Source: Alphaproteobacteria bacterium HGW-Alphaproteobacteria-18 (GTDB lineage Bacteria > Pseudomonadota > Alphaproteobacteria > Caulobacterales > Hyphomonadaceae). From it: a stretch of 64,000 nt of DNA. Under the pieces are notes generated by a model. The model saw only the letters and a list, made by a program, of their open reading frames with translations, did not search any database and had not been told where the DNA came from. Position 1 is the first letter of the stretch; each line of letters begins with the position of its first letter. Position numbers and translations under genes: made by a program. The stretch covers positions 1 through 64,000 of the forward strand of contig PHEH01000004.1 in assembly GCA_002841155.1 (NCBI GenBank), in the 5' to 3' direction. Shown here piece after piece: positions 1 through 64,000 of the stretch.

Positions 1-1
1 C

Positions 2-136
2 AACGAAGCCGGCCAGCGCGCGGTCGATCGCAGCCTCGGCGTGCAGCCTTCGATCACCATCCGTCCGGGCTGGCCCGTCCGCGTCCTCGTGACAAAGGAC
101 TTCGTCCTGCGTCCCTATCCGGAGACAGCCCCATGA
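2..136 (+). CDS. trbI: Conjugal transfer protein TrbI, C-terminal fragment (cut by window start)
   Basis: The open frame at the window start reads NEAGQRAVDRSLGVQPSITI followed by RPGWPVRVLVTKDFVLRPYP and a stop. This matches the conserved C-terminus of TrbI/VirB10-type proteins, where the final beta-barrel strands carry an RPGW-x-(V/L)RV motif. TrbI spans the envelope in the mating-pair-formation channel of IncP-like type IV secretion systems. Only about 44 codons are visible. The stop overlaps the ATG of the next gene in an ATGA, so the two are translationally coupled. The upstream trb genes should lie to the left of the window. Confidence 0.8.
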   Translation, partial: NEAGQRAVDRSLGVQPSITIRPGWPVRVLVTKDFVLRPYPETAP

Positions 137-369
137 ACCTCCGCCTGGCAAAACTCCGTGACCGCACGCCGGTTAAGCTCACCCTGGCGCTCGATCCGGA
201 AATCGCTGCCGCGCTGCAGGACTATGCGGCGCTCTATCAGGAAACTTATGGCGAAGCCGAGCGCGCAGAAACGCTCGCCGCTGCCATGATCGACATGTTC
301 CTGGCCTCAGACGCCGGGTTCAGACGGGCCCGCAAGGCCCTGCCCACCCCTGCCAGCAAAGGAGACTGA
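133..369 (+). CDS. DUF2274 domain protein of trb operon
   Basis: This 78-residue protein begins MNLRLAKLRDRTPVKLTLAL and has the length and opening of DUF2274 proteins, which sit directly after trbI in alphaproteobacterial conjugative elements. The PVKLTLALDPEIAAALQDYA segment resembles a small ribbon-helix-helix-type fold, but no function has been shown for the family. The start codon overlaps the trbI stop (ATGA). The predicted product is cytosolic, with no signal peptide or membrane segment. I am confident of the family from sequence and position; its role in transfer is an inference. Confidence 0.75.
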   Translation: MNLRLAKLRDRTPVKLTLALDPEIAAALQDYAALYQETYGEAERAETLAAAMIDMFLASDAGFRRARKALPTPASKGD

Positions 370-372
370 CCC

Positions 373-684
373 ATGGCACAGATCGGCGCATTCACCCTCA
401 AGGACGGAACCTGGACCGGAACCATCCGCACACTAACCATCAATGTCAAAGCCCAGCTTGTTCCCAACAAGGACAAGACAAAAGGCGCGCCCGACTTCCG
501 GCTCTATGCCGGCGGCGCGGAACTCGGCGCCGCCTGGCGCGAGGGCTCAAAGGATGGCGAAACGCCGTTTCTTGCCGTCAAGCTCGATGATCCGAGCTTT
601 GCACAGCCGATGCGCGCCGCCTTCTTCGAGAACGAGAAGGCGGGCACCGGCGTCATGGTGTGGAACCGGCCCAGGTCAAACTGA
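373..684 (+). CDS. DUF736 family protein
   Basis: The 103-residue product starts MAQIGAFTLKDGTWTGTIRT, typical of DUF736 proteins, which begin with a short G-x-(F/W)-x-G-x-I-x-T-L sequence and are found on plasmids and integrative elements of Alphaproteobacteria. The body is a small beta-rich domain containing PDFRLYAGGAELGAAW. An ATG is used 3 bp after the DUF2274 stop, with AAAGGAG just upstream, so the gene probably shares a transcript with the trb operon. The molecular function of DUF736 is not known; a role in element maintenance is only suggested by context. Confidence 0.8.
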   Translation: MAQIGAFTLKDGTWTGTIRTLTINVKAQLVPNKDKTKGAPDFRLYAGGAELGAAWREGSKDGETPFLAVKLDDPSFAQPMRAAFFENEKAGTGVMVWNRPRSN

Positions 685-725
685 CCCGTCCGGAAGGAGC
701 CGGCGATCGACATAAGGAGACTGCA

Positions 726-920
726 ATGACCCGGTCAGATCTTCAGCGTCTGGACAATGCCATATGGATCGTTGCCCGGCTGATCGATCTGTCCGGCGAG
801 GACTACTGGCCCATTCTGGACCGGCTGGAAATGGAAAGAGAAGCGTTCCTTTCGCGCCAGGACCGGCTCGCGCGGCATCTGGCGCGGACTTCTCTCTCGA
901 ATGGCTCGCGCCAACATTGA
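726..920 (+). CDS. Small hypothetical protein of the element
   Basis: I do not recognise this 64-residue product (MTRSDLQRLDNAIWIVARLI...). The ORF track starts it at 660, inside the preceding gene's end; I prefer the ATG at 726 because AAGGAG lies 8 bases before it. The protein looks helical and charged, with Arg, Leu and Glu predominating, and has no signal peptide or membrane segment. It sits 41 bp after the DUF736 gene in the same direction, so it may be the last gene of that transcript. It could be a small DNA-associated accessory protein, but nothing in it proves a function. Confidence 0.5.
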   Translation: MTRSDLQRLDNAIWIVARLIDLSGEDYWPILDRLEMEREAFLSRQDRLARHLARTSLSNGSRQH

Positions 921-1105
921 ATGGCCGGCTCTTCCTCCCGGTAGACTTGGCCAGACGCGACCGGAATGCCGAAAACGCGTTCCAGGCAGCAGCAGCGAGG
1001 TTAACGTTCACTCTCAATAATCAAAACGGGGTGGACTTCACGCACAGCGGATGGTACAAAACCTCAGACAAGAAGTGTTTTCGTCCGAGGTTTTATAGCA
1101 CGCTG

Positions 1106-1723
1106 ATGCCCGAGAAGATCTCTCAGCGCGACCTGCTCCGGCACTATATGAGCAGCCATAACCTGGCGCGCGCGCGGGAGCTGCGAAACGCAGGCATAAT
1201 GCCCTCTACGCTGTCCCGAGCTGTTGGGAGCGGTGAACTGCTCCGCATAAGCCGGGGCCTGTACCAAGGTCCGGAATCCGGCGGCGAAACAGACATCAAC
1301 CTGGCTGAAGTCGCCAGTCGCGCGCCCCGGGCAGTCATATGTCTGGTATCCGCGCTTGCCTGGCATAACCTGACAGATCAACTCCCGCGCAAGGTTTGGT
1401 TTGCGATCGGATCGAAGGACTGGTCGCCCAGGCTGTCCTATCCGCCCGTCCGGGTGGTTCGCTTCAGGGAGCCCTACTACTCCGAAGGGGTCGAAACACA
1501 CCATATCGGCGGCACCGACGTTCGCATTTACTCAGTCGCCAAGAGCCTCGCCGATGCCTTCCGCAACCCGGGGCTCGTTGATCGCTCGGTCGCGATCGAA
1601 AGCCTCAAGGCAGCCCTTGACCAGCGCAAGGCCCGTCCCGCCGAGCTTCTTGCAGCGGCTTCCCGATACGGCGCGGCCAAAGTCATGGCCCCTTATCTTG
1701 AGGCGCTGACATCCAATGGCTAG
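1106..1723 (+). CDS. abiEi: AbiEi family antitoxin (type IV toxin-antitoxin)
   Basis: About 205 residues. The N-terminus (residues 1-60) is a winged-helix domain with the family pattern ARELRNAGIMPSTLSRAVGSGELLRISRGLY, which in AbiEi binds operator DNA and represses the operon. The C-terminal part (INLAEVASRAPRAVICLVSALAWHNLT, then VRIYSVAKSLADAFRNPGLVD) is the AbiEi C-terminal antitoxin domain. The track ORF runs from 764; I use the ATG at 1106 because the family starts just before the winged helix. The 185 bp before it would hold the promoter and operator. Its end overlaps the toxin start by 8 bp, as is common for AbiE pairs. Confidence 0.85.
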   Translation: MPEKISQRDLLRHYMSSHNLARARELRNAGIMPSTLSRAVGSGELLRISRGLYQGPESGGETDINLAEVASRAPRAVICLVSALAWHNLTDQLPRKVWFAIGSKDWSPRLSYPPVRVVRFREPYYSEGVETHHIGGTDVRIYSVAKSLADAFRNPGLVDRSVAIESLKAALDQRKARPAELLAAASRYGAAKVMAPYLEALTSNG

Positions 1724-2576
1724 GCAGCCTGTGAACACAGCCGCGTCAGTGCGCCAGCGCCTTCTGAATCTCGCCCGGGAGAATGGCCGGGATTTTCAGA
1801 CCCTTCTTGTCGCGTTCGGGCTGGAGCGCCTGATTTACCGGCTATCCGTGTCGCCCCACAGGGACAGCTTTGTCCTGAAGGGCGGGATGCTGGTTACTCT
1901 CTGGACGTCCGACCCTGGCCGCTTCACCCGGGATATCGATTTTCTTGGGTTCGGCTCTTCAGACGAGGACGCGCTGCGAAACATCTTTGCGAGTATCCTG
2001 TCGTCCGACGCCAATGACGGGCTCCACTATGGCGCCGCGGACCTCACTGTGCGCGACATCCGTGAAGGTCAGATCTATGGAGGGAAACGTCTGCGCACGG
2101 TTGCTACGCTGGACGGTGCCCGGATACCGATCACGATTGATATCGGTTTTGGCGACGCGATCACAGCGCCTGAATATGAGATCATGTACGGGTCGCTTCT
2201 GGATTTCTCCCCCGCCAAAATTCGCGCTTACTCGCCCGCCACGGTGATAGCGGAAAAATTTCAGGCGATTGTCGCGCTTGGCCTGATCAATGGACGCATG
2301 AAGGACTTTTATGACCTTTGGGCTATTCCCAGATCCGTTGAGCTGACATCCTCTCATCTGGCATCTGCTATTCGCGCCACTTTCCTCAGACGAAATACGC
2401 CCGTTCCGGCGGAGCGTCCGGAAGGACTGACGCGCAGTTTTGCAGAGGCCCCGGGAAAGGCCACTCAATGGGCCGCCTTCACCGAAAATACCCGGCTGGA
2501 AGGCAGCTCCCTCTCAGAAACCCTGGACGAAATCTGGTCTGTTCTGGAGCCAGCTATTCGAATTATTGAACGGTAA
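1716..2576 (+). CDS. abiEii: AbiEii/AbiGii family nucleotidyltransferase toxin
   Basis: This 286-residue protein is the toxin half of the AbiE pair. It has the nucleotidyltransferase signature: FVLKGGMLV at residues 52-60 (KGG 55-57), RFTRDIDFLG with the metal-binding D-x-D at 73-75, and the downstream motifs PATVIAEKFQAIV and RMKDFYDLW. In studied AbiE systems this fold modifies cellular RNA and causes reversible growth arrest or phage abortive infection. It starts inside the last codons of the antitoxin, so the two are coupled. Its place in an integrative element suggests addiction or defence. The target here is unknown. Confidence 0.88.
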   Translation: MARQPVNTAASVRQRLLNLARENGRDFQTLLVAFGLERLIYRLSVSPHRDSFVLKGGMLVTLWTSDPGRFTRDIDFLGFGSSDEDALRNIFASILSSDANDGLHYGAADLTVRDIREGQIYGGKRLRTVATLDGARIPITIDIGFGDAITAPEYEIMYGSLLDFSPAKIRAYSPATVIAEKFQAIVALGLINGRMKDFYDLWAIPRSVELTSSHLASAIRATFLRRNTPVPAERPEGLTRSFAEAPGKATQWAAFTENTRLEGSSLSETLDEIWSVLEPAIRIIER

Positions 2577-2670
2577 CTGTGCCAGGCGTCCGCTGGCGCA
2601 ATCAGGCCGCTGCAGATAAATTATCCGTAGTCTGATATTTTTGAAGCCCGCCGCCTGTAATCAGCACACA

Positions 2671-3942
2671 TCAGATCGCGAGCCCCAGAACCAGCTTATG
2701 CACATGATCCAGCGTCGCGCCTTTTCCATACCGTTCCCGGTCAAGCGCGTGACCAAACAGGTCGCGCCGGATCCGGTCATCAATTCCGGCCGCGAGCATC
2801 CTGTCTTCAAAGGAATGACGCAGAGAATAAAATGAATGCTCAGGCGATTCCCGCAAGCCGTTCTCTTCGAGGTATTTGTTTACAGCCCCGCTGAGCCCGG
2901 CGCTGTTATTCCGGTAACGGGGAAACCCGTCCGGAAAGGCCCTGAAGGCTTCCAGAGACACGCCGGTCAGCGGAATGACGCGCCGGGCGTAGGGGGTTTT
3001 CAGCTGCCGCCCGTCCGGCTCAATCGATATATGCGGAACATCGTGATCAAGACGTATGGTCTGGCGGGTCAGCGCCGCGCCCTCAGAGGGCCGGTATCCG
3101 GTATTGATCATGCCAATGACAATCGCCCGGGCTTCCTCATTGAGCCCGTCCAACGCGCCGGGCGCAAGAACCTTCGTCCTGATCCAGTCCACGCTGAACG
3201 GCGGCCGCGTGCGCTTCTCGCCTTCGCGGAACGAAAGCTCGCCAAGCGGCAGGTCTATACCGAGCCGCTTCATCGTGTTGACGGTCTTCAGGATGTCGCT
3301 GAAGTGAATAAGATCCTTGTTGGCGGTGTTCGGCGTTACCTCTCCGGCTTCGATGCGTTCTAGCCAGTGCTGACGGAAATCAAGCAGGTCATCCCGGGTG
3401 ATTGCCTCAATGGGTTTGTTGCCTGCCACCGCCACGAAGTTGCGAACCGCCTTGATCCTCGGGTTCTTCCATCGGCGCAGCTGGTCCTCGCTCTTGCCCA
3501 GCACCTTTTCCCGCGCGAGGGACCAGTAGAGTTCCAGGCCCGCCTCAACGGTAATCGCGGGCTTCTCGGCTTTTCCGAGCAGTGCCTTTCCTACGACCGG
3601 ATCAGGCTCTCCTCCCGCCTCGAGAACCGCCTCTACACGTTCATATACGTCCTCGAGCGGAAGGCGCGCCACCGAGCTGATTTCGAGGTATCGAAATCCT
3701 TTTACCCGCGCGAGTTCCTGCGCCGCCTCATATCGCATCTCCGCTTCACCGGAGTTGCCCGCCAGGCGCGCTTCCCAAGCCTCGGTCAGCTGAGCCCAGC
3801 CCAGGTCCGCCTTGCTTCGTGCGATGCTTTCAGAATCCGTATGAAGGCTGATCCAGATGATGTCCCGGGGCTCGATCCCGCGATAGCGCCGCGGCACCCG
3901 CCGACGCATCTGATACTTACCGCCCCGCTTGAAAACAGACAT
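2671..3942 (-). CDS. Tyrosine recombinase / phage-type integrase
   Basis: About 423 residues from the ATG at 3942, which has GGAG 8 bases upstream; the track start at 3978 is not needed. The N-terminus (MSVFKRGGKYQMRRRVPRRY) is the arm-type DNA-binding region seen in integrases with DUF6538-like openings. The C-terminal catalytic domain shows the first active-site Arg in NTGYRPSEGAAL, then YSLRHSFEDRM and DLFGHALDRERYGKG with the second Arg, His and nucleophilic Tyr. The usual His before LRH is a Tyr here. It reads away from the adjacent tRNA-Ser, consistent with integration at that tRNA's 3' end. Confidence 0.9.
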   Translation of the reverse strand: MSVFKRGGKYQMRRRVPRRYRGIEPRDIIWISLHTDSESIARSKADLGWAQLTEAWEARLAGNSGEAEMRYEAAQELARVKGFRYLEISSVARLPLEDVYERVEAVLEAGGEPDPVVGKALLGKAEKPAITVEAGLELYWSLAREKVLGKSEDQLRRWKNPRIKAVRNFVAVAGNKPIEAITRDDLLDFRQHWLERIEAGEVTPNTANKDLIHFSDILKTVNTMKRLGIDLPLGELSFREGEKRTRPPFSVDWIRTKVLAPGALDGLNEEARAIVIGMINTGYRPSEGAALTRQTIRLDHDVPHISIEPDGRQLKTPYARRVIPLTGVSLEAFRAFPDGFPRYRNNSAGLSGAVNKYLEENGLRESPEHSFYSLRHSFEDRMLAAGIDDRIRRDLFGHALDRERYGKGATLDHVHKLVLGLAI

Positions 3943-4079
3943 CGCCGCTCCGCCAGTGTGCAGCAAATTGTGCAGCAAAATGTGCAGCAGTTCAAGTTCG
4001 ACTGCGTGCAGACCGGAACAATACAGCGCAATTATTTGCGTGTTTTCAGGGTGTTAAAAGCAGAAAGCAGGCTGAAGTC

Positions 4080-4169
4080 TGGCGGAGAGGAAGGGATTCG
4101 AACCCTCGATACGCGTTAACGTATACGCCCTTAGCAGGGGCGCGCCTTCAGCCACTCGGCCACCTCTCC
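4080..4169 (-). tRNA. tRNA-Ser (anticodon GCT)
   Basis: Reading the minus strand gives GGAGAGGTGGCCGAGTGGCT..., a class II tRNA with a 7-bp acceptor stem (GGAGAGG/CCTCTCC), a discriminator G and an encoded CCA. The anticodon loop CTGCTAA contains GCT, which decodes AGC and AGU serine codons. The long variable arm and the GGTTCGAATCC T-loop are clear. Total length is 90 nt including CCA. It is intact despite the neighbouring integrase, as expected if the element carries a copy of the tRNA 3' end. Confidence 0.95.
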
Positions 4170-4397
4170 AGCGACCAGAACCCCTACAGATCATGGCCAA
4201 AGCGGGCAAGCCTCATTTGTCGTAGAATGCAGTCAATCGCCCCCGATTGAAGGAAAAGATGGGCAAGACTATGCTGTTTCAGGGCCCTGCGGGGCCTAAG
4301 GCTGACTACAGAAGTACTCGCAGCATAGCGCAAAACCCATGCTGACACTTCTCCATATGGAAATTCCACAGGGCAGATCGCCCTCGCCCGCCCCTCT

Positions 4398-5081
4398 TCA
4401 GCTGGCTCGCCGTGGGGACTGGCCAGACCTAAGACGGTTCATCACCACGCCGAGCACGGTCCCTCCTGCGGCCTCGACGGCCCCACGAAGCGCATCCACC
4501 TCACCTGCGCCAGTGCCGTCCGCCTGCACAACCAGCACGACCCCATCGGCCAACGGCGCGAATGTAAGCCCTGCCGCAGAGCGCGACAAGGCTGGCGCGT
4601 CAACGATGGCCCAGTCCGCACTCCGGCGCAGGCCATCCCACCAGGCAGGAGCGGCCCGCATCCCCACACGCACCCCAGGTGCAATCCGTTCATTTCGGAA
4701 GCGGGTAACAAGAAGGCGCAAACCGTCAATCTGGTGCGCCGTCAACAGTTTCGACATTGCAGGAATATTTTCTGATCCGGTCACGGAGTAGATCTGCTCT
4801 GTTCCCAGAGAGGCATCCAGGGGATGACCCGGCCGGCCAACTCCCTTCACAACACCTTTCGAAAAGGCGGTGTAAAGAGTATTATCCCGGAGATCGAGAT
4901 CAATAAGCCAGGTCATCCTGGCTGCACGCGCGGCGGCAATCAGGGCAAAGGACGCCGCAATGCTGCTGGTGCCCTCTCCCTCCTTCGCTGACATGAACAT
5001 CAGGACACGACCACCCGAACGCGGGGTCACCCGCGTTGCGGCCTGCCAGAGGCCGGAAAGATCCTGCCGCAGATCGAGCAT
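4398..5081 (-). CDS. HfsB-like / degenerate BY-kinase ATPase for polysaccharide export
   Basis: This 227-residue protein has the fold of CpsD/CapB-type bacterial tyrosine kinases: a Walker-A-like SAKEGEGTSSIAASFALIAA near residues 31-50, a Walker A'-like MTWLIDLDLRD, and a Walker-B-like DWAIVDAPALSRS. The P-loop lysine is replaced (GEGTSS instead of GEGKS/T), and there is no tyrosine-rich C-terminus, so kinase activity is doubtful. It lies 73 bp after an HfsA-like co-polymerase on the same strand. In Caulobacter the equivalent pair, hfsA-hfsB, makes holdfast polysaccharide. The symbol is withheld because hfsD and the other hfs genes are not here. Confidence 0.65.
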   Translation of the reverse strand: MLDLRQDLSGLWQAATRVTPRSGGRVLMFMSAKEGEGTSSIAASFALIAAARAARMTWLIDLDLRDNTLYTAFSKGVVKGVGRPGHPLDASLGTEQIYSVTGSENIPAMSKLLTAHQIDGLRLLVTRFRNERIAPGVRVGMRAAPAWWDGLRRSADWAIVDAPALSRSAAGLTFAPLADGVVLVVQADGTGAGEVDALRGAVEAAGGTVLGVVMNRLRSGQSPRRAS

Positions 5082-5125
5082 GGCTTGCTTTCACTTGTCC
5101 TGACCGGAGCGCTAGCATGCGATGG

Positions 5126-5140
5126 TTAATTCGTCTTTAG
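5126..5140. promoter_or_regulatory. Possible CtrA-type site TTAA-N7-TTAG
   Basis: The sequence ttaattcgtctttag matches the CtrA consensus TTAA-N7-TTAA at seven of eight fixed positions. It lies in the hfsA-hfsB gap, about 45 bp upstream of the hfsB start. Such one-mismatch sites are expected a few times by chance in 64 kb, so this is only suggestive. Confidence 0.3.
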
Positions 5141-5154
5141 GAAAAAAGGTCCCG

Positions 5155-6570
5155 TCAGTGTTGGTGCACGGCGGCGAGCACGGGCAGGCCAACAGTGCGC
5201 TCCAGTGCGCCTGGCGTCACAAATCCCCTTCGGCTAACGGCGTGGACAAGCCCGATCGCAAGCGCCGCAAGCGCTGCCAGCAAGAACGCCGCCAGAGCGG
5301 CCTCAACGCGCAGACTTTCACCGCGCAGGGGGACCGCCGCAGCCTCTACAAGACGCACCTCGCCTGCGCCTTCCCGGGCCAGGTCGCTCCGTGCCCGGGC
5401 ATCTGCGGCGCGCGCCCCAAACCGGCGCGCGGCCTCAGCCGCCACATCACGCCGGCGCTGCAACTCTGCAAGGCCGGGCGCCAATTCCCGCAGTCGCAGA
5501 TCGCGCGCCTCGATGCTGGCGATTTGCGCATTCAACTCCGCCTGCTGACGGCCTGCCGCCTGAGCTTCGGCCTCCAGCCGAGCGATTGCCGCCTGCACTT
5601 CCTGATAGAGAGGGTCTGGCCCCCGGCGGACCGTTCCGGATGGTTCTTTCTGTGTACTCAGCAATCCTTCGATCCGCACGATGCGATTGTCCAGATCGCG
5701 TAGCGCCAGAGAATTGGGCGCAAGGCGCGCGCGCAATTCCTCACGCTGAATATAGAGCTCCTGCAAGCGTTGCCGGGAAGTGTCTTCCACATAATGTGTC
5801 TGCTCCGCGCTCAGGCTGGCAAACCTCCGGCGATAGCTTGCCAGCTCCTCTTCAAGCTGCGCCTTGCGCGCCGACGCAATCATGAGCTGGAGACTTGCCG
5901 CCTCATACAGCCGCTGGTGCGTATCCAATCCCGCTTCCAGCCCATTGATTCCGTTCTGTACCAGATACGCGCGGATCGCCGTTTCGGCATCTTCCACCTC
6001 ACGCTCAAAGCGCTCGCGCTGAGCACTGAAGCTCAAGGCGGGCTCCTCGCCCAGAACGGCTGGACGGAAATCAAGATAGGCCCGCATCAACGCATTCAGC
6101 AATTCGGCCGCCATCGCAGGATCCGCATGGGAAAACCGCAGGCTCACGGCCTGTCCGCCTGGGACAACACCCGTTTCCAGGCCCGCCGCCACCAGTTCAG
6201 TACCGATCCGTTCGCAATCCTTCACGCCGCAGCGGGCAGCAATTTCGGGATAGGCCCGGGCAAGAGTGGTCTTGCCGAGGGCGGCGCGCGCCACGACCGG
6301 ACTGCGCAACAATTCGATTTCAGACTGCGCCATACTCTCGGGGCCAGGGCGTTCATCACCTGAAGACACAAGAAGACGCGCCGTCGCCGTATACTTCTCA
6401 GGCAGCATCAACGCCGCAAAGAGCCCCAGCGCAAACAGCGGCAGAAACACCAGCAGCATCAGCCATTTTGCCCGCCACAGATGCACCAGAACATCGGCCA
6501 CACCCAGGCGCGGTCGCAGGCGCGGAAGCGCCCCCCGGGCGTCAGGCTGGCCGGCATCGGCTGGGGACAT
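5155..6570 (-). CDS. HfsA/GumC-like polysaccharide co-polymerase (Wzz domain)
   Basis: About 471 residues from the ATG at 6570; the track start at 6600 is a TTG with no proper ribosome site. The layout is that of PCP-2a proteins: an N-terminal Wzz domain with a membrane segment (AKWLMLLVFLPLFALGLFAAL), a long periplasmic coiled coil rich in Arg, Glu, Ala and Gln (about residues 180-400), and a second membrane segment near the C-terminus (AALAAFLLAALAALAIGLV). Such proteins set polymer length and couple export with a cytoplasmic kinase-like partner, here the next gene. With that partner it resembles Caulobacter HfsA of the holdfast pathway; a different exopolysaccharide is possible. Confidence 0.7.
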   Translation of the reverse strand: MSPADAGQPDARGALPRLRPRLGVADVLVHLWRAKWLMLLVFLPLFALGLFAALMLPEKYTATARLLVSSGDERPGPESMAQSEIELLRSPVVARAALGKTTLARAYPEIAARCGVKDCERIGTELVAAGLETGVVPGGQAVSLRFSHADPAMAAELLNALMRAYLDFRPAVLGEEPALSFSAQRERFEREVEDAETAIRAYLVQNGINGLEAGLDTHQRLYEAASLQLMIASARKAQLEEELASYRRRFASLSAEQTHYVEDTSRQRLQELYIQREELRARLAPNSLALRDLDNRIVRIEGLLSTQKEPSGTVRRGPDPLYQEVQAAIARLEAEAQAAGRQQAELNAQIASIEARDLRLRELAPGLAELQRRRDVAAEAARRFGARAADARARSDLAREGAGEVRLVEAAAVPLRGESLRVEAALAAFLLAALAALAIGLVHAVSRRGFVTPGALERTVGLPVLAAVHQH

Positions 6571-6726
6571 GGGCTCGCGCCGCTCCTTGCGGGTACTCAA
6601 CCTGTCATGGATGGCACAGCGCGTTTTATATTTCCTTAAGCATCAGGGGGCTGACCCGGCGGGACACCCGCTTCCGCGTCAGGTCGCCCTCTATCGGGCA
6701 CGGGCCACTTCTGGCAAAATGCCACC

Positions 6727-7674
6727 ATGACCCAATATTTCGAACCCATCCCCTATCCGCTCTGGCACAGCGATAAAGCCGCCTTCGCCAGCAAGCTCGG
6801 CAAATCCTTCCGGGAGACCGGCTTTGCCGTCATCACGGGGCACCCTATCGCCCAGGCAGTGATCGACGCCAACCTCGCCGCGACCAAGGCCTTCTTCGCC
6901 CTGCCTGAAGCGGCCAAGGAGCAATACCATGATGCCCCCGGCGGACGTCAGCGCGGCTACACGCCCTTCGGGACGGAAAATGCCAAGGGCCAGGCACAGG
7001 CCGACCTGAAAGAGTTCTGGCACACCGGGCGCGCCCTGCCGCCAGGCTCGCCCTATCGCGCCACGATGAAGGACACGCCCAGCGTGTCCGAAGTGGCCGA
7101 TTTCGACCGCGCTACGCACGCGCTCTATACCGCGCTGGACGATTTCGGCGCCGACCTCCTCAAAGGCGTTGCTCTGCATCTGGGCCTGCCGGAGGATTGG
7201 TTTGCCGACAAGGTGAACTTCGGCAATTCGATCCTGCGTCTGCTTCATTATCCGCCGCAGACGAACCCGCCGCCTGAAGGCTCGGTCCGTGCCGGCGCGC
7301 ATGAAGACATCAACGTCATCACCCTGCTGCTGGGCGCAGAGGAAGCCGGCCTGGAGGTAAAACACCGCTCTGGCGAATGGCTGGCGGTCAACCCGCCCCC
7401 AGGCGCGCTCGTCATCAATTGCGGGGACATGCTCCAGCGCTATACCGGCGGCGTCCTGCCCTCGACCACCCACCGCGTCGTCAACCCCGCCCCGGAACGC
7501 GCCCGCTTCCCGCGCTATTCGACGCCCTTCTTCCTGCACTTCAATCAGGATTTCATGATTGAGGCCCTGCCCGGCTGTCTCGCCGAAGGTGGCAAGGCGC
7601 AGGCGCCAATCACAGCCCAGGAGTTTCTCATGGAGCGCCTGCGCGAAATCGGCCTCGTCAAGGAACGCAGCTGA
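6727..7674 (+). CDS. Isopenicillin N synthase-like Fe(II)/2-oxoglutarate dioxygenase
   Basis: This 315-residue protein has the double-stranded beta-helix of the IPNS/2OG oxygenase family. The iron ligands are visible as His192 and Asp194 in AGAHEDINVITLLL and His249 in STTHRVVNP, followed by the co-substrate-binding Arg263-x-Ser265 in RYSTPFF. The N-terminal DIOX_N domain includes FRETGFAVITGHPI. Family members hydroxylate or oxidise small molecules, and bacterial housekeeping versions mostly lack a known substrate. It is divergent from hfsA across about 155 bp that should hold both promoters. It is followed 90 bp later by an aminotransferase gene on the same strand; whether they act together is unproven. 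Confidence 0.85.
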   Translation: MTQYFEPIPYPLWHSDKAAFASKLGKSFRETGFAVITGHPIAQAVIDANLAATKAFFALPEAAKEQYHDAPGGRQRGYTPFGTENAKGQAQADLKEFWHTGRALPPGSPYRATMKDTPSVSEVADFDRATHALYTALDDFGADLLKGVALHLGLPEDWFADKVNFGNSILRLLHYPPQTNPPPEGSVRAGAHEDINVITLLLGAEEAGLEVKHRSGEWLAVNPPPGALVINCGDMLQRYTGGVLPSTTHRVVNPAPERARFPRYSTPFFLHFNQDFMIEALPGCLAEGGKAQAPITAQEFLMERLREIGLVKERS

Positions 7675-7764
7675 GAGCCGGTCTACCTTCCGTTACCGGA
7701 TATGCCCGCTGGCACGAATATTGACTGTTTCCAGACGGCCTGAGCCAATCTGGGAGCCGTTCCA

Positions 7765-8901
7765 ATGCCTGCCATGGGATTTTGCGAGTGGATCGCCGCC
7801 GGCCGCGCCATCGCCGAGGGACAGCTGACCCGGTATGCCGAAAAGGCACACTTTACAGATGAGTTCGAACAGTCGCTCTGCCAGCTGACCGGCGCAAAGC
7901 ATGCCCTCGCCGTGACTTCGGGGACCGGCGCCCTGATCGCCGCGCTGGCCGCCGCCGGCATTGGCCCGGGCGATGAAGTGCTCGTCCCAGCCTATACCTG
8001 GATGGCGACCGCCACGGCGCCCGTGATGGTGGGCGCCGTCCCGATCCTGGTGGATATCAACGAGACCCTGACCATCGACCCTGAAGACATCGAACGGAAA
8101 ATCACGCCCTACACCCGCGCCATCATCCCCGTGCACATGGGCAACGCGCCCTGCGACATGGACGCGATCATGGCGATTGCGAAGAAGCACGGGCTGATCG
8201 TGATCGAGGACGCCTGCCAGTCTGTCGGGGTGACCTATAAAGGCCGCGCGCTCGGCTCGATTGGCCATCTGGGCGCCTTGAGCTTCAACAAGATGAAGAA
8301 CCTCAATATCGGCGAAGGCGGCGCAGTTCTCACCAGCGACGACCAGTATTTCGCCCGCGCCCGCTCCTATCACGATCTGGGCACCATGATCCGGGGCCAT
8401 GAAGACCGCTACAACGAGCCAGCCTTCATCGGCGTCAACATGAAGGTCAACGAGATCCAGAGCGCGATGGCCCAGGTGCAGCTGCGCAAGGTGCTGCCCA
8501 TGCTGGATCGCCAGCGCCAGCGCCGCGCCGTACTGGCGCCAATTCTCGCGGGCAGCTCTCAGTTCAGCGTGACGCCCCACAACGACGCCGAAAGCGCCAT
8601 AAGCCTCACTGTACTGGCCCCCACACAGGAAGCCGCCATCGCTCTGGAATCGCGCAAAGGCATCTGGAACCGCCTGCGCGACAATTCCAAACACATCTAC
8701 ACCAATTGGGAACCCATCCTCGCCAAACGCACCTTTCATCCCAAAATGAACCCCTGGGCCTGGGCGAAGCGCGAGATCACCTACACGCCGGATATGTGCG
8801 CCCGCACGCTCGACATTCTGGAGCGCACCTGCGTGGTGAACCTCGGCCTCAAATACCCCACATGCGTTATGCGCCAGGTCGCGCAGGGGCTGGCACGCTG
8901 A
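7765..8901 (+). CDS. DegT/DnrJ/EryC1/StrS family PLP-dependent aminotransferase
   Basis: The 378-residue product has the fold-type I layout of sugar aminotransferases: LAVTSGTGALIAALAAAGIGPGDEV near residue 50, VIEDACQSVGVTYKGRALGSIG around 150, and LSFNKMKNLNIGEGGAVLT with the likely PLP lysine. The family normally makes amino-sugars for surface polysaccharides or natural products. The C-terminal third (GIWNRLRDNSKHIYTNWEPI) is less familiar, so a non-sugar substrate is possible. It starts at an ATG after GGGAGCC. A strong hairpin lies 30 bp after the stop. The nearby polysaccharide export pair makes a surface-sugar role plausible but not shown. Confidence 0.8.
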   Translation: MPAMGFCEWIAAGRAIAEGQLTRYAEKAHFTDEFEQSLCQLTGAKHALAVTSGTGALIAALAAAGIGPGDEVLVPAYTWMATATAPVMVGAVPILVDINETLTIDPEDIERKITPYTRAIIPVHMGNAPCDMDAIMAIAKKHGLIVIEDACQSVGVTYKGRALGSIGHLGALSFNKMKNLNIGEGGAVLTSDDQYFARARSYHDLGTMIRGHEDRYNEPAFIGVNMKVNEIQSAMAQVQLRKVLPMLDRQRQRRAVLAPILAGSSQFSVTPHNDAESAISLTVLAPTQEAAIALESRKGIWNRLRDNSKHIYTNWEPILAKRTFHPKMNPWAWAKREITYTPDMCARTLDILERTCVVNLGLKYPTCVMRQVAQGLAR

Positions 8902-8927
8902 CTCGTCCTCGCTGAGGATCGGCAATC

Positions 8928-8964
8928 AAAAAAAACCCGGCCGCAAATGACTGCGCCCGGGGTT
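8928..8964 (-). terminator. Rho-independent terminator for the secreted peptidase gene (possibly bidirectional)
   Basis: A GC-rich stem (aacccggccgc pairing with gcgcccggggtt) is followed on the minus strand by eight T residues, right after the end of the gene at 8988. On the plus strand it is followed by a weaker T-rich run, so it may also end the aminotransferase transcript. Confidence 0.8.
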
Positions 8965-8987
8965 CTCTTATTTGTTCTTTGTACGTC

Positions 8988-10529
8988 TTATTTTGCTTCG
9001 TAGTCGCGCGCCAGCTCATCAAACAGGCGCACACCATAGCCCACGGCGCCTTTGGGATCGACCGCATTACCCGAATTCTGCCACGCCATCGCTGCGATAT
9101 CGAGATGCACGAAAGGCGTTTCTTTCTTCGCCCATTCCATGACGAAGGCAGCCCCGAAAGATGCGCCCGGCGCGCCGTCGCCCATATTCTTCACATCCGC
9201 CACATCGCTCTTGAGTGCGCTAAACGTATTGGGATGCACGGGCAGGCGCCATAATGCCTCACCGGAGGCATCCGCCGCAGCAAGGAACCTGTCGGCCAGC
9301 GCATCATCCCTGGTAAAGAGGCCGGCATAGTCAGACCCAAGAGCGCCGCCCACCGCGCCGGTCAGCGTCGCAATCGTCACAGCCAGTTTCGGCTTGTAGG
9401 TTTCCTGCGCCCACCACAAACCATCGGCCAGAACAAGGCGCCCTTCCGCATCCGTGTTGATAATCTCGATGGTCTTGCCGCTCATGGAGGTTAGCACGTC
9501 GCCGGGCCGGATTGCATTGCCGTCCGGCATATTCTCAGCCAGCGGCAGAACAGCCACGGCATTCACCTTCGCGTTCCGTTTCGCCAGCGTCAGGATCGCC
9601 CCTGCCGAAGCCGCTGCGCCTGCCATATCCATCCGCATACGCCACATATTGGCACTCGGCTTGATCGAGATGCCGCCAGTGTCAAACGTGATCCCCTTGC
9701 CCACAAAGGCAATCGGCGCCTCGCTCGCAGCGCCGCCTTTATACTCAACCGCCACAAGGCGCGGCGGGCGGGCCGATCCCTGCCCTGTTCCATACAGCGC
9801 GCCCATGCCGAGCGCTTCGATCTGCGCCTCGTCCAGTACGGTCACCGTAACATTCGGCACCCCCTGGAACATCTCCACCACCTGATCGGCAAACCAGGCT
9901 GGCGACTTGATGTTGGACGGCGTGGAGATCAGGTCCCGCGCGAAGAACACCCCCTCCGTGACGGCGCGGGCATCGCTCTCCCAGGCGCGGCGGGCAGCAT
10001 TTGCGTCCGGCGCCAGAAAGGTCAGGGTGACCGTTGGCTCAGCGGCCGGCTTGGCCGTCGCACGCCATTTGCCAAAATCATAGGCGCCCAGCATCGCGCC
10101 CTGCGCCGCGATGGCGGCGTCCTGCGCCACATCGGCTGCGTCGGGCACAACAACATTCACATTGGCCTTCCAGGCGGACGTGCCTCTGCCAACCGTGCCG
10201 CCATAGGTCTGCAGGTCAGTGGCACTTTTCAGGCCCTCGCCCGTACCTACCAGCAGAACCGCGCTGAACGGGCCAACGCCATAGAGCGTCAGCGTCTGCC
10301 CCATGGCGCCTTTGAAACTCGCCATCGTGATCGCCTCGGCAATCGCCCCCTTGGCGGCGCGGTCGGCCTCTTTGGAAAGGCCCTCCAACTCGCCGCCCTT
10401 GCCCACAGGCAGCACAAAAACGCCCTTCGACGGCCGCTCTGCCTTGGCAAACTCAATGGCCGGCACATCGGCGGCAGCGGGCATGGCCAGCGCCAACACT
10501 GACAGACCAGCGATGATCCATCGTTTCAT
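8988..10529 (-). CDS. Secreted leucyl aminopeptidase-family (M17) peptidase
   Basis: The true start is the ATG at 10529, with AAGGAG 8 bases upstream, giving 513 residues; the track extends it needlessly to 10643. A Sec signal peptide (MKRWIIAGLSVLALAMPAAA) opens the protein, unlike ordinary cytosolic PepA. The M17 catalytic domain is intact: VGKGITFDTGGISIKP with the metal-binding Lys and Asp, then the family signature NTDAEGRLVLADGL. It should release N-terminal residues from peptides in the periplasm. A second, cytosolic M17 gene (pepA) lies at 36387-37853, so this is a diverged, exported paralogue. A strong terminator follows the gene. Confidence 0.9.
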   Translation of the reverse strand: MKRWIIAGLSVLALAMPAAADVPAIEFAKAERPSKGVFVLPVGKGGELEGLSKEADRAAKGAIAEAITMASFKGAMGQTLTLYGVGPFSAVLLVGTGEGLKSATDLQTYGGTVGRGTSAWKANVNVVVPDAADVAQDAAIAAQGAMLGAYDFGKWRATAKPAAEPTVTLTFLAPDANAARRAWESDARAVTEGVFFARDLISTPSNIKSPAWFADQVVEMFQGVPNVTVTVLDEAQIEALGMGALYGTGQGSARPPRLVAVEYKGGAASEAPIAFVGKGITFDTGGISIKPSANMWRMRMDMAGAAASAGAILTLAKRNAKVNAVAVLPLAENMPDGNAIRPGDVLTSMSGKTIEIINTDAEGRLVLADGLWWAQETYKPKLAVTIATLTGAVGGALGSDYAGLFTRDDALADRFLAAADASGEALWRLPVHPNTFSALKSDVADVKNMGDGAPGASFGAAFVMEWAKKETPFVHLDIAAMAWQNSGNAVDPKGAVGYGVRLFDELARDYEAK

Positions 10530-10643
10530 AGGGGTCTCCTTCTTTGTTCTAATATTACATTTGCCTCGGAAAAATCGGCCTGCCTGTCCAGCCTTTTTGA
10601 GGCAGGGATTATGCAAATCCGGGCACACGCAATTGGTTGCCAC

Positions 10644-11279
10644 TCAGCCGGCGAGGAAGGCCTTCAGCGCCTCGGACGTGTCAAAGGCATGGTCGGGTCC
10701 GGCGGCTTTGAGCGCATCAATCGGCGCAAACCCCCAGCTGACGGCCACGCAGCGGATGCCCACTGCCCGCGCCGCATCAATATCCCGGATCTCGTCGCCC
10801 ACGGCGAGGGTCCGCGCAGGATCGGCTTTCAGCCGTTTCATCACATCGCGGAAATGCTTGGCCTTGCCAAACATGCCCGCACCACAGCTCCAGGCAGAAA
10901 TCCGTGAACTGATCTCCGGCCCCAGCGCCCGGCGCACCACGGCCTCGGCATTGGAAGACACAACCGCCACCGGAATGCCCTTGGCCATCAGCGCGTCCAG
11001 AAGGTCCAGCGTGCCTTCAAACAGCGGAAAGGTCTCCGCCGCCTGCGCCCGCTTGCGGGCATAAACCGCGATCATCGGCAGCTTCCAGCCGGGAATGCCC
11101 AGCGATGCCATCACCTCGCGCGGCGGATGCCCCCGCATCGCCTCCTGCTCCTCATGGCTGGGAAGCCGGAACCGGAACTTCTGAGACAGCTCCGGCAACA
11201 ACGCCCGAAAGAAGCTCACACTGTCGGCCAGCGTGCCATCAAAATCGAAGATGATGAGATCAGGTTTCACGGGAGGCAC
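10644..11279 (-). CDS. HAD-family hydrolase, phosphoglycolate-phosphatase-like
   Basis: This 211-residue protein carries the four HAD motifs: DLIIFDFDGTLADS (nucleophile and acid Asp), VAVVSSNA, the motif III Lys in FGKAKHFRD, and TLAVGDEIRDIDAA. The cap domain between motifs I and II is helical, as in Gph-type subfamily IA enzymes. It most likely dephosphorylates a small phosphorylated metabolite; phosphoglycolate is a guess from overall likeness. The start is a GTG at 11279 (another GTG lies three codons later), with no strong ribosome site. It begins just beside one inverted repeat of the DUF559 cassette, so the repeat occupies its upstream region. Confidence 0.8.
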   Translation of the reverse strand: MPPVKPDLIIFDFDGTLADSVSFFRALLPELSQKFRFRLPSHEEQEAMRGHPPREVMASLGIPGWKLPMIAVYARKRAQAAETFPLFEGTLDLLDALMAKGIPVAVVSSNAEAVVRRALGPEISSRISAWSCGAGMFGKAKHFRDVMKRLKADPARTLAVGDEIRDIDAARAVGIRCVAVSWGFAPIDALKAAGPDHAFDTSEALKAFLAG

Positions 11280-11286
11280 CGTTTAA

Positions 11287-11324
11287 GCCCCCTCTCCCCT
11301 GGGAGAGGGGGTTGGGGGTGAGGG
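11287..11324 (+). repeat. Left inverted repeat of DUF559 cassette
   Basis: The repeat contains a perfect hairpin (ccctctccc-ct-gggagaggg) and a tail gggggtgaggg. It is the inverted counterpart of 11768-11802, with a two-base difference in the hairpin loop and a short gap difference before the tail. Confidence 0.75.
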
Positions 11325-11377
11325 AGCACTGAACTCTCCCCACAGAGCATCCCTGGCGGTGCAAAGCCCCAAACCAT

Positions 11378-11722
11378 TCAGATCTCCAACACTTCACAGA
11401 CAGTCGCCATAACATGGTCCTTGCTCATTGCCGTCTCCGCGTCGATGCGGAGAAAGCGCCATCCCATCTTTTCTATTTCTTTCTGTCTGGATTGGTCGGC
11501 AAGCCGCACGGCTTCAAGGCTATGGATACCTCCATCAATCTCTATAACCAACCTCGCGCGTTCAATCGCAAAATCAACCACGAACCCGGCGATGGGGTGC
11601 TGTCTCCGCACCGGGTAGCCTCGCGCTCGCAGTTGGCGCAATGCCTGCCACGCTATGTCTTCCGGCGCGTTGGCCTGCTGCCTCAGCCGTCGCGCTCGAT
11701 ATATGGTTGGATCTCTTGTCAT
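11378..11722 (-). CDS. DUF559 domain protein (Vsr/MutH-like endonuclease fold)
   Basis: About 114 residues from the ATG at 11722 (AGGA just before it); the longer track frame only adds translated repeat sequence (PLPWERGGGEGARH). The body matches DUF559: ARRLRQQANAPEDIAWQALRQLRARG, then RRQHPIAGFVVDFAIERARLVIEIDGGIHS, with an Asp and a Glu-x-Asp arranged as in PD-(D/E)XK-type nucleases, and WRFLRIDAE near the end. Biochemical function is not established for the family. It stands alone on the minus strand between HAD and thiG genes and is bracketed by inverted repeats, which suggests that it moves or maintains them. Confidence 0.8.
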   Translation of the reverse strand: MTRDPTIYRARRLRQQANAPEDIAWQALRQLRARGYPVRRQHPIAGFVVDFAIERARLVIEIDGGIHSLEAVRLADQSRQKEIEKMGWRFLRIDAETAMSKDHVMATVCEVLEI

Positions 11723-11767
11723 ATCCTGCGCTTCCCGCAAGCTCACCCTTTTGCCGGAATGTCGCGC

Positions 11768-11802
11768 CCCCTCACCCCCGCCCCTCTCCCAAGGGAGAGG
11801 GG
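11768..11802 (-). repeat. Right inverted repeat of DUF559 cassette
   Basis: Read on the minus strand this is CCCCTCTCCCTTGGGAGAGG followed by GGCGGGGGTGAGGG, the inverted copy of 11287-11324. It ends 13 bp before the thiG stop codon. Confidence 0.75.
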
Positions 11803-11814
11803 TTGTCGCTGTTG

Positions 11815-12627
11815 TCAAATCAGCCCCGCCAGTGGTGAACTCGGATCAGCATACCGTTTCTTTGGCATCCGCCCGGCCAGATACGCCTCGCGCCCCGCGA
11901 TCACCGCATGCTTCATCGCCCGCGCCATGCGTACGGGGTCTTTGGCCTGCGCGATGGCGGTGTTCATCAGCACGCCGTCACAGCCGAGTTCCATGGCAAT
12001 CGCCGCGTCTGACGCCGTGCCGACGCCCGCGTCGACGATCACCGGAACGCGCGCGGCCTCAATGATCAGGCGGATGTTCACCGGGTTCATGATGCCAAGC
12101 CCGGAACCGATCAGCGACCCCAGCGGCATGATCGCCACGCAGCCTGCCTCTTCCAGCAGCCGCGCATAAACCGGATCATCCGAACAATAGACCATCACCT
12201 CGAACCCGTCCTTGATCAGCGCCTCAGCGGCCTGAAGGGTTTCGGGCATGTTGGGATAGAGCGTCTTCTGGTCGGCCAGCACTTCGAGCTTCACAAGGTT
12301 CCACCCGCCCGCCTCGCGCGCCAGGCGCAGCGTCCGCACGGCTTCCTCAGCGGTGTAGCAGCCGGCCGTATTGGGCAGGAAAGTGAACTCGTCGGGTTTC
12401 ACATGATCGGTCAGGCGCGGCTCGTTGGGATTGGAAAGGTTCACCCGGCGCAGCGCCACGGTGACGATCTCGGCCCCCGCCGCGCGCGCAGCGTCCGCGT
12501 TCTGCTCATAAGAGGCATATTTGCCGGTGCCCACGATCAGGCGCGAGGCATAGCGCTTGCCGGCGATGACCAGCGGGTCGTCAGACAGATTCGGGGAGGA
12601 CGGGTTCTGGGAGGCGGTGTCGGGCAC
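11815..12627 (-). CDS. thiG: Thiazole synthase ThiG
   Basis: The 270-residue product is a ThiG TIM barrel. It makes thiazole phosphate for thiamine from deoxyxylulose phosphate, dehydroglycine and ThiS thiocarboxylate. The family landmarks are clear: [47 protein letters not shown], the substrate-binding Lys in NLVKLEVL, and [24 protein letters not shown] at 12627 with AGGAGA 9 bases upstream is the start. thiS lies just upstream on the same strand with a 116-bp gap, so the pair is probably co-transcribed. The last codons run close to the DUF559 cassette repeat. Confidence 0.95.
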
Positions 12628-12743
12628 GGGAAGTGTCTCCTGACTGAACTTGGAAAAAAGAGCCGCAGGGCGGCGCGTGGTTAGAGTTTTCTTGGAGGAT
12701 TTGGGCGCCTCGTTGGAGGAATCGTTGGAGTTTTTTTCGCCCC

Positions 12744-12956
12744 TTATCCCCCACCCACGAACTGAACAATCTCCAGCCGATCCCCCTCGGTGAGCACCGT
12801 CATGGCATGTTCGGATTTGGGGACAATCTCGAGATTACGTTCCACCGCAACGCTGCGCGGGTCGCGCCCGGTCTCGCCGGATATCCGGTGGACAAGCTGC
12901 GCAATCGTGGTGCCGGGGGCAATCTCGAGCACTTCACCATTCAGCGTGATCTGCAT
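12744..12956 (-). CDS. thiS: Sulfur carrier protein ThiS
   Basis: About 70 residues with the ubiquitin-like ThiS fold ([21 protein letters not shown]) ending in VGGG; the terminal Gly-Gly is adenylated and converted to the thiocarboxylate used by ThiG. The track start at 12962 is a TTG; the ATG at 12956 has AGGGA upstream. It is divergent from aroQ with only about 60 bp between, which is too short for a TPP riboswitch, and none is visible. Its partner thiG follows downstream. Confidence 0.92.
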
Positions 12957-13019
12957 CACCAAAATTCCCTGACTGTTGCCCTCTTGCCACGCTGGCCGTT
13001 ACAGCGCAAACGAAGGCGC

Positions 13020-13463
13020 ATGTCGAAACCGGTATATGTCCTCGGCGGGCCGAACCTCAACCTTTTGGGTACGCGCGAGCCGGAAATCTACGGGCGGGAT
13101 ACGCTCGAAGATATCCACGCCCGACTCGCGGCGCTCGCTGACGGCGTGGCAATTGTCGCGCGTCAGACGAATTCTGAAGGTGAGCTCGTGTCCTGGGTGC
13201 AGGAGGCGGCCCGCGAAGGCCGGGCCCTCATCCTCAATGCGGCCGCCTATACGCACACGTCGATCGCGCTGCATGACGCCTTGAAAACATTGAAAATTCC
13301 ACTAATCGAAGTGCACCTGTCGAACCCCGCCGCGCGTGAGGCTTTCCGGCATGTGAATTACGTCGCGCCTGTTGCAGTTGGGACGATTGCCGGGCTAGGT
13401 GCCTATGGATATGAACTCGCGCTGAGCGCGGCCCTGAAGCTATCGGGAGAGGCTAGGAGCTAA
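13020..13463 (+). CDS. aroQ: 3-dehydroquinate dehydratase, type II
   Basis: The 147-residue product has the signatures of type II dehydroquinase in the shikimate pathway: [19 protein letters not shown] with the catalytic Tyr, [28 protein letters not shown], and [16 protein letters not shown] with the catalytic His. The track frame begins at 12807; the ATG at 13020 with GAAGG upstream gives the family's usual length of about 145. It ends 2 bp before accB, so aroQ, accB and accC probably form one transcript, a common alphaproteobacterial order. Confidence 0.95.
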
Positions 13464-13465
13464 AG

Positions 13466-13936
13466 ATGAGTACTGCCAAGAACAAGCTGGACACGGGGCT
13501 GATCCGGGAACTCGCAGCCATCCTTCGGGAAGCTGACCTCGGAGAACTCGAAGTCGAACATGAAGGCCTGCGCGTGCGGGTTTCAAAGCCTGCCGCTCCG
13601 ACCATCATGCACGCCGCACCAGCCCACGCGCCTGCCGCGATGCCGGCTCCGGCTGCCCTCGCCGCCCCGGCGGCTGCGCCCGTTGCGGCTGTGGCGAGTT
13701 CCGACAATGCGGTGAAATCCCCAATGGTTGGAACGGTTTATCTCTCGCCCGATCCCAATTCCAAGGCCTACATCAACATTGGCGACAAGGTGAAAAAGGG
13801 CGACACGCTCATGCTCATCGAGGCCATGAAGACGTTCAACCCCGTCGAAGCCGACCGCGCAGGCACAGTGAAGGCAATCTATGTCGACAACGCCCAGCCG
13901 GTCGAATACGGCGAAGCGCTGGTACTGATCGAGTAG
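13466..13936 (+). CDS. accB: Acetyl-CoA carboxylase biotin carboxyl carrier protein
   Basis: This 156-residue protein carries the biotin for acetyl-CoA carboxylase, the first committed step of fatty acid synthesis. An N-terminal helical segment (residues 1-40) leads to a flexible Ala-Pro linker ([20 protein letters not shown]) and then a C-terminal biotinyl domain with the target lysine, Lys122, in IEAMKTF. It starts 2 bp after aroQ and is followed within 2 bp by accC. The usual thumb sequence and the [11 protein letters not shown] ending are present. Confidence 0.96.
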
Positions 13937-13937
13937 C

Positions 13938-15311
13938 ATGACGGCTCCGCGTCCCATCCAGAAGGTCCTGATTGCCAATCGCGGTGAGATCGCCCTGCGA
14001 ATCCACCGCGCCTGCAAGGAAATGGGCCTCTCCACCGTCGTCGTTCACTCCGAGGCGGACCGCGATGCCATGGCCGTGCGCCTGGCCGACGAAAGCGTCT
14101 GCATCGGTCCGGCCCCCTCGTCAGAGAGCTATCTTAAGAAATCCCGCATCCTGGCGGCCGCTGAAATCACTGGCGCCGACGCGATTCACCCCGGCTACGG
14201 CTTCCTGTCGGAGAACGCCCAGTTTGCCGAGATGGTTGAAGCTCATGGGCTGGCCTTCATCGGGCCCACGGCCGAGCATATCCGCGTCATGGGCGACAAG
14301 ATCGCCGCCAAACAGGCCATGATCGAGGCCGGTGTGCCCTGCGTGCCGGGCTCCGACGGCGCCATCGAATCAATCGCCGAGGCCAAGAAAGCCGCCAAGA
14401 AAATCGGCTTTCCGGTGCTCGTGAAGGCCTCTGCTGGCGGCGGTGGCCGCGGCATGAAGCTCGCCATGACCGAGGCCGATCTCGAAAACGCTGTGAAAAC
14501 AGCCAAGACCGAATCGAAAGCCGCTTTCGGTGACGACGCCGTCTATCTCGAGAAATACCTCCAGGGCCCGCGCCATATCGAGATCCAGGTGATCGCCGAT
14601 ACACACGGCAACGTCGCCCATCTCTGGGAGCGCGACTGTTCCCTCCAACGCCGCAACCAGAAAGTCTTCGAAGAAGCCCCCTCGCCGGCCCTGAACCAGG
14701 TGCAGCGCGAGGAAATCGGGGGAATCGTGTCGCGCGCCATGCAGAAGCTCGGCTATCGCGGCGCCGGTACAATCGAGTTCCTCTACGAAGACGGCCGCTT
14801 CTATTTCATCGAAATGAACACCCGCCTGCAAGTGGAGCACCCGGTCACCGAGATGATCACGGGCATCGACCTTGTGCGCGAGCAGATCCGCATCGCCGAC
14901 GGCAAAGCCCTCTCCTTCCGCCAGGAAGACGTGATGCTCGTCGGCCATGCCATCGAGTGTCGCATCAATGCCGAACATCCGGAAACCTTCGTGCCCTCGC
15001 CGGGCCTGATTACCGAGTTCCATGCCCCCGGCGGCCCGGACGTGCGCCTCGATAGCGCCGCCTATGCCGGATACCGTATCCCGCCACATTACGACTCGCT
15101 GATCGGCAAGCTCATCGTGCACGGGCGCACCCGCCGCGAATGCCTGATGCGGCTCAAGCGCGCCTTGCAGGAAATGGTAGTCGGCGGCGTCCACACGACG
15201 CTCGACCTGCATCGCCGCCTCGTCGACAACGATGATGTCCAGGCGGGGGATTACAACATCCACTGGCTTGAGAAATTCCTGGCCGAGAACAAGTTGCCGG
15301 CGGGCGAATAG
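13938..15311 (+). CDS. accC: Acetyl-CoA carboxylase biotin carboxylase subunit
   Basis: This 457-residue ATP-grasp enzyme carboxylates the biotin on AccB. The N-terminal PreATP-grasp domain shows [18 protein letters not shown]; the ATP-binding glycine loop is [13 protein letters not shown] near residue 160. [34 protein letters not shown] and the catalytic [14 protein letters not shown] are all intact. Length and motifs are normal for the family. It is transcribed with aroQ and accB, and aat follows after 58 bp. Confidence 0.97.
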
Positions 15312-15369
15312 CCCGCCCGTCATCCCGCCACGTTTACAGCCGGCGCGGCGCAACCCATATCTCTAGGCC

Positions 15370-16146
15370 ATGTCAGCCCGCTTCGGACCAGAAGATCTCC
15401 TCGCCTGCTATCGCCGGGGCGTTTTCCCAATGGCGGATTCGCGCGACGACCCTAGGCTATTCCTGGTCGATCCCGACTTCCGGGGCATCCTGCCGCTCGA
15501 CGCTTTTCATATCCCCAAACGTCTGAAGCGCCGGATATGTCAGGATCCATTCCGGGTTACCTTCGACACCGCCTTCACGCGTGTCGTCGAAGCCTGTGGC
15601 GAGCCGCATGACAACCGCCCGAACACCTGGATCAATTCACCGATCGTGAACCTCTACAGCGCGCTGCACCGGCAGGGCTTTGCCCACTCGGTCGAGTGTT
15701 GGGAGGGCGATCAGCTGGTTGGAGGGCTCTACGGCGTTGCGATCGGCGGCGCGTTCTTTGGCGAGAGCATGTTCTCCCGCGCGACAGACGCTTCAAAAAT
15801 TGCTCTGGTCCATCTCGCCGCGCGCCTGATCGACCGGGGTTATGTCTTGCTGGACGCACAGTTCCACAATCCACACCTGGTTCAGTTCGGATTGGTCGAA
15901 ATCGGCCGGGATGCCTTCAAGGCGCGCCTGAAAGCGGCTCTCAAGGTCTATGCAGATTTTCATGGAGGCTCCGGAGAGCTTCCATCCGATCAGTCGATGG
16001 GAATCTCGTTATCAAGTGGAGTTTCCGATTCGGTCACGCCTGCGGGCAGGTCATCGTACAACGGCTCGACGCTCTCAGGTATGGTCACGCGGTCCGGCAG
16101 TTTCACCGGATCGGGCGCCGTGCAGCGGATCACCCAGATATCGTAA
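15370..16146 (+). CDS. aat: Leucyl/phenylalanyl-tRNA-protein transferase
   Basis: The first 200 residues are a clear Aat: LLACYRRGVFPMADSRDD, HIPKRLKRRI, NTWINSPIVNLYSALHRQGFAHSVECWE, and GGLYGVAIGGAFFGESMFSRATDASKIAL. Aat adds Leu or Phe to N-terminal Arg or Lys of proteins, marking them for ClpS/ClpAP degradation. The 258-residue length is at the upper end for the family. The last 50 residues are read opposite the 3' end of the DUF2155 gene. The final SGAVQRITQIS resembles the Q-x-(I/L)-TQTS ending of alphaproteobacterial Aat proteins, so I take the long frame as real. It follows accC in the same direction. Confidence 0.9.
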   Translation: MSARFGPEDLLACYRRGVFPMADSRDDPRLFLVDPDFRGILPLDAFHIPKRLKRRICQDPFRVTFDTAFTRVVEACGEPHDNRPNTWINSPIVNLYSALHRQGFAHSVECWEGDQLVGGLYGVAIGGAFFGESMFSRATDASKIALVHLAARLIDRGYVLLDAQFHNPHLVQFGLVEIGRDAFKARLKAALKVYADFHGGSGELPSDQSMGISLSSGVSDSVTPAGRSSYNGSTLSGMVTRSGSFTGSGAVQRITQIS

Positions 16147-16544
16147 ACCGGATGCTCAAGCGCATTGAGGCCCGGCGAAGAGGCATACATCCAGCCTGAA
16201 AAGAGGATCGGATTCTCAGCGGCTGACGGCGGTATATCCTTCGCAGCAGCGGCCGCTTCCATCGTCTCGACAGCCACGGGCTGAGTCGACGCGATGCGCA
16301 GGAACGCCGCGCTTTCGGGCACTTCTTCAGGCGGCGCCTGATAGCACGTCTTCAGTTCCACGCGCAGCGACCCATAAACCACCGGCTCGCCAACCTTCAC
16401 GACTATGTCCGTCGACCGGCCGGTAATCTTGTCGAGCGCGCGCAGGGTTGCCTGATTCCTCTGCGCCATCGTGCTCGCCGAAGCGGTCAGCGCGATGACC
16501 GCCGCAAGACCTGTACATACCAGAAGGCGCGAAGCACTTTTCAT
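15990..16544 (-). CDS. DUF2155 domain exported protein
   Basis: This 184-residue protein has a signal peptide (MKSASRLLVCTGLAAVIALTASASTMAQ). The family core runs ATLRALDKITGRSTDIVVKVGEPVVYGSLRVELKTCYQAPPEE to FSGWMYASSPGLNALEHPVYDIWVIRC. Most DUF2155 proteins end shortly after that last Cys; here a further 40 acidic residues follow, antisense to the end of aat. The function is unknown, but the family is conserved beside aat and mlaD in Alphaproteobacteria. The start overlaps the mlaD stop by 4 bp. Confidence 0.88.
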   Translation of the reverse strand: MKSASRLLVCTGLAAVIALTASASTMAQRNQATLRALDKITGRSTDIVVKVGEPVVYGSLRVELKTCYQAPPEEVPESAAFLRIASTQPVAVETMEAAAAAKDIPPSAAENPILFSGWMYASSPGLNALEHPVYDIWVIRCTAPDPVKLPDRVTIPESVEPLYDDLPAGVTESETPLDNEIPID

Positions 16545-17086
16545 TCAACAGCTCCATCAAAAGGAACTTCAGGGGAATCAATCGGGCCGAGATCATCGCC
16601 CGCAGAAGAGGTGCTTCTGCCACTCTCGCTACCCCCACCACCCGCAGCAAAAGACGCAAACAGGGTCAGCAGATCGACGCTGCCACGCGTATACTGGATT
16701 TCGCCCGTGCCATCCTGCGCAATGTTGTCAAACCCTGCGCCGGGCTCCAGTGCGATATAGGCCCCGCCCAGCAGGCCATCGGTTGAGATGCGGGCATCGG
16801 TATCGTCCGGCAGTTCCCACTTGGTATCGAGGGCCAGCTTGAGAACAGCCTCAAAAGTTCGCGGGTCACCCTCAATTGACTTTACAACGCCGGCCTTCAC
16901 GCCGGCGATGCGCACATCCGAGCCGCGCGAAATGCCGGACACACTATTGAAGCGCGCGGTCACTTCATACTGATTTGCCCCAATGCCGCTGGAATCACCA
17001 CCACGGGCAAGCGCAAACCAGAGAAAGACCCCGGCGACACCGATAACAATTGCCCCGATCAGCGTCTCGAAAAATGATTCACGCAT
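16541..17086 (-). CDS. mlaD: MlaD-type outer membrane lipid asymmetry protein
   Basis: The 181-residue product has one N-terminal membrane segment (ETLIGAIVIGVAGVFLWFAL) and an MCE domain, YEVTARFNSVSGISRGSDVR followed by IAGVKAGVVKSI. MlaD forms a hexameric ring that binds phospholipid for transport between outer and inner membrane. The C-terminal 35 residues are a low-complexity Gly/Ser/acidic tail. It overlaps the NDUFA12 gene by 8 bp and DUF2155 by 4 bp, giving a tight three-gene operon. Partners MlaE and MlaF are not in the window. Confidence 0.88.
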   Translation of the reverse strand: MRESFFETLIGAIVIGVAGVFLWFALARGGDSSGIGANQYEVTARFNSVSGISRGSDVRIAGVKAGVVKSIEGDPRTFEAVLKLALDTKWELPDDTDARISTDGLLGGAYIALEPGAGFDNIAQDGTGEIQYTRGSVDLLTLFASFAAGGGGSESGRSTSSAGDDLGPIDSPEVPFDGAVE

Positions 17087-17471
17087 CCGGTGTCCACGCC
17101 TCGTAATCGGAGTCTGAGCGCTGGCGTTCCCGTTTGCTGGACATCGCGCCCTTCGGCTTCACAGCATAAGGCGTGCCGGTCATGTTTGGGGTATGGTCGG
17201 TTTCCCAGTCGCGGCGCTCAAGCGGCATCTTGGTAGGCGGCGCGTCCAAGGTGTGGTGCAGCCAGCCATGCCAGTCTGCGGGCACTTTCGAGGGCTCCGC
17301 GAGACCATGATACATAACATAGCGGCGGCGGCGGCCTTCCAGGGAAGGCTTCCGTTCTTCGAAGTAGCGATTGCCATACTCGTCGGTGCCAACAGCGTTT
17401 GAACGCCGTTTGATGTCGAAGGCGGCTCCGACGGTATTTCCGCTCCACCAGGTGAATATCTGCTTCAGCAT
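17079..17471 (-). CDS. NADH:ubiquinone oxidoreductase accessory subunit NDUFA12-like
   Basis: About 130 residues from the ATG at 17471 (AGGA upstream); the track start at 17519 adds a non-family leader. The NDUFA12/B17.2 pattern is clear: FTWWSGNTVGAAFDIKRRSN, VGTDEYGNRYFEER, YVMYHGLAEPSKVPADWHGW, and LHHTLDAPPT. This supernumerary subunit of complex I is shared by Alphaproteobacteria and mitochondria and is peripheral to the hydrophilic arm. It heads the NDUFA12-mlaD-DUF2155 operon; the 219 bp before it, shared with the divergent NrdJ-like gene, should hold the promoter. Confidence 0.92.
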   Translation of the reverse strand: MLKQIFTWWSGNTVGAAFDIKRRSNAVGTDEYGNRYFEERKPSLEGRRRRYVMYHGLAEPSKVPADWHGWLHHTLDAPPTKMPLERRDWETDHTPNMTGTPYAVKPKGAMSSKRERQRSDSDYEAWTPDA

Positions 17472-17593
17472 CTGAGGCTTTCCTGACCGTGTTTGATGGC
17501 CGCAATATGGCGATGCCAATATGGCGATGATGGGCGATTAATCCATCCATCAAGGGCAGGCAATGCGCCCCACGCGCGCGGGGCCCGGGATTG

Positions 17594-17650
17594 CAGGCAA
17601 CACGCTGTTTTACCTGCCTCAAAACCGGTTGCCGCAAGGGAGGCAACCGG
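17594..17650 (+). other. Two hairpins in the leader of the NrdJ-like gene
   Basis: A perfect 9-bp inverted repeat (ccggttgcc ... ggcaaccgg, 17625-17633 and 17642-17650) with an 8-base loop lies 40 bp before the GTG start. A weaker aggca/tgcct pairing sits just before it. It could be a leader structure or an operator. It has none of the conserved parts of a cobalamin riboswitch that I could find. Confidence 0.4.
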
Positions 17651-17690
17651 GCACCCTGAGCCGGAGTGATTCGGCAGGAGGCACGGGACA

Positions 17691-19943
17691 GTGGCAGCAA
17701 AATCGCATGCGGAAATCCTCGAAGCCGCCGAATCTGACGGTCTTGTCTCCCGCGAAGTGCGGATGCGCGACATTTCCCGCTGCGCAGGCCGCGCGCTTCA
17801 ACCGCTGACACCAGCCGCCCTTGAGCAGGTCCGCTCGGCCTGGTCTGCCGCGAATCTTCTTGGTGTGTCCCAGCTTGCAACGGCCGAGATGCTCGAACGC
17901 CTCGGTGAAGCGCCCCGCAATGCCGAACTCGCCGAAGCCATCGCCGCCGGCCTGCCGCAGGACGTGCTGGAGGAAGCTCTCCGCCAACCCGGCGGCATCC
18001 AGAAAACCGCTGCCGCCCTGCGCGCCGCCGCTGTCAGCACGCCTTCGCCCCGCCCCGGCATGTTCGAAACCGGCCACCTTGACGGCGCCCTCAGCGCCGC
18101 GCTCGACGCCCTGCTCGACGAGGGCGCCGAGATTCACCTCGCCCGCGCGCCCCTGCCAGACGCCGCCACCCGCTGCCGCGTGATTGATGTCGCCGCCGCC
18201 GTCGGCCCGAACGGCCTTGAGGCAGACTATCTGGTCTCCTCGTCCGATGCGGCGGGCCGGTCTCTTCCGGATGGCGTGCTGGTGATCGCGGGTCTGGGCG
18301 CCGCCGTCATGTCGCTGGGCCTCGACTATGCTTCTGAAAGCGGCATTGCCGCAGGCGCCGCCCTGACCGCGCTCGTGCGCTCCGCCGCAACCGGCGCCGC
18401 TTTCCCCGCAGCGCAGGCACGCGTCCTCGGCCTTGAGGCGATCAAGGCAGGCGGCCGCCGCGCCTGTCAGGTCGCCATCCTGCCGCTCATGGATCTCGCC
18501 AGCCTCCTGCCAGACTGCGAAAGCGAAGGCGCCGCGCCCGTGCGCACAGTGCTCGCCTATGGCGAAGAGGCCCCCTCGCTTGGCCGCGCAGCCCGGCTTG
18601 GCCTTGCGCGCCGCGCGCCCGAACACCTCCCCGTGCTGCTCGGCCGGCTTGCCAGCGCCGGGGAACAGGACCTTGACGCCGCCCTCGGCCGCACCAAGCT
18701 GCGCGACCGGGGCTTCAGCGACGACGCCATCGAGCGCGTCACCCGCGCCATCGGCGATGGCCTGCCGCTCAACGCCGCCTTCTCCCGCTGGGTGCTGGGA
18801 GACGAGATCATCAGCAATGACCTGCGCCTGTCTCCGGACCGGTTTGATTCAGATGGCCGCGCGCTGCTCTCAGCCGTAGGCTTCTCGAAGAAAGATATCG
18901 CGGCAGCCGAAGAAGCCATTGATGGCGCGGTGGAAGATATCGCCGGCAAGGGCCTCGCAGGCGCCGGCCTCTCACTGAACATCTCGATGGACGCAGAGCT
19001 GCGCTTCACCTCAGCGGCCGCCCGCGCGCTCAATGGCATGACCATGCTGCGCGTGCCCGCTCGGGAAGGCCTGAAAATGGCTGAGGCGGCTATGGCCGCT
19101 GACCTCTCCGTCCTGCTGACCGGCCACCGCACGCCGCCTTCTGAAGATGTGCGCGAGCGTATGGAACAGATCCTGTCCCTGGCTGACGAAATTGCCGAAG
19201 AGGCAGACGCCCTGCCTGACCTTCCGGTCCTGAGCGAGGCTGGACCACCTGTCCGCCGCACGCGTCTGCCCGATCGGCGCAAGGGTTACATCCAGAAGGC
19301 GACCGTGGGGGGCCACAAGGTCTATCTCCACACCGGCGAATTCGATGATGGCAGCCTCGGCGAGATCTTCATCGACATGCACAAAGAGGGTGCCGCCTTC
19401 CGCAGCCTGATGAACAATTTCGCCATCTCGGTGTCCCTCGGCCTGCAATATGGCGTGCCGCTGGAAGAGTATGCCGACGCCTTCGTGTTCACCCGGTTCG
19501 AACCGGCCGGTGAAGTGACCGGCAATGACCGGATCACCAAGGCAACCTCGATCCTCGACTATATCTTCCGCGAACTTGCCCTCTCCTATCTGGGCCGCGA
19601 TGACCTTGCTGAAGCCGATGTCACCCATGATGGCCTCGGCCGGGGCGCAGGGGACGCCACCCGCAGCGCGCAGACCGCCGCCTTCACCACCGAAGCGGCC
19701 CAGATCATCTCGCGCGGCTTTTCCCGTGGCCAGCTGCCGGACAATATCGTTATCCTGAACAAACGCCGCGCCGAGAAGGCGTCCGAAGAGCCTGAAGCCA
19801 ATGAGGAAGGCATGATCGACCTCACACCGGTCTATCTGGCCCAGCCCTGTCCGGCCTGTGGAAGCTTTACCTTGTTTGAGGCTTCCCCGGATGGCCATCA
19901 GGCCTGCGACACCTGCGGCGAGGAATGCAGGGCCACTCAGTAA
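17691..19943 (+). CDS. NrdJ-like protein: C-terminal half of B12-dependent ribonucleotide reductase, catalytic motifs lost
   Basis: The 750-residue protein starts at a GTG with AGGAGG 10 bases upstream. Residues from about 520 onward match the end of adenosylcobalamin-dependent ribonucleotide reductase: [60 protein letters not shown] and [18 protein letters not shown] (TSCPD region), then a CPACG...CDTCGEEC zinc/redox tail. Further upstream, [20 protein letters not shown] and [20 protein letters not shown] still track the NrdJ barrel. However, the segment that should read PTGTIG reads LPLMDLAS, and NPCSE is absent. About the first 500 residues of a normal NrdJ (roughly 1200) are missing. A regulatory or structural role is an inference; the frame is intact, so it is not an ordinary pseudogene. 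Confidence 0.7.
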
Positions 19944-20105
19944 GCCAGGGAGGCGAGTGACCCCGGCTGATCTTCCCGTCCCGAGGGGAAATTAACTATG
20001 CCGCGGCGTCAGAATGTATTGCACGGCAGCAACAGTTACCGGCCTTTTACACTTCTTACTGTTTGTTCAGTTTAGACTTTTCAGAATTGCCATTATCCAA
20101 GTCAT

Positions 20106-20846
20106 ATGTTCGCGTCACAAGTGCGTCTCATCTCCCTGGCCGGCGTCATGTCGGCTGCGTTTGCCACAACGGCTCTGGCACAAAGCCAGCCCGTAGCATG
20201 GTCTCCCAGCTATGGGGGTGCCTGCGCAGACTGTGATCTCTCCGGCCGCAACCTTTCGGGATGGACGCTGAACGGCGCAAACTATTCCGGCGCCCGCTTC
20301 GATTATGCCTTCATGCGCGGGGTGCGGGCCACGGCCGTCAATATGCAGAGCGCCAATGTCACGGGCGCAGATCTTCGCGGCGCCGATCTCACCAGCGCGC
20401 GCTTTGCCGACGCGGTGTTCAACAATGCCCGCATGCAGGATGTGCTCGCCTCTGGCGCGGATTTCCGCCGCGCGCGGATGCAGGGCGCAAACCTTGAACG
20501 GGCGCGCCTGATCGGGGTGAACTTCGAGGGCGCCTCCCTCCTCTTCGCCCGGCTGGAAACGGCTGACCTCTCCGGGGCAAACGGCACCGGCATGATCCTG
20601 GACCGGGCAAATCTGCGCGGCACGATCTTCGACGGGGCAAACCTCTCTGAAGCAAGCCTCTCAGGGGCAGACGTTACAGGCGCCTCCTTCCGCGATGCCC
20701 GTCTCCCCAGCGCGGACCTCACCGGCGTTACCGGCTCCGAATCAGCTGATTTCGCCGGCGCCTGTGGCTCGCTCTCAACCCGCCTGCCAGCCGATCTGCG
20801 TCTGCCACTGTGCGATGTTCCGGACGTCATCAGCAAAGAAGACTGA
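20106..20846 (+). CDS. Exported pentapeptide-repeat protein
   Basis: This 246-residue product has a signal peptide (MFASQVRLISLAGVMSAAFATTALA) followed by about 30 pentapeptide repeats of the A(D/N)LXX type (residues 40-220: ADLRGADLTSARFADAVFNN, ANLRGTIFDGANLSEASLSG). These form a right-handed quadrilateral beta-helix. A CADC pair just after the signal peptide and two Cys near the C-terminus (FAGACGSL, LPLCDVP) may form disulfides. The function of such periplasmic repeat proteins is generally unknown. An AT-rich 160-bp region upstream probably holds the promoter, and a strong hairpin terminator follows the gene. Confidence 0.85.
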   Translation: MFASQVRLISLAGVMSAAFATTALAQSQPVAWSPSYGGACADCDLSGRNLSGWTLNGANYSGARFDYAFMRGVRATAVNMQSANVTGADLRGADLTSARFADAVFNNARMQDVLASGADFRRARMQGANLERARLIGVNFEGASLLFARLETADLSGANGTGMILDRANLRGTIFDGANLSEASLSGADVTGASFRDARLPSADLTGVTGSESADFAGACGSLSTRLPADLRLPLCDVPDVISKED

Positions 20847-20873
20847 GCCGTTCCTGACACCCTCAGAAAGCAA

Positions 20874-20905
20874 AACCGCCGGGCTCAACACCCGGCGGTT
20901 TGTTT
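20874..20905. terminator. Bidirectional Rho-independent terminator
   Basis: A perfect 10-bp stem (aaccgccggg / cccggcggtt) with a 7-base loop is followed by TGTTTTT on the plus strand and by TTTTG on the minus strand. It separates the convergent pentapeptide gene and aspS. Confidence 0.88.
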
Positions 20906-20931
20906 TTGGGCCTGAGGCGCGGGGTGAGGCT

Positions 20932-22857
20932 TTAAGCCTTCACCACCGGCGCGAGGCGGATGTTCAGCTCTTTCAGCTGGCGCTCGTCCACCGGGCTCGG
21001 CGCGCCCATCAGCAGGTCACGGGCCTGCTGGTTCATCGGGAAGAGAATCACATCGCGCAGGCTGTCAGTCTCGGCCAGCAGCATGACGATGCGGTCCACG
21101 CCGGGCGCGATGCCGCCATGTGGCGGCGCGCCGAAACGGAAGGCGTTCAGCATGCCGCCAAACTTCGCCTCAACCACTTCAGGCCCATACCCGGCAATCT
21201 CGAACGCCTTCAGCATCACATCCGGACGATGGTTCCGGATGGCGCCAGAGGAGAGCTCCACACCGTTACACACAATGTCATACTGGAACGCCTTGAGGGC
21301 GAGCTGCTTTTCGGCCGTGTCGGCCGCCAGCAGCGCGTCCATGCCGCCCTGAGGCATCGAGAACGGGTTGTGGCTGAAATCGACCTTCTTGTTGTCTTCG
21401 TCCCATTCATACATCGGGAAATCGACAATCCAGCAGAAGCGGAACACGCCCGGCTCGATCAGCCCGAGTTCCTCGCCGATGCGGATACGCGCCTGGCCCT
21501 GCAGCTTCACGGCAGCGGTCTTGTCGCCCGCCGAGAAGAACAGCGCGTCGCCCGCTTTTACGCCCGCATGGGCGGCCATTGCCACAACCGTGAGTTTGTC
21601 GAGAAACTTCGCGATTGGGCCAGTCGCTTTGAGTTTGCGATACTGTGCTAAGTCACCCGCCAAGCAAGGTTTATTGTACATGCTAGTTACTAGCGCTGCA
21701 GCCAACATTAGATCGGTATGTGAATAAACGTCACCAGGTTCTTCACTCTCCTCGAATTTAACGTATCCGAGACCGGGTGCCTGCATTTCCTTTTGAGCCC
21801 AAGCGTTCATCTTATCAAAGAAGCTGCGGGGTTGGGCTGCGACATTGGGAGCCGGGATGGCGCGCACGATCCCGCCTTTCTCAATCAAGCCTTTAAATGC
21901 TTTGAATTGGACGTCGTCCCTCGCAAAGAAATCTGTAACATCGCTACAGATGATCGGGTTACGCAGGTCCGGCTTGTCGACGCCGTATTTCAGCATCGCC
22001 TCGGCATAAGGAATGTGCGGGAACGGGCCTTCGGGCACGGTGCGCCCCTTGCCTTCCCAGTCGGCGAATTCCTCGAACACGCCGCGCATGACGGGCTCGA
22101 TGGCGCCGAACACGTCTTCCTGCGTCACAAAGCTCATCTCGATATCGAGCTGGTAGAACTCGCCAGGGCTACGGTCAGCGCGGGCGTCTTCATCCCGGAA
22201 GCAGGGCGCGATCTGGAAGTAGCGGTCAAAACCCGACACCATCAAGAGCTGCTTGAACTGCTGGGGCGCCTGAGGCAGCGCGTAGAACTCGCCCGGATGC
22301 AGGCGGCTAGGCACCAGGAAGTCACGCGCGCCTTCGGGGCTCGAAGCGGTCAGGATCGGCGTCTGGTATTCGGTGAAGCCCTGCTCAGTCATCCGGCGGC
22401 GCAGGCTGGAAATCACCTGGCTGCGCAGGATCATGTTCTTGTGCAGCTGCTCCCGGCGCAGGTCCAGATAGCGGTGCTTGAGGCGGATTTCTTCAGGGTA
22501 TGAATGATCCCCGAAAACCGGCATTGGCAGCTCGGCGGCTTCGGACTGAACCGAAACCTCCCCGCCCACCACTTCGATCTCGCCGGTCGCGAGATTCGCG
22601 TTCACGAGTTCGGCGTCCCGGGCAACGACCTTGCCTTCGACCGTGATCACGCTTTCCGCGCGCAGCCGCTCAACCGTCGCAAAGCCCGGCGAACCGGGGT
22701 TAAAGACAATCTGTGTGAGCCCGTAATGATCGCGCAGGTCGATGAACATCACCCCGCCATGGTCGCGGCGGCGGTGCAGCCAGCCTGAAATCTTTACGGT
22801 TTCTCCCACATGGGATTTGCGCAGCTCGCCGCAGGTATGGGTGCGATAGGCATGCAT
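20932..22857 (-). CDS. aspS: Aspartyl-tRNA synthetase (bacterial type)
   Basis: The 641-residue protein is a bacterial AspRS, somewhat longer than the roughly 590-600 usual in Alphaproteobacteria. The N-terminal OB-fold anticodon domain (residues 1-105, [24 protein letters not shown]), the class II motifs ([40 protein letters not shown]) and motif 3 ([18 protein letters not shown]) are all present. Extra residues (about [20 protein letters not shown] to AQYRKLK) sit in the GAD insertion domain, in a stretch of unusually low GC. With GatA and GatB also in the window, this enzyme is probably non-discriminating and also supplies Asp-tRNA(Asn). Divergent from rnd. Confidence 0.96.
21634..21960 (-). 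other. Low-GC, atypical-codon patch inside aspS
   Basis: By hand count GC is 179 of 360 (about 50%) over 21601-21960, against 78 of 120 (65%) in the neighbouring 22021-22140. The patch uses TTA, CTA, GTA and AAA codons that are rare around it and carries the extra GAD-domain residues. The reading frame is unbroken. A recombined segment is the likeliest reading. Confidence 0.6.
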
Positions 22858-22955
22858 CGGGCGAAATCTCCGGAAATTCGCTGAAGTCAGAAAGAAGCGG
22901 CGTAGGGCACAGACCCCCTCGCCTTTGTCAAGTTGGTGCGATAAGCGCTCAAGGG

Positions 22956-24122
22956 ATGACTGACAACACCTTGACCCCCATCACAGAGCAGTCGGCGCTG
23001 GAAGATCTCTGCGGACAGCTCGCCGAATCCGAATTTGTCTGCGTGGACACCGAGTTCCACCGGGAGACGACCTATTGGCCGGAGCTGTGCCTGATTCAGG
23101 CCTCCGCCCCAGGCGTCGAGGGCTTGATCGACCCCCGCGCGGAAGATCTCGACATCCGGCCTTTCCTGGACCTGATCGCCTCCGACCGGCAAACCAAGGT
23201 ATTCCACGCCGCCCGGCAGGATATCGAAATCTTCAACCGCCTGATCGGCCACCCGCCCGGCCCGGTTTTCGACACCCAGGTCGCCGCCATGGCGCTCGGC
23301 TTTGGTGATTCGATTTCCTACGACAACCTGATCCAGCGGGTCCTGCGCAAGCATATCGACAAATCCAGCCAGTTTACCGACTGGATGCGCCGCCCCCTCA
23401 GCCATAAACAGCTCATCTATGCGCTGGGGGACGTGACCCACCTGCGCGACGCCTATCTGAAGATGCGCGACGAGCTTGAAAAGGCCGGCCGCATGAACTG
23501 GGTGCGCGAGGAAATGGCCGAACTCGAAGACCCGGCCACCTACGACACCGATCCGATGAATGCCTGGCAGCGGCTGAAACTGCGCATGCCCAAGAAAGAC
23601 TATGCCGCCATCGTGGTCGCCGTCGCCGCCTGGCGCGAGCGCACGGCGCAGGAGCTCGACAAGCCCCGCCGCCGTATCCTCAAGGATGACGCCATCCAGG
23701 AAATCGCCGCCCAGAAACCGCGCTCGGAAGACGACTTCAACCAGCTGCGCGCGGTGCCCAACGGCTTCATCCGCTCCAAGCATGGCCAGGGCCTCGTCGA
23801 CGCCATCAAGGAAGCCATGGCTGATCCTGACGCCTTCTCGCCAGAGCTGACCCGCCCGGTTCAGAACGCCCAGATCCCGGCAGGCGCGCCGGAGCTGCTC
23901 AAGGTGCTCCTCAAGCACGTCTCGGACGAAAACAATGTCGTGCCCCGTCTCATCGCCAATTCCAGCGACATCGACCGGATTGCCCGCGGCGAGACCAGCG
24001 ATGACATCGCAGCCATGACCGGCTGGCGCTATGACATGTTCGGCCAGAAGGCGATTGCGCTTCTTTCCGGCAAGCTGGCGGTATCCTTCAATGGAGGACA
24101 GGTCCGCCTGTTCGACGTCTGA
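22956..24122 (+). CDS. rnd: Ribonuclease D
   Basis: The 388-residue enzyme is a DEDD-family 3'-5' exoribonuclease that trims tRNA and other RNA 3' ends. Exo I is [22 protein letters not shown] (D and E ligands), Exo II is [16 protein letters not shown], and Exo III is [16 protein letters not shown] with the Tyr of the DEDDy group. An HRDC domain follows (about residues 210-290: [20 protein letters not shown]). Length and order fit the family. The ATG at 22956 follows AAGGG. It is divergent from aspS, with about 98 bp between, and ends 8 bp from the convergent ppx. Confidence 0.95.
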
Positions 24123-24129
24123 GCCGCCG

Positions 24130-25617
24130 CTAGCGAACCAGCGTTGCCGACTTCAGCCTCAGCATGTTCGACGCCTGCGCCAGGCGGCGCTCCACCGTTT
24201 CGGAAATCAGGTTGGCGTCCTTGCGATTGACCTGAAGCGTCAGGGTGTCCCCTTCCAGGTGCAGCGACGCGCGCTTCAGGATCGGGCCGGAGCGACCGGA
24301 GAACACCGCGCCCAGACGCATCAGCAGACCGATCTGCTTTGCCCGCTCGGCCTGCTGCTCCGTGGTCAGCATGATGTGCTCGTTGGGGCGCTTGAAATCC
24401 TTTTCATACCGGCAGCCAATGGCATGCGCGATCATCGCCCGCTCGGGATGCGTCACGCCCAGATACGGCGCCCGCAGGGCCTGATCATAGGCCATCTCGG
24501 CGCGGTGGTCGGGATGGAAACGCCCGGCGCTGTCAGCCATCATGCAGGCCGCCATCTCGATACGGATGTCTGCCGCCGGCGAACCGAAAAGATCATTCTG
24601 GGGCACCAGCGCCGGCGAAATGAATTCATGCAGCGCCCGCCCGAAGCCGATCTGGTTGTGATCAAGGCGCGCATAGGCGATAATACCATCTGTCAACGGA
24701 TCATCAAGATCCATTTCAAGCAGATCATGCAGAACCCCTTCGCGCACCCCTGCCGCGGAGATCGTGACGCCTTCCAGCGTGCCCTGGGAGAGGATTTCTT
24801 CGATCAGGATCGCCGCCATCGGGAAGTGCCGGGCGCGCCGCTTGTCGATGGCCTCCACCTGCTGGCGCGCCCCGGCATTCGTGAGGGAGTCGATGCAAAG
24901 CTTCGCCGCGCGCGCCACCTGTCCCTCGTTGATATGGAAGCCCTGCAAGACGTGGAGGGGATATTTGTCCATCTCCATGACCAGCCGCCCAAAGGCCCGC
25001 CACGCGCCGCCGACGGCATAGAAACGCCCGCTGACGCCGTTCAGCGCTTCGCTCGCCTTCAGCGCGTCCCGGATGCGTTTACGCAGCTCCTTGGGATCAC
25101 TGACGATATCACCAAGCGCCAACGGGCCCAGCATCAGGCTCTCACCGGCGTCCGGCCCTTTTTTAAGGCCGATGCGTTTCAGCTCAAGGCTCGATCCGCC
25201 CAGATCGCCGATCAGGCCCATCGGATTATGGATGCTGAGATCCACCCCCCGCGCCGACAGCCGCGCCTCATCCTCACCGCTGAGCAGGCGCACCGGCCGG
25301 CCAAGGATTCTGCCTGCCTTCTTGAGGAAGGCATCGCCATCCCCCGCCATACGCACGGCCGCAGTTGCCACAGCCTGATAGGTCTCGACATTCAGAGCCC
25401 GCAGAATGGCGCGATAACGGCTCAGCGCCTTCAGCGCCGCCTCAACCCCCTTAGGCGAGAGATGCCCGGTCTTGGGCACGCCCTCGCCAAGGCCCGCCAT
25501 CACCTTCTCATTGAAAGTCTGGAGGATCGACGCGCCCATCACCTCACAGATGACGAGACGTACCGAGTTTGACCCGATGTCGATGATGCCCGCAAGCCTG
25601 GACTTGGGGAAACTCAT
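24130..25617 (-). CDS. ppx: Exopolyphosphatase (Ppx/GppA family)
   Basis: This 495-residue protein of the ASKHA fold removes terminal phosphate from polyphosphate (or pppGpp). The N-terminal phosphate-binding loop GIIDIGSNSVRLVICEV and the second loop LIGDLGGSSLELKRIG are present, as are VATAAVRMAGDGDAFLKKAG and RLLSGEDEARLSARGV. The C-terminal helical domain (from about 320) is of the HD-like Ppx type. It starts in an ATGA overlap with the ppk stop, so polyphosphate synthesis and breakdown are encoded as a coupled pair. Confidence 0.93.
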   Translation of the reverse strand: MSFPKSRLAGIIDIGSNSVRLVICEVMGASILQTFNEKVMAGLGEGVPKTGHLSPKGVEAALKALSRYRAILRALNVETYQAVATAAVRMAGDGDAFLKKAGRILGRPVRLLSGEDEARLSARGVDLSIHNPMGLIGDLGGSSLELKRIGLKKGPDAGESLMLGPLALGDIVSDPKELRKRIRDALKASEALNGVSGRFYAVGGAWRAFGRLVMEMDKYPLHVLQGFHINEGQVARAAKLCIDSLTNAGARQQVEAIDKRRARHFPMAAILIEEILSQGTLEGVTISAAGVREGVLHDLLEMDLDDPLTDGIIAYARLDHNQIGFGRALHEFISPALVPQNDLFGSPAADIRIEMAACMMADSAGRFHPDHRAEMAYDQALRAPYLGVTHPERAMIAHAIGCRYEKDFKRPNEHIMLTTEQQAERAKQIGLLMRLGAVFSGRSGPILKRASLHLEGDTLTLQVNRKDANLISETVERRLAQASNMLRLKSATLVR

Positions 25618-27791
25618 TTCGGAGAGGTCTCACGATAGGACAGGCGCGGCGGCAGGCTGACCTCCAGCGCGCTGCCCCGCCCCGAAAGGCTGGGATTGTC
25701 CATGAAATATCCGTGTGCTGAGAATGAGGTTTCGGGGGATGTAACGTTGAATCGCTCATACACCCCATCCGAGTGCATCAGCCATGACTGGCGTTCATCA
25801 TTCAGATTGGCCACCATGATCTGGTTGAGCACCTGGCGGTGAACCGTAGGCGTTGTAATCGGCACAAGCACTTCCACCCGCCGCGTCAGATTGCGCGGCA
25901 TCCAGTCCGCCGAAGACATGAAAACCTTCGCATTGGCAGACGGCAAGGCCTCGCCATTGGCAAAGCAGATAATGCGGGAATGTTCAAGGAAGCGCCCCAC
26001 GATACTCTTTACCGTGATGTTATCTGAAAAACCCGGAATGCCCGGCCGCAGGCAGCAGATACCGCGCACGACGAGAACAACCGGCACACCTGCCTGGCTC
26101 GCCTTGTAGAGCGCATCAATGACATCGGGATCAACCAGGCTGTTCATCTTCGCCCAGACCCCGCTCGGCTTGCCCTTCCGGGCCGCCTGGGCCTCCAGCT
26201 CGATCATCTCGATCAGTTGTTTCTTCAGCGTCACCGGCGACATCCCGATGATTTCGAAGGCTGGCGAGGTCTCCGGCGGCTCGCGATAGGCGGTCACATA
26301 GTTGAACAGGCGGTTGGCATCGCGCCCCAGCGCCTGATCTGCCGTAAACAGCGAAAGGTCGGTATAGATCCGCGCATTTGTCGGGTGATAATTCCCGGTC
26401 CCATAATGCGTGTACGTCCGAAGATCATTGCCTTCCCGGCGGACGACCAGGGACACCTTGGCATGCGTCTTGTACTCGATGAAGCCATAGACAACCTGCA
26501 CGCCCGCGCGCTCAAGATCCCGTGCCAGGCGCAGGTTTGCCTCCTCATCGAACCGCGCCTTGATCTCCACCAGCGCCGTCACGCTCTTGCCGGACTCGGC
26601 TGCTTCAATCAGTGCGCCGACGATGGGTGAATTCACCGTCGTGCGATACAGCGTCTGCTTGATCGCCACGACCTGCGGATCGGCCGCCGCCTGGCGCACA
26701 AACTCGACCACCACATCGAAGCTCTCGAAAGGATGGTGAACAAGAATGTCCTTGGCGCGCACCGCCGCAAAAATATCTCCGCCCATATCCCGAATGCGTT
26801 CGGGATAGCGCGGCTCATAGGCGGGAAACAGAAGCTCGGGGCGATCATCCACGATCAGCTCAGACAGGCGCGCCATGCCGAGGATGCCATCATAGAGCAC
26901 AATATCGGAAGGCTCGGCCCCGATCTCGCGCATGATGAATTCCCGCAACTTGTCCGGCGCGCTGGACTGCATCCGCAGGCGGACGATCCGCCCTCTCCGG
27001 CGCTGCTTCAGAAGAACCTCGAACTCCCGGATCAGATCTTCGGATTCTTCCTCGATCTCGATATCGCTGTCGCGCACGATGCGAAACAGGCACCGTCCTT
27101 CTTCCTTGAACCCCGGAAACAGGGTTCCCAGGAACATTCCGATCACCTCTTCCAGAGGAATGAACCGGATGCCGGGCTTGGTACCCGTCTGTAGGCGGAT
27201 GAACCGGCGCACAAAGGTCGGCATCGGCACAATGCCCACCTGCCCTTCCCCGCCCGTTTCGGAGGTAAGGTCAAAGGCAATCGTGAAGCCAAGGTTGGGA
27301 ATGAACGGAAACGGATGCGCCGGGTCCACCGCCAGCGGCGTCAGGATCGGGAAGATGTTCGTGTTGAAATAGTCCTGAAGCTCCGCGCGCTCCTTGCGGG
27401 TAAGGTCGCGAGGCTCCAGCACATGAATGTTCTCGCCGATCATGGCGGCTTTCAGTTTGCGCCACTGTTCCTGCTGCGCGGCGATGAGCTTGAGCGAGGC
27501 CGCCTCGATCTCTGCCACCTGCTGGGAAGGGGTCAGCCCGTCCTGGCTCTGCTTGGTCACGCCCGCGCGCACCTGCTCGCGGATACCGGCATAGCGCACC
27601 ATGTCGAACTCATCGAGATTGCTCGCCGAGATCGACAGGAAGCGCAGCCGCTCCAGCAGCGGATGGGCGGGGTTGTCCGCCTCATCCAGCACACGCTGGT
27701 TGAACTGCAACCAGGACAGCTCCCGGTTCAGAAATCGCTGCGGTGACGACATGAGCTGTCTGTTTGCGCGCTGCTGTTGCCCGTCCGGCAT
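25614..27791 (-). CDS. ppk: Polyphosphate kinase 1
   Basis: The 725-residue enzyme makes polyphosphate from ATP reversibly. Landmarks are FLNRELSWLQFNQRVLDEA, NLDEFDMVRYAGIREQV, HPFPFIPNLGFTIAF, HHPFESFDVVVEFVRQAA, TALVEIKARFDEEANLRLAR, and the catalytic His region YKTHAKVSLVVRREGNDLRTYTHYGTGNYHP, with the second His in SADWMPRNLTRRVEV. The ATG at 27791 has AGGGG at good spacing; an alternative ATG lies 13 codons in. It is coupled to ppx downstream and lies 28 bp after hdaA. Confidence 0.95.
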   Translation of the reverse strand: MPDGQQQRANRQLMSSPQRFLNRELSWLQFNQRVLDEADNPAHPLLERLRFLSISASNLDEFDMVRYAGIREQVRAGVTKQSQDGLTPSQQVAEIEAASLKLIAAQQEQWRKLKAAMIGENIHVLEPRDLTRKERAELQDYFNTNIFPILTPLAVDPAHPFPFIPNLGFTIAFDLTSETGGEGQVGIVPMPTFVRRFIRLQTGTKPGIRFIPLEEVIGMFLGTLFPGFKEEGRCLFRIVRDSDIEIEEESEDLIREFEVLLKQRRRGRIVRLRMQSSAPDKLREFIMREIGAEPSDIVLYDGILGMARLSELIVDDRPELLFPAYEPRYPERIRDMGGDIFAAVRAKDILVHHPFESFDVVVEFVRQAAADPQVVAIKQTLYRTTVNSPIVGALIEAAESGKSVTALVEIKARFDEEANLRLARDLERAGVQVVYGFIEYKTHAKVSLVVRREGNDLRTYTHYGTGNYHPTNARIYTDLSLFTADQALGRDANRLFNYVTAYREPPETSPAFEIIGMSPVTLKKQLIEMIELEAQAARKGKPSGVWAKMNSLVDPDVIDALYKASQAGVPVVLVVRGICCLRPGIPGFSDNITVKSIVGRFLEHSRIICFANGEALPSANAKVFMSSADWMPRNLTRRVEVLVPITTPTVHRQVLNQIMVANLNDERQSWLMHSDGVYERFNVTSPETSFSAHGYFMDNPSLSGRGSALEVSLPPRLSYRETSPK

Positions 27792-27819
27792 CGGTTACCC
27801 CTGCTCCGGCGCCCGGCTT

Positions 27820-28551
27820 TCAGCCGGCGCCCTCGTCTTCTTCGCGGTCTTCATCCAAACCTTCAAGCACCAAGCGGGCAAGCGCCAGCCCCGGTGCCTT
27901 TCCGGCTATGCTCACTGCCCCGCTGAGCCTGTCCATAAGCGTCTCAATCGCCTCATACGACAGGTCAATACGCGGCACGAGGTAATTGATCGTCTCCGGC
28001 GACAGTTTCATGAAACGCCGGGCCGCTGCGGCCCGAAGCCGCGCCCGCACATGCGCCTCGTCCGGCTGGCCAATTTCGGCCACCGGCATGGAATTAAGCC
28101 GCGAGCGCAGATCCGCGATGCCCGTCCGCCAGGACGCTGCCCCGGTATGCGCCACCAGCAACACCCGCCCGCCCTTGGCCGCAACCATGTTGTAAAACAG
28201 GAGGAACGGTTCCTCCCGCTTGGCCACAATCAGGTCCACATCATCGAGCGCCACATGTCCGCCCGCCAGCGCGTCCAGCGCGCCAAGCTTCAGTCCGCCA
28301 AACTCTGCCGCCGTCAGATACTGCCCGCCAAACCGGCCCGCCCAGGCCCGCGCCAGATAGGTCAGCCCGCACCGCGCCGGCCCGGTCACGCACAGCGCAT
28401 GTGTTGCCCAGGCTTCGGGCCGGCTGGCCAGCTGAACCGCCGCCTGATTCGGCCCGCCACAAATCAACCCGTCCCAATGCGCCACTGGCACAGGAAAGGA
28501 GAGCAATGGCTGGGCCGGGACGTCCTGCGATCCGTTTTTATCAGACGTCAC
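27820..28551 (-). CDS. hdaA: HdaA-type DnaA regulatory protein with degenerate P-loop
   Basis: The 243-residue product is a DnaA-like AAA+ protein without the DNA-binding domain, as in Hda/HdaA, which bring about inactivation of DnaA-ATP at the replisome. The fold is visible in THALCVTGPARCGLTYLARA, HVALDDVDLI, RVLLVAHTGAASWRTGIADLRSRLNSM and FMKLSPETINYLVPRIDLSYEAIETLMDRL. The Walker A Lys is replaced by Leu (GPARCGLT), so ATP binding may be altered. The N-terminal clamp-binding segment would be around QPLLSFPVP. It overlaps the DUF2066 gene by 4 bp and leads into ppk. Confidence 0.82.
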   Translation of the reverse strand: MTSDKNGSQDVPAQPLLSFPVPVAHWDGLICGGPNQAAVQLASRPEAWATHALCVTGPARCGLTYLARAWAGRFGGQYLTAAEFGGLKLGALDALAGGHVALDDVDLIVAKREEPFLLFYNMVAAKGGRVLLVAHTGAASWRTGIADLRSRLNSMPVAEIGQPDEAHVRARLRAAAARRFMKLSPETINYLVPRIDLSYEAIETLMDRLSGAVSIAGKAPGLALARLVLEGLDEDREEDEGAG

Positions 28552-29567
28552 TGGATACCAGTCGTTGAGACAGCCGAGCGAAGCGTCAGCTTGCCGTCTT
28601 CCCGGTTGAGGGTCACCCCGCGCTGGACGAGGTCGCTGCGCAGGCGGTTCTCGTCGCCTGCATAGGCAAACGAGACCAGCGCCCCTTCACGGGCCACCGC
28701 CTTGGTCCGGAAATCCGACACCAACGGCGACCGCGCCAGCGCGCCGCGCAGCGTGTTCCACTCAGCCAAAGAAGTGAAACGCACCGATGCATCCACATTC
28801 GTCCGGCTGCCATCGCGCACAATGGAGGCTTCTTTCCAGGTCTCGCCAAGCAGGGTGGTCACCGCCTTTGCAGCGTCTGCCAGTGTCGCTGCCGGCGGTG
28901 TCGCGCCTACCGGCTCGTTGCCGGAAGCGGTCACCGAAGAGATCACGACACGCCAGGCACCATCCCGGCCTTGCAATTCGGCAATCAGCGCACGGCGCGC
29001 ATTTAACGGCACAGCTTCAGCTGAGATTTCGGGCCAGGCGCTGTAAGCTGTGTAGAAATTACCAGACGCGGTCACATAAGGCGCCAGCGCGCCATTGTTG
29101 CGCTCCCCGAAGGCGCCCCGCCACGCATCTGCGACAGAAGCGGTTGTTGTGACCGGCACCATCAGCGCCAGCGGCGCCTGACTGTCGAGATACGGGACTT
29201 TAAGCGCATCAAGATGCGCCCGGACCACCTGCGGATTGAGGACGACGGCAAGTTTACCGCGATACCGTCCCGCGCCTGCCGTTTCTTCCTGCACATCGAC
29301 TGCCGCCGTGAAGCGCGAGGCAAGTGCGGCATCTATCGGTATGCCACCAGCCACATTCCGGTCTGAGGCCAATGTGATCTTGTTAATCAGCGCCCGTGCC
29401 GCAGCAATCCGCGCCGAAGCCATTGCAGCCTCGCGCGCTTGCAGCACAGTCGCAGCCTGCTGATCCACCTCAATGTCGCGGATGGTGTAGACATCGCGCG
29501 TGTCAGCCAAAGCCAGCGGCGCAGCACCGAAAATCAGGAACGCGGCGGCCAGTATCCATCGAATCAT
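28548..29567 (-). CDS. DUF2066 domain exported protein
   Basis: About 339 residues from the ATG at 29567 (AAGGAG upstream); the track start at 29690 is too long. A signal peptide (MIRWILAAAFLIFGAAPLALA) leads to the family pattern DVYTIRDIEVDQQAATVLQAREAAMASARIAAARALINKI. The rest is a beta-rich region ending FAYAGDENRLRSDLVQRGV followed by TLNREDGKLTLRSA. DUF2066 proteins are conserved directly upstream of hda homologues in Alphaproteobacteria, but their function is unknown. The stop overlaps the hdaA start, so the two are translated together. Confidence 0.85.
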   Translation of the reverse strand: MIRWILAAAFLIFGAAPLALADTRDVYTIRDIEVDQQAATVLQAREAAMASARIAAARALINKITLASDRNVAGGIPIDAALASRFTAAVDVQEETAGAGRYRGKLAVVLNPQVVRAHLDALKVPYLDSQAPLALMVPVTTTASVADAWRGAFGERNNGALAPYVTASGNFYTAYSAWPEISAEAVPLNARRALIAELQGRDGAWRVVISSVTASGNEPVGATPPAATLADAAKAVTTLLGETWKEASIVRDGSRTNVDASVRFTSLAEWNTLRGALARSPLVSDFRTKAVAREGALVSFAYAGDENRLRSDLVQRGVTLNREDGKLTLRSAVSTTGIQ

Positions 29568-29793
29568 CGGGTTCGGACTCCTTGTCAGGCCTTCTTCTAA
29601 CAAGGCCATGCGGCGGCGGAAACCGCGAGCTTCATCTGAAATCCCGGATACGTCGCAATTATGGCGATGCGGTTGCAGGCTGCCCGGCACGGCTGCAAAT
29701 CGATCCGCATTGCCGGTATTCGCCTTTCCGGTTTTTCATCTTCCATTCAGGTCAGGGTTGCGAGACACTTCCCATCTGGATGGAGCGGGAGTC

Positions 29794-30228
29794 ATGGGCA
29801 ATCTGGACGACTACAATGATCGTCTGCGAAAACAGAACCTCGGCATGCCGGTCGGACCACCGACCAACGCCGCTCAAATGGCAGCAGACATGGCGGCGGA
29901 TGCACAGCGCCGCGCCCTCGCACCCCGCCGCACAGGCGGCGCGTCTTATTCCAATTCTACCGATCACAGCGTCGGCGATCTGTTCAAGGTATTGGCGATT
30001 TCTCTCCCGATCTGTGTCGTCGGCATCGCCGTCCTGAATATCTTCTCAGGAGACCTTGGATTCCTGGGCTGGATCGCCGCTCTGGCCGGAGGCACATTTG
30101 CCATCGGAAGCATGGGAATCCTGGTGAAGCGGGCCCTTGTTTGGGTGCTGAGCCAGATCGTAATCGGCATCGCCATCACCCTCGGCGCCATCGGACGGCT
30201 CATCACCCGCCCCTTCCGCCGCCGCTGA
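29794..30228 (+). CDS. Small membrane protein, unrecognised
   Basis: The track frame runs from 29500, but the ATG at 29794 with GGGAG upstream is the natural start, giving 144 residues. The first 65 residues are polar (MGNLDDYNDRLRKQNLGMPV...). Then three hydrophobic segments follow: VLAISLPICVVGIAVLNIF, LGFLGWIAALAGGTFAIGSMGI, and VWVLSQIVIGIAITLGAI. It ends in RPFRRR. I know no named family for it. It is divergent from DUF2066 and lies just before purM without an obvious functional link. Confidence 0.65.
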   Translation: MGNLDDYNDRLRKQNLGMPVGPPTNAAQMAADMAADAQRRALAPRRTGGASYSNSTDHSVGDLFKVLAISLPICVVGIAVLNIFSGDLGFLGWIAALAGGTFAIGSMGILVKRALVWVLSQIVIGIAITLGAIGRLITRPFRRR

Positions 30229-30317
30229 AGGCCACTCTCCTGCATATCCTTCACTGGAACTCGGCCCGGTCTCATGCTAACGCGCCGGAACTGGCAAGCT
30301 GAGGGGGCAAGAAGCCG

Positions 30318-31346
30318 ATGAGCGCAGCATCCAAACCGCCCCTGTCCTACCGCGATGCCGGCGTCGATATCGAGGCTGGCGAACGGCTCGTCGATGCCAT
30401 CTCGCCGATGGCAAAGGCCACCGCCCGCGCCGGCGTAATGGGCGGCCTCGGCGGGTTCGGCGCGCTGTTTGATCTCAAGGCCGCAGGCTTTTCCGATCCG
30501 ATCCTCGTTTCCGGCACAGATGGCGTCGGCACCAAGCTGATGCTCGCCTTCGAGACCGGCATTCACAACACGGTTGGCATCGACCTTGTCGCCATGTGCG
30601 CCAATGATGTGCTGGCCCAGGGCGCAGAGCCGCTGTTTTTCCTGGACTATTTTGCCACCGGCAAACTCGAAGGCGGCATCGCAGAAGCCGTCATCGCCGG
30701 CATCGCGGAAGGCTGCCGCCGGTCGGGCTGCGCCCTTGTGGGCGGCGAAACGGCCGAAATGCCCGGCATGTACCCGCCCGGCCATTATGACCTTGCCGGC
30801 TTCGTCGTCGGCGCCGTGGACCGCGACAAGGTGCTGCCCCGCATGGGCGACATGGCCCCCGGCGACGTGCTGATCGGCGTTGCCTCCTCCGGTCCCCATT
30901 CCAACGGCTATTCGCTGATCCGCCGCATCGTGGAGCGCGAGGGCCTTTTCTATGGCGGCCCCTCGCCCTTCTCCAATTCCGAGACACTAGGCGAAGCCCT
31001 GCTGACGCCCACGCGCCTCTACGCGCCGCTCGTTATGCCGCTGATCCGGTCAGGTCGTATCAAGGGCCTCGCCCACATCACCGGCGGCGGCATCACCGAG
31101 AACACCCCCCGCATGTGTCCGGATGAACTCGTCCCCCGCATTGACCGCGCCGCCTGGACCCCGCCCCCGGTATTCCAGTGGTTGCAGGAAGCTGGCGGCG
31201 TCGCTTTGGAAGAGATGCACCGCACCTTCAACATGGGCATCGGCCTCGTCCTGGCTGTCAGTCCGGCTGACGCAGACGCGGTGATGGCAGACCTCAAAGC
31301 CGCCGGTGAAGACCCACGCGTCCTCGGTGAGCTTGCCAGCGCATGA
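30318..31346 (+). CDS. purM: Phosphoribosylformylglycinamidine cyclo-ligase
   Basis: The 342-residue enzyme forms AIR from FGAM with ATP in purine synthesis. The family motifs are intact: LSYRDAGVDIEAGERLVDAI, GGLGGFGALFDLK, LVSGTDGVGTKLMLAF, GIDLVAMCANDVLAQGAEPLFFLDYFATG, GGETAEMPGMYPPGHYDLAG, and HITGGGITENTPRM. AGGGGG lies before the ATG. It overlaps purN by 4 bp (ATGA), the usual purMN operon. No PurR-like operator is visible. Confidence 0.97.
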   Translation: MSAASKPPLSYRDAGVDIEAGERLVDAISPMAKATARAGVMGGLGGFGALFDLKAAGFSDPILVSGTDGVGTKLMLAFETGIHNTVGIDLVAMCANDVLAQGAEPLFFLDYFATGKLEGGIAEAVIAGIAEGCRRSGCALVGGETAEMPGMYPPGHYDLAGFVVGAVDRDKVLPRMGDMAPGDVLIGVASSGPHSNGYSLIRRIVEREGLFYGGPSPFSNSETLGEALLTPTRLYAPLVMPLIRSGRIKGLAHITGGGITENTPRMCPDELVPRIDRAAWTPPPVFQWLQEAGGVALEEMHRTFNMGIGLVLAVSPADADAVMADLKAAGEDPRVLGELASA

Positions 31347-31930
31347 CGCGCCTGAAACTGGCGATCCTGATTTCGGGCCGTGGCTCGAATATGGAAGCGC
31401 TGCTGAGCGCCGCGCAGGACCCTGCCTATCCGGCAAAGCCCGTGCTGGTTGCCTCAAACCGCCCGGACGCCAAAGGCCTCGAAACGGCCGCCGCCGCCGG
31501 CATTCCCACCCTTGCCATCGACCACAAACTCTATGGCAAGGACCGCGAAGCCTTCGAACGCGCGCTGGATACGGCGCTGACCGAGGCGGGCACCGAAATC
31601 ATCGCGCTCGCCGGTTTCATGCGCGTGCTGACCCCCTGGTTCGTCACCCGCTGGGAAGGCCGGATGATCAACATCCACCCCTCGCTCCTGCCCAAATACA
31701 AAGGCCTCGACACCCATCAGCGCGCCATCGACGCGGGCGATACTGAGGCAGGCTGCACGGTCCACTGGGTCAGCGCGGGGGTCGATGAAGGCGAGATTAT
31801 CGCGCAGGCCACCGTACCCATCTTGCCGGGCGATACCGCAGACACACTCGCCGCCCGCACCCTGCCGGAAGAACACAGGCTCTATCCCCGCGCCCTCGCG
31901 CTCGCCTGCGAGAAGATAAAAACTGCTTGA
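31343..31930 (+). CDS. purN: Phosphoribosylglycinamide formyltransferase
   Basis: The 195-residue enzyme transfers formyl from formyl-THF to GAR. The motifs are KLAILISGRGSNMEALL at the start, GFMRVLTPWFVTRWEGRMINIHPSLLPKYKGLDTHQRAIDAGDTEAGCTVHWVSAGVDEGEII with the catalytic Asn, His and Asp. It starts in the ATGA overlap with purM. The length is typical. The MDR reductase gene that follows 30 bp later is probably read through from this operon. Confidence 0.96.
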   Translation: MTRLKLAILISGRGSNMEALLSAAQDPAYPAKPVLVASNRPDAKGLETAAAAGIPTLAIDHKLYGKDREAFERALDTALTEAGTEIIALAGFMRVLTPWFVTRWEGRMINIHPSLLPKYKGLDTHQRAIDAGDTEAGCTVHWVSAGVDEGEIIAQATVPILPGDTADTLAARTLPEEHRLYPRALALACEKIKTA

Positions 31931-31959
31931 AAACAAAAGGGTTGGGAGGCCCGGAATTC

Positions 31960-32982
31960 ATGAGCCAATTGCAGCAGATCGTCCTCGCCCAGTATTGCGA
32001 CGGCCCGCCAAAGCCCTCTGACTTCCGCCTTGAAACCCTGCCCCTGCCGGAGCCGAAGGACGGCCAGTTCCGCGTGGCCCATGTCTGGTGCTCGGTCGAT
32101 CCCGGCACACGCTCGCGCCTTTCGGGCGGAGACAGCTACGCCGCCGCCCTGCCACTCGGCAGACCCATTGACGGCTTCAGCGTCGGCATCATTGACGCCT
32201 CCAGCAATCCTGACTGGCCGGTTGGCACCAAGGTGTTCTGCGCCGGTGGCTGGAAAACCCATTCGATCCAGTCCGGCAAGGGCTTCATCGGCAAGGTGAT
32301 GGACGTTCCGGGCGTGCCGCTGTCGGCCTGGATCGGCGTGCTGGGCGTGCCGGGGCTGACGGCCTGGTTTGGCGTGAAGGATGTCGCCCGGTTCAAGGAA
32401 GGCGATGCGGTCCTCGTCACCTCCGCCGCCGGACCTGTAGGCGCCACAGCAGGACAGCTCGCAAAAGCCTGGGGCGCCTCGAAGGTTGTTGGCGTCGCGG
32501 GCAGCGACGAGAAGTGCCGTTGGCTGGTGTCCGAAGCGGGCTTTGACGCTGCGATCAACTACAAGACCGCTGCCGATCTTTCTGGCGCGATTGCTGCCGA
32601 ATTCCCCAAGGGCGTCGATGTCCTGTTCGACAATGTGGGGAATGCGATGGTCGATACCGTGCTGCCGCTGATGGCGCTGAACGGGCGGATCTGCATTTCG
32701 GGCCAGGTTGCCGATTATAACCTCAAACCTGAGGACACGCCGGGCATTGTCCACACCAAACCCTTCATCACCCACCGGGTGAACATGCAGGGGCTGGTGG
32801 TGTTCGATTTTGCGCGCGCTTTCCCCGAAGCCCTTGGTTCCATGGCGAAAATGATCGCCTCAAGCGCCCTGAAAATTCAGGAAGACCGTTTCGAGGGCAT
32901 CGCGGCCATGCCCGAAGCCTTCTGCGGACTGTTCCGGGGGGAAAATACTGGCCGGCGGGTCGTGAAAGTCGGCGCCGAATAG
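31960..32982 (+). CDS. NADP-dependent MDR oxidoreductase (curcumin/enal reductase type)
   Basis: About 340 residues from the ATG at 31960, which has GGGAGG 10 bases upstream; the track start (31927) is a TTG. The layout is medium-chain reductase without zinc-ligand motifs: an N-terminal GroES-like domain (RVAHVWCSVDPGTRSRLSGG), then a Rossmann domain with VLVTSAAGPVGATAGQLAKA and VVGVAGSDEKCRWL. VLFDNVGNAMVDTVLPLMALNGRI is typical of the PTGR/CurA group, which reduces alpha,beta-unsaturated carbonyls. It follows purN by 30 bp. The true substrate is unknown. It is convergent with the next gene, with a 6-bp gap. Confidence 0.85.
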   Translation: MSQLQQIVLAQYCDGPPKPSDFRLETLPLPEPKDGQFRVAHVWCSVDPGTRSRLSGGDSYAAALPLGRPIDGFSVGIIDASSNPDWPVGTKVFCAGGWKTHSIQSGKGFIGKVMDVPGVPLSAWIGVLGVPGLTAWFGVKDVARFKEGDAVLVTSAAGPVGATAGQLAKAWGASKVVGVAGSDEKCRWLVSEAGFDAAINYKTAADLSGAIAAEFPKGVDVLFDNVGNAMVDTVLPLMALNGRICISGQVADYNLKPEDTPGIVHTKPFITHRVNMQGLVVFDFARAFPEALGSMAKMIASSALKIQEDRFEGIAAMPEAFCGLFRGENTGRRVVKVGAE

Positions 32983-32988
32983 CGAGGT

Positions 32989-33414
32989 CTAGTCGTCGTC
33001 GTCCTCGTCATCGCCCTTGCCGAGCAGGCTGGAGAGGATGAGGCCGGCAATTGCAGCGATGACCATCGCCTGTTTGCCGCCACCTTCCCCACCCGTCAGG
33101 GCGGATAACATCTGGTTCTGAGTGTCCTGACGGGCGCGCGCTGCGGCTTCTTCAGCCCGCTGGTCAGCGTCCGCCTTCAGCGACATGAAAAGGAGGATAG
33201 CCCCGCCCATCAGCGCGAAGCCGAGCGCGATAAAAGCAGCCGCTTCCCACGGGCTCATCCGCTCGGCAAGGAACAGCGCAAGGGCCACAACCGCAGCAAT
33301 ATATGCGGTCAGCAGCATCAGGCCGACCACGGCGGCCGCGCCAAGGCCCTTGATGCCACGGCTCACCTGAGCCTCGACCTTGTTCTGCAAAAGGGAGGAT
33401 AGGGCAGAGAGCAT
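32989..33414 (-). CDS. Phage-holin-family-like membrane protein
   Basis: The 141-residue product has two adjacent hydrophobic segments (GLGAAAVVGLMLLTAYIAAVVALALFLAE and AAAFIALGFALMGGAILLFMSL) and a third, IAAIAGLILSSLL. Between them is a charged stretch rich in Ala, Glu and Arg. It ends in a run of Asp and Glu (GDDEDDDD). This is the pattern of the holin superfamily III-like (DUF1469-type) proteins, which are ordinary chromosomal membrane proteins, not lysis factors. Its start overlaps the preceding stop by one base (TGATG), so it is coupled with the DUF883-like gene. Confidence 0.7.
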   Translation of the reverse strand: MLSALSSLLQNKVEAQVSRGIKGLGAAAVVGLMLLTAYIAAVVALALFLAERMSPWEAAAFIALGFALMGGAILLFMSLKADADQRAEEAAARARQDTQNQMLSALTGGEGGGKQAMVIAAIAGLILSSLLGKGDDEDDDD

Positions 33415-33758
33415 CAGCGGCGGATCAGCAGCGATGCAATGAAGCCCGCGCCAAAGGCAAGCAGCAGGGTCTGCACGGGATTGGCGCTGGTCTGCACCCC
33501 CAGCGTCTTCTCCAGCGTGGCGGCCTGTTTGTGGATCTGCTTCAGCGCGCGGCGGGCATCCTTGAGGATTTCCTCACTTATGTCTTCTGCTTTAGTTGCA
33601 ACAGTTTCCACGGCTTCCTCTGCCGTCTCCTCAGCTTCAGCGAGGGCGGCCAGGATCTCGTCAACCTCCGACCGGAGCGCGGTCAGCCGGGCCTCAAGGT
33701 CAGCAGTGCCTTGTTTCGGGGCGGTTTTTGCGGGCGCTTTGGGCATGGGAGGGCTCAC
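33414..33758 (-). CDS. DUF883-like (ElaB/YqjD) membrane-anchored protein
   Basis: This 114-residue protein has a Lys/Ala/Pro N-terminus, then a long amphipathic helix rich in Glu and Ala (LEARLTALRSEVDEILAALAEAEETAEEAVETVATKAEDISEE). A C-terminal membrane anchor (VQTLLLAFGAGFIASLLIRR) ending in Arg-Arg follows. The same layout occurs in ElaB/YqjD proteins, which in E. coli bind ribosomes at the membrane in stationary phase. The pairing with a holin-like gene is common in Alphaproteobacteria. The 5' region carries the TGTCC array further upstream. Confidence 0.7.
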   Translation of the reverse strand: MSPPMPKAPAKTAPKQGTADLEARLTALRSEVDEILAALAEAEETAEEAVETVATKAEDISEEILKDARRALKQIHKQAATLEKTLGVQTSANPVQTLLLAFGAGFIASLLIRR

Positions 33759-33860
33759 CTGAAACTCAAAATTCTAGAACGATGGTCTATCAGATGTGGG
33801 TTGTGTTTGGGTGAAGGTTAATTGGTAAATTCCATACCCACCTTAAGCATTTGCGCGTCA

Positions 33861-33933
33861 AAAGCCGGACAAACCGGGACACTTCGGGACAATCCAGGAC
33901 AGATCGGGACAACTCAGGACACTTCCGGACACG
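33861..33933 (-). repeat. Seven-unit 10-bp periodic TGTCC array
   Basis: GGACA recurs exactly every 10 bp seven times (33867, 33877, 33887, 33897, 33907, 33917, 33927), i.e. TGTCC on the minus strand. The bases between vary. It lies between the DUF883-like gene and the ndk terminator. A second array is at 49425-49470. Confidence 0.9.
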
Positions 33934-33967
33934 AAAAAGCCGGAGGCGGGCGTCCCTGCCTCCGGCT
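33933..33967 (-). terminator. Rho-independent terminator of ndk
   Basis: On the minus strand agccggaggc pairs perfectly with gcctccggct around a 10-base loop and is followed by TTTTT. It starts 33 bp after the ndk stop. Confidence 0.88.
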
Positions 33968-33999
33968 CTGATCTGGTGCCCGAGGGCAACCAAATTGGG

Positions 34000-34422
34000 T
34001 TAGCTCGTGAGGTCAGCCTCGGAGAAGAACTGCGCGATTTCGAGCGCGGCGTTCTCAGCCGAATCCGAACCATGCACCGAGTTCTCGCCAATCGATTTGG
34101 CGAAGAGTTTGCGGATGGTGCCGTCGGCGGCGTCAGCCGGGTTGGTGGCGCCCATCACTTCGCGGTATTTCGTGATGGCGTCTTCGGCTTCGAGAACCTG
34201 AACGACGACCGGGCCGGAGATCATGAAGTCGACCAGCTCGCCGAAGAAGGGGCGCGCGGAGTGGACCGCATAGAAACGCTCGGCCTGGGCGCGGGTCATC
34301 TGGATGCGGCGCTGGCCGATGATGCGCAGGCCGGCTTTCTCGATCACGGCATTGATGGCGCCGGTCAGGTTACGCTCGGTGGCGTCGGGCTTGATGATGG
34401 AAAAGGTGCGCTGCGCGGCCAT
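34000..34422 (-). CDS. ndk: Nucleoside diphosphate kinase
   Basis: About 140 residues from the ATG at 34422 (AGGAAG upstream); the track start at 34554 adds non-coding leader. The enzyme equalises NTP pools by moving phosphate through a His. The family pattern is complete: [84 protein letters not shown], and the active-site [21 protein letters not shown]. It is followed by a clear terminator and then the TGTCC array, and it is divergent from yjdM. Confidence 0.97.
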
Positions 34423-34574
34423 GAGGGGCTTCCTGTAGTCATTCGTTGTTTCGGTGGATTTGCGCGGCCTATAGCTGCGCGCAGCCGCCGGGGCAAGCGT
34501 CGATCGGCGCGCTTGCGCAGAGGCGAGGCAGGGCGTAGGGCGGCCCTTATCCACAAGTGAGGAGCCAAATATCC

Positions 34575-34910
34575 ATGAGCGACCTTCCCCCCTGCCCGAA
34601 ATGCGGCTCCACCCTCACCTATGAAGACGGCGCCCTGCTGGTCTGCCCCGAATGCGCCCATGAATGGGCGCCGGGCGAAGCAGCCGCGGACGGGCCCAAA
34701 GTGGTCAAGGACTCGGTCGGCAACCCGCTCGCCGATGGCGACACGGTGACCGTGATCAAGGATCTGAAGGTGAAGGGCTCCTCCCTCGTCGTGAAGCGCG
34801 GCACCAAGGTGAAGAACATCCGCCTCGTGGACGGGGATCACGACATCGACTGCAAGATCGACGGCGTCGGCGCGATGGGATTGAAGTCGGAGTTTGTGAA
34901 GAAGGTTTGA
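34575..34910 (+). CDS. yjdM: YjdM/PhnA-type zinc-ribbon protein
   Basis: About 111 residues from the ATG at 34575. A zinc ribbon ([25 protein letters not shown]) opens the protein, followed by the PhnA C-terminal domain: [67 protein letters not shown]. The family was named for the E. coli phnA region, but its role in phosphonate use is not supported and its function is unclear. The ribosome site is GAGGAG. It runs into a GNAT gene 11 bp later. Confidence 0.92.
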
Positions 34911-34921
34911 GGGGCGCGCCC

Positions 34922-35380
34922 ATGACCATCACGGTTCGCGAAGGGCAACCGGCAGATGCAGATGCCGCCATCAACACGCTGCGCCGTTCTATTGCTCAGC
35001 TCTGCCTGCCTGACCATGGCCATGATCCCGAAACGCTTGAAAGCTGGCTGGCGAACAAAACGAAAGCCTCATGGCATGACTGGCTGAGCCGGACCGACCG
35101 ATCGGTCTTTGTTGCGGAGAAAGACGGCCTTATCCTTGGCGTGGGCATGATCAGCGCCGCTGGCGAAGTGATGCTGACCTATGTCGATCCGGACGCGCGG
35201 TTTGCCGGCATCAGCAAGAAGTTGCTTACCCGCATGGAACGCGCCGCGTCCGAGCGCGGCCTTGAGCGATGCTTCCTTGAAAGCACAAAGACGGCGCTGA
35301 ACTTTTATCTCGCCTGCGGATACGCCCTGGTCAACACTGGAGAGAGCGAGCTGCGCCTTGAGAAGCGGGTTGGCGGTTAG
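34922..35380 (+). CDS. GNAT family N-acetyltransferase
   Basis: About 152 residues from the ATG at 34922; the track ORF begins upstream in another gene. The fold is visible in MTITVREGQPADADAAINTLRRSIAQLC, RSVFVAEKDGLILGVGMISAAGEVMLTYVDPDARFAGISKKLLTRMERAA (the acetyl-CoA loop, here with GISK) and LESTKTALNFYLACGYALVNTGE. The substrate cannot be told. It probably shares a transcript with yjdM. The 382-bp stretch that follows holds two palindromic repeats and no gene. Confidence 0.82.
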   Translation: MTITVREGQPADADAAINTLRRSIAQLCLPDHGHDPETLESWLANKTKASWHDWLSRTDRSVFVAEKDGLILGVGMISAAGEVMLTYVDPDARFAGISKKLLTRMERAASERGLERCFLESTKTALNFYLACGYALVNTGESELRLEKRVGG

Positions 35381-35442
35381 CCCAACCTTAATTTTGAGTC
35401 AGGATACGGATCATCTGATTTCCGGACAACCGCTCTCCGTTT

Positions 35443-35508
35443 CGTCACCCCGGAATTTGCGAGAGCAAATGTCCGGGGCCAGCGGCATCGCGTGAACCGG
35501 GGATGACG
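35443..35508. repeat. REP-like palindromic element with GAGA-capped hairpin
   Basis: ccccgga-atttgc-gaga-gcaaat-g-tccgggg forms a strong hairpin (35448-35478). The outer ends cgtcaccccgg and ccggggatgacg can pair in an alternative fold. Its cgtcac...tgacg ends resemble those of the neighbouring elements at 35561-35680 and 36331-36366. Confidence 0.7.
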
Positions 35509-35560
35509 GAACTGAAAGCCATGTTCTATACTGCGCGGGATTGAACAATGCCCCCAACCT

Positions 35561-35680
35561 TCGTCACACTCGATGGCCGAAAGGCCATCTGAGTGCCCAG
35601 CTCCTGCCATCGCCGCATGTGCCTGTGGCAGCGTTCGGAGCTGGGCACTCAGATGCGCTGTCGCGCATCGAGTGTGACGA
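35561..35680. repeat. 120-bp interrupted palindrome able to form a four-armed structure
   Basis: Perfect outer arms of 15 bp (tcgtcacactcgatg / catcgagtgtgacga) and perfect inner arms of 19 bp (catctgagtgcccagctcc / ggagctgggcactcagatg) are separated on each side by 10 bases. Each 10-base insert is itself a mini-hairpin: gatggcc-gaaa-ggccatc on the left and gatgcgc-tgtc-gcgcatc on the right. The tip has ctgcca/tggcag. Confidence 0.85.
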
Positions 35681-35762
35681 GGGGGCAGGGTTTGGTTCGG
35701 GGTGTTGGCGGGTATCGCTGTGCAAGTTCCGTTATGACGAACACGGAGGGGTTTGGGAGAAG

Positions 35763-36236
35763 TTAAACCCCCGCCTCTTTCCAGCCGCCACGCTCCGTCT
35801 GCTGAAAATAGCGGGTGACTAATCCCGCGTCTTTGGCGGCTTTGAACTGGGCGCGGGCTTTGTTGCGGGTGCCGGTGTCGGAATCCTCGAACATCACCAT
35901 GCAGCGTTTGAAGGCCGCGTCGACCGGGGCCTCCACGCCGTCCATCAGCATCAGGGCGTCGGCGCTGTTGGCGTTGGTGAGTTTGGCCGAGAGCAGCACC
36001 GGCTGGCGGGCGACATCCAGCCCCGGCGCATCGGCCTGGCCATGTGGCAGGAACGACGCGTCGTCAAAGGTCCAGAGCACGGCGTCGAGCTTGGCGAGGC
36101 GCTCAGCGCGCGGCGAGACGGCCAGCACACGCCAGCCGACCTCAAGGCATTTCTGCAAAAGCGGCGCGGCCGCCTCCTCCAGCGCGCTGCGCGAGAGATG
36201 GTAGAACCACCATTCGGGGGCTGCTGGCTGAGACAT
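35763..36236 (-). CDS. holC: DNA polymerase III chi subunit
   Basis: About 157 residues from the ATG at 36236 with GGAG upstream. The chi pattern is WWFYHLSRSALEEAAAPLLQKCLEVGWRVLAVSPRAERLAKLDAVLWTFDDASFLPHG, with QPVLLSAKLTNANSADALMLMDG and KRCMVMFEDSDTGTRNKARAQFKAAKDAG. Chi links the clamp loader to single-stranded-DNA-binding protein. It lies downstream of pepA on the same strand, the standard pepA-holC order, although about 150 bp containing repeat elements now separate the two. Confidence 0.93.
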   Translation of the reverse strand: MSQPAAPEWWFYHLSRSALEEAAAPLLQKCLEVGWRVLAVSPRAERLAKLDAVLWTFDDASFLPHGQADAPGLDVARQPVLLSAKLTNANSADALMLMDGVEAPVDAAFKRCMVMFEDSDTGTRNKARAQFKAAKDAGLVTRYFQQTERGGWKEAGV

Positions 36237-36256
36237 CCGCGCTCCGCTTAACGGCA

Positions 36257-36280
36257 CATCCTTCGACTTCGCTCAGGATG
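36257..36280. repeat. Short palindromic repeat
   Basis: catcct-tcgacttcgctc-aggatg forms a 6-bp stem. It resembles the interspersed cttcgactncgctcagga-type repeats common in Gram-negative genomes. Confidence 0.45.
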
Positions 36281-36320
36281 AGCCAGGTTGCAAGCGTAGT
36301 GAGGTGTTTTGGGTACGCCC

Positions 36321-36374
36321 CCATCCGTTCGTCACCCTCAGACGGGCTTTGCCCGTCGAGGGTGACGCGGATGG
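36321..36374. repeat. Palindromic repeat downstream of pepA
   Basis: The element has three nested stems: ccatccg/cggatgg, gtcaccctc/gagggtgac and gacgggc-ttt-gcccgtc. It sits between the pepA stop and holC and could also attenuate transcription. Confidence 0.75.
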
Positions 36375-36386
36375 AGCGCGCGGCGG

Positions 36387-37853
36387 TTACGCCTCGTAGT
36401 TATCCACGATCCAGCGGCTGAGCAGGCGTGGGCCGTAGCCGGCAGCCCAGCTTGGGTCGGTCGGCGCTTTGTCGCCTTCGACCCAGGCGACACCGGCGAT
36501 ATCAAGGTGGGCCCAGCGGACGCCGTCCTTGATGAAGCGCTTGAGGAACTGCGCCGCCGTGATCGAGCCGGCCGCGCGGCCGCCGATATTGCGCATGTCA
36601 GCAAACTTCGACTTGATCAGCGAGTCATATTCCGGGCCCATCGGCAGACGCCAGACGCGCTCGCCTTCGGCAAGGCCCGCCTTGGTGAGTTCGTCAGCGA
36701 GGCTGTCATCATTGCAGAAGAGGCCGGCATGGTGGTGGCCGAGGGAGATGACGATGGCGCCGGTCAGCGTGGCGAGGTCCACGATGGCTTTCGGCTTGAA
36801 ATGCTCCTGCGCGTACCAGAGCACATCACAGAGAACGAGGCGGCCTTCGGCGTCCGTGTTCTGGACTTCGATGGTCTGGCCAGACGCCGAGCGGAGAATG
36901 TCGCCGGGGCGGATGGCATTGCCATCGGGCATGTTCTCGACAAGGCCGATGAGGCCGACGACGTTGACCTTTGCCTTGGCTTGAGCCAGCGCCCGCATTG
37001 CGCCGGTGACAGCCGCCGCCCCGCCCATATCGCCGCGCATTTCTTCCATGCCGGGGCCAGGCTTCAGCGAGACGCCGCCGGTATCAAAGCAGACGCCCTT
37101 GCCGACGAGGATGACCGGATCATCGCCCGGCTTGCCGCCATTCCATTTCATGATGCCAAGCTGGCTCTCCTTGACCGAGCCCTGGCCGACGCCGAGCAGC
37201 GCGCCCATGCCAAGCTTTGCCATCTGCTTCTCGCCGAGGATCTCGACCTCGACGCCAAGCGCGCCCAGTTCCTTGATCTTCTCGGCAAAGCTTTCCGGGT
37301 GGAGGTCGTTTGGCGGCATGTTGACAAGGTCGCGCGCCAGATAGGTGCCATCTGTCGCCGCGTCGAGCAGGACATAGGCGGCCTTGGCGGCCTTGGGATC
37401 GTCGCAGACGATGGTGAGGGTGGACAGGCTCGGCTTCTGGTCGGGCTTCAGCTTGGTGAAATAGCCGTCAAAACGGTAGGCGGCGAGCTTGGCGCCAGCG
37501 GCGACGCGGGCAGCTTCCTCAGCGGTGTGGACGGCGATGGAGGCGGATTTGAAGCCGGAAGAGGCAAACGCCTTGATAAAATGGCCCCCGATATTTTCCA
37601 TGGCGCGGGCGTCGCGCTTCTTGGGTTTACCGCCCCCCAGGACGACCGCGCGGCGCGCATCCGAGCCCTTGGGAAGCACAACCAGGGCCTGCTGGCCGAC
37701 TTTTCCGTCAAAGCGCCCGCCTTCGATGGACTCCGAAATCAGGCCATTGGAGGCTTTGTCGAGCGCTTCTGCGCTACCGGGCAGACCTGCCCCTTCATCA
37801 GCGATGAAAGCGGCGATGTCGGCCTTTGCGGCTTCTGCGAATGTAATCTTCAT
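36387..37853 (-). CDS. pepA: Cytosolic leucyl aminopeptidase (M17)
   Basis: The 488-residue enzyme has no signal peptide. An N-terminal macro-like domain (about 1-170) precedes the catalytic domain with VILVGKGVCFDTGGVSLKPGPGMEEMRGDMGGAAAVTGAM and the signature NTDAEGRLVLCDVL, plus LATLTGAIVISLGHHHAGLF. It should release N-terminal residues and, in some bacteria, acts as a DNA-binding repressor. The start ATG lies within one copy of a 67-bp direct repeat whose second copy precedes lptF. pepA and lptF are usually neighbours facing apart; here a chemoreceptor gene lies between. Confidence 0.96.
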   Translation of the reverse strand: MKITFAEAAKADIAAFIADEGAGLPGSAEALDKASNGLISESIEGGRFDGKVGQQALVVLPKGSDARRAVVLGGGKPKKRDARAMENIGGHFIKAFASSGFKSASIAVHTAEEAARVAAGAKLAAYRFDGYFTKLKPDQKPSLSTLTIVCDDPKAAKAAYVLLDAATDGTYLARDLVNMPPNDLHPESFAEKIKELGALGVEVEILGEKQMAKLGMGALLGVGQGSVKESQLGIMKWNGGKPGDDPVILVGKGVCFDTGGVSLKPGPGMEEMRGDMGGAAAVTGAMRALAQAKAKVNVVGLIGLVENMPDGNAIRPGDILRSASGQTIEVQNTDAEGRLVLCDVLWYAQEHFKPKAIVDLATLTGAIVISLGHHHAGLFCNDDSLADELTKAGLAEGERVWRLPMGPEYDSLIKSKFADMRNIGGRAAGSITAAQFLKRFIKDGVRWAHLDIAGVAWVEGDKAPTDPSWAAGYGPRLLSRWIVDNYEA

Positions 37854-37914
37854 GTATGGAAACTCCGTTTGGAGCGGAAACTAAGCATCGACGCGCCAAG
37901 CGCAACTCGTTAGC
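37848..37914. repeat. 67-bp direct repeat, copy 1 (pepA start)
   Basis: The sequence from the pepA start codon through gttagc is repeated at 40217-40283 with one mismatch (a/g). The two copies flank the chemoreceptor region. Confidence 0.92.
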
Positions 37915-38024
37915 GAGTTAACAACTGCCAATACTGTGCTGTTTTCTGAATTCGGGTGCGCATTCAGCCTGCATCCGCAGCAGACTCAAGCCCGGAAGGG
38001 CAACGGCCCGAGCCTGGCGAATCG

Positions 38025-39812
38025 CTAGCTGGCTTTCCGTCCTGAGAGGAATGGCGCCTGGTCTGCGTGCGCCGGCGAAGGGGCTGATCCCATGGCTGGC
38101 ACTTTGCTGCGGCGGACATCAACGGAGAACCGGGAGATGAGCTCAGCCAGATGCTGTGCCTCACGCGCCAGTGTATGGGTGGCCGCCGTGGTCTCTTCCA
38201 CCATGGCTGCGTTCTGCTGGGTCGAGGCGTCCATCTCACCCACGGCAGAGTTGATCTCTCCGAAAGAAGCCGCCTGCTGTTTCGAGACAGTGTAGATTTC
38301 GCTGACCAGATCACTGATTTCCGAGACCTTGGCGGAGATTTGCTTGAATGCGTCCCCTGTCTGGGCAACCAGGGCGACCCCGCTGCTGACCTGGCTGGTG
38401 GAGGTTTGAATCAGCGTCTCGATTTCCTTGGCGGCATCAGCGGACCGCTGGGCAAGCGCCCGGACTTCCGTGGCGACCACCGCGAACCCCCTGCCAGCTT
38501 CCCCGGCGCGGGCCGCCTCAACCCCGGCATTCAGGGCCAGCAGGTTGGTCTGGAAGGCAATTTCATCAATCACGCTGGTAATGCTCTGGATTTGCAGCGC
38601 CGAAGAGGAAATGTCTTCCATCGCCTTGACGGCAGAGCGCGCCACGGCGCCGCCATCGTCAGCCTCTTGACGGGCACTTTCCACGACCATCTTTGTCTGG
38701 CCCGCCTGTTCCGCAGAACTGCGCACGGTGCCATTGATCTGGCCTATTGCGTGGGCAGTTTCGCTGAGGGCGGCGGCCTGGCGTTCCGTTCGCACCGAAA
38801 GGTTCTCAGCCGCGCCGGCAATCTCCCGGACACCGCTTTCCACGCCATGCACAACCCCCTGGATGTCTTTCAGCAATGTGCGAAGTGTGACGACGGTTGC
38901 GTTGAAGTTCCGGCGGAGCTGCTCATAGCCGTCGGCAAAGGGACGCTCTATTTCACAGGTCAGATTACCAGAGGAAAGGGCGCCCAACCCGTCCGCCAGA
39001 GCTTCTACGATTTCAGCCTGTTCGGCGCGGACACGCTCGCTTTCGGCCTCGGCAAGTTTCCTTTGGGCGGCGGCTTTCGCTTCCGCGGCCGCTTGGGAAT
39101 TCCGCGCTGTTTCGAGATCTTGGAGCGTCTGCTTGAGGGCGGCGGCCTCTCGCTCGATTTCAGCGCGGGCAGTAACTTCTTTATGCTGGGCCTCGGCGGT
39201 CTTGAGACGCTCGGCCTCAAGGTCTGCCAGCGTGGCTTTAAGCTTCTCGGACTCCCGCTCGATCTCGGCGCGCACGAGTTCTGCATCGCCCTGACGCTGC
39301 TCTGCTGCCGAAGCGTAGACCTGGACCGAGCGAACCACGAGACAAAGTCCGACGGTTTCCACGCCCAGAATGATCGCGTGCATCGCCAGACGGCCAAAGC
39401 TCGATCCGCCAGGGTAAATGAAATCCGATGCGGCAAAGTTGAGTACAATATGGTGAACCGCCACAAATGCCGCTGCGGCGATGATGACGGTGATCATCCG
39501 GAAACCGCTCAGCAGGGCCAGCGCCGCGAAGAAGTACATATGGGCATCGATCTGCCAGGGATGGCCACTCAGGGCCAACACAAGCAGGGCAGCCTGGGCC
39601 ATGATGGTGACGCCCATGACGACCGATCCGGCCTGCCCCTGGATCACATACCGCGCGATCACCGAAATCAGGGCGACCCCCAACGATCCGGCAATCAGGA
39701 GGAATACCGGTGCGCCGGCCAGCAAGGCAGCGCCGGCAGCAATGGGTATATGGAAGAAGGAATACAGCAGGAAAAGTGTCGGGGTAGAGGCTGTTTTCAA
39801 CGTGCCGAACAA
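38025..39812 (-). CDS. Membrane-bound methyl-accepting chemotaxis protein
   Basis: About 595 residues. I favour the TTG at 39812 because AGGGAG lies 6 bases upstream; the track start at 39833 is also a TTG. The N-terminal 170 residues hold five or so membrane segments ([41 protein letters not shown]) without a large periplasmic domain. A long coiled coil follows (residues 180-280), then a HAMP-like stretch and the MCP signalling hairpin, [48 protein letters not shown]. It should sense a membrane-related or internal cue and signal through CheA/CheW, which are not in the window. It sits in the segment flanked by the 67-bp direct repeats. Confidence 0.88.
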
Positions 39813-39814
39813 TG

Positions 39815-39994
39815 TCAACTCCCTAAGCACCAAGCGTTTGGCAGAAAACCCGCTTCCAGAATTGCCCTGGCCAGAAAGAATTCTATGGCGATGCAGGCGC
39901 CAATCGCGGCAATAGCAGTCATTGCCCGGACGGTCCGGTGCTGCGCCGTATGGAAGCGCTCGCGTCCCGTTACACCCGGCCTGGTGCCAGCCAT
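39815..39994 (-). CDS. Small membrane ORF upstream of the chemoreceptor (uncertain)
   Basis: A 59-codon frame ([20 protein letters not shown]...) has one hydrophobic segment ([22 protein letters not shown]). It ends two bases before the favoured chemoreceptor start, whose ribosome site lies in its last codons, which would allow translational coupling. It has no strong ribosome site of its own and matches no family I know. It could be a real coupled leader or simple chance. Confidence 0.35.
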
Positions 39995-40076
39995 TGTCTG
40001 ATTGTCCCCCGGCACTCCATGATTCCCCGCTCAGCAGGCTAAACTCATGGTTTAAAGGGAATATCCGTCAGAACAC

Positions 40077-40091
40077 TTACGAATGAATTAA
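40077..40091. promoter_or_regulatory. Possible CtrA-type site TTAC-N7-TTAA
   Basis: ttacgaatgaattaa matches TTAA-N7-TTAA at seven of eight fixed positions. It lies 83 bp before the small ORF and 265 bp before the chemoreceptor start, on the minus-strand upstream side. Confidence 0.3.
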
Positions 40092-40216
40092 GCAAGAATG
40101 GCTGCAGGCAGGCCCGCCTTCCCTCAGGCATCGCTGACACGACAGCTCCAGCGCAGGGATCAGGACACGCCAGGGATAGCGGGTCAGGGGCGCCAAGGCA
40201 GGCGCCGTAAACGGCG

Positions 40217-40283
40217 CTTCATGTGTGGAAACTCCGTTTGGAGCGGAAACTAAGCATCGACGCGCCAAGCGCAACTCGTTAGC
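40217..40283. repeat. 67-bp direct repeat, copy 2 (upstream of lptF)
   Basis: This copy matches 37848-37914 at 66 of 67 positions, including the pepA ATG-AAG start codons, which here have no gene behind them. Weaker similarity (shared gccaatac) continues about 35 bp beyond. Confidence 0.92.
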
Positions 40284-40342
40284 TAAAGAATTGCTGCCAA
40301 TACCGGTTCGTTTCTGGACGATTGAGTGCTCACGCCCCTTTT

Positions 40343-41485
40343 ATGACGAAGATCCAGCTGCATCTATTCCGGCAGGTCCTCCAGGCCGTGCTGATTATCG
40401 TCGGGAGTCTGGTGATGGTCGCCCTGTTGGCACAGGGGCTGTCGCGTACCGATCTGATTCTTGAAAACCGGCAGTCGGCGATCACCTATTTCTATATTGT
40501 GATGCTGGGCTCGCCGCAGGTGATTGCCCTGCTGCTGCCGCTGGCGCTGTTTGTGGCGGGTGTCTGGGCGCTGAACCGGATTCACAAGGATTCGGAAATT
40601 GTCGTGGCGCAGGCCGCCGGCATGACCCGCTGGCAGGTGGCCTCGCCTGTCTTGCGCCTCGCCGTAATGTGCATGGTGGTGCATCTGGGGGTGAACCTCT
40701 GGGTCCAGCCGATGTCGCAGCGGGCCATGCGCGAGGCCGTCGCCGAGGCGCGGGCAGACCTTGCCGCCGCGGTGTTCCGGGCAGGCCAGTTCACGTCCAA
40801 TGGCGAACGGCTGACATTCTACGCCCGTGACCAGATCGGCGGAGAACTGCGCGGTGTGTTGATCTCCGACATGACCGACCCTGACTATCCGACCGACATC
40901 CTGGCGCGCTCAGCGGCACTGGTGACGGTGGAGGGCCGGCCAACCCTGCTGCTGCGCGATGCGCTGAGCCAGCAGCTGGATTCCAACCAGCAGCTCTCCG
41001 TGCTTGAGTTCGATCAATACATGTTCGACCTCACAGACTTCATGAAAGAGGATTCCGAACTGGTGCTGAAGGCATCGGACAAGTTCCTGCATGAACTCTT
41101 ATTCGTCGACCGAAAGAATTACTTTGAAAACAAGGAGGCGGATGGCTTCCTGGCGGAAGCTGTGGCGCGCCTGACCTCCCCCTTGCTGAATATTGTCATG
41201 GCTTTGCTGGCGATTTTCGCGGTGCTTGGCGGTGATTTCAGCCGGCAGGGATATGGCAAGCGGATCGGACTGGCGACCGGAGGGGCGATCCTTGTGCTGG
41301 TGGTGCACCTGGCGCTGCAATCTGCGGCAGGGGCTGACCCCGAGCTGAATGTCGCCCTGTGGATCGTACCGTTACTGGTCGGCGGTGTCCTGGGCTGGAT
41401 CTACTTTGGACGCGGCGCCCGGATTGGCCGCAAGCCGCGCGTTGCCCAGCCCTCACCGGACTACACTCCGGGAGCGCGCACCTGA
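40343..41485 (+). CDS. lptF: LPS export permease LptF
   Basis: About 380 residues from the ATG at 40343; the track start at 40322 is a TTG. LptF is one of two permeases of the LptBFG transporter that extracts lipopolysaccharide from the inner membrane. There are membrane segments at the start (LQAVLIIVGSLVMVALLAQ, PQVIALLLPLALFVAGVWAL) and end (LLNIVMALLAIFAVLGG, IVPLLVGGVLGWIYF), with a beta-jellyroll periplasmic domain between (residues 130-260). The conserved LNRIHKDSEIVVAQAAGMTRW coupling segment is present. It overlaps lptG by one base. Its promoter probably lies in the duplicated repeat. Confidence 0.93.
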   Translation: MTKIQLHLFRQVLQAVLIIVGSLVMVALLAQGLSRTDLILENRQSAITYFYIVMLGSPQVIALLLPLALFVAGVWALNRIHKDSEIVVAQAAGMTRWQVASPVLRLAVMCMVVHLGVNLWVQPMSQRAMREAVAEARADLAAAVFRAGQFTSNGERLTFYARDQIGGELRGVLISDMTDPDYPTDILARSAALVTVEGRPTLLLRDALSQQLDSNQQLSVLEFDQYMFDLTDFMKEDSELVLKASDKFLHELLFVDRKNYFENKEADGFLAEAVARLTSPLLNIVMALLAIFAVLGGDFSRQGYGKRIGLATGGAILVLVVHLALQSAAGADPELNVALWIVPLLVGGVLGWIYFGRGARIGRKPRVAQPSPDYTPGART

Positions 41486-42606
41486 TGCCGATGTTCTCCC
41501 GAATCCAGCGGTATATCCTGCGCGAATGCCTCTCGGGCCTGCTTCTGGTGCTGGGTATCCTTCTGCTGGCGATCATGATGATCGACGTTGTGGAGCAGCT
41601 GCGCACGATTGGCGGGGACGTACAGATCACGCTTCTGGACGCGCTCAGGTTGTCGCTGATGAAACTGCCAATGATTGTCGAGCAGACGCTGCCCTTTGCG
41701 CTGCTGGCGGCGACGATGATGGCGTTCACGCGCCTCAACCGGCGCTCGGAACTGTCGATTATCCGGGCAAGTGGGCTATCAGCCTGGCGGTTTCTGACCC
41801 CGGTTATCGTGCTGGGCCTGGTGCTGGGCCTGTTCTCGTCATTGGCGCTGAACCCTTTTGCCGCCCGGCTGACCCAGTCCTTTGAGGCAGAGCGGGCGCG
41901 GCTGCTGAACATCGGGCGCGGGACCGTTGCCGTGGCCGAAACGGGTATCTGGCTGCGCCAGGGCGACGATGCGAGCCAGTATGTGATCCATGCGCGGCGG
42001 GTCGAAGACGGTGGCAGAACGTTGCTTGATGTGAAGCTCATCGAGGAGCAGCGCCTGTATAATGGCCGCCAGCCAACCAATGATTTTGCCTTCGTGCGCC
42101 GCATTGATGCCGAACGGGCCGTGCTGAATGACGGCTTCTGGCAGCTGGAAAACCTGGTCGAGAACCTGCCAAACAAGGTGCCCGAGCGGCGCGAAACACT
42201 GGCGATTCCGACCTCGCTGGACGCTGTGCGGCTGCTGGACGAGTTTGCCTCCCCCAATACGATCGGTTTCTGGGAATTACCCCGCTTTATCTCCGAGACC
42301 CGCGCCGCCGGCCTCGACACTTCGCGTTATACGATGCGTCTTTTCTCCCTTACGGCGACTCCGGTGCTTTTTACCGCAATGGCGCTGATCGGGGCCCTCG
42401 CCTGCCTGCGGCTTCAGCGTCTCGGGGGCACCTCCAGACTGCTCGCAACAGGGGTGCTGGCGGCCATTGGGCTTTATTTCTTCACGCAATTTTCCTCCAG
42501 CCTGGGGGCCACCGGCGCCGCGCCAGCCATCGTGGCGGCCTGGTCTCCACCGCTGTTTGTGCTGTTCGTCAGCCTGGCTTTCATCGCCTACCGGGAAGAC
42601 GGCTGA
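41485..42606 (+). CDS. lptG: LPS export permease LptG
   Basis: The 373-residue partner of LptF begins in a TGATG overlap with it, so both are translated together. Six membrane segments frame a periplasmic jellyroll: IQRYILRECLSGLLLVLGILLLAIMMIDVVEQLR first, FLTPVIVLGLVLGLFSSLAL next, and three at the end (TPVLFTAMALIGALACLRL and others). The cytoplasmic coupling motif FTRLNRRSELSIIRASGLSAWRF is intact. The ABC ATPase lptB is not in this window. topA follows about 70 bp later. Confidence 0.93.
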   Translation: MPMFSRIQRYILRECLSGLLLVLGILLLAIMMIDVVEQLRTIGGDVQITLLDALRLSLMKLPMIVEQTLPFALLAATMMAFTRLNRRSELSIIRASGLSAWRFLTPVIVLGLVLGLFSSLALNPFAARLTQSFEAERARLLNIGRGTVAVAETGIWLRQGDDASQYVIHARRVEDGGRTLLDVKLIEEQRLYNGRQPTNDFAFVRRIDAERAVLNDGFWQLENLVENLPNKVPERRETLAIPTSLDAVRLLDEFASPNTIGFWELPRFISETRAAGLDTSRYTMRLFSLTATPVLFTAMALIGALACLRLQRLGGTSRLLATGVLAAIGLYFFTQFSSSLGATGAAPAIVAAWSPPLFVLFVSLAFIAYREDG

Positions 42607-42676
42607 GCCGTAGCGGCCTTGACAGCCCCTGCCGCTACAGACCATCTCTGCCGCCCTTGAAGAGGTGGACCCCTGC

Positions 42677-45259
42677 ATGAAACTTGTCGTCGTCGAGTCT
42701 CCGGCAAAGGCCAAAACGATCAACAAGTACCTGGGGAAGGACTATAAAGTCCTCGCCTCCTACGGTCACATCCGCGATCTGCCGTCGAAAAACGGCTCGG
42801 TTGACCCCGAAAACGACTTCGAAATGGTCTGGGAGGCCGATGCCAAGTCCGCCAAGCGGATCTCCGACATCGCCAACGCCCTGAAAGACGCCGACACGCT
42901 GATCCTGGCGACTGACCCGGATCGCGAGGGCGAGGCCATCTCCTGGCACCTGGTCGAGGCGCTGCGCAAGCGCCGGGCGCTCAAGAAAGATGTCGCCATC
43001 GAGCGCGTCGTGTTCAACGCCATCACCAAGAGCGCCGTCACCCAGGCGATGGAGCATCCGCGCGCCATCGATGCCGAACTGGTCGATGCCTATCTGGCGC
43101 GCCGGGCGCTGGACTATCTGGTGGGCTTCAATCTCTCCCCGGTCCTCTGGCGCAAGCTGCCGGGCTCCCGCTCGGCCGGCCGCGTTCAGTCTGTGGCGCT
43201 GCGCATCGTGTGCGACCGCGAGAACGAAATCGAGAGCTTCCGGGCGCAGGAATACTGGAACATCCTGGCGCAGCTGCGCGCCCCCGATGGCACCGCTTTC
43301 GAAGCGCGCCTGCACAGCCTGGATGGCGAGACGCTGAAGAAATTCACCCTCGGCAATCAGGGCGACGCAAACCGCGCGCTGGAGATCGTCAAGGTCGGCG
43401 GCTATTCGGTCACCAGCGTCGAAGCCAAGCCCGTCAAGCGCAATCCGCCCCCGCCCTTCATTACCTCCACGCTGCAACAGGAAGCCAGCCGCAAGCTCGG
43501 CTTCAACGCCAAGCGCACGATGCAGGCCGCCCAGAAGCTCTACGAAGAAGGCCGCATCACCTATATGCGGACCGATGGCGTCAACATGGCCGAGGAAGCC
43601 TATGTCGCCGCGCGCAGCATGATCCAGACCAATTACGGCGCGCGCTACCTGCCGGAAAACACCCGCCGCTATTCCTCCAAGGCGAAGAACGCGCAGGAGG
43701 CCCACGAGGCCGTGCGTCCGACCGACTTCAATCTGCGCCCGGAAGATTATCACGGCGACGGCGACCTGAAGAAGCTCTACACCCTGATCTGGCGCCGGGC
43801 TGTTGCCTCCCAGATGGAAACCGCTCTCTTCGAGCGCACCACCATCGACCTTGCCTCCAGGGACAAGCGCGCCGGCCTGCGGGCCACCGGTCAGGTGCTG
43901 GTGTTTGACGGCTTCATCAAGCTCTATGCCGAAGGCCATGATGCCGGGGACGATGATGACGACGCCGAAGGCCGCCTGCCGAAAATGTCTGAAGGTCAGC
44001 ATGCGGACCTCCTGAAGGCGGACGCCAACCAGTCCTTCACCCAGCCGCCCCCGCGCTATACCGAGGCCTCGCTCGTCAAGCGCCTCGAAGAACTCGGCAT
44101 CGGGCGCCCCTCCACCTATGCCTCCACCATGTCGACGCTGGAAGACCGGGGCTATGTCCGCATCGAGGGCAAGGCGCTGGTGCCGGAAGATAAAGGCCGC
44201 CTAGTCACCGCTTTCCTCGAAAACTTCTTTGCACGCTATGTGGAATATGATTTCACCGCAGGTCTCGAAGAAAAGCTCGACGTCATCTCCGATGGCAAGC
44301 TCGACTGGAAAGCCTTCCTGCGCGAGTTCTGGGAGCAATTTGCCGCCGACATCGACGGCACCAAGGATCTGCGTGTTTCCGCCGTGCTCGACGCACTGAA
44401 CGAGGCGCTCGGCGCCTATGTGTTCCCGCGCACCGACGCCGACGGCAATGCGATCGAAAACCCGCGCCAGTGCCCGCTCTGCAAAGAGGGCGAGCTGTCG
44501 ATGAAACTCGGCAAGTTCGGCGCCTTTGTCGGCTGCTCACGCCATCCTGAATGTAAGTACACCCGCCAGTTTTCCTCCGAGGGCGGAGAAGGCAGCGCCA
44601 TCAGCCCGGACGGCAACGAGATCGGCCTGCATCCTGATACCGGCGCGATGATCCTGCTCAAATCGGGCCGGTTTGGCCCCTATGTGGAAATGGCCAATGG
44701 CGAAAAGCCCAAGCGCGCCAGCCTCGCCAAGGCAGACAATGCCGCCGAGCTCTCGCTGGACCGCGCCGTCGAACTGCTCAGCCTGCCGCGCGAAGTTGGC
44801 CCCCACCCGGAAGATGGCGAGATGATCCTCGCCAATTTCGGCCGCTTCGGGCCTTACGTTCAGCATGGCAAGACCTACGCAAACCTCAAAGACCCGCGCG
44901 ACGTGTTCACCATCGGCGTCAACCACGCCGTCTCGCTGATCGAAGACAAGAAAGCCCGCGGCTCAACGCGCGCGGGGGCAACGGCGCTGAAATCCCTCGG
45001 CGACCACCCCGATGGCGGCGCCCTCGAAGTGTTCGAGGGCCGGTATGGGCCCTATGTCAAATGGGGGAAGGTCAACGCCACCCTGCCCAAGGAAATCACG
45101 CCGGATGTGGTGACGCTTGAGCAGGCCATCGAACTGGTAAACGCCAAAGGCGGCAGCACAAAGAAGAAAGCCCCGGCCAAGAAGGCGGCCGCGAAGAAAC
45201 CGGCTGCGAAGAAAGCCGCGCCGAAGAAGAAGCCGGCGGCGAAGAAGGCTGAGGAGTAG
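42677..45259 (+). CDS. topA: DNA topoisomerase I
   Basis: The 860-residue type IA topoisomerase relaxes negative supercoils. The Toprim domain (MKLVVVESPAKAKTINKYLG, ILATDPDREGEAISWHLV) is followed by the strand-passage core with the active-site Tyr in EGRITYMRTDGVNM (near residue 300). A zinc-binding CPLCKEGELSMKLGKFGAFVGCSRHPECKY comes next, then three GRFGPYV-type repeats. The last 35 residues are a Lys/Ala-rich tail (KKKAPAKKAAAKKPAAKKAA) resembling histone H1 tails, which helps DNA binding. The start is the ATG at 42677. No terminator is seen before the next gene. Confidence 0.97.
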   Translation: MKLVVVESPAKAKTINKYLGKDYKVLASYGHIRDLPSKNGSVDPENDFEMVWEADAKSAKRISDIANALKDADTLILATDPDREGEAISWHLVEALRKRRALKKDVAIERVVFNAITKSAVTQAMEHPRAIDAELVDAYLARRALDYLVGFNLSPVLWRKLPGSRSAGRVQSVALRIVCDRENEIESFRAQEYWNILAQLRAPDGTAFEARLHSLDGETLKKFTLGNQGDANRALEIVKVGGYSVTSVEAKPVKRNPPPPFITSTLQQEASRKLGFNAKRTMQAAQKLYEEGRITYMRTDGVNMAEEAYVAARSMIQTNYGARYLPENTRRYSSKAKNAQEAHEAVRPTDFNLRPEDYHGDGDLKKLYTLIWRRAVASQMETALFERTTIDLASRDKRAGLRATGQVLVFDGFIKLYAEGHDAGDDDDDAEGRLPKMSEGQHADLLKADANQSFTQPPPRYTEASLVKRLEELGIGRPSTYASTMSTLEDRGYVRIEGKALVPEDKGRLVTAFLENFFARYVEYDFTAGLEEKLDVISDGKLDWKAFLREFWEQFAADIDGTKDLRVSAVLDALNEALGAYVFPRTDADGNAIENPRQCPLCKEGELSMKLGKFGAFVGCSRHPECKYTRQFSSEGGEGSAISPDGNEIGLHPDTGAMILLKSGRFGPYVEMANGEKPKRASLAKADNAAELSLDRAVELLSLPREVGPHPEDGEMILANFGRFGPYVQHGKTYANLKDPRDVFTIGVNHAVSLIEDKKARGSTRAGATALKSLGDHPDGGALEVFEGRYGPYVKWGKVNATLPKEITPDVVTLEQAIELVNAKGGSTKKKAPAKKAAAKKPAAKKAAPKKKPAAKKAEE

Positions 45260-45324
45260 CTGTTCAGCCTCCCTTCAGCTTTCCTCTGCCCGTATGCGGA
45301 GGAATCTGACGGGACCTCAACGCC

Positions 45325-45663
45325 ATGCTCCTGCCCGCCCTGTTTTCGGCGATTGCCCTGATCGGCACACCGGTCGGCTCAACCAGTCCGTATGACATGG
45401 ACATCTATGTACGAGACAAAGCGCGCGAGACCGTGTTCATGGCCTCGCCCGGCATGGCTGATGCCGGCGCGCTTCCCGTCTTCCGCATCTGCTATCGTAG
45501 CGCCGCCTCGACCCCTGCGCCGGACGCCCTCAATGTGCATATCGGCACGCGCACGCAGCGGCTCACCCAAGGCAGGTGCAGCTTCTTCGCAGGCGACCAG
45601 ATAGACCTCGCCCTTGGGAACGGCGAGGGCACGGTCCGCGCAAGCATCACGCTGCTGCGTTGA
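45325..45663 (+). CDS. Small exported protein A, unrecognised
   Basis: The 112-residue product starts with a hydrophobic leader (MLLPALFSAIALIGTPVGS). Two Cys, in FRICYRS and GRCSFFAGDQID, are spaced like those of the next gene's product, which suggests a tandem paralogue and a disulfide. The body looks beta-rich. I know no family. It lies 65 bp after topA and may be read from its own promoter. An exported adhesin-like or inhibitor-like role would be speculation. Confidence 0.6.
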   Translation: MLLPALFSAIALIGTPVGSTSPYDMDIYVRDKARETVFMASPGMADAGALPVFRICYRSAASTPAPDALNVHIGTRTQRLTQGRCSFFAGDQIDLALGNGEGTVRASITLLR

Positions 45664-45729
45664 GATTGACACCGGCGGAGGCTCACGCAACCTCCAGAGA
45701 GATTGAGTCGTGGGGACGCAAAGTAGGTC

Positions 45730-46095
45730 ATGATCCGGAAAATCCTGCTGGCATTCATCGCCGCCGCGCTGGCGTTCCCGCTTTCCGCGTTCGCCCAGGT
45801 GCCCCCGCCCATCCGCGTCACGGCCAAGGGCAAGGAAGTCGTGCCTGTGCTGGTCAGCCAGCCTTTGCCAGAAGGGGCGCAATTGCTCTCCACGCCGGTT
45901 TTGCAGGTGTGTCATGGCGGCGGAAACGCGGTGAACGCAGTGATCCTCTCGGGCGACCTGGACTTTGACGAAACCGACAACATCGAAACCGTTGTGGTGC
46001 CCGGCCAGTGCGTGTTCATCTCGGCGCGCCTCGTGCGCCTGACGACGAATACAGACGGCGCCAGTACGGCCATCCTCGTGCAACTGGTACGCTAG
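45730..46095 (+). CDS. Small exported protein B, paralogue of the preceding gene
   Basis: The 121-residue product has a clear signal peptide (MIRKILLAFIAAALAFPLSAFA). Beyond it, VLQVCHGGGNAVNAVILSGD and VVPGQCVFISARLVRLTTN place two Cys about 40 residues apart, as in the gene before, and both end in a -(V/L)LR or LVR strand. This points to a duplicated beta-sandwich domain of unknown function. It is 66 bp after its neighbour and 59 bp before rnr. Confidence 0.65.
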   Translation: MIRKILLAFIAAALAFPLSAFAQVPPPIRVTAKGKEVVPVLVSQPLPEGAQLLSTPVLQVCHGGGNAVNAVILSGDLDFDETDNIETVVVPGQCVFISARLVRLTTNTDGASTAILVQLVR

Positions 46096-46154
46096 AAACG
46101 GCTTTCGCATAAAAGGCCGCGCAATTGGGCGCGAATTCGCCTATATCCGGCTCC

Positions 46155-48449
46155 ATGAGTTTTCCAGATAGACAGACTGTCCTTGATTTTCTGAAAGAAA
46201 ATCCGGACGCCACCACGAAAGCCGATATCGCTCGGGGCCTTAAAGTGAAGGGCCTGGAGCGGGCAACCCTGCGCGATGTGCTCAAGGAACTTGAGGAAGA
46301 GGGCAAGCTGGAGCGCACCGGCAAGCGCAGCTTTGCGCAGACCAACCGCCCGCCCCCGTCCGGCCTCGTCGAATTTACCCGCCTCACCAAAGAGGGCGAT
46401 CTTGTCGGCCAGTGCGTCGGCGAAAGCGGCCTCTTCGGGCCCGAGCTCGTCTATGGCGGCCCCTCGGGCAAGAGCCGGGGCCGCGCGCCGGGCAAGGGCG
46501 ACCGGGCGATCTGCAAGATCGTGCCGCGCGAGGATGGAGAATGGCGCGCCTATGTCATCACCCTGCTCGAAAAACGCCTCAGCGACCGGATCGTCGGCCT
46601 TTATGAACACGCCCCGCGCGGCGGCCGGGTCATCCCCGCCAGCCGCAAGGAGCGGCGCGAGTTGCTGATCCAGGAAGGCGACCGCAAGGGCGCCAAGGAT
46701 GGCGACCTCGTGATTGCCGAGCCAAAGCCCGAAGGCCGCCGCCAGCTTGGCCCGCCACTCGGCGTGGTCAAGGAAGTGATCGGCCATATCACCGATGCGC
46801 GCTCGGCGAGCCTCATCGCGATCTATGCGCATGATATTCCCGTCGACTTTCCCGAAGCGGCGCTGATTGAAGCGCGCGAGAAAGAGCCCGCAGACGCTCC
46901 GCGGACGGATCTTCGCAACACCCCCCTCATCACCATCGACCCGCATGACGCGCGCGACCATGACGATGCCGTCTGGGCCGAGCAAATGGAAGACGGCGGC
47001 TGGAAAGTGATCGTGGCGATTGCCGATGTGGCCGCCTATGTCACCGAAGGCTCAGCCCTCGACAAGGAAGCGGAAAAGCGCGGCAACTCGACCTATTTCC
47101 CGGACCGGGTCGTCCCTATGCTGCCATTTGAGCTGTCGGCAGATGCCTGCTCGCTGCGCGAGAATGAAGACCGGCCATGCCTGGCGGTGGAGATGGTCTT
47201 CTCTGCCGATGGCCATAAGAAACGCCACCGCTTCCTGCGCGCCACGATGCGCTCGGCGGCAAAGCTTTCGTATGAAGAGGCGCAGGACGCCATTGATGGC
47301 AAGCCCGGCGGCAAGGGCGAGGAGCTGCTGGAAACTGTGCTGAAGCCACTTTGGGGCGCCTATGCGGCCGTCTCCAAAGCGCGCGACATCCGCAGCCCGC
47401 TCGACCTCGACATGCCAGAGCGCCGGATCATGTTCACGCCCGAGGGCGAGCTTGACGGCATCGTCACAAAAGTGCGCCTCGACGCGCACCGCCTGATCGA
47501 AGAGTTCATGATCCAGGCCAACGTCGCCGCCGCCGAAACGCTGGAGCAGAAGAACAGCCCCGTCATGTACCGCGTGCATGACACGCCGTCGGACGCGAAA
47601 GTGGCGGCGTTTGCCGAGTTCCTGCAAACGCTCGACATGAAATGGAATATCGGGGAACGTCCGCAGACGCAGAAGTTCAATCGCCTGCTCGCCGAAATCC
47701 GCGGCGGGGACTATGAAGGCATGATCTCGCAGATGGTGCTGCGCACGCAGGCCCAGGCGATCTATTCGGAAGAAAACCTCGGCCACTTCGGCCTCAACCT
47801 TCCCAAGTACGCCCACTTCACCTCGCCCATCCGGCGGTATGCTGACCTTGTCGTCCACCGCGCGCTGATCCGGGCGCATGACTTTGGCCCCGATGGCCTC
47901 TCAGAGCGCGCCGCTGCGCGCCTCGAAGAGATCGCCGAGCATATCTCGATGACCGAGCGCCGCTCGATGGCGGCTGAGCGCGACGCGACCGACCGCTATC
48001 TGGCGATCTTCCTGTCAGACCGCGTGGGCGCCGAGTTTGATGGCCGCATCACGGGCGTCACGCCGGCCGGTCTCTTCGTCTCGCTGGCCGGATCGGGCGC
48101 CGATGGCTTCGTGCCGATTTCCTCGATTTCAGAAGACTACTGGATTCATGACGAGGCGGCTGTCGCCGTTTATGCGCGGGGCTCGGGCAAGACCTTCTCC
48201 ATCGGCCAGATCGTCCGTGTAAAGCTGCGCGAAGTGACGCCGCTTCAGGGCGGGCTGCTGTTGGAGATGCTGTCGGAGCCGCTGCCTGCGCCGCCGGGCC
48301 GACAGGCCGCGCGCCAGGCGATCACCCGCGAGCGCGGCGGCCCGCGCAGCCGCAGTGGTGGCGGCGGCGGCAGTGGCCCGCCCCGCAGAGGCAAGCCGAA
48401 ATTCGACAAACGCACGCTGCCCAAGAAGGGCAAGCCGAAGCGGCGATAG
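46155..48449 (+). CDS. rnr: Ribonuclease R
   Basis: About 764 residues from the ATG at 46155; the track start is a TTG. The order is an N-terminal winged helix (FPDRQTVLDFLKENPDATTKADIARGL), two cold-shock domains, the RNB catalytic domain with TIDPHDARDHDDAVWAEQM (the four catalytic Asp), and an S1 domain (GAEFDGRITGVTPAGLFVSLAGSGADGFV). The tail is Arg/Gly/Lys-rich (GGPRSRSGGGGGSGPPRRGKPK), typical of RNase R. It degrades structured RNA 3' to 5'. A palindromic repeat follows the gene in a 241-bp gap. Confidence 0.96.
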   Translation: MSFPDRQTVLDFLKENPDATTKADIARGLKVKGLERATLRDVLKELEEEGKLERTGKRSFAQTNRPPPSGLVEFTRLTKEGDLVGQCVGESGLFGPELVYGGPSGKSRGRAPGKGDRAICKIVPREDGEWRAYVITLLEKRLSDRIVGLYEHAPRGGRVIPASRKERRELLIQEGDRKGAKDGDLVIAEPKPEGRRQLGPPLGVVKEVIGHITDARSASLIAIYAHDIPVDFPEAALIEAREKEPADAPRTDLRNTPLITIDPHDARDHDDAVWAEQMEDGGWKVIVAIADVAAYVTEGSALDKEAEKRGNSTYFPDRVVPMLPFELSADACSLRENEDRPCLAVEMVFSADGHKKRHRFLRATMRSAAKLSYEEAQDAIDGKPGGKGEELLETVLKPLWGAYAAVSKARDIRSPLDLDMPERRIMFTPEGELDGIVTKVRLDAHRLIEEFMIQANVAAAETLEQKNSPVMYRVHDTPSDAKVAAFAEFLQTLDMKWNIGERPQTQKFNRLLAEIRGGDYEGMISQMVLRTQAQAIYSEENLGHFGLNLPKYAHFTSPIRRYADLVVHRALIRAHDFGPDGLSERAAARLEEIAEHISMTERRSMAAERDATDRYLAIFLSDRVGAEFDGRITGVTPAGLFVSLAGSGADGFVPISSISEDYWIHDEAAVAVYARGSGKTFSIGQIVRVKLREVTPLQGGLLLEMLSEPLPAPPGRQAARQAITRERGGPRSRSGGGGGSGPPRRGKPKFDKRTLPKKGKPKRR

Positions 48450-48467
48450 ACCTGAACTGAGACATTT

Positions 48468-48630
48468 CCCCCTCCACCCCTTCGGGGCACCTCCCCCGCT
48501 TCGCAGGGGAGGATGAGGTTGCACCGAGACGCCCTCTTGTCCTCCCCTGCGAAGCGGGGGGTGAGGCGGAACAGGCATCGCGCTGCGATGTCCCGCCGAA
48601 CGACGCTGCAACGCAGCGAGACGGAGGGGG
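48468..48630. repeat. Interspersed palindromic repeat, copy C
   Basis: Perfect 21-bp arms CCCCCGCTTCGCAGGGGAGGA (48493-48513) and their reverse complement (48540-48560) sit inside outer arms CCCCCTCC/GGAGGGGG. The first half reappears, nearly identical, at 57781-57827. Confidence 0.85.
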
Positions 48631-48690
48631 GTGCGGCCTGACCCGGCGTCACTGTTTTCAGAGGCCGCGATTCGCCTTTAAGATCACCAC

Positions 48691-49416
48691 ATGTCCGGCA
48701 TGCTCAAATCCGCGTTCGATAAAGAAGAAGACGGCGACGTCATCATCCGGGGAAAGCCGAGCCTGCGTCCCAAGGATGCGGCGACGCTGATCCTTGTGCG
48801 GCGCGACCAGGCCCAGCCGCGCGTGCTGATGGGCAAGCGCGCGGGCACCAACGCCTTCATGCCCGACAAATACGTGTTCCCCGGCGGGCGGGTAGACCCC
48901 CATGACGGCAAGGCGCTTGCCTGGCAGGAGCTGCGCCCCGATGTGGAGCACAAGCTGCGCCTGCTGTCGCGCCGCCTGCCCCGCTCGATGGCGCTGACCG
49001 CGATTCGCGAGCTGTTTGAGGAAACCGGCCTGATCATGGGCCGCTCGGCCGAAATGCCCGACACCTGCCCCATCGGCTGGGAAGATTTCCACAGGATGGA
49101 TATTGCGCCCGATCTTGCCCCGCTGACCTTCATCGGCCGGGCCGTCACCCCACCTTACCGCCCCCGGCGCTTTGATGCGCGCTTCTTCATGGCCGAGGCC
49201 GAGGAAGCCCTGATCGACGAGCGCCCCCCGGTGGACGGGGCGGAGCTGTCAGACCTGCAATGGGTGACGCTGGCGGACGCCATGAAGCTCGACCTGCCCT
49301 CGGTCACCCGGTTCATGCTGGAAGAGATCGGCGAGCGGTTGGCCAAACCGGCGGAGGATCACCGCCCACCCTATCTGCGCTGGACCCGTAGCGGGCATCA
49401 GACCGACCGTCTGTGA
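48691..49416 (+). CDS. NUDIX hydrolase
   Basis: The 241-residue protein has a Nudix box split by an insertion: FPGGRVDPHDG, about 40 residues, then ALTAIRELFEETGLIMG, which carries the REUXEEXGU metal ligands. The N-terminal strand AATLILVRRDQAQPRVLMGKRAG and the later LTFIGRAVTPPYRPRRFDARFFM fit the larger NUDIX group related to coenzyme A or nucleotide-sugar pyrophosphatases. The substrate cannot be told. It begins 75 bp after the palindromic repeat and ends just before the second TGTCC array. Confidence 0.85.
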   Translation: MSGMLKSAFDKEEDGDVIIRGKPSLRPKDAATLILVRRDQAQPRVLMGKRAGTNAFMPDKYVFPGGRVDPHDGKALAWQELRPDVEHKLRLLSRRLPRSMALTAIRELFEETGLIMGRSAEMPDTCPIGWEDFHRMDIAPDLAPLTFIGRAVTPPYRPRRFDARFFMAEAEEALIDERPPVDGAELSDLQWVTLADAMKLDLPSVTRFMLEEIGERLAKPAEDHRPPYLRWTRSGHQTDRL

Positions 49417-49424
49417 CCCGGCGG

Positions 49425-49470
49425 TGTCCCGCAACTGTCTCTGATTGTCCTGAAGTGTCCCGATTTGTCC
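49425..49470 (+). repeat. Five-unit TGTCC periodic array
   Basis: TGTC recurs at 49425, 49436, 49446, 49456 and 49466, followed by C in four of five, so the period is 11, 10, 10, 10. It matches the 33861-33933 array but is on the plus strand, between the NUDIX gene and the rpmG promoter. Confidence 0.85.
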
Positions 49471-49493
49471 CGCGTATGACCGCCTCAGACCGC

Positions 49494-49522
49494 TTGACTT
49501 CCCCCGGCAGGCTCGTCAATAA
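49494..49522 (+). promoter_or_regulatory. Possible sigma-70 promoter of rpmG
   Basis: TTGACT (49494-49499), a 17-base spacer and CAATAA (49517-49522) lie 42 bp before the rpmG start. The -10 match is weak, so this is tentative. Confidence 0.35.
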
Positions 49523-49563
49523 GCGCGTTTTCCAGATTCACCCCTGATCAGAAGGGCCGCGAC

Positions 49564-49731
49564 ATGGCCAAACCCGCAACCATCAAAATCCGCCTCAATT
49601 CGACGGCTGATACCGGCTTTTTCTATGTGACGAAGAAGAACCCGCGCACGATGACCGAGAAAATGGTCCAGCGGAAGTATGATCCCGTCGCCAAGAAGCA
49701 CGTCGACTTCAAAGAAGGCAAGATCAAGTAA
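49564..49731 (+). CDS. rpmG: 50S ribosomal protein L33
   Basis: This 55-residue gene is too short for the ORF track. The product [20 protein letters not shown] continues [20 protein letters not shown] and [15 protein letters not shown], the Cys-free type of L33 found in Alphaproteobacteria. The ATG follows AAGGGCCGCGAC. A clear hairpin terminator lies 30 bp after the stop. The neighbourhood rpmG-MFS-pleD-divK resembles the Caulobacter arrangement. Confidence 0.96.
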
Positions 49732-49760
49732 GATCTCTGTCTCTATTGGATTTTTTTTGA

Positions 49761-49788
49761 AAACCCGCGCCTCACCGCGCGGGTTTTT
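49761..49788 (+). terminator. Rho-independent terminator of rpmG
   Basis: aaacccgcgc pairs with gcgcgggttt around a ctcacc loop, followed by TTTTT. It also lies just after the convergent MFS gene and may act weakly for it. Confidence 0.88.
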
Positions 49789-49799
49789 CGTATCCGGGA

Positions 49800-51026
49800 T
49801 CAGCGCTCCGGGCGCCCGTCATGCAGCTTGCGCGCATCCCGCAGCTTCGGGAACAGGAAGGCCGAAACCCCTGCGATACCAATCGCGGCGATTCCCCCGC
49901 CCACCACCGTCACCACCGGCCCCAGCGCCGCCGCCATGAATCCGGCCCGCGCCTCCCCCAGCTCATTCGACGCCCCCACAAAGATCGAGTTGACCGCATT
50001 CACGCGCCCCCTGACCTGATCCGGCGTCCAGACCTGCACCAGAATCTCGCGGATATAGACCGACACCATGTCAAACCCGCCAACGAGGATGAGCGCCAGG
50101 ATCGACACCCAGGCGAGGGTCGAGGCGCCAAACACCGCCGTGGCAAGCCCAAACAGGGCGACCGCCCCCAGCAGTATCCACCCGGCATAATCCCGGATCG
50201 GGAAAGCCGTGATGATCGCGATGGCGATGATCGCCCCCACACCCGGCGCCGCGCGCAGCAGGCCAAGCCCCAGCTCGCCGACATCCAGGATATCCCGCGC
50301 ATAAACCGGCATCAGGGCAATCGCCCCGCCCAGCAGCACGGCGAAGAGATCGAGCGTGATCGCGCCGAGGACGATCTTCTGCTTCCAGATATAGCTGAAG
50401 CCCCCGAGCAGGCTGGACAGGGTCGTAGGGGCCTTGTCGATCTGCTGGACGGGCTTGGGGATCGTCAGGATGAGCGTGGCGCCCACTGCAAAGAGGGCCG
50501 TGGCGGTGCCATAGGCAGCCACGGGCGAGAGGCCATAGAGCAGCCCGCCCGCCACCGGCCCGGCAATCGTCGCCAGCTGCCAGGACGAGCTGATCCAGCC
50601 AACCGCGTTGGGAAACACCTCCCGCGGCACCAGATTGACCGCCAGGCTGGTCGAGGCCGGACCATAGAAGGCGCGGGCGACACCAAACATCGTCAACACG
50701 CTCAGCACCAGCACCGGCGCGAACTGATCACTCGTGGCGAGGTAGAGGATCGCCCCCGCACAGGCCATCATGAGCAGCATGGCGCTGCCCATCACGAGGC
50801 GCCGGCCGATCCGGTCTGCGGTGTTACCGGTGACCACCACGAGGCAGAGCGCCGGGAGGAACTGGACTAGGCCAATCCAGCCGAGTAGCGCCGGATCGCG
50901 CGTCGCGTCATAGATCTGCCAACCGACCGCGACCGAGAGCACCTGCACCGAGAAAGAGGTGAAGAAACGCGATATGAAATAGCGGGTGTAGGACGAATAC
51001 CGGAACGCTTCGAAACGGTCAGACAT
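49800..51026 (-). CDS. MFS transporter (EntS/DHA3-like)
   Basis: The 408-residue protein has about 12 membrane segments of the major facilitator superfamily. The loop motif GNTADRIGRRLVMG between segments 2 and 3 and AFYGPASTSLAVNLVPREVFPNAVGW in segment 4-5 are typical of the DHA3/EntS group, which exports siderophores or drugs. The substrate is not predictable here. It lies downstream of pleD on the same strand with 61 bp between, so it may be read through from the divK-pleD operon. Confidence 0.85.
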   Translation of the reverse strand: MSDRFEAFRYSSYTRYFISRFFTSFSVQVLSVAVGWQIYDATRDPALLGWIGLVQFLPALCLVVVTGNTADRIGRRLVMGSAMLLMMACAGAILYLATSDQFAPVLVLSVLTMFGVARAFYGPASTSLAVNLVPREVFPNAVGWISSSWQLATIAGPVAGGLLYGLSPVAAYGTATALFAVGATLILTIPKPVQQIDKAPTTLSSLLGGFSYIWKQKIVLGAITLDLFAVLLGGAIALMPVYARDILDVGELGLGLLRAAPGVGAIIAIAIITAFPIRDYAGWILLGAVALFGLATAVFGASTLAWVSILALILVGGFDMVSVYIREILVQVWTPDQVRGRVNAVNSIFVGASNELGEARAGFMAAALGPVVTVVGGGIAAIGIAGVSAFLFPKLRDARKLHDGRPER

Positions 51027-51087
51027 GAACGCGCAGGCTCCAGGGCAGCTGGTCAGCCGCTGTGAGCCCGCCGGGGCGCCAAGTCAA

Positions 51088-52455
51088 TCAGGCCGCGATG
51101 CTCTCGACGCGGTTCCGCCCGCCGGTCTTGGCCTGGTAGAGCGCGGTGTCGGCGCGGTGCATCAGATCGTCGCCCGTATCGCCTGCACCCTGGAGCGTGG
51201 AGACGCCGGCGCTGACCGTGATGCGCAGGCTGAGCGTGCCCCCAAGGGCCGGAAATTCCTCGGCTGCAACCGCCTTGCGGATACGCTCTGCGGCAGCGCA
51301 GGCCAGATCGCCCGGCGTGTTGGGCATCAGGACGACAAACTCTTCCCCGCCGGTGCGGCAGACAACATCCGTTGGCCGGACATTCGCCCGCAGGCGCTTG
51401 CCGATTTCCCGCAACACATCATCCCCGGCCTGGTGGCCATGGGTATCGTTGACGGCTTTGAAATGGTCGATGTCGGTCATCATCAGCGACAGGGGCTCAT
51501 TGCCGCGCACGGCGCGCTGCATGAACTGTTCGAGCTGGCCGTTCATATAGCGGCGATTGTGCAGGCCGGTGAGCTGGTCGATCACCGAGAGTTCAAGGCC
51601 CCGGTCCACCCGCTGGCGCAGGATGTCGATATACCGGGTACGGCGCGTCTGGGTGCGGATGCGGGCGGCCAGCTCCTGCCGGTCAATCGGGATTGTGATC
51701 ATGTCGCTTGCGCCGATCTCAAGGCCCTTGAGGGCGATGGCCCGGTCATGCGGATCGCAGATAAGGATCACCGAGATGGCCCGTGTGACCGGGTTCATCT
51801 TGAAATGCGCGATCATCTTCAAGGGATCAAAGCTGCGGGCAAACAGGGAAAGGATCAGGACATCGACCCGCTCGGCGGCGAGATCGCCCATGTCGCCGGC
51901 TTCCATAAGCGTGGTCGCCTTGTGGCCCTGCGCCCGCAGAAGATTGGCCAGCCGCCCGGAGGAGCGCGCATCATCGTCCACAATGAAGATGCGCGAAGGC
52001 CGGTCGATCTCGTCGCGGTTGAGCTCTTCCATTGCGCCGGAGCGGATGCCGCTCGCCTCACGCTGGCGCAATTCGGAGGCCACTGTGTTGTAGCGCATCA
52101 GGGCGGTGATGCGGGAGTTGAGCAGGAAGTCGTCCACCGGCTTGGTGAGGAAGTCCTCCGCGCCGGCGGCAAGACCTTTGACACGGTCTTCCATTTCGCT
52201 GAGGGCGGTGACCATGACAACGGGGATATAGGAGGTCGCCGGATCAGCCTTCAGCCGCTCGCAGACTTCATACCCGTCCATGCCCGGCATCATGACATCC
52301 AGCAGGATGATCTCGGGGTGTTCGCGCTGGGCGATTTCCAGCGCCTGGGCGCCATTCTCGGCCATCAGGACGGTGTGATACTGCGCCTCAAGCTTGGCCT
52401 GAAGCAAACGGCGGTTTGCCTCGATATCATCAACAACGAGAATGCGGGCAGTCAT
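51088..52455 (-). CDS. pleD: PleD-type response regulator / diguanylate cyclase
   Basis: The 455-residue protein makes c-di-GMP. Receiver 1 has ILVVDDIEANRRLLQAKLEAQ and the phospho-acceptor Asp in ILLDVMMPGMDG. Receiver 2 lacks a normal acceptor (VDVLILSLFARSFDPLKM) and acts as a dimerisation adaptor, as in Caulobacter PleD. The C-terminal GGDEF domain carries GGEEF (near residues 368-372) with an inhibitory RPTD I-site just before it. In Caulobacter, phosphorylated PleD drives the swarmer-to-stalked transition. It starts in an ATGA overlap with divK. Confidence 0.96.
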   Translation of the reverse strand: MTARILVVDDIEANRRLLQAKLEAQYHTVLMAENGAQALEIAQREHPEIILLDVMMPGMDGYEVCERLKADPATSYIPVVMVTALSEMEDRVKGLAAGAEDFLTKPVDDFLLNSRITALMRYNTVASELRQREASGIRSGAMEELNRDEIDRPSRIFIVDDDARSSGRLANLLRAQGHKATTLMEAGDMGDLAAERVDVLILSLFARSFDPLKMIAHFKMNPVTRAISVILICDPHDRAIALKGLEIGASDMITIPIDRQELAARIRTQTRRTRYIDILRQRVDRGLELSVIDQLTGLHNRRYMNGQLEQFMQRAVRGNEPLSLMMTDIDHFKAVNDTHGHQAGDDVLREIGKRLRANVRPTDVVCRTGGEEFVVLMPNTPGDLACAAAERIRKAVAAEEFPALGGTLSLRITVSAGVSTLQGAGDTGDDLMHRADTALYQAKTGGRNRVESIAA

Positions 52456-52844
52456 GCCGCCGGTTCCTTGGGCATCAGCGCTTCGACGGCGCGGATGAAG
52501 GAGGCAATCTGGATGGGTTTGGAGAGATAGCCCTCACAGCCGGCTTCCCGCACGCGCTGCTCATCGGCGCGCATGGCAAAGGCAGTAACGGCGAGAACGG
52601 GAATATGGGCGACCTTTTTGTCGTCCTTCAGCCAGCGGGTGATGTCGAGGCCCGAGACTTCCGGGAGCTGGATATCCATGATGATGAGGTCGGGAAGCTC
52701 CTTGCGGGCAATTTCCACGGCTTTGGCCCCATCACGGCACTGGAAGGTCGTGAAGCCGTATGCGCCCAACAGGTCGCAAAAGAGGCGCATGTTGAGTTCA
52801 TTGTCCTCAACAACAAGCACCTTTCCGGATCGCTTCTTGACCAT
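52452..52844 (-). CDS. divK: Single-domain response regulator DivK
   Basis: This 130-residue receiver has the acidic pair Glu13-Asp14 (VLVVEDNELNMRLF), the phospho-acceptor Asp57 in PDLIIMDIQLPEVSG, Thr in AVTAFAMRADE and Lys in YLSKPIQIASFI. In Caulobacter DivK is phosphorylated by DivJ and PleC, localises to the poles and controls CckA-CtrA activity. The translational overlap with pleD matches the Caulobacter divK-pleD operon and supports the assignment. A CtrA-like box lies about 70 bp upstream. Confidence 0.95.
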   Translation of the reverse strand: MVKKRSGKVLVVEDNELNMRLFCDLLGAYGFTTFQCRDGAKAVEIARKELPDLIIMDIQLPEVSGLDITRWLKDDKKVAHIPVLAVTAFAMRADEQRVREAGCEGYLSKPIQIASFIRAVEALMPKEPAA

Positions 52845-52910
52845 CGATATCCGATTAGTTGACGATTCGCGCGGGCGTGGGTCCGCCAGCTTCAGCTATA
52901 CTGCAAATTA

Positions 52911-52925
52911 TTAACGCGCCTTTAC
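52911..52925. promoter_or_regulatory. Possible CtrA site TTAA-N7-TTAC upstream of divK
   Basis: ttaacgcgcctttac matches TTAA-N7-TTAA at seven of eight fixed positions, 67 bp before the divK start and 58 bp before divergent dinB. CtrA is known to regulate divK in Caulobacter, which raises its plausibility. Confidence 0.42.
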
Positions 52926-52982
52926 GCTTGCCGCTGGGCAGGTTTGCGGCAAGCCCCGGAACATGGCAGGAACATATTCGCT

Positions 52983-54257
52983 ATGTCGAGTCTTTGCCGC
53001 GATTGCCAGTACAGGAGCGAGGCCGAACTCGCCGCCTGCCCCGCCTGTGGCAGCCGCAGGATCGTGTCTCACGGCGCCCTTTTCAACCTGGCAATCGCGC
53101 ATGTCGACTGTGACGCCTTCTACGCCTCGGTCGAAAAGCGAGACAATCCAACGCTCAAGGACAAGCCGCTGATCGTGGGCGGCGGCCAGCGCGGGGTGGT
53201 GACAACCTGCTGCTACATCGCCCGCCTCTATGGCGTGCGCTCGGCCATGCCGATGTTCAAGGCGCTGAAAGCCTGCCCGGACGCGGTCGTCGTGCCGCCC
53301 GACTTCCGGAAATACCGGGACGCGGCCAAAGCGATTCGCGCCGAAATGGACCATCTCACCCCCCTGGTGCAGCAGGTTTCGATTGATGAGGCCTATCTCG
53401 ACCTCGCCGGAACCGAGCGCCTGCACGGCGCCCCGCCCGCCGCGAGCCTTGCCCGATTGGCCCGGAATGTGGAGCGGGAGGTCGGCGTCACGGTCTCCGT
53501 TGGCCTCTCGGCCAACAAGTTCCTGGCCAAGACCGCCAGCGAACTCGACAAGCCGCGCGGCTTTGCCGTGCTCGCGCCGGAGGAGGCCGAGGCCTTTCTG
53601 GCGCCCCATCCGGTCGGCTTCCTGCACGGGGTGGGCCCCAAATTCGCCGAGTCACTCGGCAAGGACGGGTTCTACACCATCGAGGACATCCAGAAAGCGG
53701 ACCTCAAAAGCCTGATCCGGCGTTATGGCGAGACCGGCGACTGGCTGAAACGCTGCGCCCATGGCCGCGACAATCGCAAAGTGAACCCGCACGAGGACCG
53801 CAAATCGGTCTCCAGCGAGACGACCTTCTTTGAGGACACCGCCGACATCGGGATTCTTGAGGACCATCTCTGGCGCCTCAGCGTGAAAACCGCCGACCGG
53901 GCCAAGGCCGAAGGCGTTTCCGGCCGCGTGGTAACCCTGAAACTGAAGACGTCTGACTTCCACCCGCTGACGCGGCGCCTCTCCCTCACCGAGCCGACAC
54001 AGCTAGCCCAGGAAGTGTTCCGGGCCGCCCGGCCGCTCCTCCTGAAAGAGGTAACGGGCCGCGTGAAATACCGCCTGATCGGCGTGGGCCTGTCGGAGCT
54101 GTCCGATTTCCGCGCGGATAGGACAGACCTTATCGACCCCAAAGTGGCCAAGCGCGCGGCCGCCGAACGCGCGTCAGACCTTGCCCGGGCCAAGTTCGGC
54201 ACCGGCGCCGTCGTCACCGGCCGGGCGGCGAAATCTGTGAAGAAACGGGAGGGCTGA
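52983..54257 (+). CDS. dinB: DNA polymerase IV with N-terminal zinc ribbon
   Basis: About 424 residues from the ATG at 52983. The Y-family core is HVDCDAFYASVEKRDNPTLKDKPLIVGGG, TTCCYIARLYGVRSAMPMFKAL and QQVSIDEAYLDLAGT, with the metal-binding Asp and Asp-Glu residues. The little-finger domain follows from about residue 290. A four-Cys zinc ribbon precedes it (CRDCQYRSEAELAACPACGS), seen in a group of alphaproteobacterial DinB proteins. It performs low-fidelity translesion synthesis. It is divergent from divK. No LexA box is obvious in the short shared region. Confidence 0.93.
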   Translation: MSSLCRDCQYRSEAELAACPACGSRRIVSHGALFNLAIAHVDCDAFYASVEKRDNPTLKDKPLIVGGGQRGVVTTCCYIARLYGVRSAMPMFKALKACPDAVVVPPDFRKYRDAAKAIRAEMDHLTPLVQQVSIDEAYLDLAGTERLHGAPPAASLARLARNVEREVGVTVSVGLSANKFLAKTASELDKPRGFAVLAPEEAEAFLAPHPVGFLHGVGPKFAESLGKDGFYTIEDIQKADLKSLIRRYGETGDWLKRCAHGRDNRKVNPHEDRKSVSSETTFFEDTADIGILEDHLWRLSVKTADRAKAEGVSGRVVTLKLKTSDFHPLTRRLSLTEPTQLAQEVFRAARPLLLKEVTGRVKYRLIGVGLSELSDFRADRTDLIDPKVAKRAAAERASDLARAKFGTGAVVTGRAAKSVKKREG

Positions 54258-54312
54258 CTCTGCCGCTGCGGCAGGTTAGGACGAGCCCGAACACTTTTGA
54301 GGAGCCTGCCCC

Positions 54313-54774
54313 ATGTCCACGCCCGAAGCCCGCCTTGACGCCCTTGGCATTGAACTGCCCGTGCCGATGAAACCGGTGGCCACCTATGTGCCTTTTGTCA
54401 TCACTGGCAACATGCTGTTCGTGTCCGGGCAGGTCTCGGCCACCGCAGAAGGCCGCATCCTCGGCCGCCTCGGCGAGAATATGGAACTTTCGGCCGGCCA
54501 GCAGGCCGCGCGCGTCTGCGGCATCAACCTCATCTCGCAGGCCAAGGCCGCCGTCGGCGAGCTCAGCCGCATCAAGCGCGTCGTGAAGCTGGGCGGTTTC
54601 GTCAATGCCGCGCCAAGCTTCATCGACATCCCGCAGGTCGTGAATGGCTGCTCGGACCTGATGGTGGAAGTATTCGGGCCGGAAGTCGGTGCGCATGCCC
54701 GCTCGGCCGTTGCCTGCCCCACCCTGCCGCTGGGCGTTGCGGTGGAAATTGACGCCATCTTCGAGATCGCCTGA
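54313..54774 (+). CDS. RidA family protein
   Basis: The 153-residue product is a YjgF/RidA-fold protein of the YjgH-like group: PVATYVPFVITGNMLFVSGQVSATAEGRILGRLGENM, QQAARVCGINLISQAKAAVGELSRIKRVVKLGGFVNAA, and VVNGCSDLMVEVFGPEVGAHARSAVACPTLPLGVAVEIDAIFEI, with the Arg that marks imine deaminases. It probably removes reactive enamine/imine intermediates. The start ATG follows GAGGAGCC. It runs into the next gene after 8 bp. Confidence 0.9.
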   Translation: MSTPEARLDALGIELPVPMKPVATYVPFVITGNMLFVSGQVSATAEGRILGRLGENMELSAGQQAARVCGINLISQAKAAVGELSRIKRVVKLGGFVNAAPSFIDIPQVVNGCSDLMVEVFGPEVGAHARSAVACPTLPLGVAVEIDAIFEIA

Positions 54775-54782
54775 GGCATAAA

Positions 54783-55517
54783 ATGGCCCGCCGCTTTGCC
54801 CTGAAGGAATTCGCCTACGCCCATCGCGGGCTCTGGACGAAAGACGGCCTGCCGGAGAACTCTCTAGGTAGCTTCAGGGCGGCGGCGGATGCCGGGCTCG
54901 GCATCGAGTTTGACCTACGCCCCTCGGCCGATGGCGAGGTGATGGTGTTCCATGACGCGGGGCTGGCACGGATGACCGGCGCTGAGGGCGAGTTTGAGGC
55001 TTTGCCGGCCCGCAGACTTCAGGACCACCGCCTGAATGGCGGGGACGAGCCGGTCCCTTCCTTCGATGATCTCCTGTCCCTCTGGACGCAGGATCTTCCC
55101 ATGCTGGCGGAAATGAAGATCGATGGGGGCACCGATCCGGTCGCCTTTGCCAAAACAGTCGGCGCGCGGCTGCTCGAGTGGCCCGGCCTTGCCGCCGCCA
55201 TGAGCTTTTCCGACATCGCGGTGCGCGCGCTTCCCGAGGGATTGATGCGCGGCCAGCTGATCGCCCCAAGCGCGCAATATGGCGAAGCCTATTTCGACGC
55301 CTTCGCCGAGCGGGCGATGGCCGATGGCATCGATTACCTCGCCGTCCACTACACAGACGCCGCGCGCGCGGCGGCGGCCACCGCCGGCAAGGACATGCCC
55401 TTTGCCGTCTGGACGGTGCGGGCGCAGGCCGATCTCGCCGCCCTGGCGCCTTACCGTCCGGCGCTGATCTTTGAACACTTCAGTCCGGCGCTGGCGCTGG
55501 ACGCCTTCGCGCCCTAG
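54783..55517 (+). CDS. Glycerophosphodiester phosphodiesterase family protein
   Basis: The 244-residue TIM-barrel protein has the GDPD signatures: AYAHRGLWTKDGLPENSLGSFRAAADAGLGIEFDLRPSADGEVMVFHDAGLARMTG, containing the catalytic His-Arg, the metal-binding Glu-x-Asp and the second His, and MLAEMKI with the third Glu. It should hydrolyse glycerophosphodiesters to glycerol-3-phosphate and an alcohol. There is no signal peptide, so it is cytosolic. It is closely spaced with RidA before it and the COG3146 gene after it. Confidence 0.88.
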   Translation: MARRFALKEFAYAHRGLWTKDGLPENSLGSFRAAADAGLGIEFDLRPSADGEVMVFHDAGLARMTGAEGEFEALPARRLQDHRLNGGDEPVPSFDDLLSLWTQDLPMLAEMKIDGGTDPVAFAKTVGARLLEWPGLAAAMSFSDIAVRALPEGLMRGQLIAPSAQYGEAYFDAFAERAMADGIDYLAVHYTDAARAAAATAGKDMPFAVWTVRAQADLAALAPYRPALIFEHFSPALALDAFAP

Positions 55518-55528
55518 ATTTGAGGGTC

Positions 55529-56692
55529 ATGGACGCCGCCCTCCCCCAGATCAGCTCTGTCTCCACCCTCGCCGGCATTGATCCGGCCGAATGGAATGGC
55601 GTCGCCAATCCGCTGGGGCTGCCCTACGACCCGTTCCTGAGCTGGGAATTCCTCGAAGCCATGGAAAGCTCCGGCGCGGCCACGCCCCGGACCGGCTGGC
55701 GCGGCGCCCATATTCTGGTGCGCGATGGCAATGACCGCCTGCGCGCCGCCATGCCGATGTGGTTCAAATACCATTCGCGCGGCGAGTTCGTATTCGACCA
55801 GTCCTGGGCCGAGGCCTGGGAACGCGCCGGGGGAAGCTACTATCCCAAACTCCTCTGCGCCGTGCCGTTCACGCCGGTCACCGGCCGCCGCCGCCTCGTT
55901 GCGCCGGGGCCGGACGCGGAGATCTACCGCGCCGCCCTGCTCGACGGCGCCCTGCAACTGGCCGAGCAGACGGGGGTTTCCTCGCTCCACATCAACTTCA
56001 TCGAGGACGAAGAAGTTCCGCAGCTGGAAAAGACCGGCTTCCTGCCGCGCACAGACCAGCAGTTTCACTGGCGCAATGACGGGTACGGATCATTTGACGA
56101 TTTCCTCGCCAGCCTGTCCTCAGAAAAACGCAAGAACCTGCGCAAGGAACGCGCCAAGGCGCAGGCCGGCCTCACCTTCCGCCATGTGCAGGGCGAGGAG
56201 ATCACCGAAGACCATCTCGACATCTTCTTTGCCTTCTACATGGACACGGGCAACCGCAAATGGGGCTCGCCCTACCTGACCCGCAAGACCTTCTCGATCC
56301 TCCGGGAGCGGATGGCTAAGAATATCCTCTTTATCTTTGCCTGCGAGGGAGATGAGATTATCGCCGGCGCCATGAACCTTGTCGGCTCCGAAACGCTCTA
56401 TGGCCGCTATTGGGGCACGCTGGACGGGCGGCCGATGCTGCATTTCGAGACCTGCTATTACCAGGCCATCGACTACGCCATCGCGCACGGCCTCAAAACG
56501 GTGGAGGCCGGGGCGCAGGGCGGCCACAAGCTCGCCCGCGGCTACGCCCCCGTCCTCACCCGCTCGGCCCACTGGATTGCCCATCCGGGGTTTCGCGACG
56601 CTGTGGCTGATTACCTTGAGCGGGAACGGGCAGCGGTTGACGAAGATTTCGGCTACCTAAAAGAGAGAACCCCGTTTAAGAAAGGGGAATGA
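55529..56692 (+). CDS. COG3146/FemAB-like GNAT protein
   Basis: About 387 residues from the ATG at 55529 (GAGGG before it); the track start is a TTG. The family pattern is NPLGLPYDPFLSWEFLEAMESSGAATPRTGW, PMWFKYHSRGEFVFDQSWAEAW, YYPKLLCAVPFTPVTGRRRLV, and GRYWGTLDGRPMLHFETCYYQAIDYAIAHGLKTVEAGAQGGHKLARGYAP, as in DUF482-type peptidoglycan-related acyltransferases. The function is not firmly known. The stop overlaps the next start. Confidence 0.85.
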   Translation: MDAALPQISSVSTLAGIDPAEWNGVANPLGLPYDPFLSWEFLEAMESSGAATPRTGWRGAHILVRDGNDRLRAAMPMWFKYHSRGEFVFDQSWAEAWERAGGSYYPKLLCAVPFTPVTGRRRLVAPGPDAEIYRAALLDGALQLAEQTGVSSLHINFIEDEEVPQLEKTGFLPRTDQQFHWRNDGYGSFDDFLASLSSEKRKNLRKERAKAQAGLTFRHVQGEEITEDHLDIFFAFYMDTGNRKWGSPYLTRKTFSILRERMAKNILFIFACEGDEIIAGAMNLVGSETLYGRYWGTLDGRPMLHFETCYYQAIDYAIAHGLKTVEAGAQGGHKLARGYAPVLTRSAHWIAHPGFRDAVADYLERERAAVDEDFGYLKERTPFKKGE

Positions 56693-57252
56693 GCGGGGCA
56701 GTCACTATCAGACGATGCGCAAGCGCGGAGGAAGCGGCGATTGTGTGCGCCCTGCTGAATGATGCGGGCATTCCAGCCAGTCTGGAAAACTGGCATCATG
56801 CAATGATCGACTGGGGCGCGCTTCAGGCATTGGGCGGTGTCGGTGTTCTGGTGCCCGCCGGTCAGTTCGACGACGCGAGGCGGGCGATCATCGAATACGC
56901 CGAGAGCGCCGAAGACCGCCTTTCGGCCGAGTTCCCAAAACTGGAAGACTATCCGCTGAAACCAAAACGGCTTCGCTACTACATCCTTCTCGCCTACTAT
57001 ACCGGCTTGGCCTATCTGCCGCTGATCGTCATCCCTGCCCTGATCGCAGGAGGTCTCAGAGTGTCCGCCGATGCAAAAATCTACGGCTTTGACTGGTCAC
57101 TCATACCCTTGCACTTCAACTGGATAGATTGGCTGGCACTCGCGCTCGCGCAAATATTCGCCGCAGCTTACTTCCTTGTCCCTCTATCGGTTTTCGTGTT
57201 TCTTGCACGCCGGTTCCTGAATCAGAGAGCAAGGCAGAAGCAGAGCGCATGA
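56689..57252 (+). CDS. DUF2007 domain membrane protein
   Basis: The 187-residue product has an N-terminal DUF2007 domain (VTIRRCASAEEAAIVCALLNDAGIPASLENWHH to GGVGVLVPAGQFDDARRAIIEY). DUF2007 is labelled a putative signal-transducing domain. Two membrane segments follow (YYILLAYYTGLAYLPLIVIPALIAGG, WLALALAQIFAAAYFLVPLSVFVFLA). It overlaps the genes on both sides by 4 bp, so it is translationally coupled with both. No specific role is known. Confidence 0.75.
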   Translation: MSGAVTIRRCASAEEAAIVCALLNDAGIPASLENWHHAMIDWGALQALGGVGVLVPAGQFDDARRAIIEYAESAEDRLSAEFPKLEDYPLKPKRLRYYILLAYYTGLAYLPLIVIPALIAGGLRVSADAKIYGFDWSLIPLHFNWIDWLALALAQIFAAAYFLVPLSVFVFLARRFLNQRARQKQSA

Positions 57253-57683
57253 CCCTTCACGCAGCCTACGACCCCGACAACATCTTTGCCAAAATCCTGC
57301 GCGGCGACATGCCGTGTCTGAAGGTCTTCGAAGATGACGTCGCCCTCGCCTTCATGGATGTGTTTCCCCAAAGCGAAGGTCACACGCTGGTGATCCCCAA
57401 GGGTATCCAGGCCCGCAATTTTCTCGACATGCCGCCCGATTATCTCGGCAGCTATATGCTGCGCGTGCAGCGGGTGGCCAAGGCGGTAGAATGGGGCCTG
57501 AAGCCGGACGGGCTGCGCGTCATTCAGTTCAACGGCGCGCCGGCCGGGCAGACGGTGTTCCATCTGCACTTTCACATCATCCCGGTGTGGGAAGGAAAGG
57601 AACTCGGCCGTCACGGCGCCGGCACGATGGCAAAACCGGAAGAGCTGGAACCGATTGCAGTAAAGATCCGCGCGGCGATTTGA
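57249..57683 (+). CDS. HIT family protein
   Basis: About 144 residues from the ATG at 57249 (overlap with the preceding stop). The histidine triad is VFHLHFHIIPVW (H-x-H-x-H near residue 104), with NIFAKILRGDMPCLKVFEDDVALAFMDVFPQSEGHTLVIPKG before it, as in Hint-type nucleotide phosphoramidases. It should hydrolyse AMP-linked phosphoramidates. It ends the run of small genes that begins at 54313; a repeat-rich gap separates it from gatB. Confidence 0.92.
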   Translation: MTLHAAYDPDNIFAKILRGDMPCLKVFEDDVALAFMDVFPQSEGHTLVIPKGIQARNFLDMPPDYLGSYMLRVQRVAKAVEWGLKPDGLRVIQFNGAPAGQTVFHLHFHIIPVWEGKELGRHGAGTMAKPEELEPIAVKIRAAI

Positions 57684-57706
57684 GGGAAGTTCAGGCCTCG
57701 CCTTCA

Positions 57707-57827
57707 TCCTCCCCTGCGAAGCGGAGGAGGTGGCAGACGGCGTTCGCCGGCTGACGGAGGGGGCCTGCAACGGCGAAGTTTCCCCCTCCGCCCCTGCGGG
57801 GCACCTCCCCCGCTTCGCAGGGGAGGA
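57707..57827. repeat. Interspersed palindromic repeat, copy D
   Basis: Arms TCCTCCCCTGCGAAGCGG... (57707-57732) and CACCTCCCCCGCTTCGCAGG... (57802-57827) are inverted copies. The second half, from tttccccctcc through gcaggggaggat, closely matches 48465-48514. Confidence 0.85.
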
Positions 57828-57852
57828 TAGAGTTGCGCCCGGCGAAGCCGGA

Positions 57853-59361
57853 TCAGATCCCCAGTTTGGCCTTCAGGATATCGTTCACAGCCTTCGGATT
57901 GGCCTTGCCGCCCGAGGCTTTCATCACCTGACCGACAAACCAGCCGAGCGTCTGGGGCTTGTCTTTCACCTTGGCGACCTGATCGGGATTGGCCGCGATG
58001 ATCTCATCGACAACCTTCTCGATGGCGCCGGTATCGGTCACCTGTTTGAGGCCATGCTTCTCGACGATGGCAGCGGCCTCGCCTTCATCCGCAATCATCC
58101 GGGCAAAGACATCCTTGGCGATCTTGCCGCTGATCGTGTCGTTCGAGATCAGCTCGATCAGTCCGCCGAGCGCAGGGGCCGAAACCGGGCTCTCTGAAAG
58201 CTCGAGGCCTTCCTTGTTGAGATAGCCGAACAGCTCCTGCGTCACCCAGTTGGCGGTGAGCTTTGCGTCGCGCCCCTTGGCAGCTTCCTCGAAGAAAGCG
58301 GCCTTATCCGCATCGGATGTCAGCACGCCGGCATCATAGCGGGAGAGGCCATAGTCTTTCTCGAAGCGCGCGCGCTTCTGGTCTGGCAGTTCCGGCAGCG
58401 AGGCCCGGATTTCCTCGATCCAGGCTTGCTCGACTTCCAGCGGCAGAAGGTCCGGGTCCGGAAAATAGCGATAGTCATGCGCGTCTTCCTTCGAGCGCAT
58501 CGAGCGGGTCTCGCCCTTCACCGGATCGAAGAGGCGCGTCTCCTGATCCACCTTGCCGCCGCCTTCGATGATCTCGATCTGGCGGCGGGCCTCATATTCG
58601 ATGGCCTGTTGAATGAAGCGGTAGGAGTTCATGTTCTTGAGTTCGCAGCGCGTGCCCAGATGTTTGAAATCGCCGGTCTCGCGGAATTTCTCATACTGGC
58701 CCGGCTTGCAGACCGAGACGTTCACATCGGCGCGCAGATTGCCCTTCTCCATGTCCCCGTCACAGGTGCCCAGCGCGATCACGATAGCGCGCAGCTTCTT
58801 CACATAGGCGGCTGCCTCCGCCGGCGAGCGGATGTCGGGCTTGGAGACGATCTCCATCAGCGCGACGCCCGAGCGGTTGAGGTCCACATAGGTCGAGTTC
58901 GGGTCCATGTCGTGGATCGACTTGCCCGCATCCTGTTCCAGGTGGAGACGCTCGATACGGCAGGGGAAGGAGTAATCCTCCTTGCCCGGCACCTCGACAT
59001 CCACCTCGATCTCGCCCTCACCGACGATGGGGTGGGCGAACTGGCTGATCTGATAGCCCTGCGGGAGGTCTGGATAGAAATAGTTCTTCCGGTCAAAGCG
59101 GCTGTAGGTGTTGATCTCAGCCTTCAGGCCAAGGCCGGTACGGATCGCCTGCTCGACACAGAAGCGGTTGATCACCGGCAGCATGCCCGGCATCGCGGCG
59201 TCCACGAGGGAGACGTTGCAGTTGGGATCGGCGCCAAAGGTCGTCGACGCGCCGGAGAACAGCTTCGCATTCGACGCCACCTGGGCGTGGATTTCGAGCC
59301 CCATGACGACTTCCCAGTCGCCGGTTTCGCCTTTGATGCGGAAGGGGGTGCGTTCGGTCAT
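57853..59361 (-). CDS. gatB: Asp/Glu-tRNA amidotransferase subunit B
   Basis: About 502 residues from the ATG at 59361; the track start is a TTG. GatB activates Glu-tRNA(Gln) or Asp-tRNA(Asn) by phosphorylation in the GatCAB complex. The cradle domain has [62 protein letters not shown], and [20 protein letters not shown]. The C-terminal helical and YqeY-like tail ([27 protein letters not shown]...[14 protein letters not shown]) is complete. gatA lies on the same strand upstream, separated by two small genes. Confidence 0.96.
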
Positions 59362-59536
59362 CGCTTCTCTCAATCAATCCTGCACAGATTCAGGGCTCTT
59401 CTAACCCTCCCCGGCGGGGCCTGTCGAGCGACGCTGACACCGCAGGGCGGCGGCCAGTTGAACAGCGCCGGAATGGGGTTCATATTGCCCATTGCTCAGG
59501 CCAGATCAGCTGGATGGAGCGAAGGGCAGGACGCGC

Positions 59537-59941
59537 ATGCTGTTCAAGATGATCCTTGAGGGCGCCCGCGAGGAAGAACGCGGCATTGCGCGGGGTTTCC
59601 TGAAACATATCGTGGCGGGATTTGCGGGCGGTTTGGCCCTGGGCGGCGTGCTGGTTGCGGGCATTTTCCTGATGTTCAGCGGCCTGGACCTGGACGTGCC
59701 GTTGGTTTTCGTGGCGGCCATGCTACTGCAATTCGGCCCCATCGGCGGGCTGATCGGGGCGGGCGTCTATCTCTCCCGCATCACGGATCGCAGCCGCGAG
59801 GAAGACATCCACAAAGACGAGGACGAGGACGACGGCGACGACGAGCCGCGCGGCGGCACCAGAGCACCCGCCATCAAGGCCAGGCCTGCGCGCCGCGCCC
59901 CTCGCCCGCCTAGATCTTCCCCTCTTCCCGTGCCCGCCTGA
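59537..59941 (+). CDS. Small membrane protein, unrecognised
   Basis: About 134 residues from the ATG at 59537. Two membrane segments (AGFAGGLALGGVLVAGIFLMFS and VPLVFVAAMLLQFGPIGGLIGAGVYL) are followed by a strongly acidic stretch (EEDIHKDEDEDDGDDEPRG) and then a basic Arg/Pro tail. I know no family name. Its 3' end overlaps the convergent gene at 59910 by 32 bp. It lies between gatB and the next gene on the opposite strand. Confidence 0.6.
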   Translation: MLFKMILEGAREEERGIARGFLKHIVAGFAGGLALGGVLVAGIFLMFSGLDLDVPLVFVAAMLLQFGPIGGLIGAGVYLSRITDRSREEDIHKDEDEDDGDDEPRGGTRAPAIKARPARRAPRPPRSSPLPVPA

Positions 59942-60395
59942 CGCGCTCGGCGCGGGCGGCCATCTTCTCCTTTACCGAAGCAGATGACGATACACGGGTC
60001 GGCGCTTCCTCTTCTGACGTGGGAAGGGGCGCAGGCTCTGCCATGTCGGCTTCCTCTGGTTCCAGCTTTCCCTCGGCGATCAGCTTGCGGCGGCGCGCAG
60101 CCACCCGCGCTTCGCGCTCCATGTGGGCCTTGCTTTTGCCGCCGAGAAGGCCACCCAGCCTGCCTTTTCGGGCAGAGGGTTGTCCGCGGGATTCAAGGTC
60201 AGCTGCGTCTTCCTTCCGGCGCTTGAGCACCGTTGAAATGCGCCAGGAAACATAGGCAGCAACTAGAACGCAGACGAGCAGCATCATGCGCATTTCCGGC
60301 GCGAAGAGGCTGTAGCCATTCTGCGCCAGAATACCGGCCATCACCACGAGACCGAGGCCGAGGATAATTGCGAAAATTGTAAAGTAACGGACCAT
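59910..60395 (-). CDS. Small membrane protein with charged C-terminus, unrecognised
   Basis: About 161 residues from the ATG at 60395. Two membrane segments (FTIFAIILGLGLVVMAGIL and MRMMLLVCVLVAAYVSW) are followed by a long charged region rich in Arg, Lys, Glu and Ala (KAHMEREARVAARRRKLIAEGKLEPEEADM) that looks like a soluble helix. It starts 11 bp after the gatA stop, so it is probably co-transcribed with gatA. No family is recognised. Confidence 0.65.
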   Translation of the reverse strand: MVRYFTIFAIILGLGLVVMAGILAQNGYSLFAPEMRMMLLVCVLVAAYVSWRISTVLKRRKEDAADLESRGQPSARKGRLGGLLGGKSKAHMEREARVAARRRKLIAEGKLEPEEADMAEPAPLPTSEEEAPTRVSSSASVKEKMAARAERVRRAREEGKI

Positions 60396-60405
60396 GTGGC
60401 CCAGA

Positions 60406-61878
60406 TTACCACCAGCGATCCGGCTTGGCCACAAAGCCAGCTGCATCTTCCAGCGCGCCGCCCACCCGGAAACAGGCCGTCTCGTCCAGCGCCTTGCCGA
60501 TCACCTGCAGGCCAAGGGGCAATCCGCTCGCTGAAAGCCCGGCCGGAACCGAGATGCCCGGCAGGCCGGCAAGGTTTGCCGTCACGGTGAACACATCCAT
60601 CAGATACATCTCAAGCGGGTCGCCCGACTTTTCACCAAACGCAAAAGCGGTCGACGGACAGGCCGGTGTCAGGATCGCGTCGCACGTCTCGAAGGCGTCG
60701 ACGAAATCCTGGAAAATCTTGGCACGGACCTTCTGCGCCCGGAGGTAATAGGCATCGTAATAGCCCGAGGAGAGCACATAGGTGCCGATCATCAGGCGGC
60801 GTTGCACTTCCTTGCCGAAGCCGCTGGCGCGGGAGGCTTCATAAGTCTGCGTCAGGTTATTGCCTTCCACGCGCGCGCCATAGCGCATGCCATCATAGCG
60901 GGCGAGGTTGGACGAGGCTTCTGCCGGAGCGACGATGTAATAGGCCGGCAAGGCATATTTCGTGTGCGGCAGGGAGATGTCGACGATCTCGGCGCCGGCC
61001 GCCTTCAGCCAGGCAATGCCCTGCTGCCACAGCGCGTCGATCTCTTCAGAGAGCCCTTCAATCCGGTATTCCTTCGGAATGCCGATCTTCATGCCTTTGA
61101 CACCCTTGCGCACATCGGCGCGCCAGTCAGGCGTTTCGATATTCAGCGAGGTGGAATCCTTGGGATCATGGCTGCACATGATTTCCAGAAGGAGGGCTGA
61201 GTCCTCCACCGTCTTGGCAATGGGGCCGGCCTGATCCAGCGAGGAGGCGAACGCCACCATGCCATAACGGCTGGCGCGGCCATAGGTTGGCTTGATGCCG
61301 ACCGTGCCGGTGAAGGAGGCAGGCTGGCGGATCGAGCCGCCGGTGTCGGACGCCGTCGCTGCCAGGCAGAGATTGCCCGAAACCGCCGCCGCCGAGCCGC
61401 CTGAGGAACCGCCCGGTGTCAGCCCAGCATTGTCGCCCTTGCGGCGCCAGGGATTGATCGGCGGGCCAAAGCGCGAGGTCTCGTTGGACGAGCCCATGGC
61501 GAACTCGTCCATGTTGAGCTTGCCCAGCATGACGGCGCCTTCATCCCAGAGGTTCTGGGTAACAGTGGACTCATAGGTCGGCGTGAATTCGCCCAGAATG
61601 TTCGAACAAGCGGTCGTGCGTACGCCCTTGGTGCAATAGAGATCCTTGATGCCCAGCGGCGCGCCTTCCAGCCGGCCGCCCTCGCCCTTGGCGATGCGGG
61701 CATCGGAGGCCTTGGCCATTTCCATGGCCTTTTCCGGCGTCTCGACGACATACGCATTCAGGATGCGCGCCTTTTCCATCGCCTGGAGAAATGCCCCTGT
61801 GATCTCGGCAGAGGAAAACTGCTTGGATTTCAGGCCATCGAGCGCGGCAGCAAGGGTCAGGTCGGTCAGGTCGGTCAT
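60406..61878 (-). CDS. gatA: Asp/Glu-tRNA amidotransferase subunit A
   Basis: The 490-residue amidase supplies ammonia from glutamine to GatB. The Ser-cisSer-Lys triad is visible: the Lys in [21 protein letters not shown] and the serines in [48 protein letters not shown]-type and [29 protein letters not shown] segments are normal. gatC, usually just upstream, is not present: the 138 bp before the ATG hold no gatC-like frame. gatC must lie elsewhere in the genome. Confidence 0.96.
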
Positions 61879-62016
61879 CGGGAAATCCCATAGAGAATAA
61901 CCTCCGCCTGCTAGGCCCCAACGCCCGAAAGTTCAAGTGTCCGTGAGGCCGCTTGCTGCGGTTGCGGGGCGGGTGCAAGCTGGGCTCATGCCTCACTGCT
62001 ACATCCGGAGCATTCC

Positions 62017-62454
62017 ATGTTGAAGCCTGCTGCCTTCCTTGCCGCCGCCATTGTGCTGGCGTCCTGCACCTCGATGCCCGGTAAGCCTGTGCCTCGCGGC
62101 ATAGCCGCCTATGAGGGCGATCCCCGCCTCGGTGAGCCGGCCAACAGCATCTGCTTTGCCTCGACCATTGACGGCTTCAGCGCCAACAAGGATCGCACGG
62201 TCATCCTTCGCGATGGCCGCAAGGAATACCTGGTTGAAGTGCTCGGCGCCTGCCCGGAACTGGAATTTGCCCAGGCCATCGGGATCGACGCGCGCACCAG
62301 CTGCCTGACCCGCAGCGACGCCCTGATCGTCTCAAGCTCCCTGATGGGCCAAACCACAACCGTTGGGCCCAATCGCTGCCTGATCAAGGATATCTACACC
62401 TGGAACTCAAAGGCTGAGGCCAAAGAAGACGCTGAAGCGGCCCCTGCCGAATAA
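62017..62454 (+). CDS. DUF6491-type lipoprotein
   Basis: The 145-residue product has a lipoprotein signal with lipobox LASC (MLKPAAFLAAAIVLASCTSM), so it should be acylated at Cys17. The mature part has four more Cys, in NSICFAST, GACPEL, TSCLTRS and NRCLIKD, likely in two disulfides, as in DUF6491 proteins. The C-terminus is Glu/Ala-rich. The function is unknown. It is divergent from gatA and probably has its own promoter. Confidence 0.75.
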   Translation: MLKPAAFLAAAIVLASCTSMPGKPVPRGIAAYEGDPRLGEPANSICFASTIDGFSANKDRTVILRDGRKEYLVEVLGACPELEFAQAIGIDARTSCLTRSDALIVSSSLMGQTTTVGPNRCLIKDIYTWNSKAEAKEDAEAAPAE

Positions 62455-62499
62455 TTTTCCCGGCCGGCCCGATGGCATGCGCCGCGCGGCGTGCTAGCT

Positions 62500-62892
62500 A
62501 TGCCCCTTATGGTCACATCATCTGGGGGCACGCGCGTCGAGGTCAAAACCTCGCCCCTTCACGGACGCGGATTGTTTGCTTCAACGGATATTCCGGCCGG
62601 CGCGTTGCTTGGCGTCTACCCGCTGCTGATCCTGTCTCACGAAGACATTGAGCAGCTGAAGCCTACCCGGCTCTACCACTATGTTTTCTACGTCGATGAG
62701 CGCGAGGACGGCGCCGTGCGTGCCGCAGTCGCCTTCGGCAAGATCTCCATGTGCAATCACAGCCCTGACGCCAACGCAGACTTCTACGTTGACGCAGACG
62801 CAGAAACCGTCACCCTGACCTCGCGTGTCGCCTTGAAAACAGGCGATGAAATTCTCATTGATTACGAAGACTTTGCTGACGAGGCGCTTTGA
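62500..62892 (+). CDS. SET domain protein
   Basis: About 130 residues. I use the ATG at 62500; another in-frame ATG is three codons later, and no strong ribosome site decides between them. It is almost only a SET domain: TSPLHGRGLFASTDIPAGALLGVYPLL, SMCNHSPDANADFYVDADA and KTGDEILIDYEDF match the SAM-binding and catalytic NHS/Tyr motifs of lysine methyltransferases. There is no pre-SET or post-SET zinc cluster. The bacterial substrate is unknown; ribosomal or other protein lysines are possible. Confidence 0.82.
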   Translation: MPLMVTSSGGTRVEVKTSPLHGRGLFASTDIPAGALLGVYPLLILSHEDIEQLKPTRLYHYVFYVDEREDGAVRAAVAFGKISMCNHSPDANADFYVDADAETVTLTSRVALKTGDEILIDYEDFADEAL

Positions 62893-62940
62893 GCCCCGCA
62901 GCTGGCCACACGGCCGATCAAAAAAATTGGAGGAAAACAC

Positions 62941-64000
62941 ATGAGCCAGACCGTTCCCGCTACCGGCCTGCAACTGCGCAGCCTTGTCACCAAAGACGGC
63001 AAGCTGGAGCTTTCGCTCGCCGAAGTCGCTGTGCCCGAGCCCGGCCCGGATGATGTGGTGATCCAGATCGAGGCGACCCCGATCAACCCGTCCGATCTCG
63101 GCCTCCTCGTCGGCGGCGCCGATATGAGCACGGCGAAAGCCTCCGGGACCAAGGATCGCCCGGTCATCACCGCCGATGTGCCCCCGCCTGCCCTGCGCGC
63201 GATGGCCGCGCGGCTCGACCTCTCCATGCCCGTCGGCAATGAGGGCGCCGGTATCGTCGTGAAGGCTGGCTCATCGCCCACCGCTCAGGCCCTGCTCGGC
63301 AAGCGCGTGACCGGTCTTGGCGGCGAGATGTATGCCCAGTACCGGATGCTGAATGTGGCGCAGGTGATGGAGCTGCCCGCTGGCGCCACCTCGCGTGATG
63401 GCGCCTCCTGCTTCGTCAATCCGCTGACAGCGCTCTCCTTTGTGGAGACCATGCGCGCTGAAGGTCGCAAGGGCATCGTCCACACAGCGGCCGCCTCAAA
63501 CCTTGGCCAGATGCTGGTGAAGATCTGCCAGAAGGACAATGTCCCGCTGGTCAACATCGTCCGCAAGAAGGAGCAGGCCGATCTCCTGAAAGGCCTCGGC
63601 GCGAAATACATCGTCGATTCGACCTCGCCGAACTTCATGGAAGAACTGATTGTCGCCCTGGCCGAAACCGACACGACACTCGGCTTTGACGCCATCGGCG
63701 GCGGCCCGCTCGCCGGCCAGCTGCTGATCGCCATGGAAGCGGCCGCGAGCCGCAAGATGAAAGAGTTCAGCCGCTATGGCTCGGGCCAGGAAACGCAGGT
63801 CTATATCTATGGCCGGCTCGACATGTCGCCGACCCTGGTGCCGCCCGGCGTGGGCTTTGCCTGGAACCTGTCGGGCTACCTGCTGACACCTTTCCTGCAA
63901 AAGGCAGGCGCCGAGGTGCGCGCCAAGATGCGTCAGCGCGTGATGGACGAACTGACCACCACCTTCGCCAGCCACTACACCGCCGAAATCTCACTCGCCG
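62941..64000 (+). CDS. Zinc-binding-dehydrogenase-type MDR oxidoreductase (cut by window end)
   Basis: The frame opens with GGAGG 8 bases before the ATG and runs off the window, so it is absent from the track. The visible 353 residues begin MSQTVPATGLQLRSLVTKDG. GroES-like sequence (VVIQIEATPINPSDLGLLVGG, VGNEGAGIVVKAGSSPTAQAL) and the Rossmann part (GRKGIVHTAAASNLGQMLVKICQ, FDAIGGGPLAGQLLIAMEAA) place it in the medium-chain dehydrogenase family. Zinc ligands are not obvious. A long insertion around residues 60-90 is unusual. The substrate is unknown. Confidence 0.82.
   Translation, partial: MSQTVPATGLQLRSLVTKDGKLELSLAEVAVPEPGPDDVVIQIEATPINPSDLGLLVGGADMSTAKASGTKDRPVITADVPPPALRAMAARLDLSMPVGNEGAGIVVKAGSSPTAQALLGKRVTGLGGEMYAQYRMLNVAQVMELPAGATSRDGASCFVNPLTALSFVETMRAEGRKGIVHTAAASNLGQMLVKICQKDNVPLVNIVRKKEQADLLKGLGAKYIVDSTSPNFMEELIVALAETDTTLGFDAIGGGPLAGQLLIAMEAAASRKMKEFSRYGSGQETQVYIYGRLDMSPTLVPPGVGFAWNLSGYLLTPFLQKAGAEVRAKMRQRVMDELTTTFASHYTAEISLA

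Follow-up and report, generated by a model that had tools for sequence, protein, structure and literature searches.

What is a 120-bp palindrome doing at positions 35561-35680 of this window (the whole 64-kb stretch of DNA that was analysed), where it ranks first among the inverted repeats? It lies between two convergent genes: a GNAT gene on the forward strand, ending at 35380, and holC on the reverse strand, with its 3' end at 35763. The outer arms (TCGTCACACTCGATG/CATCGAGTGTGACGA) measure 15 bp and the inner arms (CATCTGAGTGCCCAGCTCC/GGAGCTGGGCACTCAGATG) 19 bp, and the arms are interrupted by two unlike 10-base inserts, GCCGAAAGGC and CGCTGTCGCG, each of which makes a hairpin of its own. 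An earlier, sequence-only reading had described the palindrome in just these terms, including its arms, its differing inserts with their separate hairpins and its siting between the GNAT gene and holC, and the sequence agrees with that description throughout. The palindrome also folds far better than chance would have it (z = -9.9 relative to shuffles, with 0/200 shuffles as good). A search of Rfam gave no matching family for it, the sole Rfam match being a tRNA.

The same reading went further, predicting that the palindrome folds as a four-armed cross and proposing that selection acts on that shape. The first part holds to a degree: the cross can be reached, and RNA folding ranks it first for three of the six copies that we found in this genome and near the top for others, but in the window copy the minimum-energy RNA fold is a long rod, 1.3 kcal/mol more stable than the cross. 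With the window copy folded as DNA, the cross lies no more than 0.1 kcal/mol from the best fold.

There is, however, a second register in which to read the palindrome, since each half alone is a 12-bp hairpin with a 1-nt bulge (CACNCTCGATG...CATC-T-GAGN'G); the 120 bp, as read from the sequence, are an inverted pair of one 44-nt unit. The left unit (35561-35605, forward strand; 67.6 bits with R1, the covariance model of the unit) consists of a CGTC tag, the bulged 12-bp hairpin and a tail, GCCCAGCTCC, a division that the covariation among units also supports. Its inner mini-hairpin, GATGGCC-GAAA-GGCCATC, occupies 35572-35589 and shows compensatory changes at three pairs. The right unit (35636-35680, reverse strand; R1 match of 67.2 bits) is inverted so that the tags point outward, and its mini-hairpin, which reads GATGCGC-GACA-GCGCATC on the reverse strand, lies at 35652-35669 and likewise shows covariation. 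Between the two units is a spacer of about 30 nt (35606-35635) that varies in the alignment of the six copies. The consensus of the unit is TCGTCAC-N-CTCGAYGSSC-loop-GSSCRTC-W-GAG-N'-GCCCATCTCC: an unpaired CGTC tag, then the 12-bp hairpin with one bulged base, then the tail GCCCATCTCC.

The six tags-out pairs lie at six places in the genome, and TCGTCAC is invariant in all 12 of their units. Over these 12 halves, 99.3% of the stem cells are paired and double-sided changes are seen at 19 cells, versus a mean of 6.4 in shuffles; the compensatory change that had been suspected in the small hairpins is thus real. All four Watson-Crick pairs occur at the N/N' position. We also compared 37 distinct pairs (from the named Hyphomonadaceae contigs L118-L197, the genome itself and the window), and in 17 of them the two halves differ at N. 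Where the halves are unlike at N, the cross-half pair is necessarily broken, and it is the count within halves that informs: there the pair was kept in 34/34 cases. What is conserved, therefore, is each half as a hairpin (the REP unit), and the cross is a shape that two such units can make together. All 37 distinct pairs have the tags-out heterodimer arrangement; the rule is strict, every pair combining two unlike inner hairpins, perhaps because long perfect palindromes are avoided.

The possibility that the palindrome acts as a structured RNA, with selection on the four-armed cross as such, can be judged from these same data. The cross does come out as the best RNA fold in half of the copies and near it in others, yet the changes compensate within halves and not between them, where pairing is often lost, no Rfam family matches, and the repeat is dispersed and variable in copy number; we find this possibility scarcely credible. 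We reject the four-armed cross as the conserved shape, since within-half pairing is the part that is kept, which leaves the interpretation offered by the earlier reading partly supported.

How far the repeat is dispersed can be seen from its distribution. Matches to this covariance model occur in 36 of the 42 species of the genus, the number of units per genome ranging from 0 to 61 (G008, with 61, is the most REP-rich relative), so that the further copies expected genome-wide do exist: five more in this genome and many across the genus. When 84,980 species genomes were scanned for the exact pattern, 85 stretches came back, and among the matches listed by name only Hyphomonas, Henriciella or other Hyphomonadaceae appear, which points to Hyphomonas as the origin of the window. 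Comparison of close relatives at two orthologous intergenic sites shows that some of them have the pair and others do not. One is the hisF site (the names of its neighbor genes were assigned from sequence), where this genome and G043 carry the pair, G046 carries half of it and G016, G052, G042 and G008 lack it. The other, between a transporter gene and pyrB, holds the pair in this genome, G008 and G046 and a different pair in G043, and is without it in G016 and G052. We could read neither a target-site duplication nor an exact junction at these sites, as filled and empty sites differ also in tens of flanking bases, and no empty site was found for the window copy, the neighboring genes or repeats being different in the relatives. 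The palindrome is, then, one copy of a mobile-looking repeat that is dispersed in Hyphomonas genomes.

These data bear also on another explanation, namely that the palindrome serves its host at gene ends, as an RNA 3' stabilizer or, where genes converge as GNAT and holC do, as a bidirectional terminator. It is a very stable hairpin, it is suitably placed between convergent genes, and REPs in general are located mostly 3' of genes (Di Nocera et al., 2013; PMC3733652). On the other hand, no intrinsic terminator (a GC-rich hairpin followed by a T-run) was called at the palindrome, and a copy number that ranges from 0 to 61 among species, together with the absence of the pair at orthologous sites of close relatives, indicates that the repeat is dispensable. 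We consider it improbable that a host role of this kind accounts for the repeat; it could be a secondary function.

To which class of repeats does the unit belong? The GTAG- and CGTC-tagged classes of REPs were defined by Di Nocera et al. (2013; PMC3733652), who described four families of the latter (CGTC-1 to CGTC-4), concluded that CGTC REPs are without a dedicated transposase and noted that bulged forms could have escaped their detection. Our unit is like the CGTC superfamily, which includes Neisseria dRS3 and Rickettsia RPE-4/RPE-6, in having an unpaired CGTC tag at its end and a palindromic stem, in occupying dispersed intergenic sites, mainly in Alphaproteobacteria, with no adjoining RAYT, and in forming predominantly tags-out (HH) dimers that are often heterodimers. 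It does not fit any of the four described families: these have a stem of 8-9 bp with A-T pairs in the first and second position, a loop of 4-5 nt and a CCA-like tail, whereas the unit has a bulged stem of 12 bp that starts with C-N-C and has no A-T pairs at its base, a loop of mostly 3-4 nt and a longer tail, GCCCATCTCC. Since stem, loop and tail all depart from CGTC-1 to CGTC-4, the repeat is, by its sequence characters, a new family of CGTC-tagged REPs within the superfamily. It is tied, in addition, to a GIY-YIG nuclease, a link that is absent from the 2013 paper.

The obvious comparison is with the REPIN-RAYT system of GTAG REPs (PMC3116915, PMC2817692, PMC8266576), which likewise combines pairs of tagged hairpins with a single-copy nuclease gene between them and type-specific matching of the two. 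There, the enzyme is an HUH tyrosine transposase and the tag is GTAG, whereas here the proposed partner is a GIY-YIG nuclease and the tag is CGTC. Could the palindrome simply be a usual REPIN that a RAYT has mobilized? The architecture is alike, with tagged hairpins in inverted pairs (PMC3116915, PMC3733652), but the tag is CGTC and not GTAG, no RAYT gene accompanies it, and the Y1_Tnp domain (PF01797) has no match in this genome or in G008, despite the 61 units of the latter. PF01797 matches do occur in 9 of the 42 genomes, where they are unrelated to REP copy number. We rejected a RAYT as the mobilizer on these grounds and hold a usual REPIN to be very improbable.

The repeat is associated, in a type-specific manner, with one clade of small GIY-YIG nucleases. 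In two named relatives (L142 and L132) and in G043, a gene for a single-domain GIY-YIG nuclease of ~100 aa lies between two units. The unit model matches at 13/13 loci of this clade, at 1/25 of the remaining small GIY-YIG loci (L239, a weak match, counting matches up to about 300 bp from the gene) and at 0/8 uvrC loci (Fisher p = 2.6e-9 for the link between clade and repeat); those holC loci that match the unit come from the closest relatives, where the region is orthologous to the window. The 13 unit-linked genes form a single branch (SH-aLRT 99), with one change versus 12.5 in shuffles, and they sit in at least seven unrelated neighborhoods, so that the nuclease gene and the repeat travel together, even if some of the loci are common by descent and hence less independent. 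Around the gene, most REP families have their tags outward, whereas in the family of our unit the tags point inward or full pairs stand on both sides; the gene lies between two pairs (both complete in the named contig L129) and not within the spacer of one pair.

With a median dN/dS of 0.11, the nuclease genes are under purifying selection. The protein matches PF01541 (E = 1.1e-13), and the conserved Tyr, Tyr, Arg and Glu of the GIY-YIG catalytic domain are all found: Tyr11, Tyr22 and Arg32 are invariant in the alignment, as is His36, and the Glu of REKxIK is visible only in the full-length rows. Its best sequence match among solved structures is 1ZG2 (UPF0213 protein BH0048), and NCBIfam has no subfamily name for it. 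The single-domain YhbQ/UPF0213/Slx1-like proteins (PMC1564403) share the domain and the size with the REP-linked nuclease, but the tree puts them on the opposite side from it. Unit counts are higher in genomes with the cognate gene (median 6 versus 3, p = 0.007, uncorrected for shared ancestry). The cognate gene is absent from this genome, G042 (22 matches) and G016 (11 matches), all of which bear the repeat. This genome has a single small GIY-YIG gene (C31:20460), and the REPs on its flanks are of another type, with more copies elsewhere in the genome.

The association extends well beyond the genus. When Alphaproteobacteria were sampled at one small GIY-YIG gene per genome, 15/29 genes had matching inverted repeats on both sides, as opposed to 0.6% of mismatched flanks, at score thresholds that were our own choice. 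Across Proteobacteria, 45/67 members of a large nuclease group are REP-flanked, compared with 0/28 of the YhbQ/UPF0213/Slx1-like proteins (counts from the Alphaproteobacteria sample plus a phylum-wide set, split by the tree). In this tree, many forks of which are without resolution because the protein is short, the type of flanking REP tracks the nuclease clade. Flanks were scored from the domain, as true cases were missed when scoring began at the stop codon and went outward, probably owing to reading frames that extend into the REP. Classical CGTC-type REPs stand on both sides of the gene in 8 of 10 named cases: Sinorhizobium meliloti pSymB, Azospirillum lipoferum, Novosphingobium aromaticivorans and Neisseria gonorrhoeae, along with Shinella, Rhizobium, Sphingobium and Aeromonas caviae. 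This named set is illustrative and not statistical, since mismatched flanks score too (13/90 at threshold) owing to similar REPs being common to those species. On the A. lipoferum plasmid AZO_p3 (L374, 783-1076), the GIY-YIG gene has full REP pairs on each side and separates sufB from sufC, as though it had inserted into an operon.

Given a repeat family with hairpin covariation, presence and absence at orthologous sites and a link to one nuclease clade that is itself under purifying selection, we think it rather probable that the palindrome is a non-autonomous mobile REP pair, the autonomous relative of which is the gene for the ~100-aa GIY-YIG endonuclease with its flanking units. We infer that the nuclease would recognize the tagged hairpin that matches it in REP type, either in an extruded cruciform or in exposed single-stranded DNA, and would cut near the tag; repair or recombination would then copy the pair, or the pair together with the nuclease gene, into new intergenic sites. 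Only copies still able to form the hairpin would be substrates, which would explain the covariation. Counting against the proposal, repeats persist without the cognate nuclease, orientation varies and there is no readable junction.

The strongest rival reverses the causality: the GIY-YIG gene would be a selfish, homing-type gene that lands at or beside REPs that something else has made and spread. Homing nucleases are indeed known among GIY-YIG enzymes (PMC1564403), the cognate gene is missing from several genomes that have many units, and the A. lipoferum gene between sufB and sufC, with its REP pairs, could be read in this way. The matching of types argues against it, the flanking REP tracking the nuclease clade, as does the lack of any other apparent mobilizer and the position of the gene, in the family of our unit, between two pairs and not inside one spacer; we therefore regard homing as rather unlikely.

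We would give an even chance to the broader idea that CGTC REPs across Proteobacteria, including Neisseria dRS3 and those of rhizobia and sphingomonads, are the non-autonomous ends of GIY-YIG-driven mobile elements, which would have no classical transposase and would spread by means of tagged hairpins, nuclease cutting and host repair. Alphaproteobacteria and Neisseria commonly carry CGTC REPs, and the type-specific nuclease link makes the question of their missing transposase directly testable. If true, it would give a role to a large and widely annotated group of ~100-aa GIY-YIG proteins and would constitute an independent second instance of the REPIN-RAYT lifestyle. Among open PubMed Central papers, we found none that links CGTC REPs to GIY-YIG genes; PMC9465073 and PMC5082802, considered as possible reports of such a link, were both unrelated.

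The window holds several other repeats. A single fused hairpin of the unit's family (CGTCACCCTCAGACGGGCTTTGCCCGTCGAGGGTGACG) lies 5' of holC at 36330-36367 on the reverse strand, with R1 matches on both strands. Relatives carry full pairs 5' of holC (G008, C15:40174-40291; G046, C309:13876-13993; L205; and also G042), and by this comparison the fused hairpin is probably the deletion remnant of a pair. At 35443-35508, 53 bp from the palindrome, is a REP pair of another CGTC type (CGTCACCCCGGAATTTGC...GGGGATGACGG), and repeats like it flank a different GIY-YIG clade in L264. At 36257-36279 is the hairpin CATCCTTCGACTTCGCTCAGGAT; in L251, L252 and L271, repeats of this type flank the FWVYLLQCADGKYYVGSHRGDDV GIY-YIG clade. 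Two more long inverted repeats, at 48493-48560 and 57706-57828, have arms of the TCCTCCCC.TGCGAAGC type and probably represent another dispersed palindrome family.
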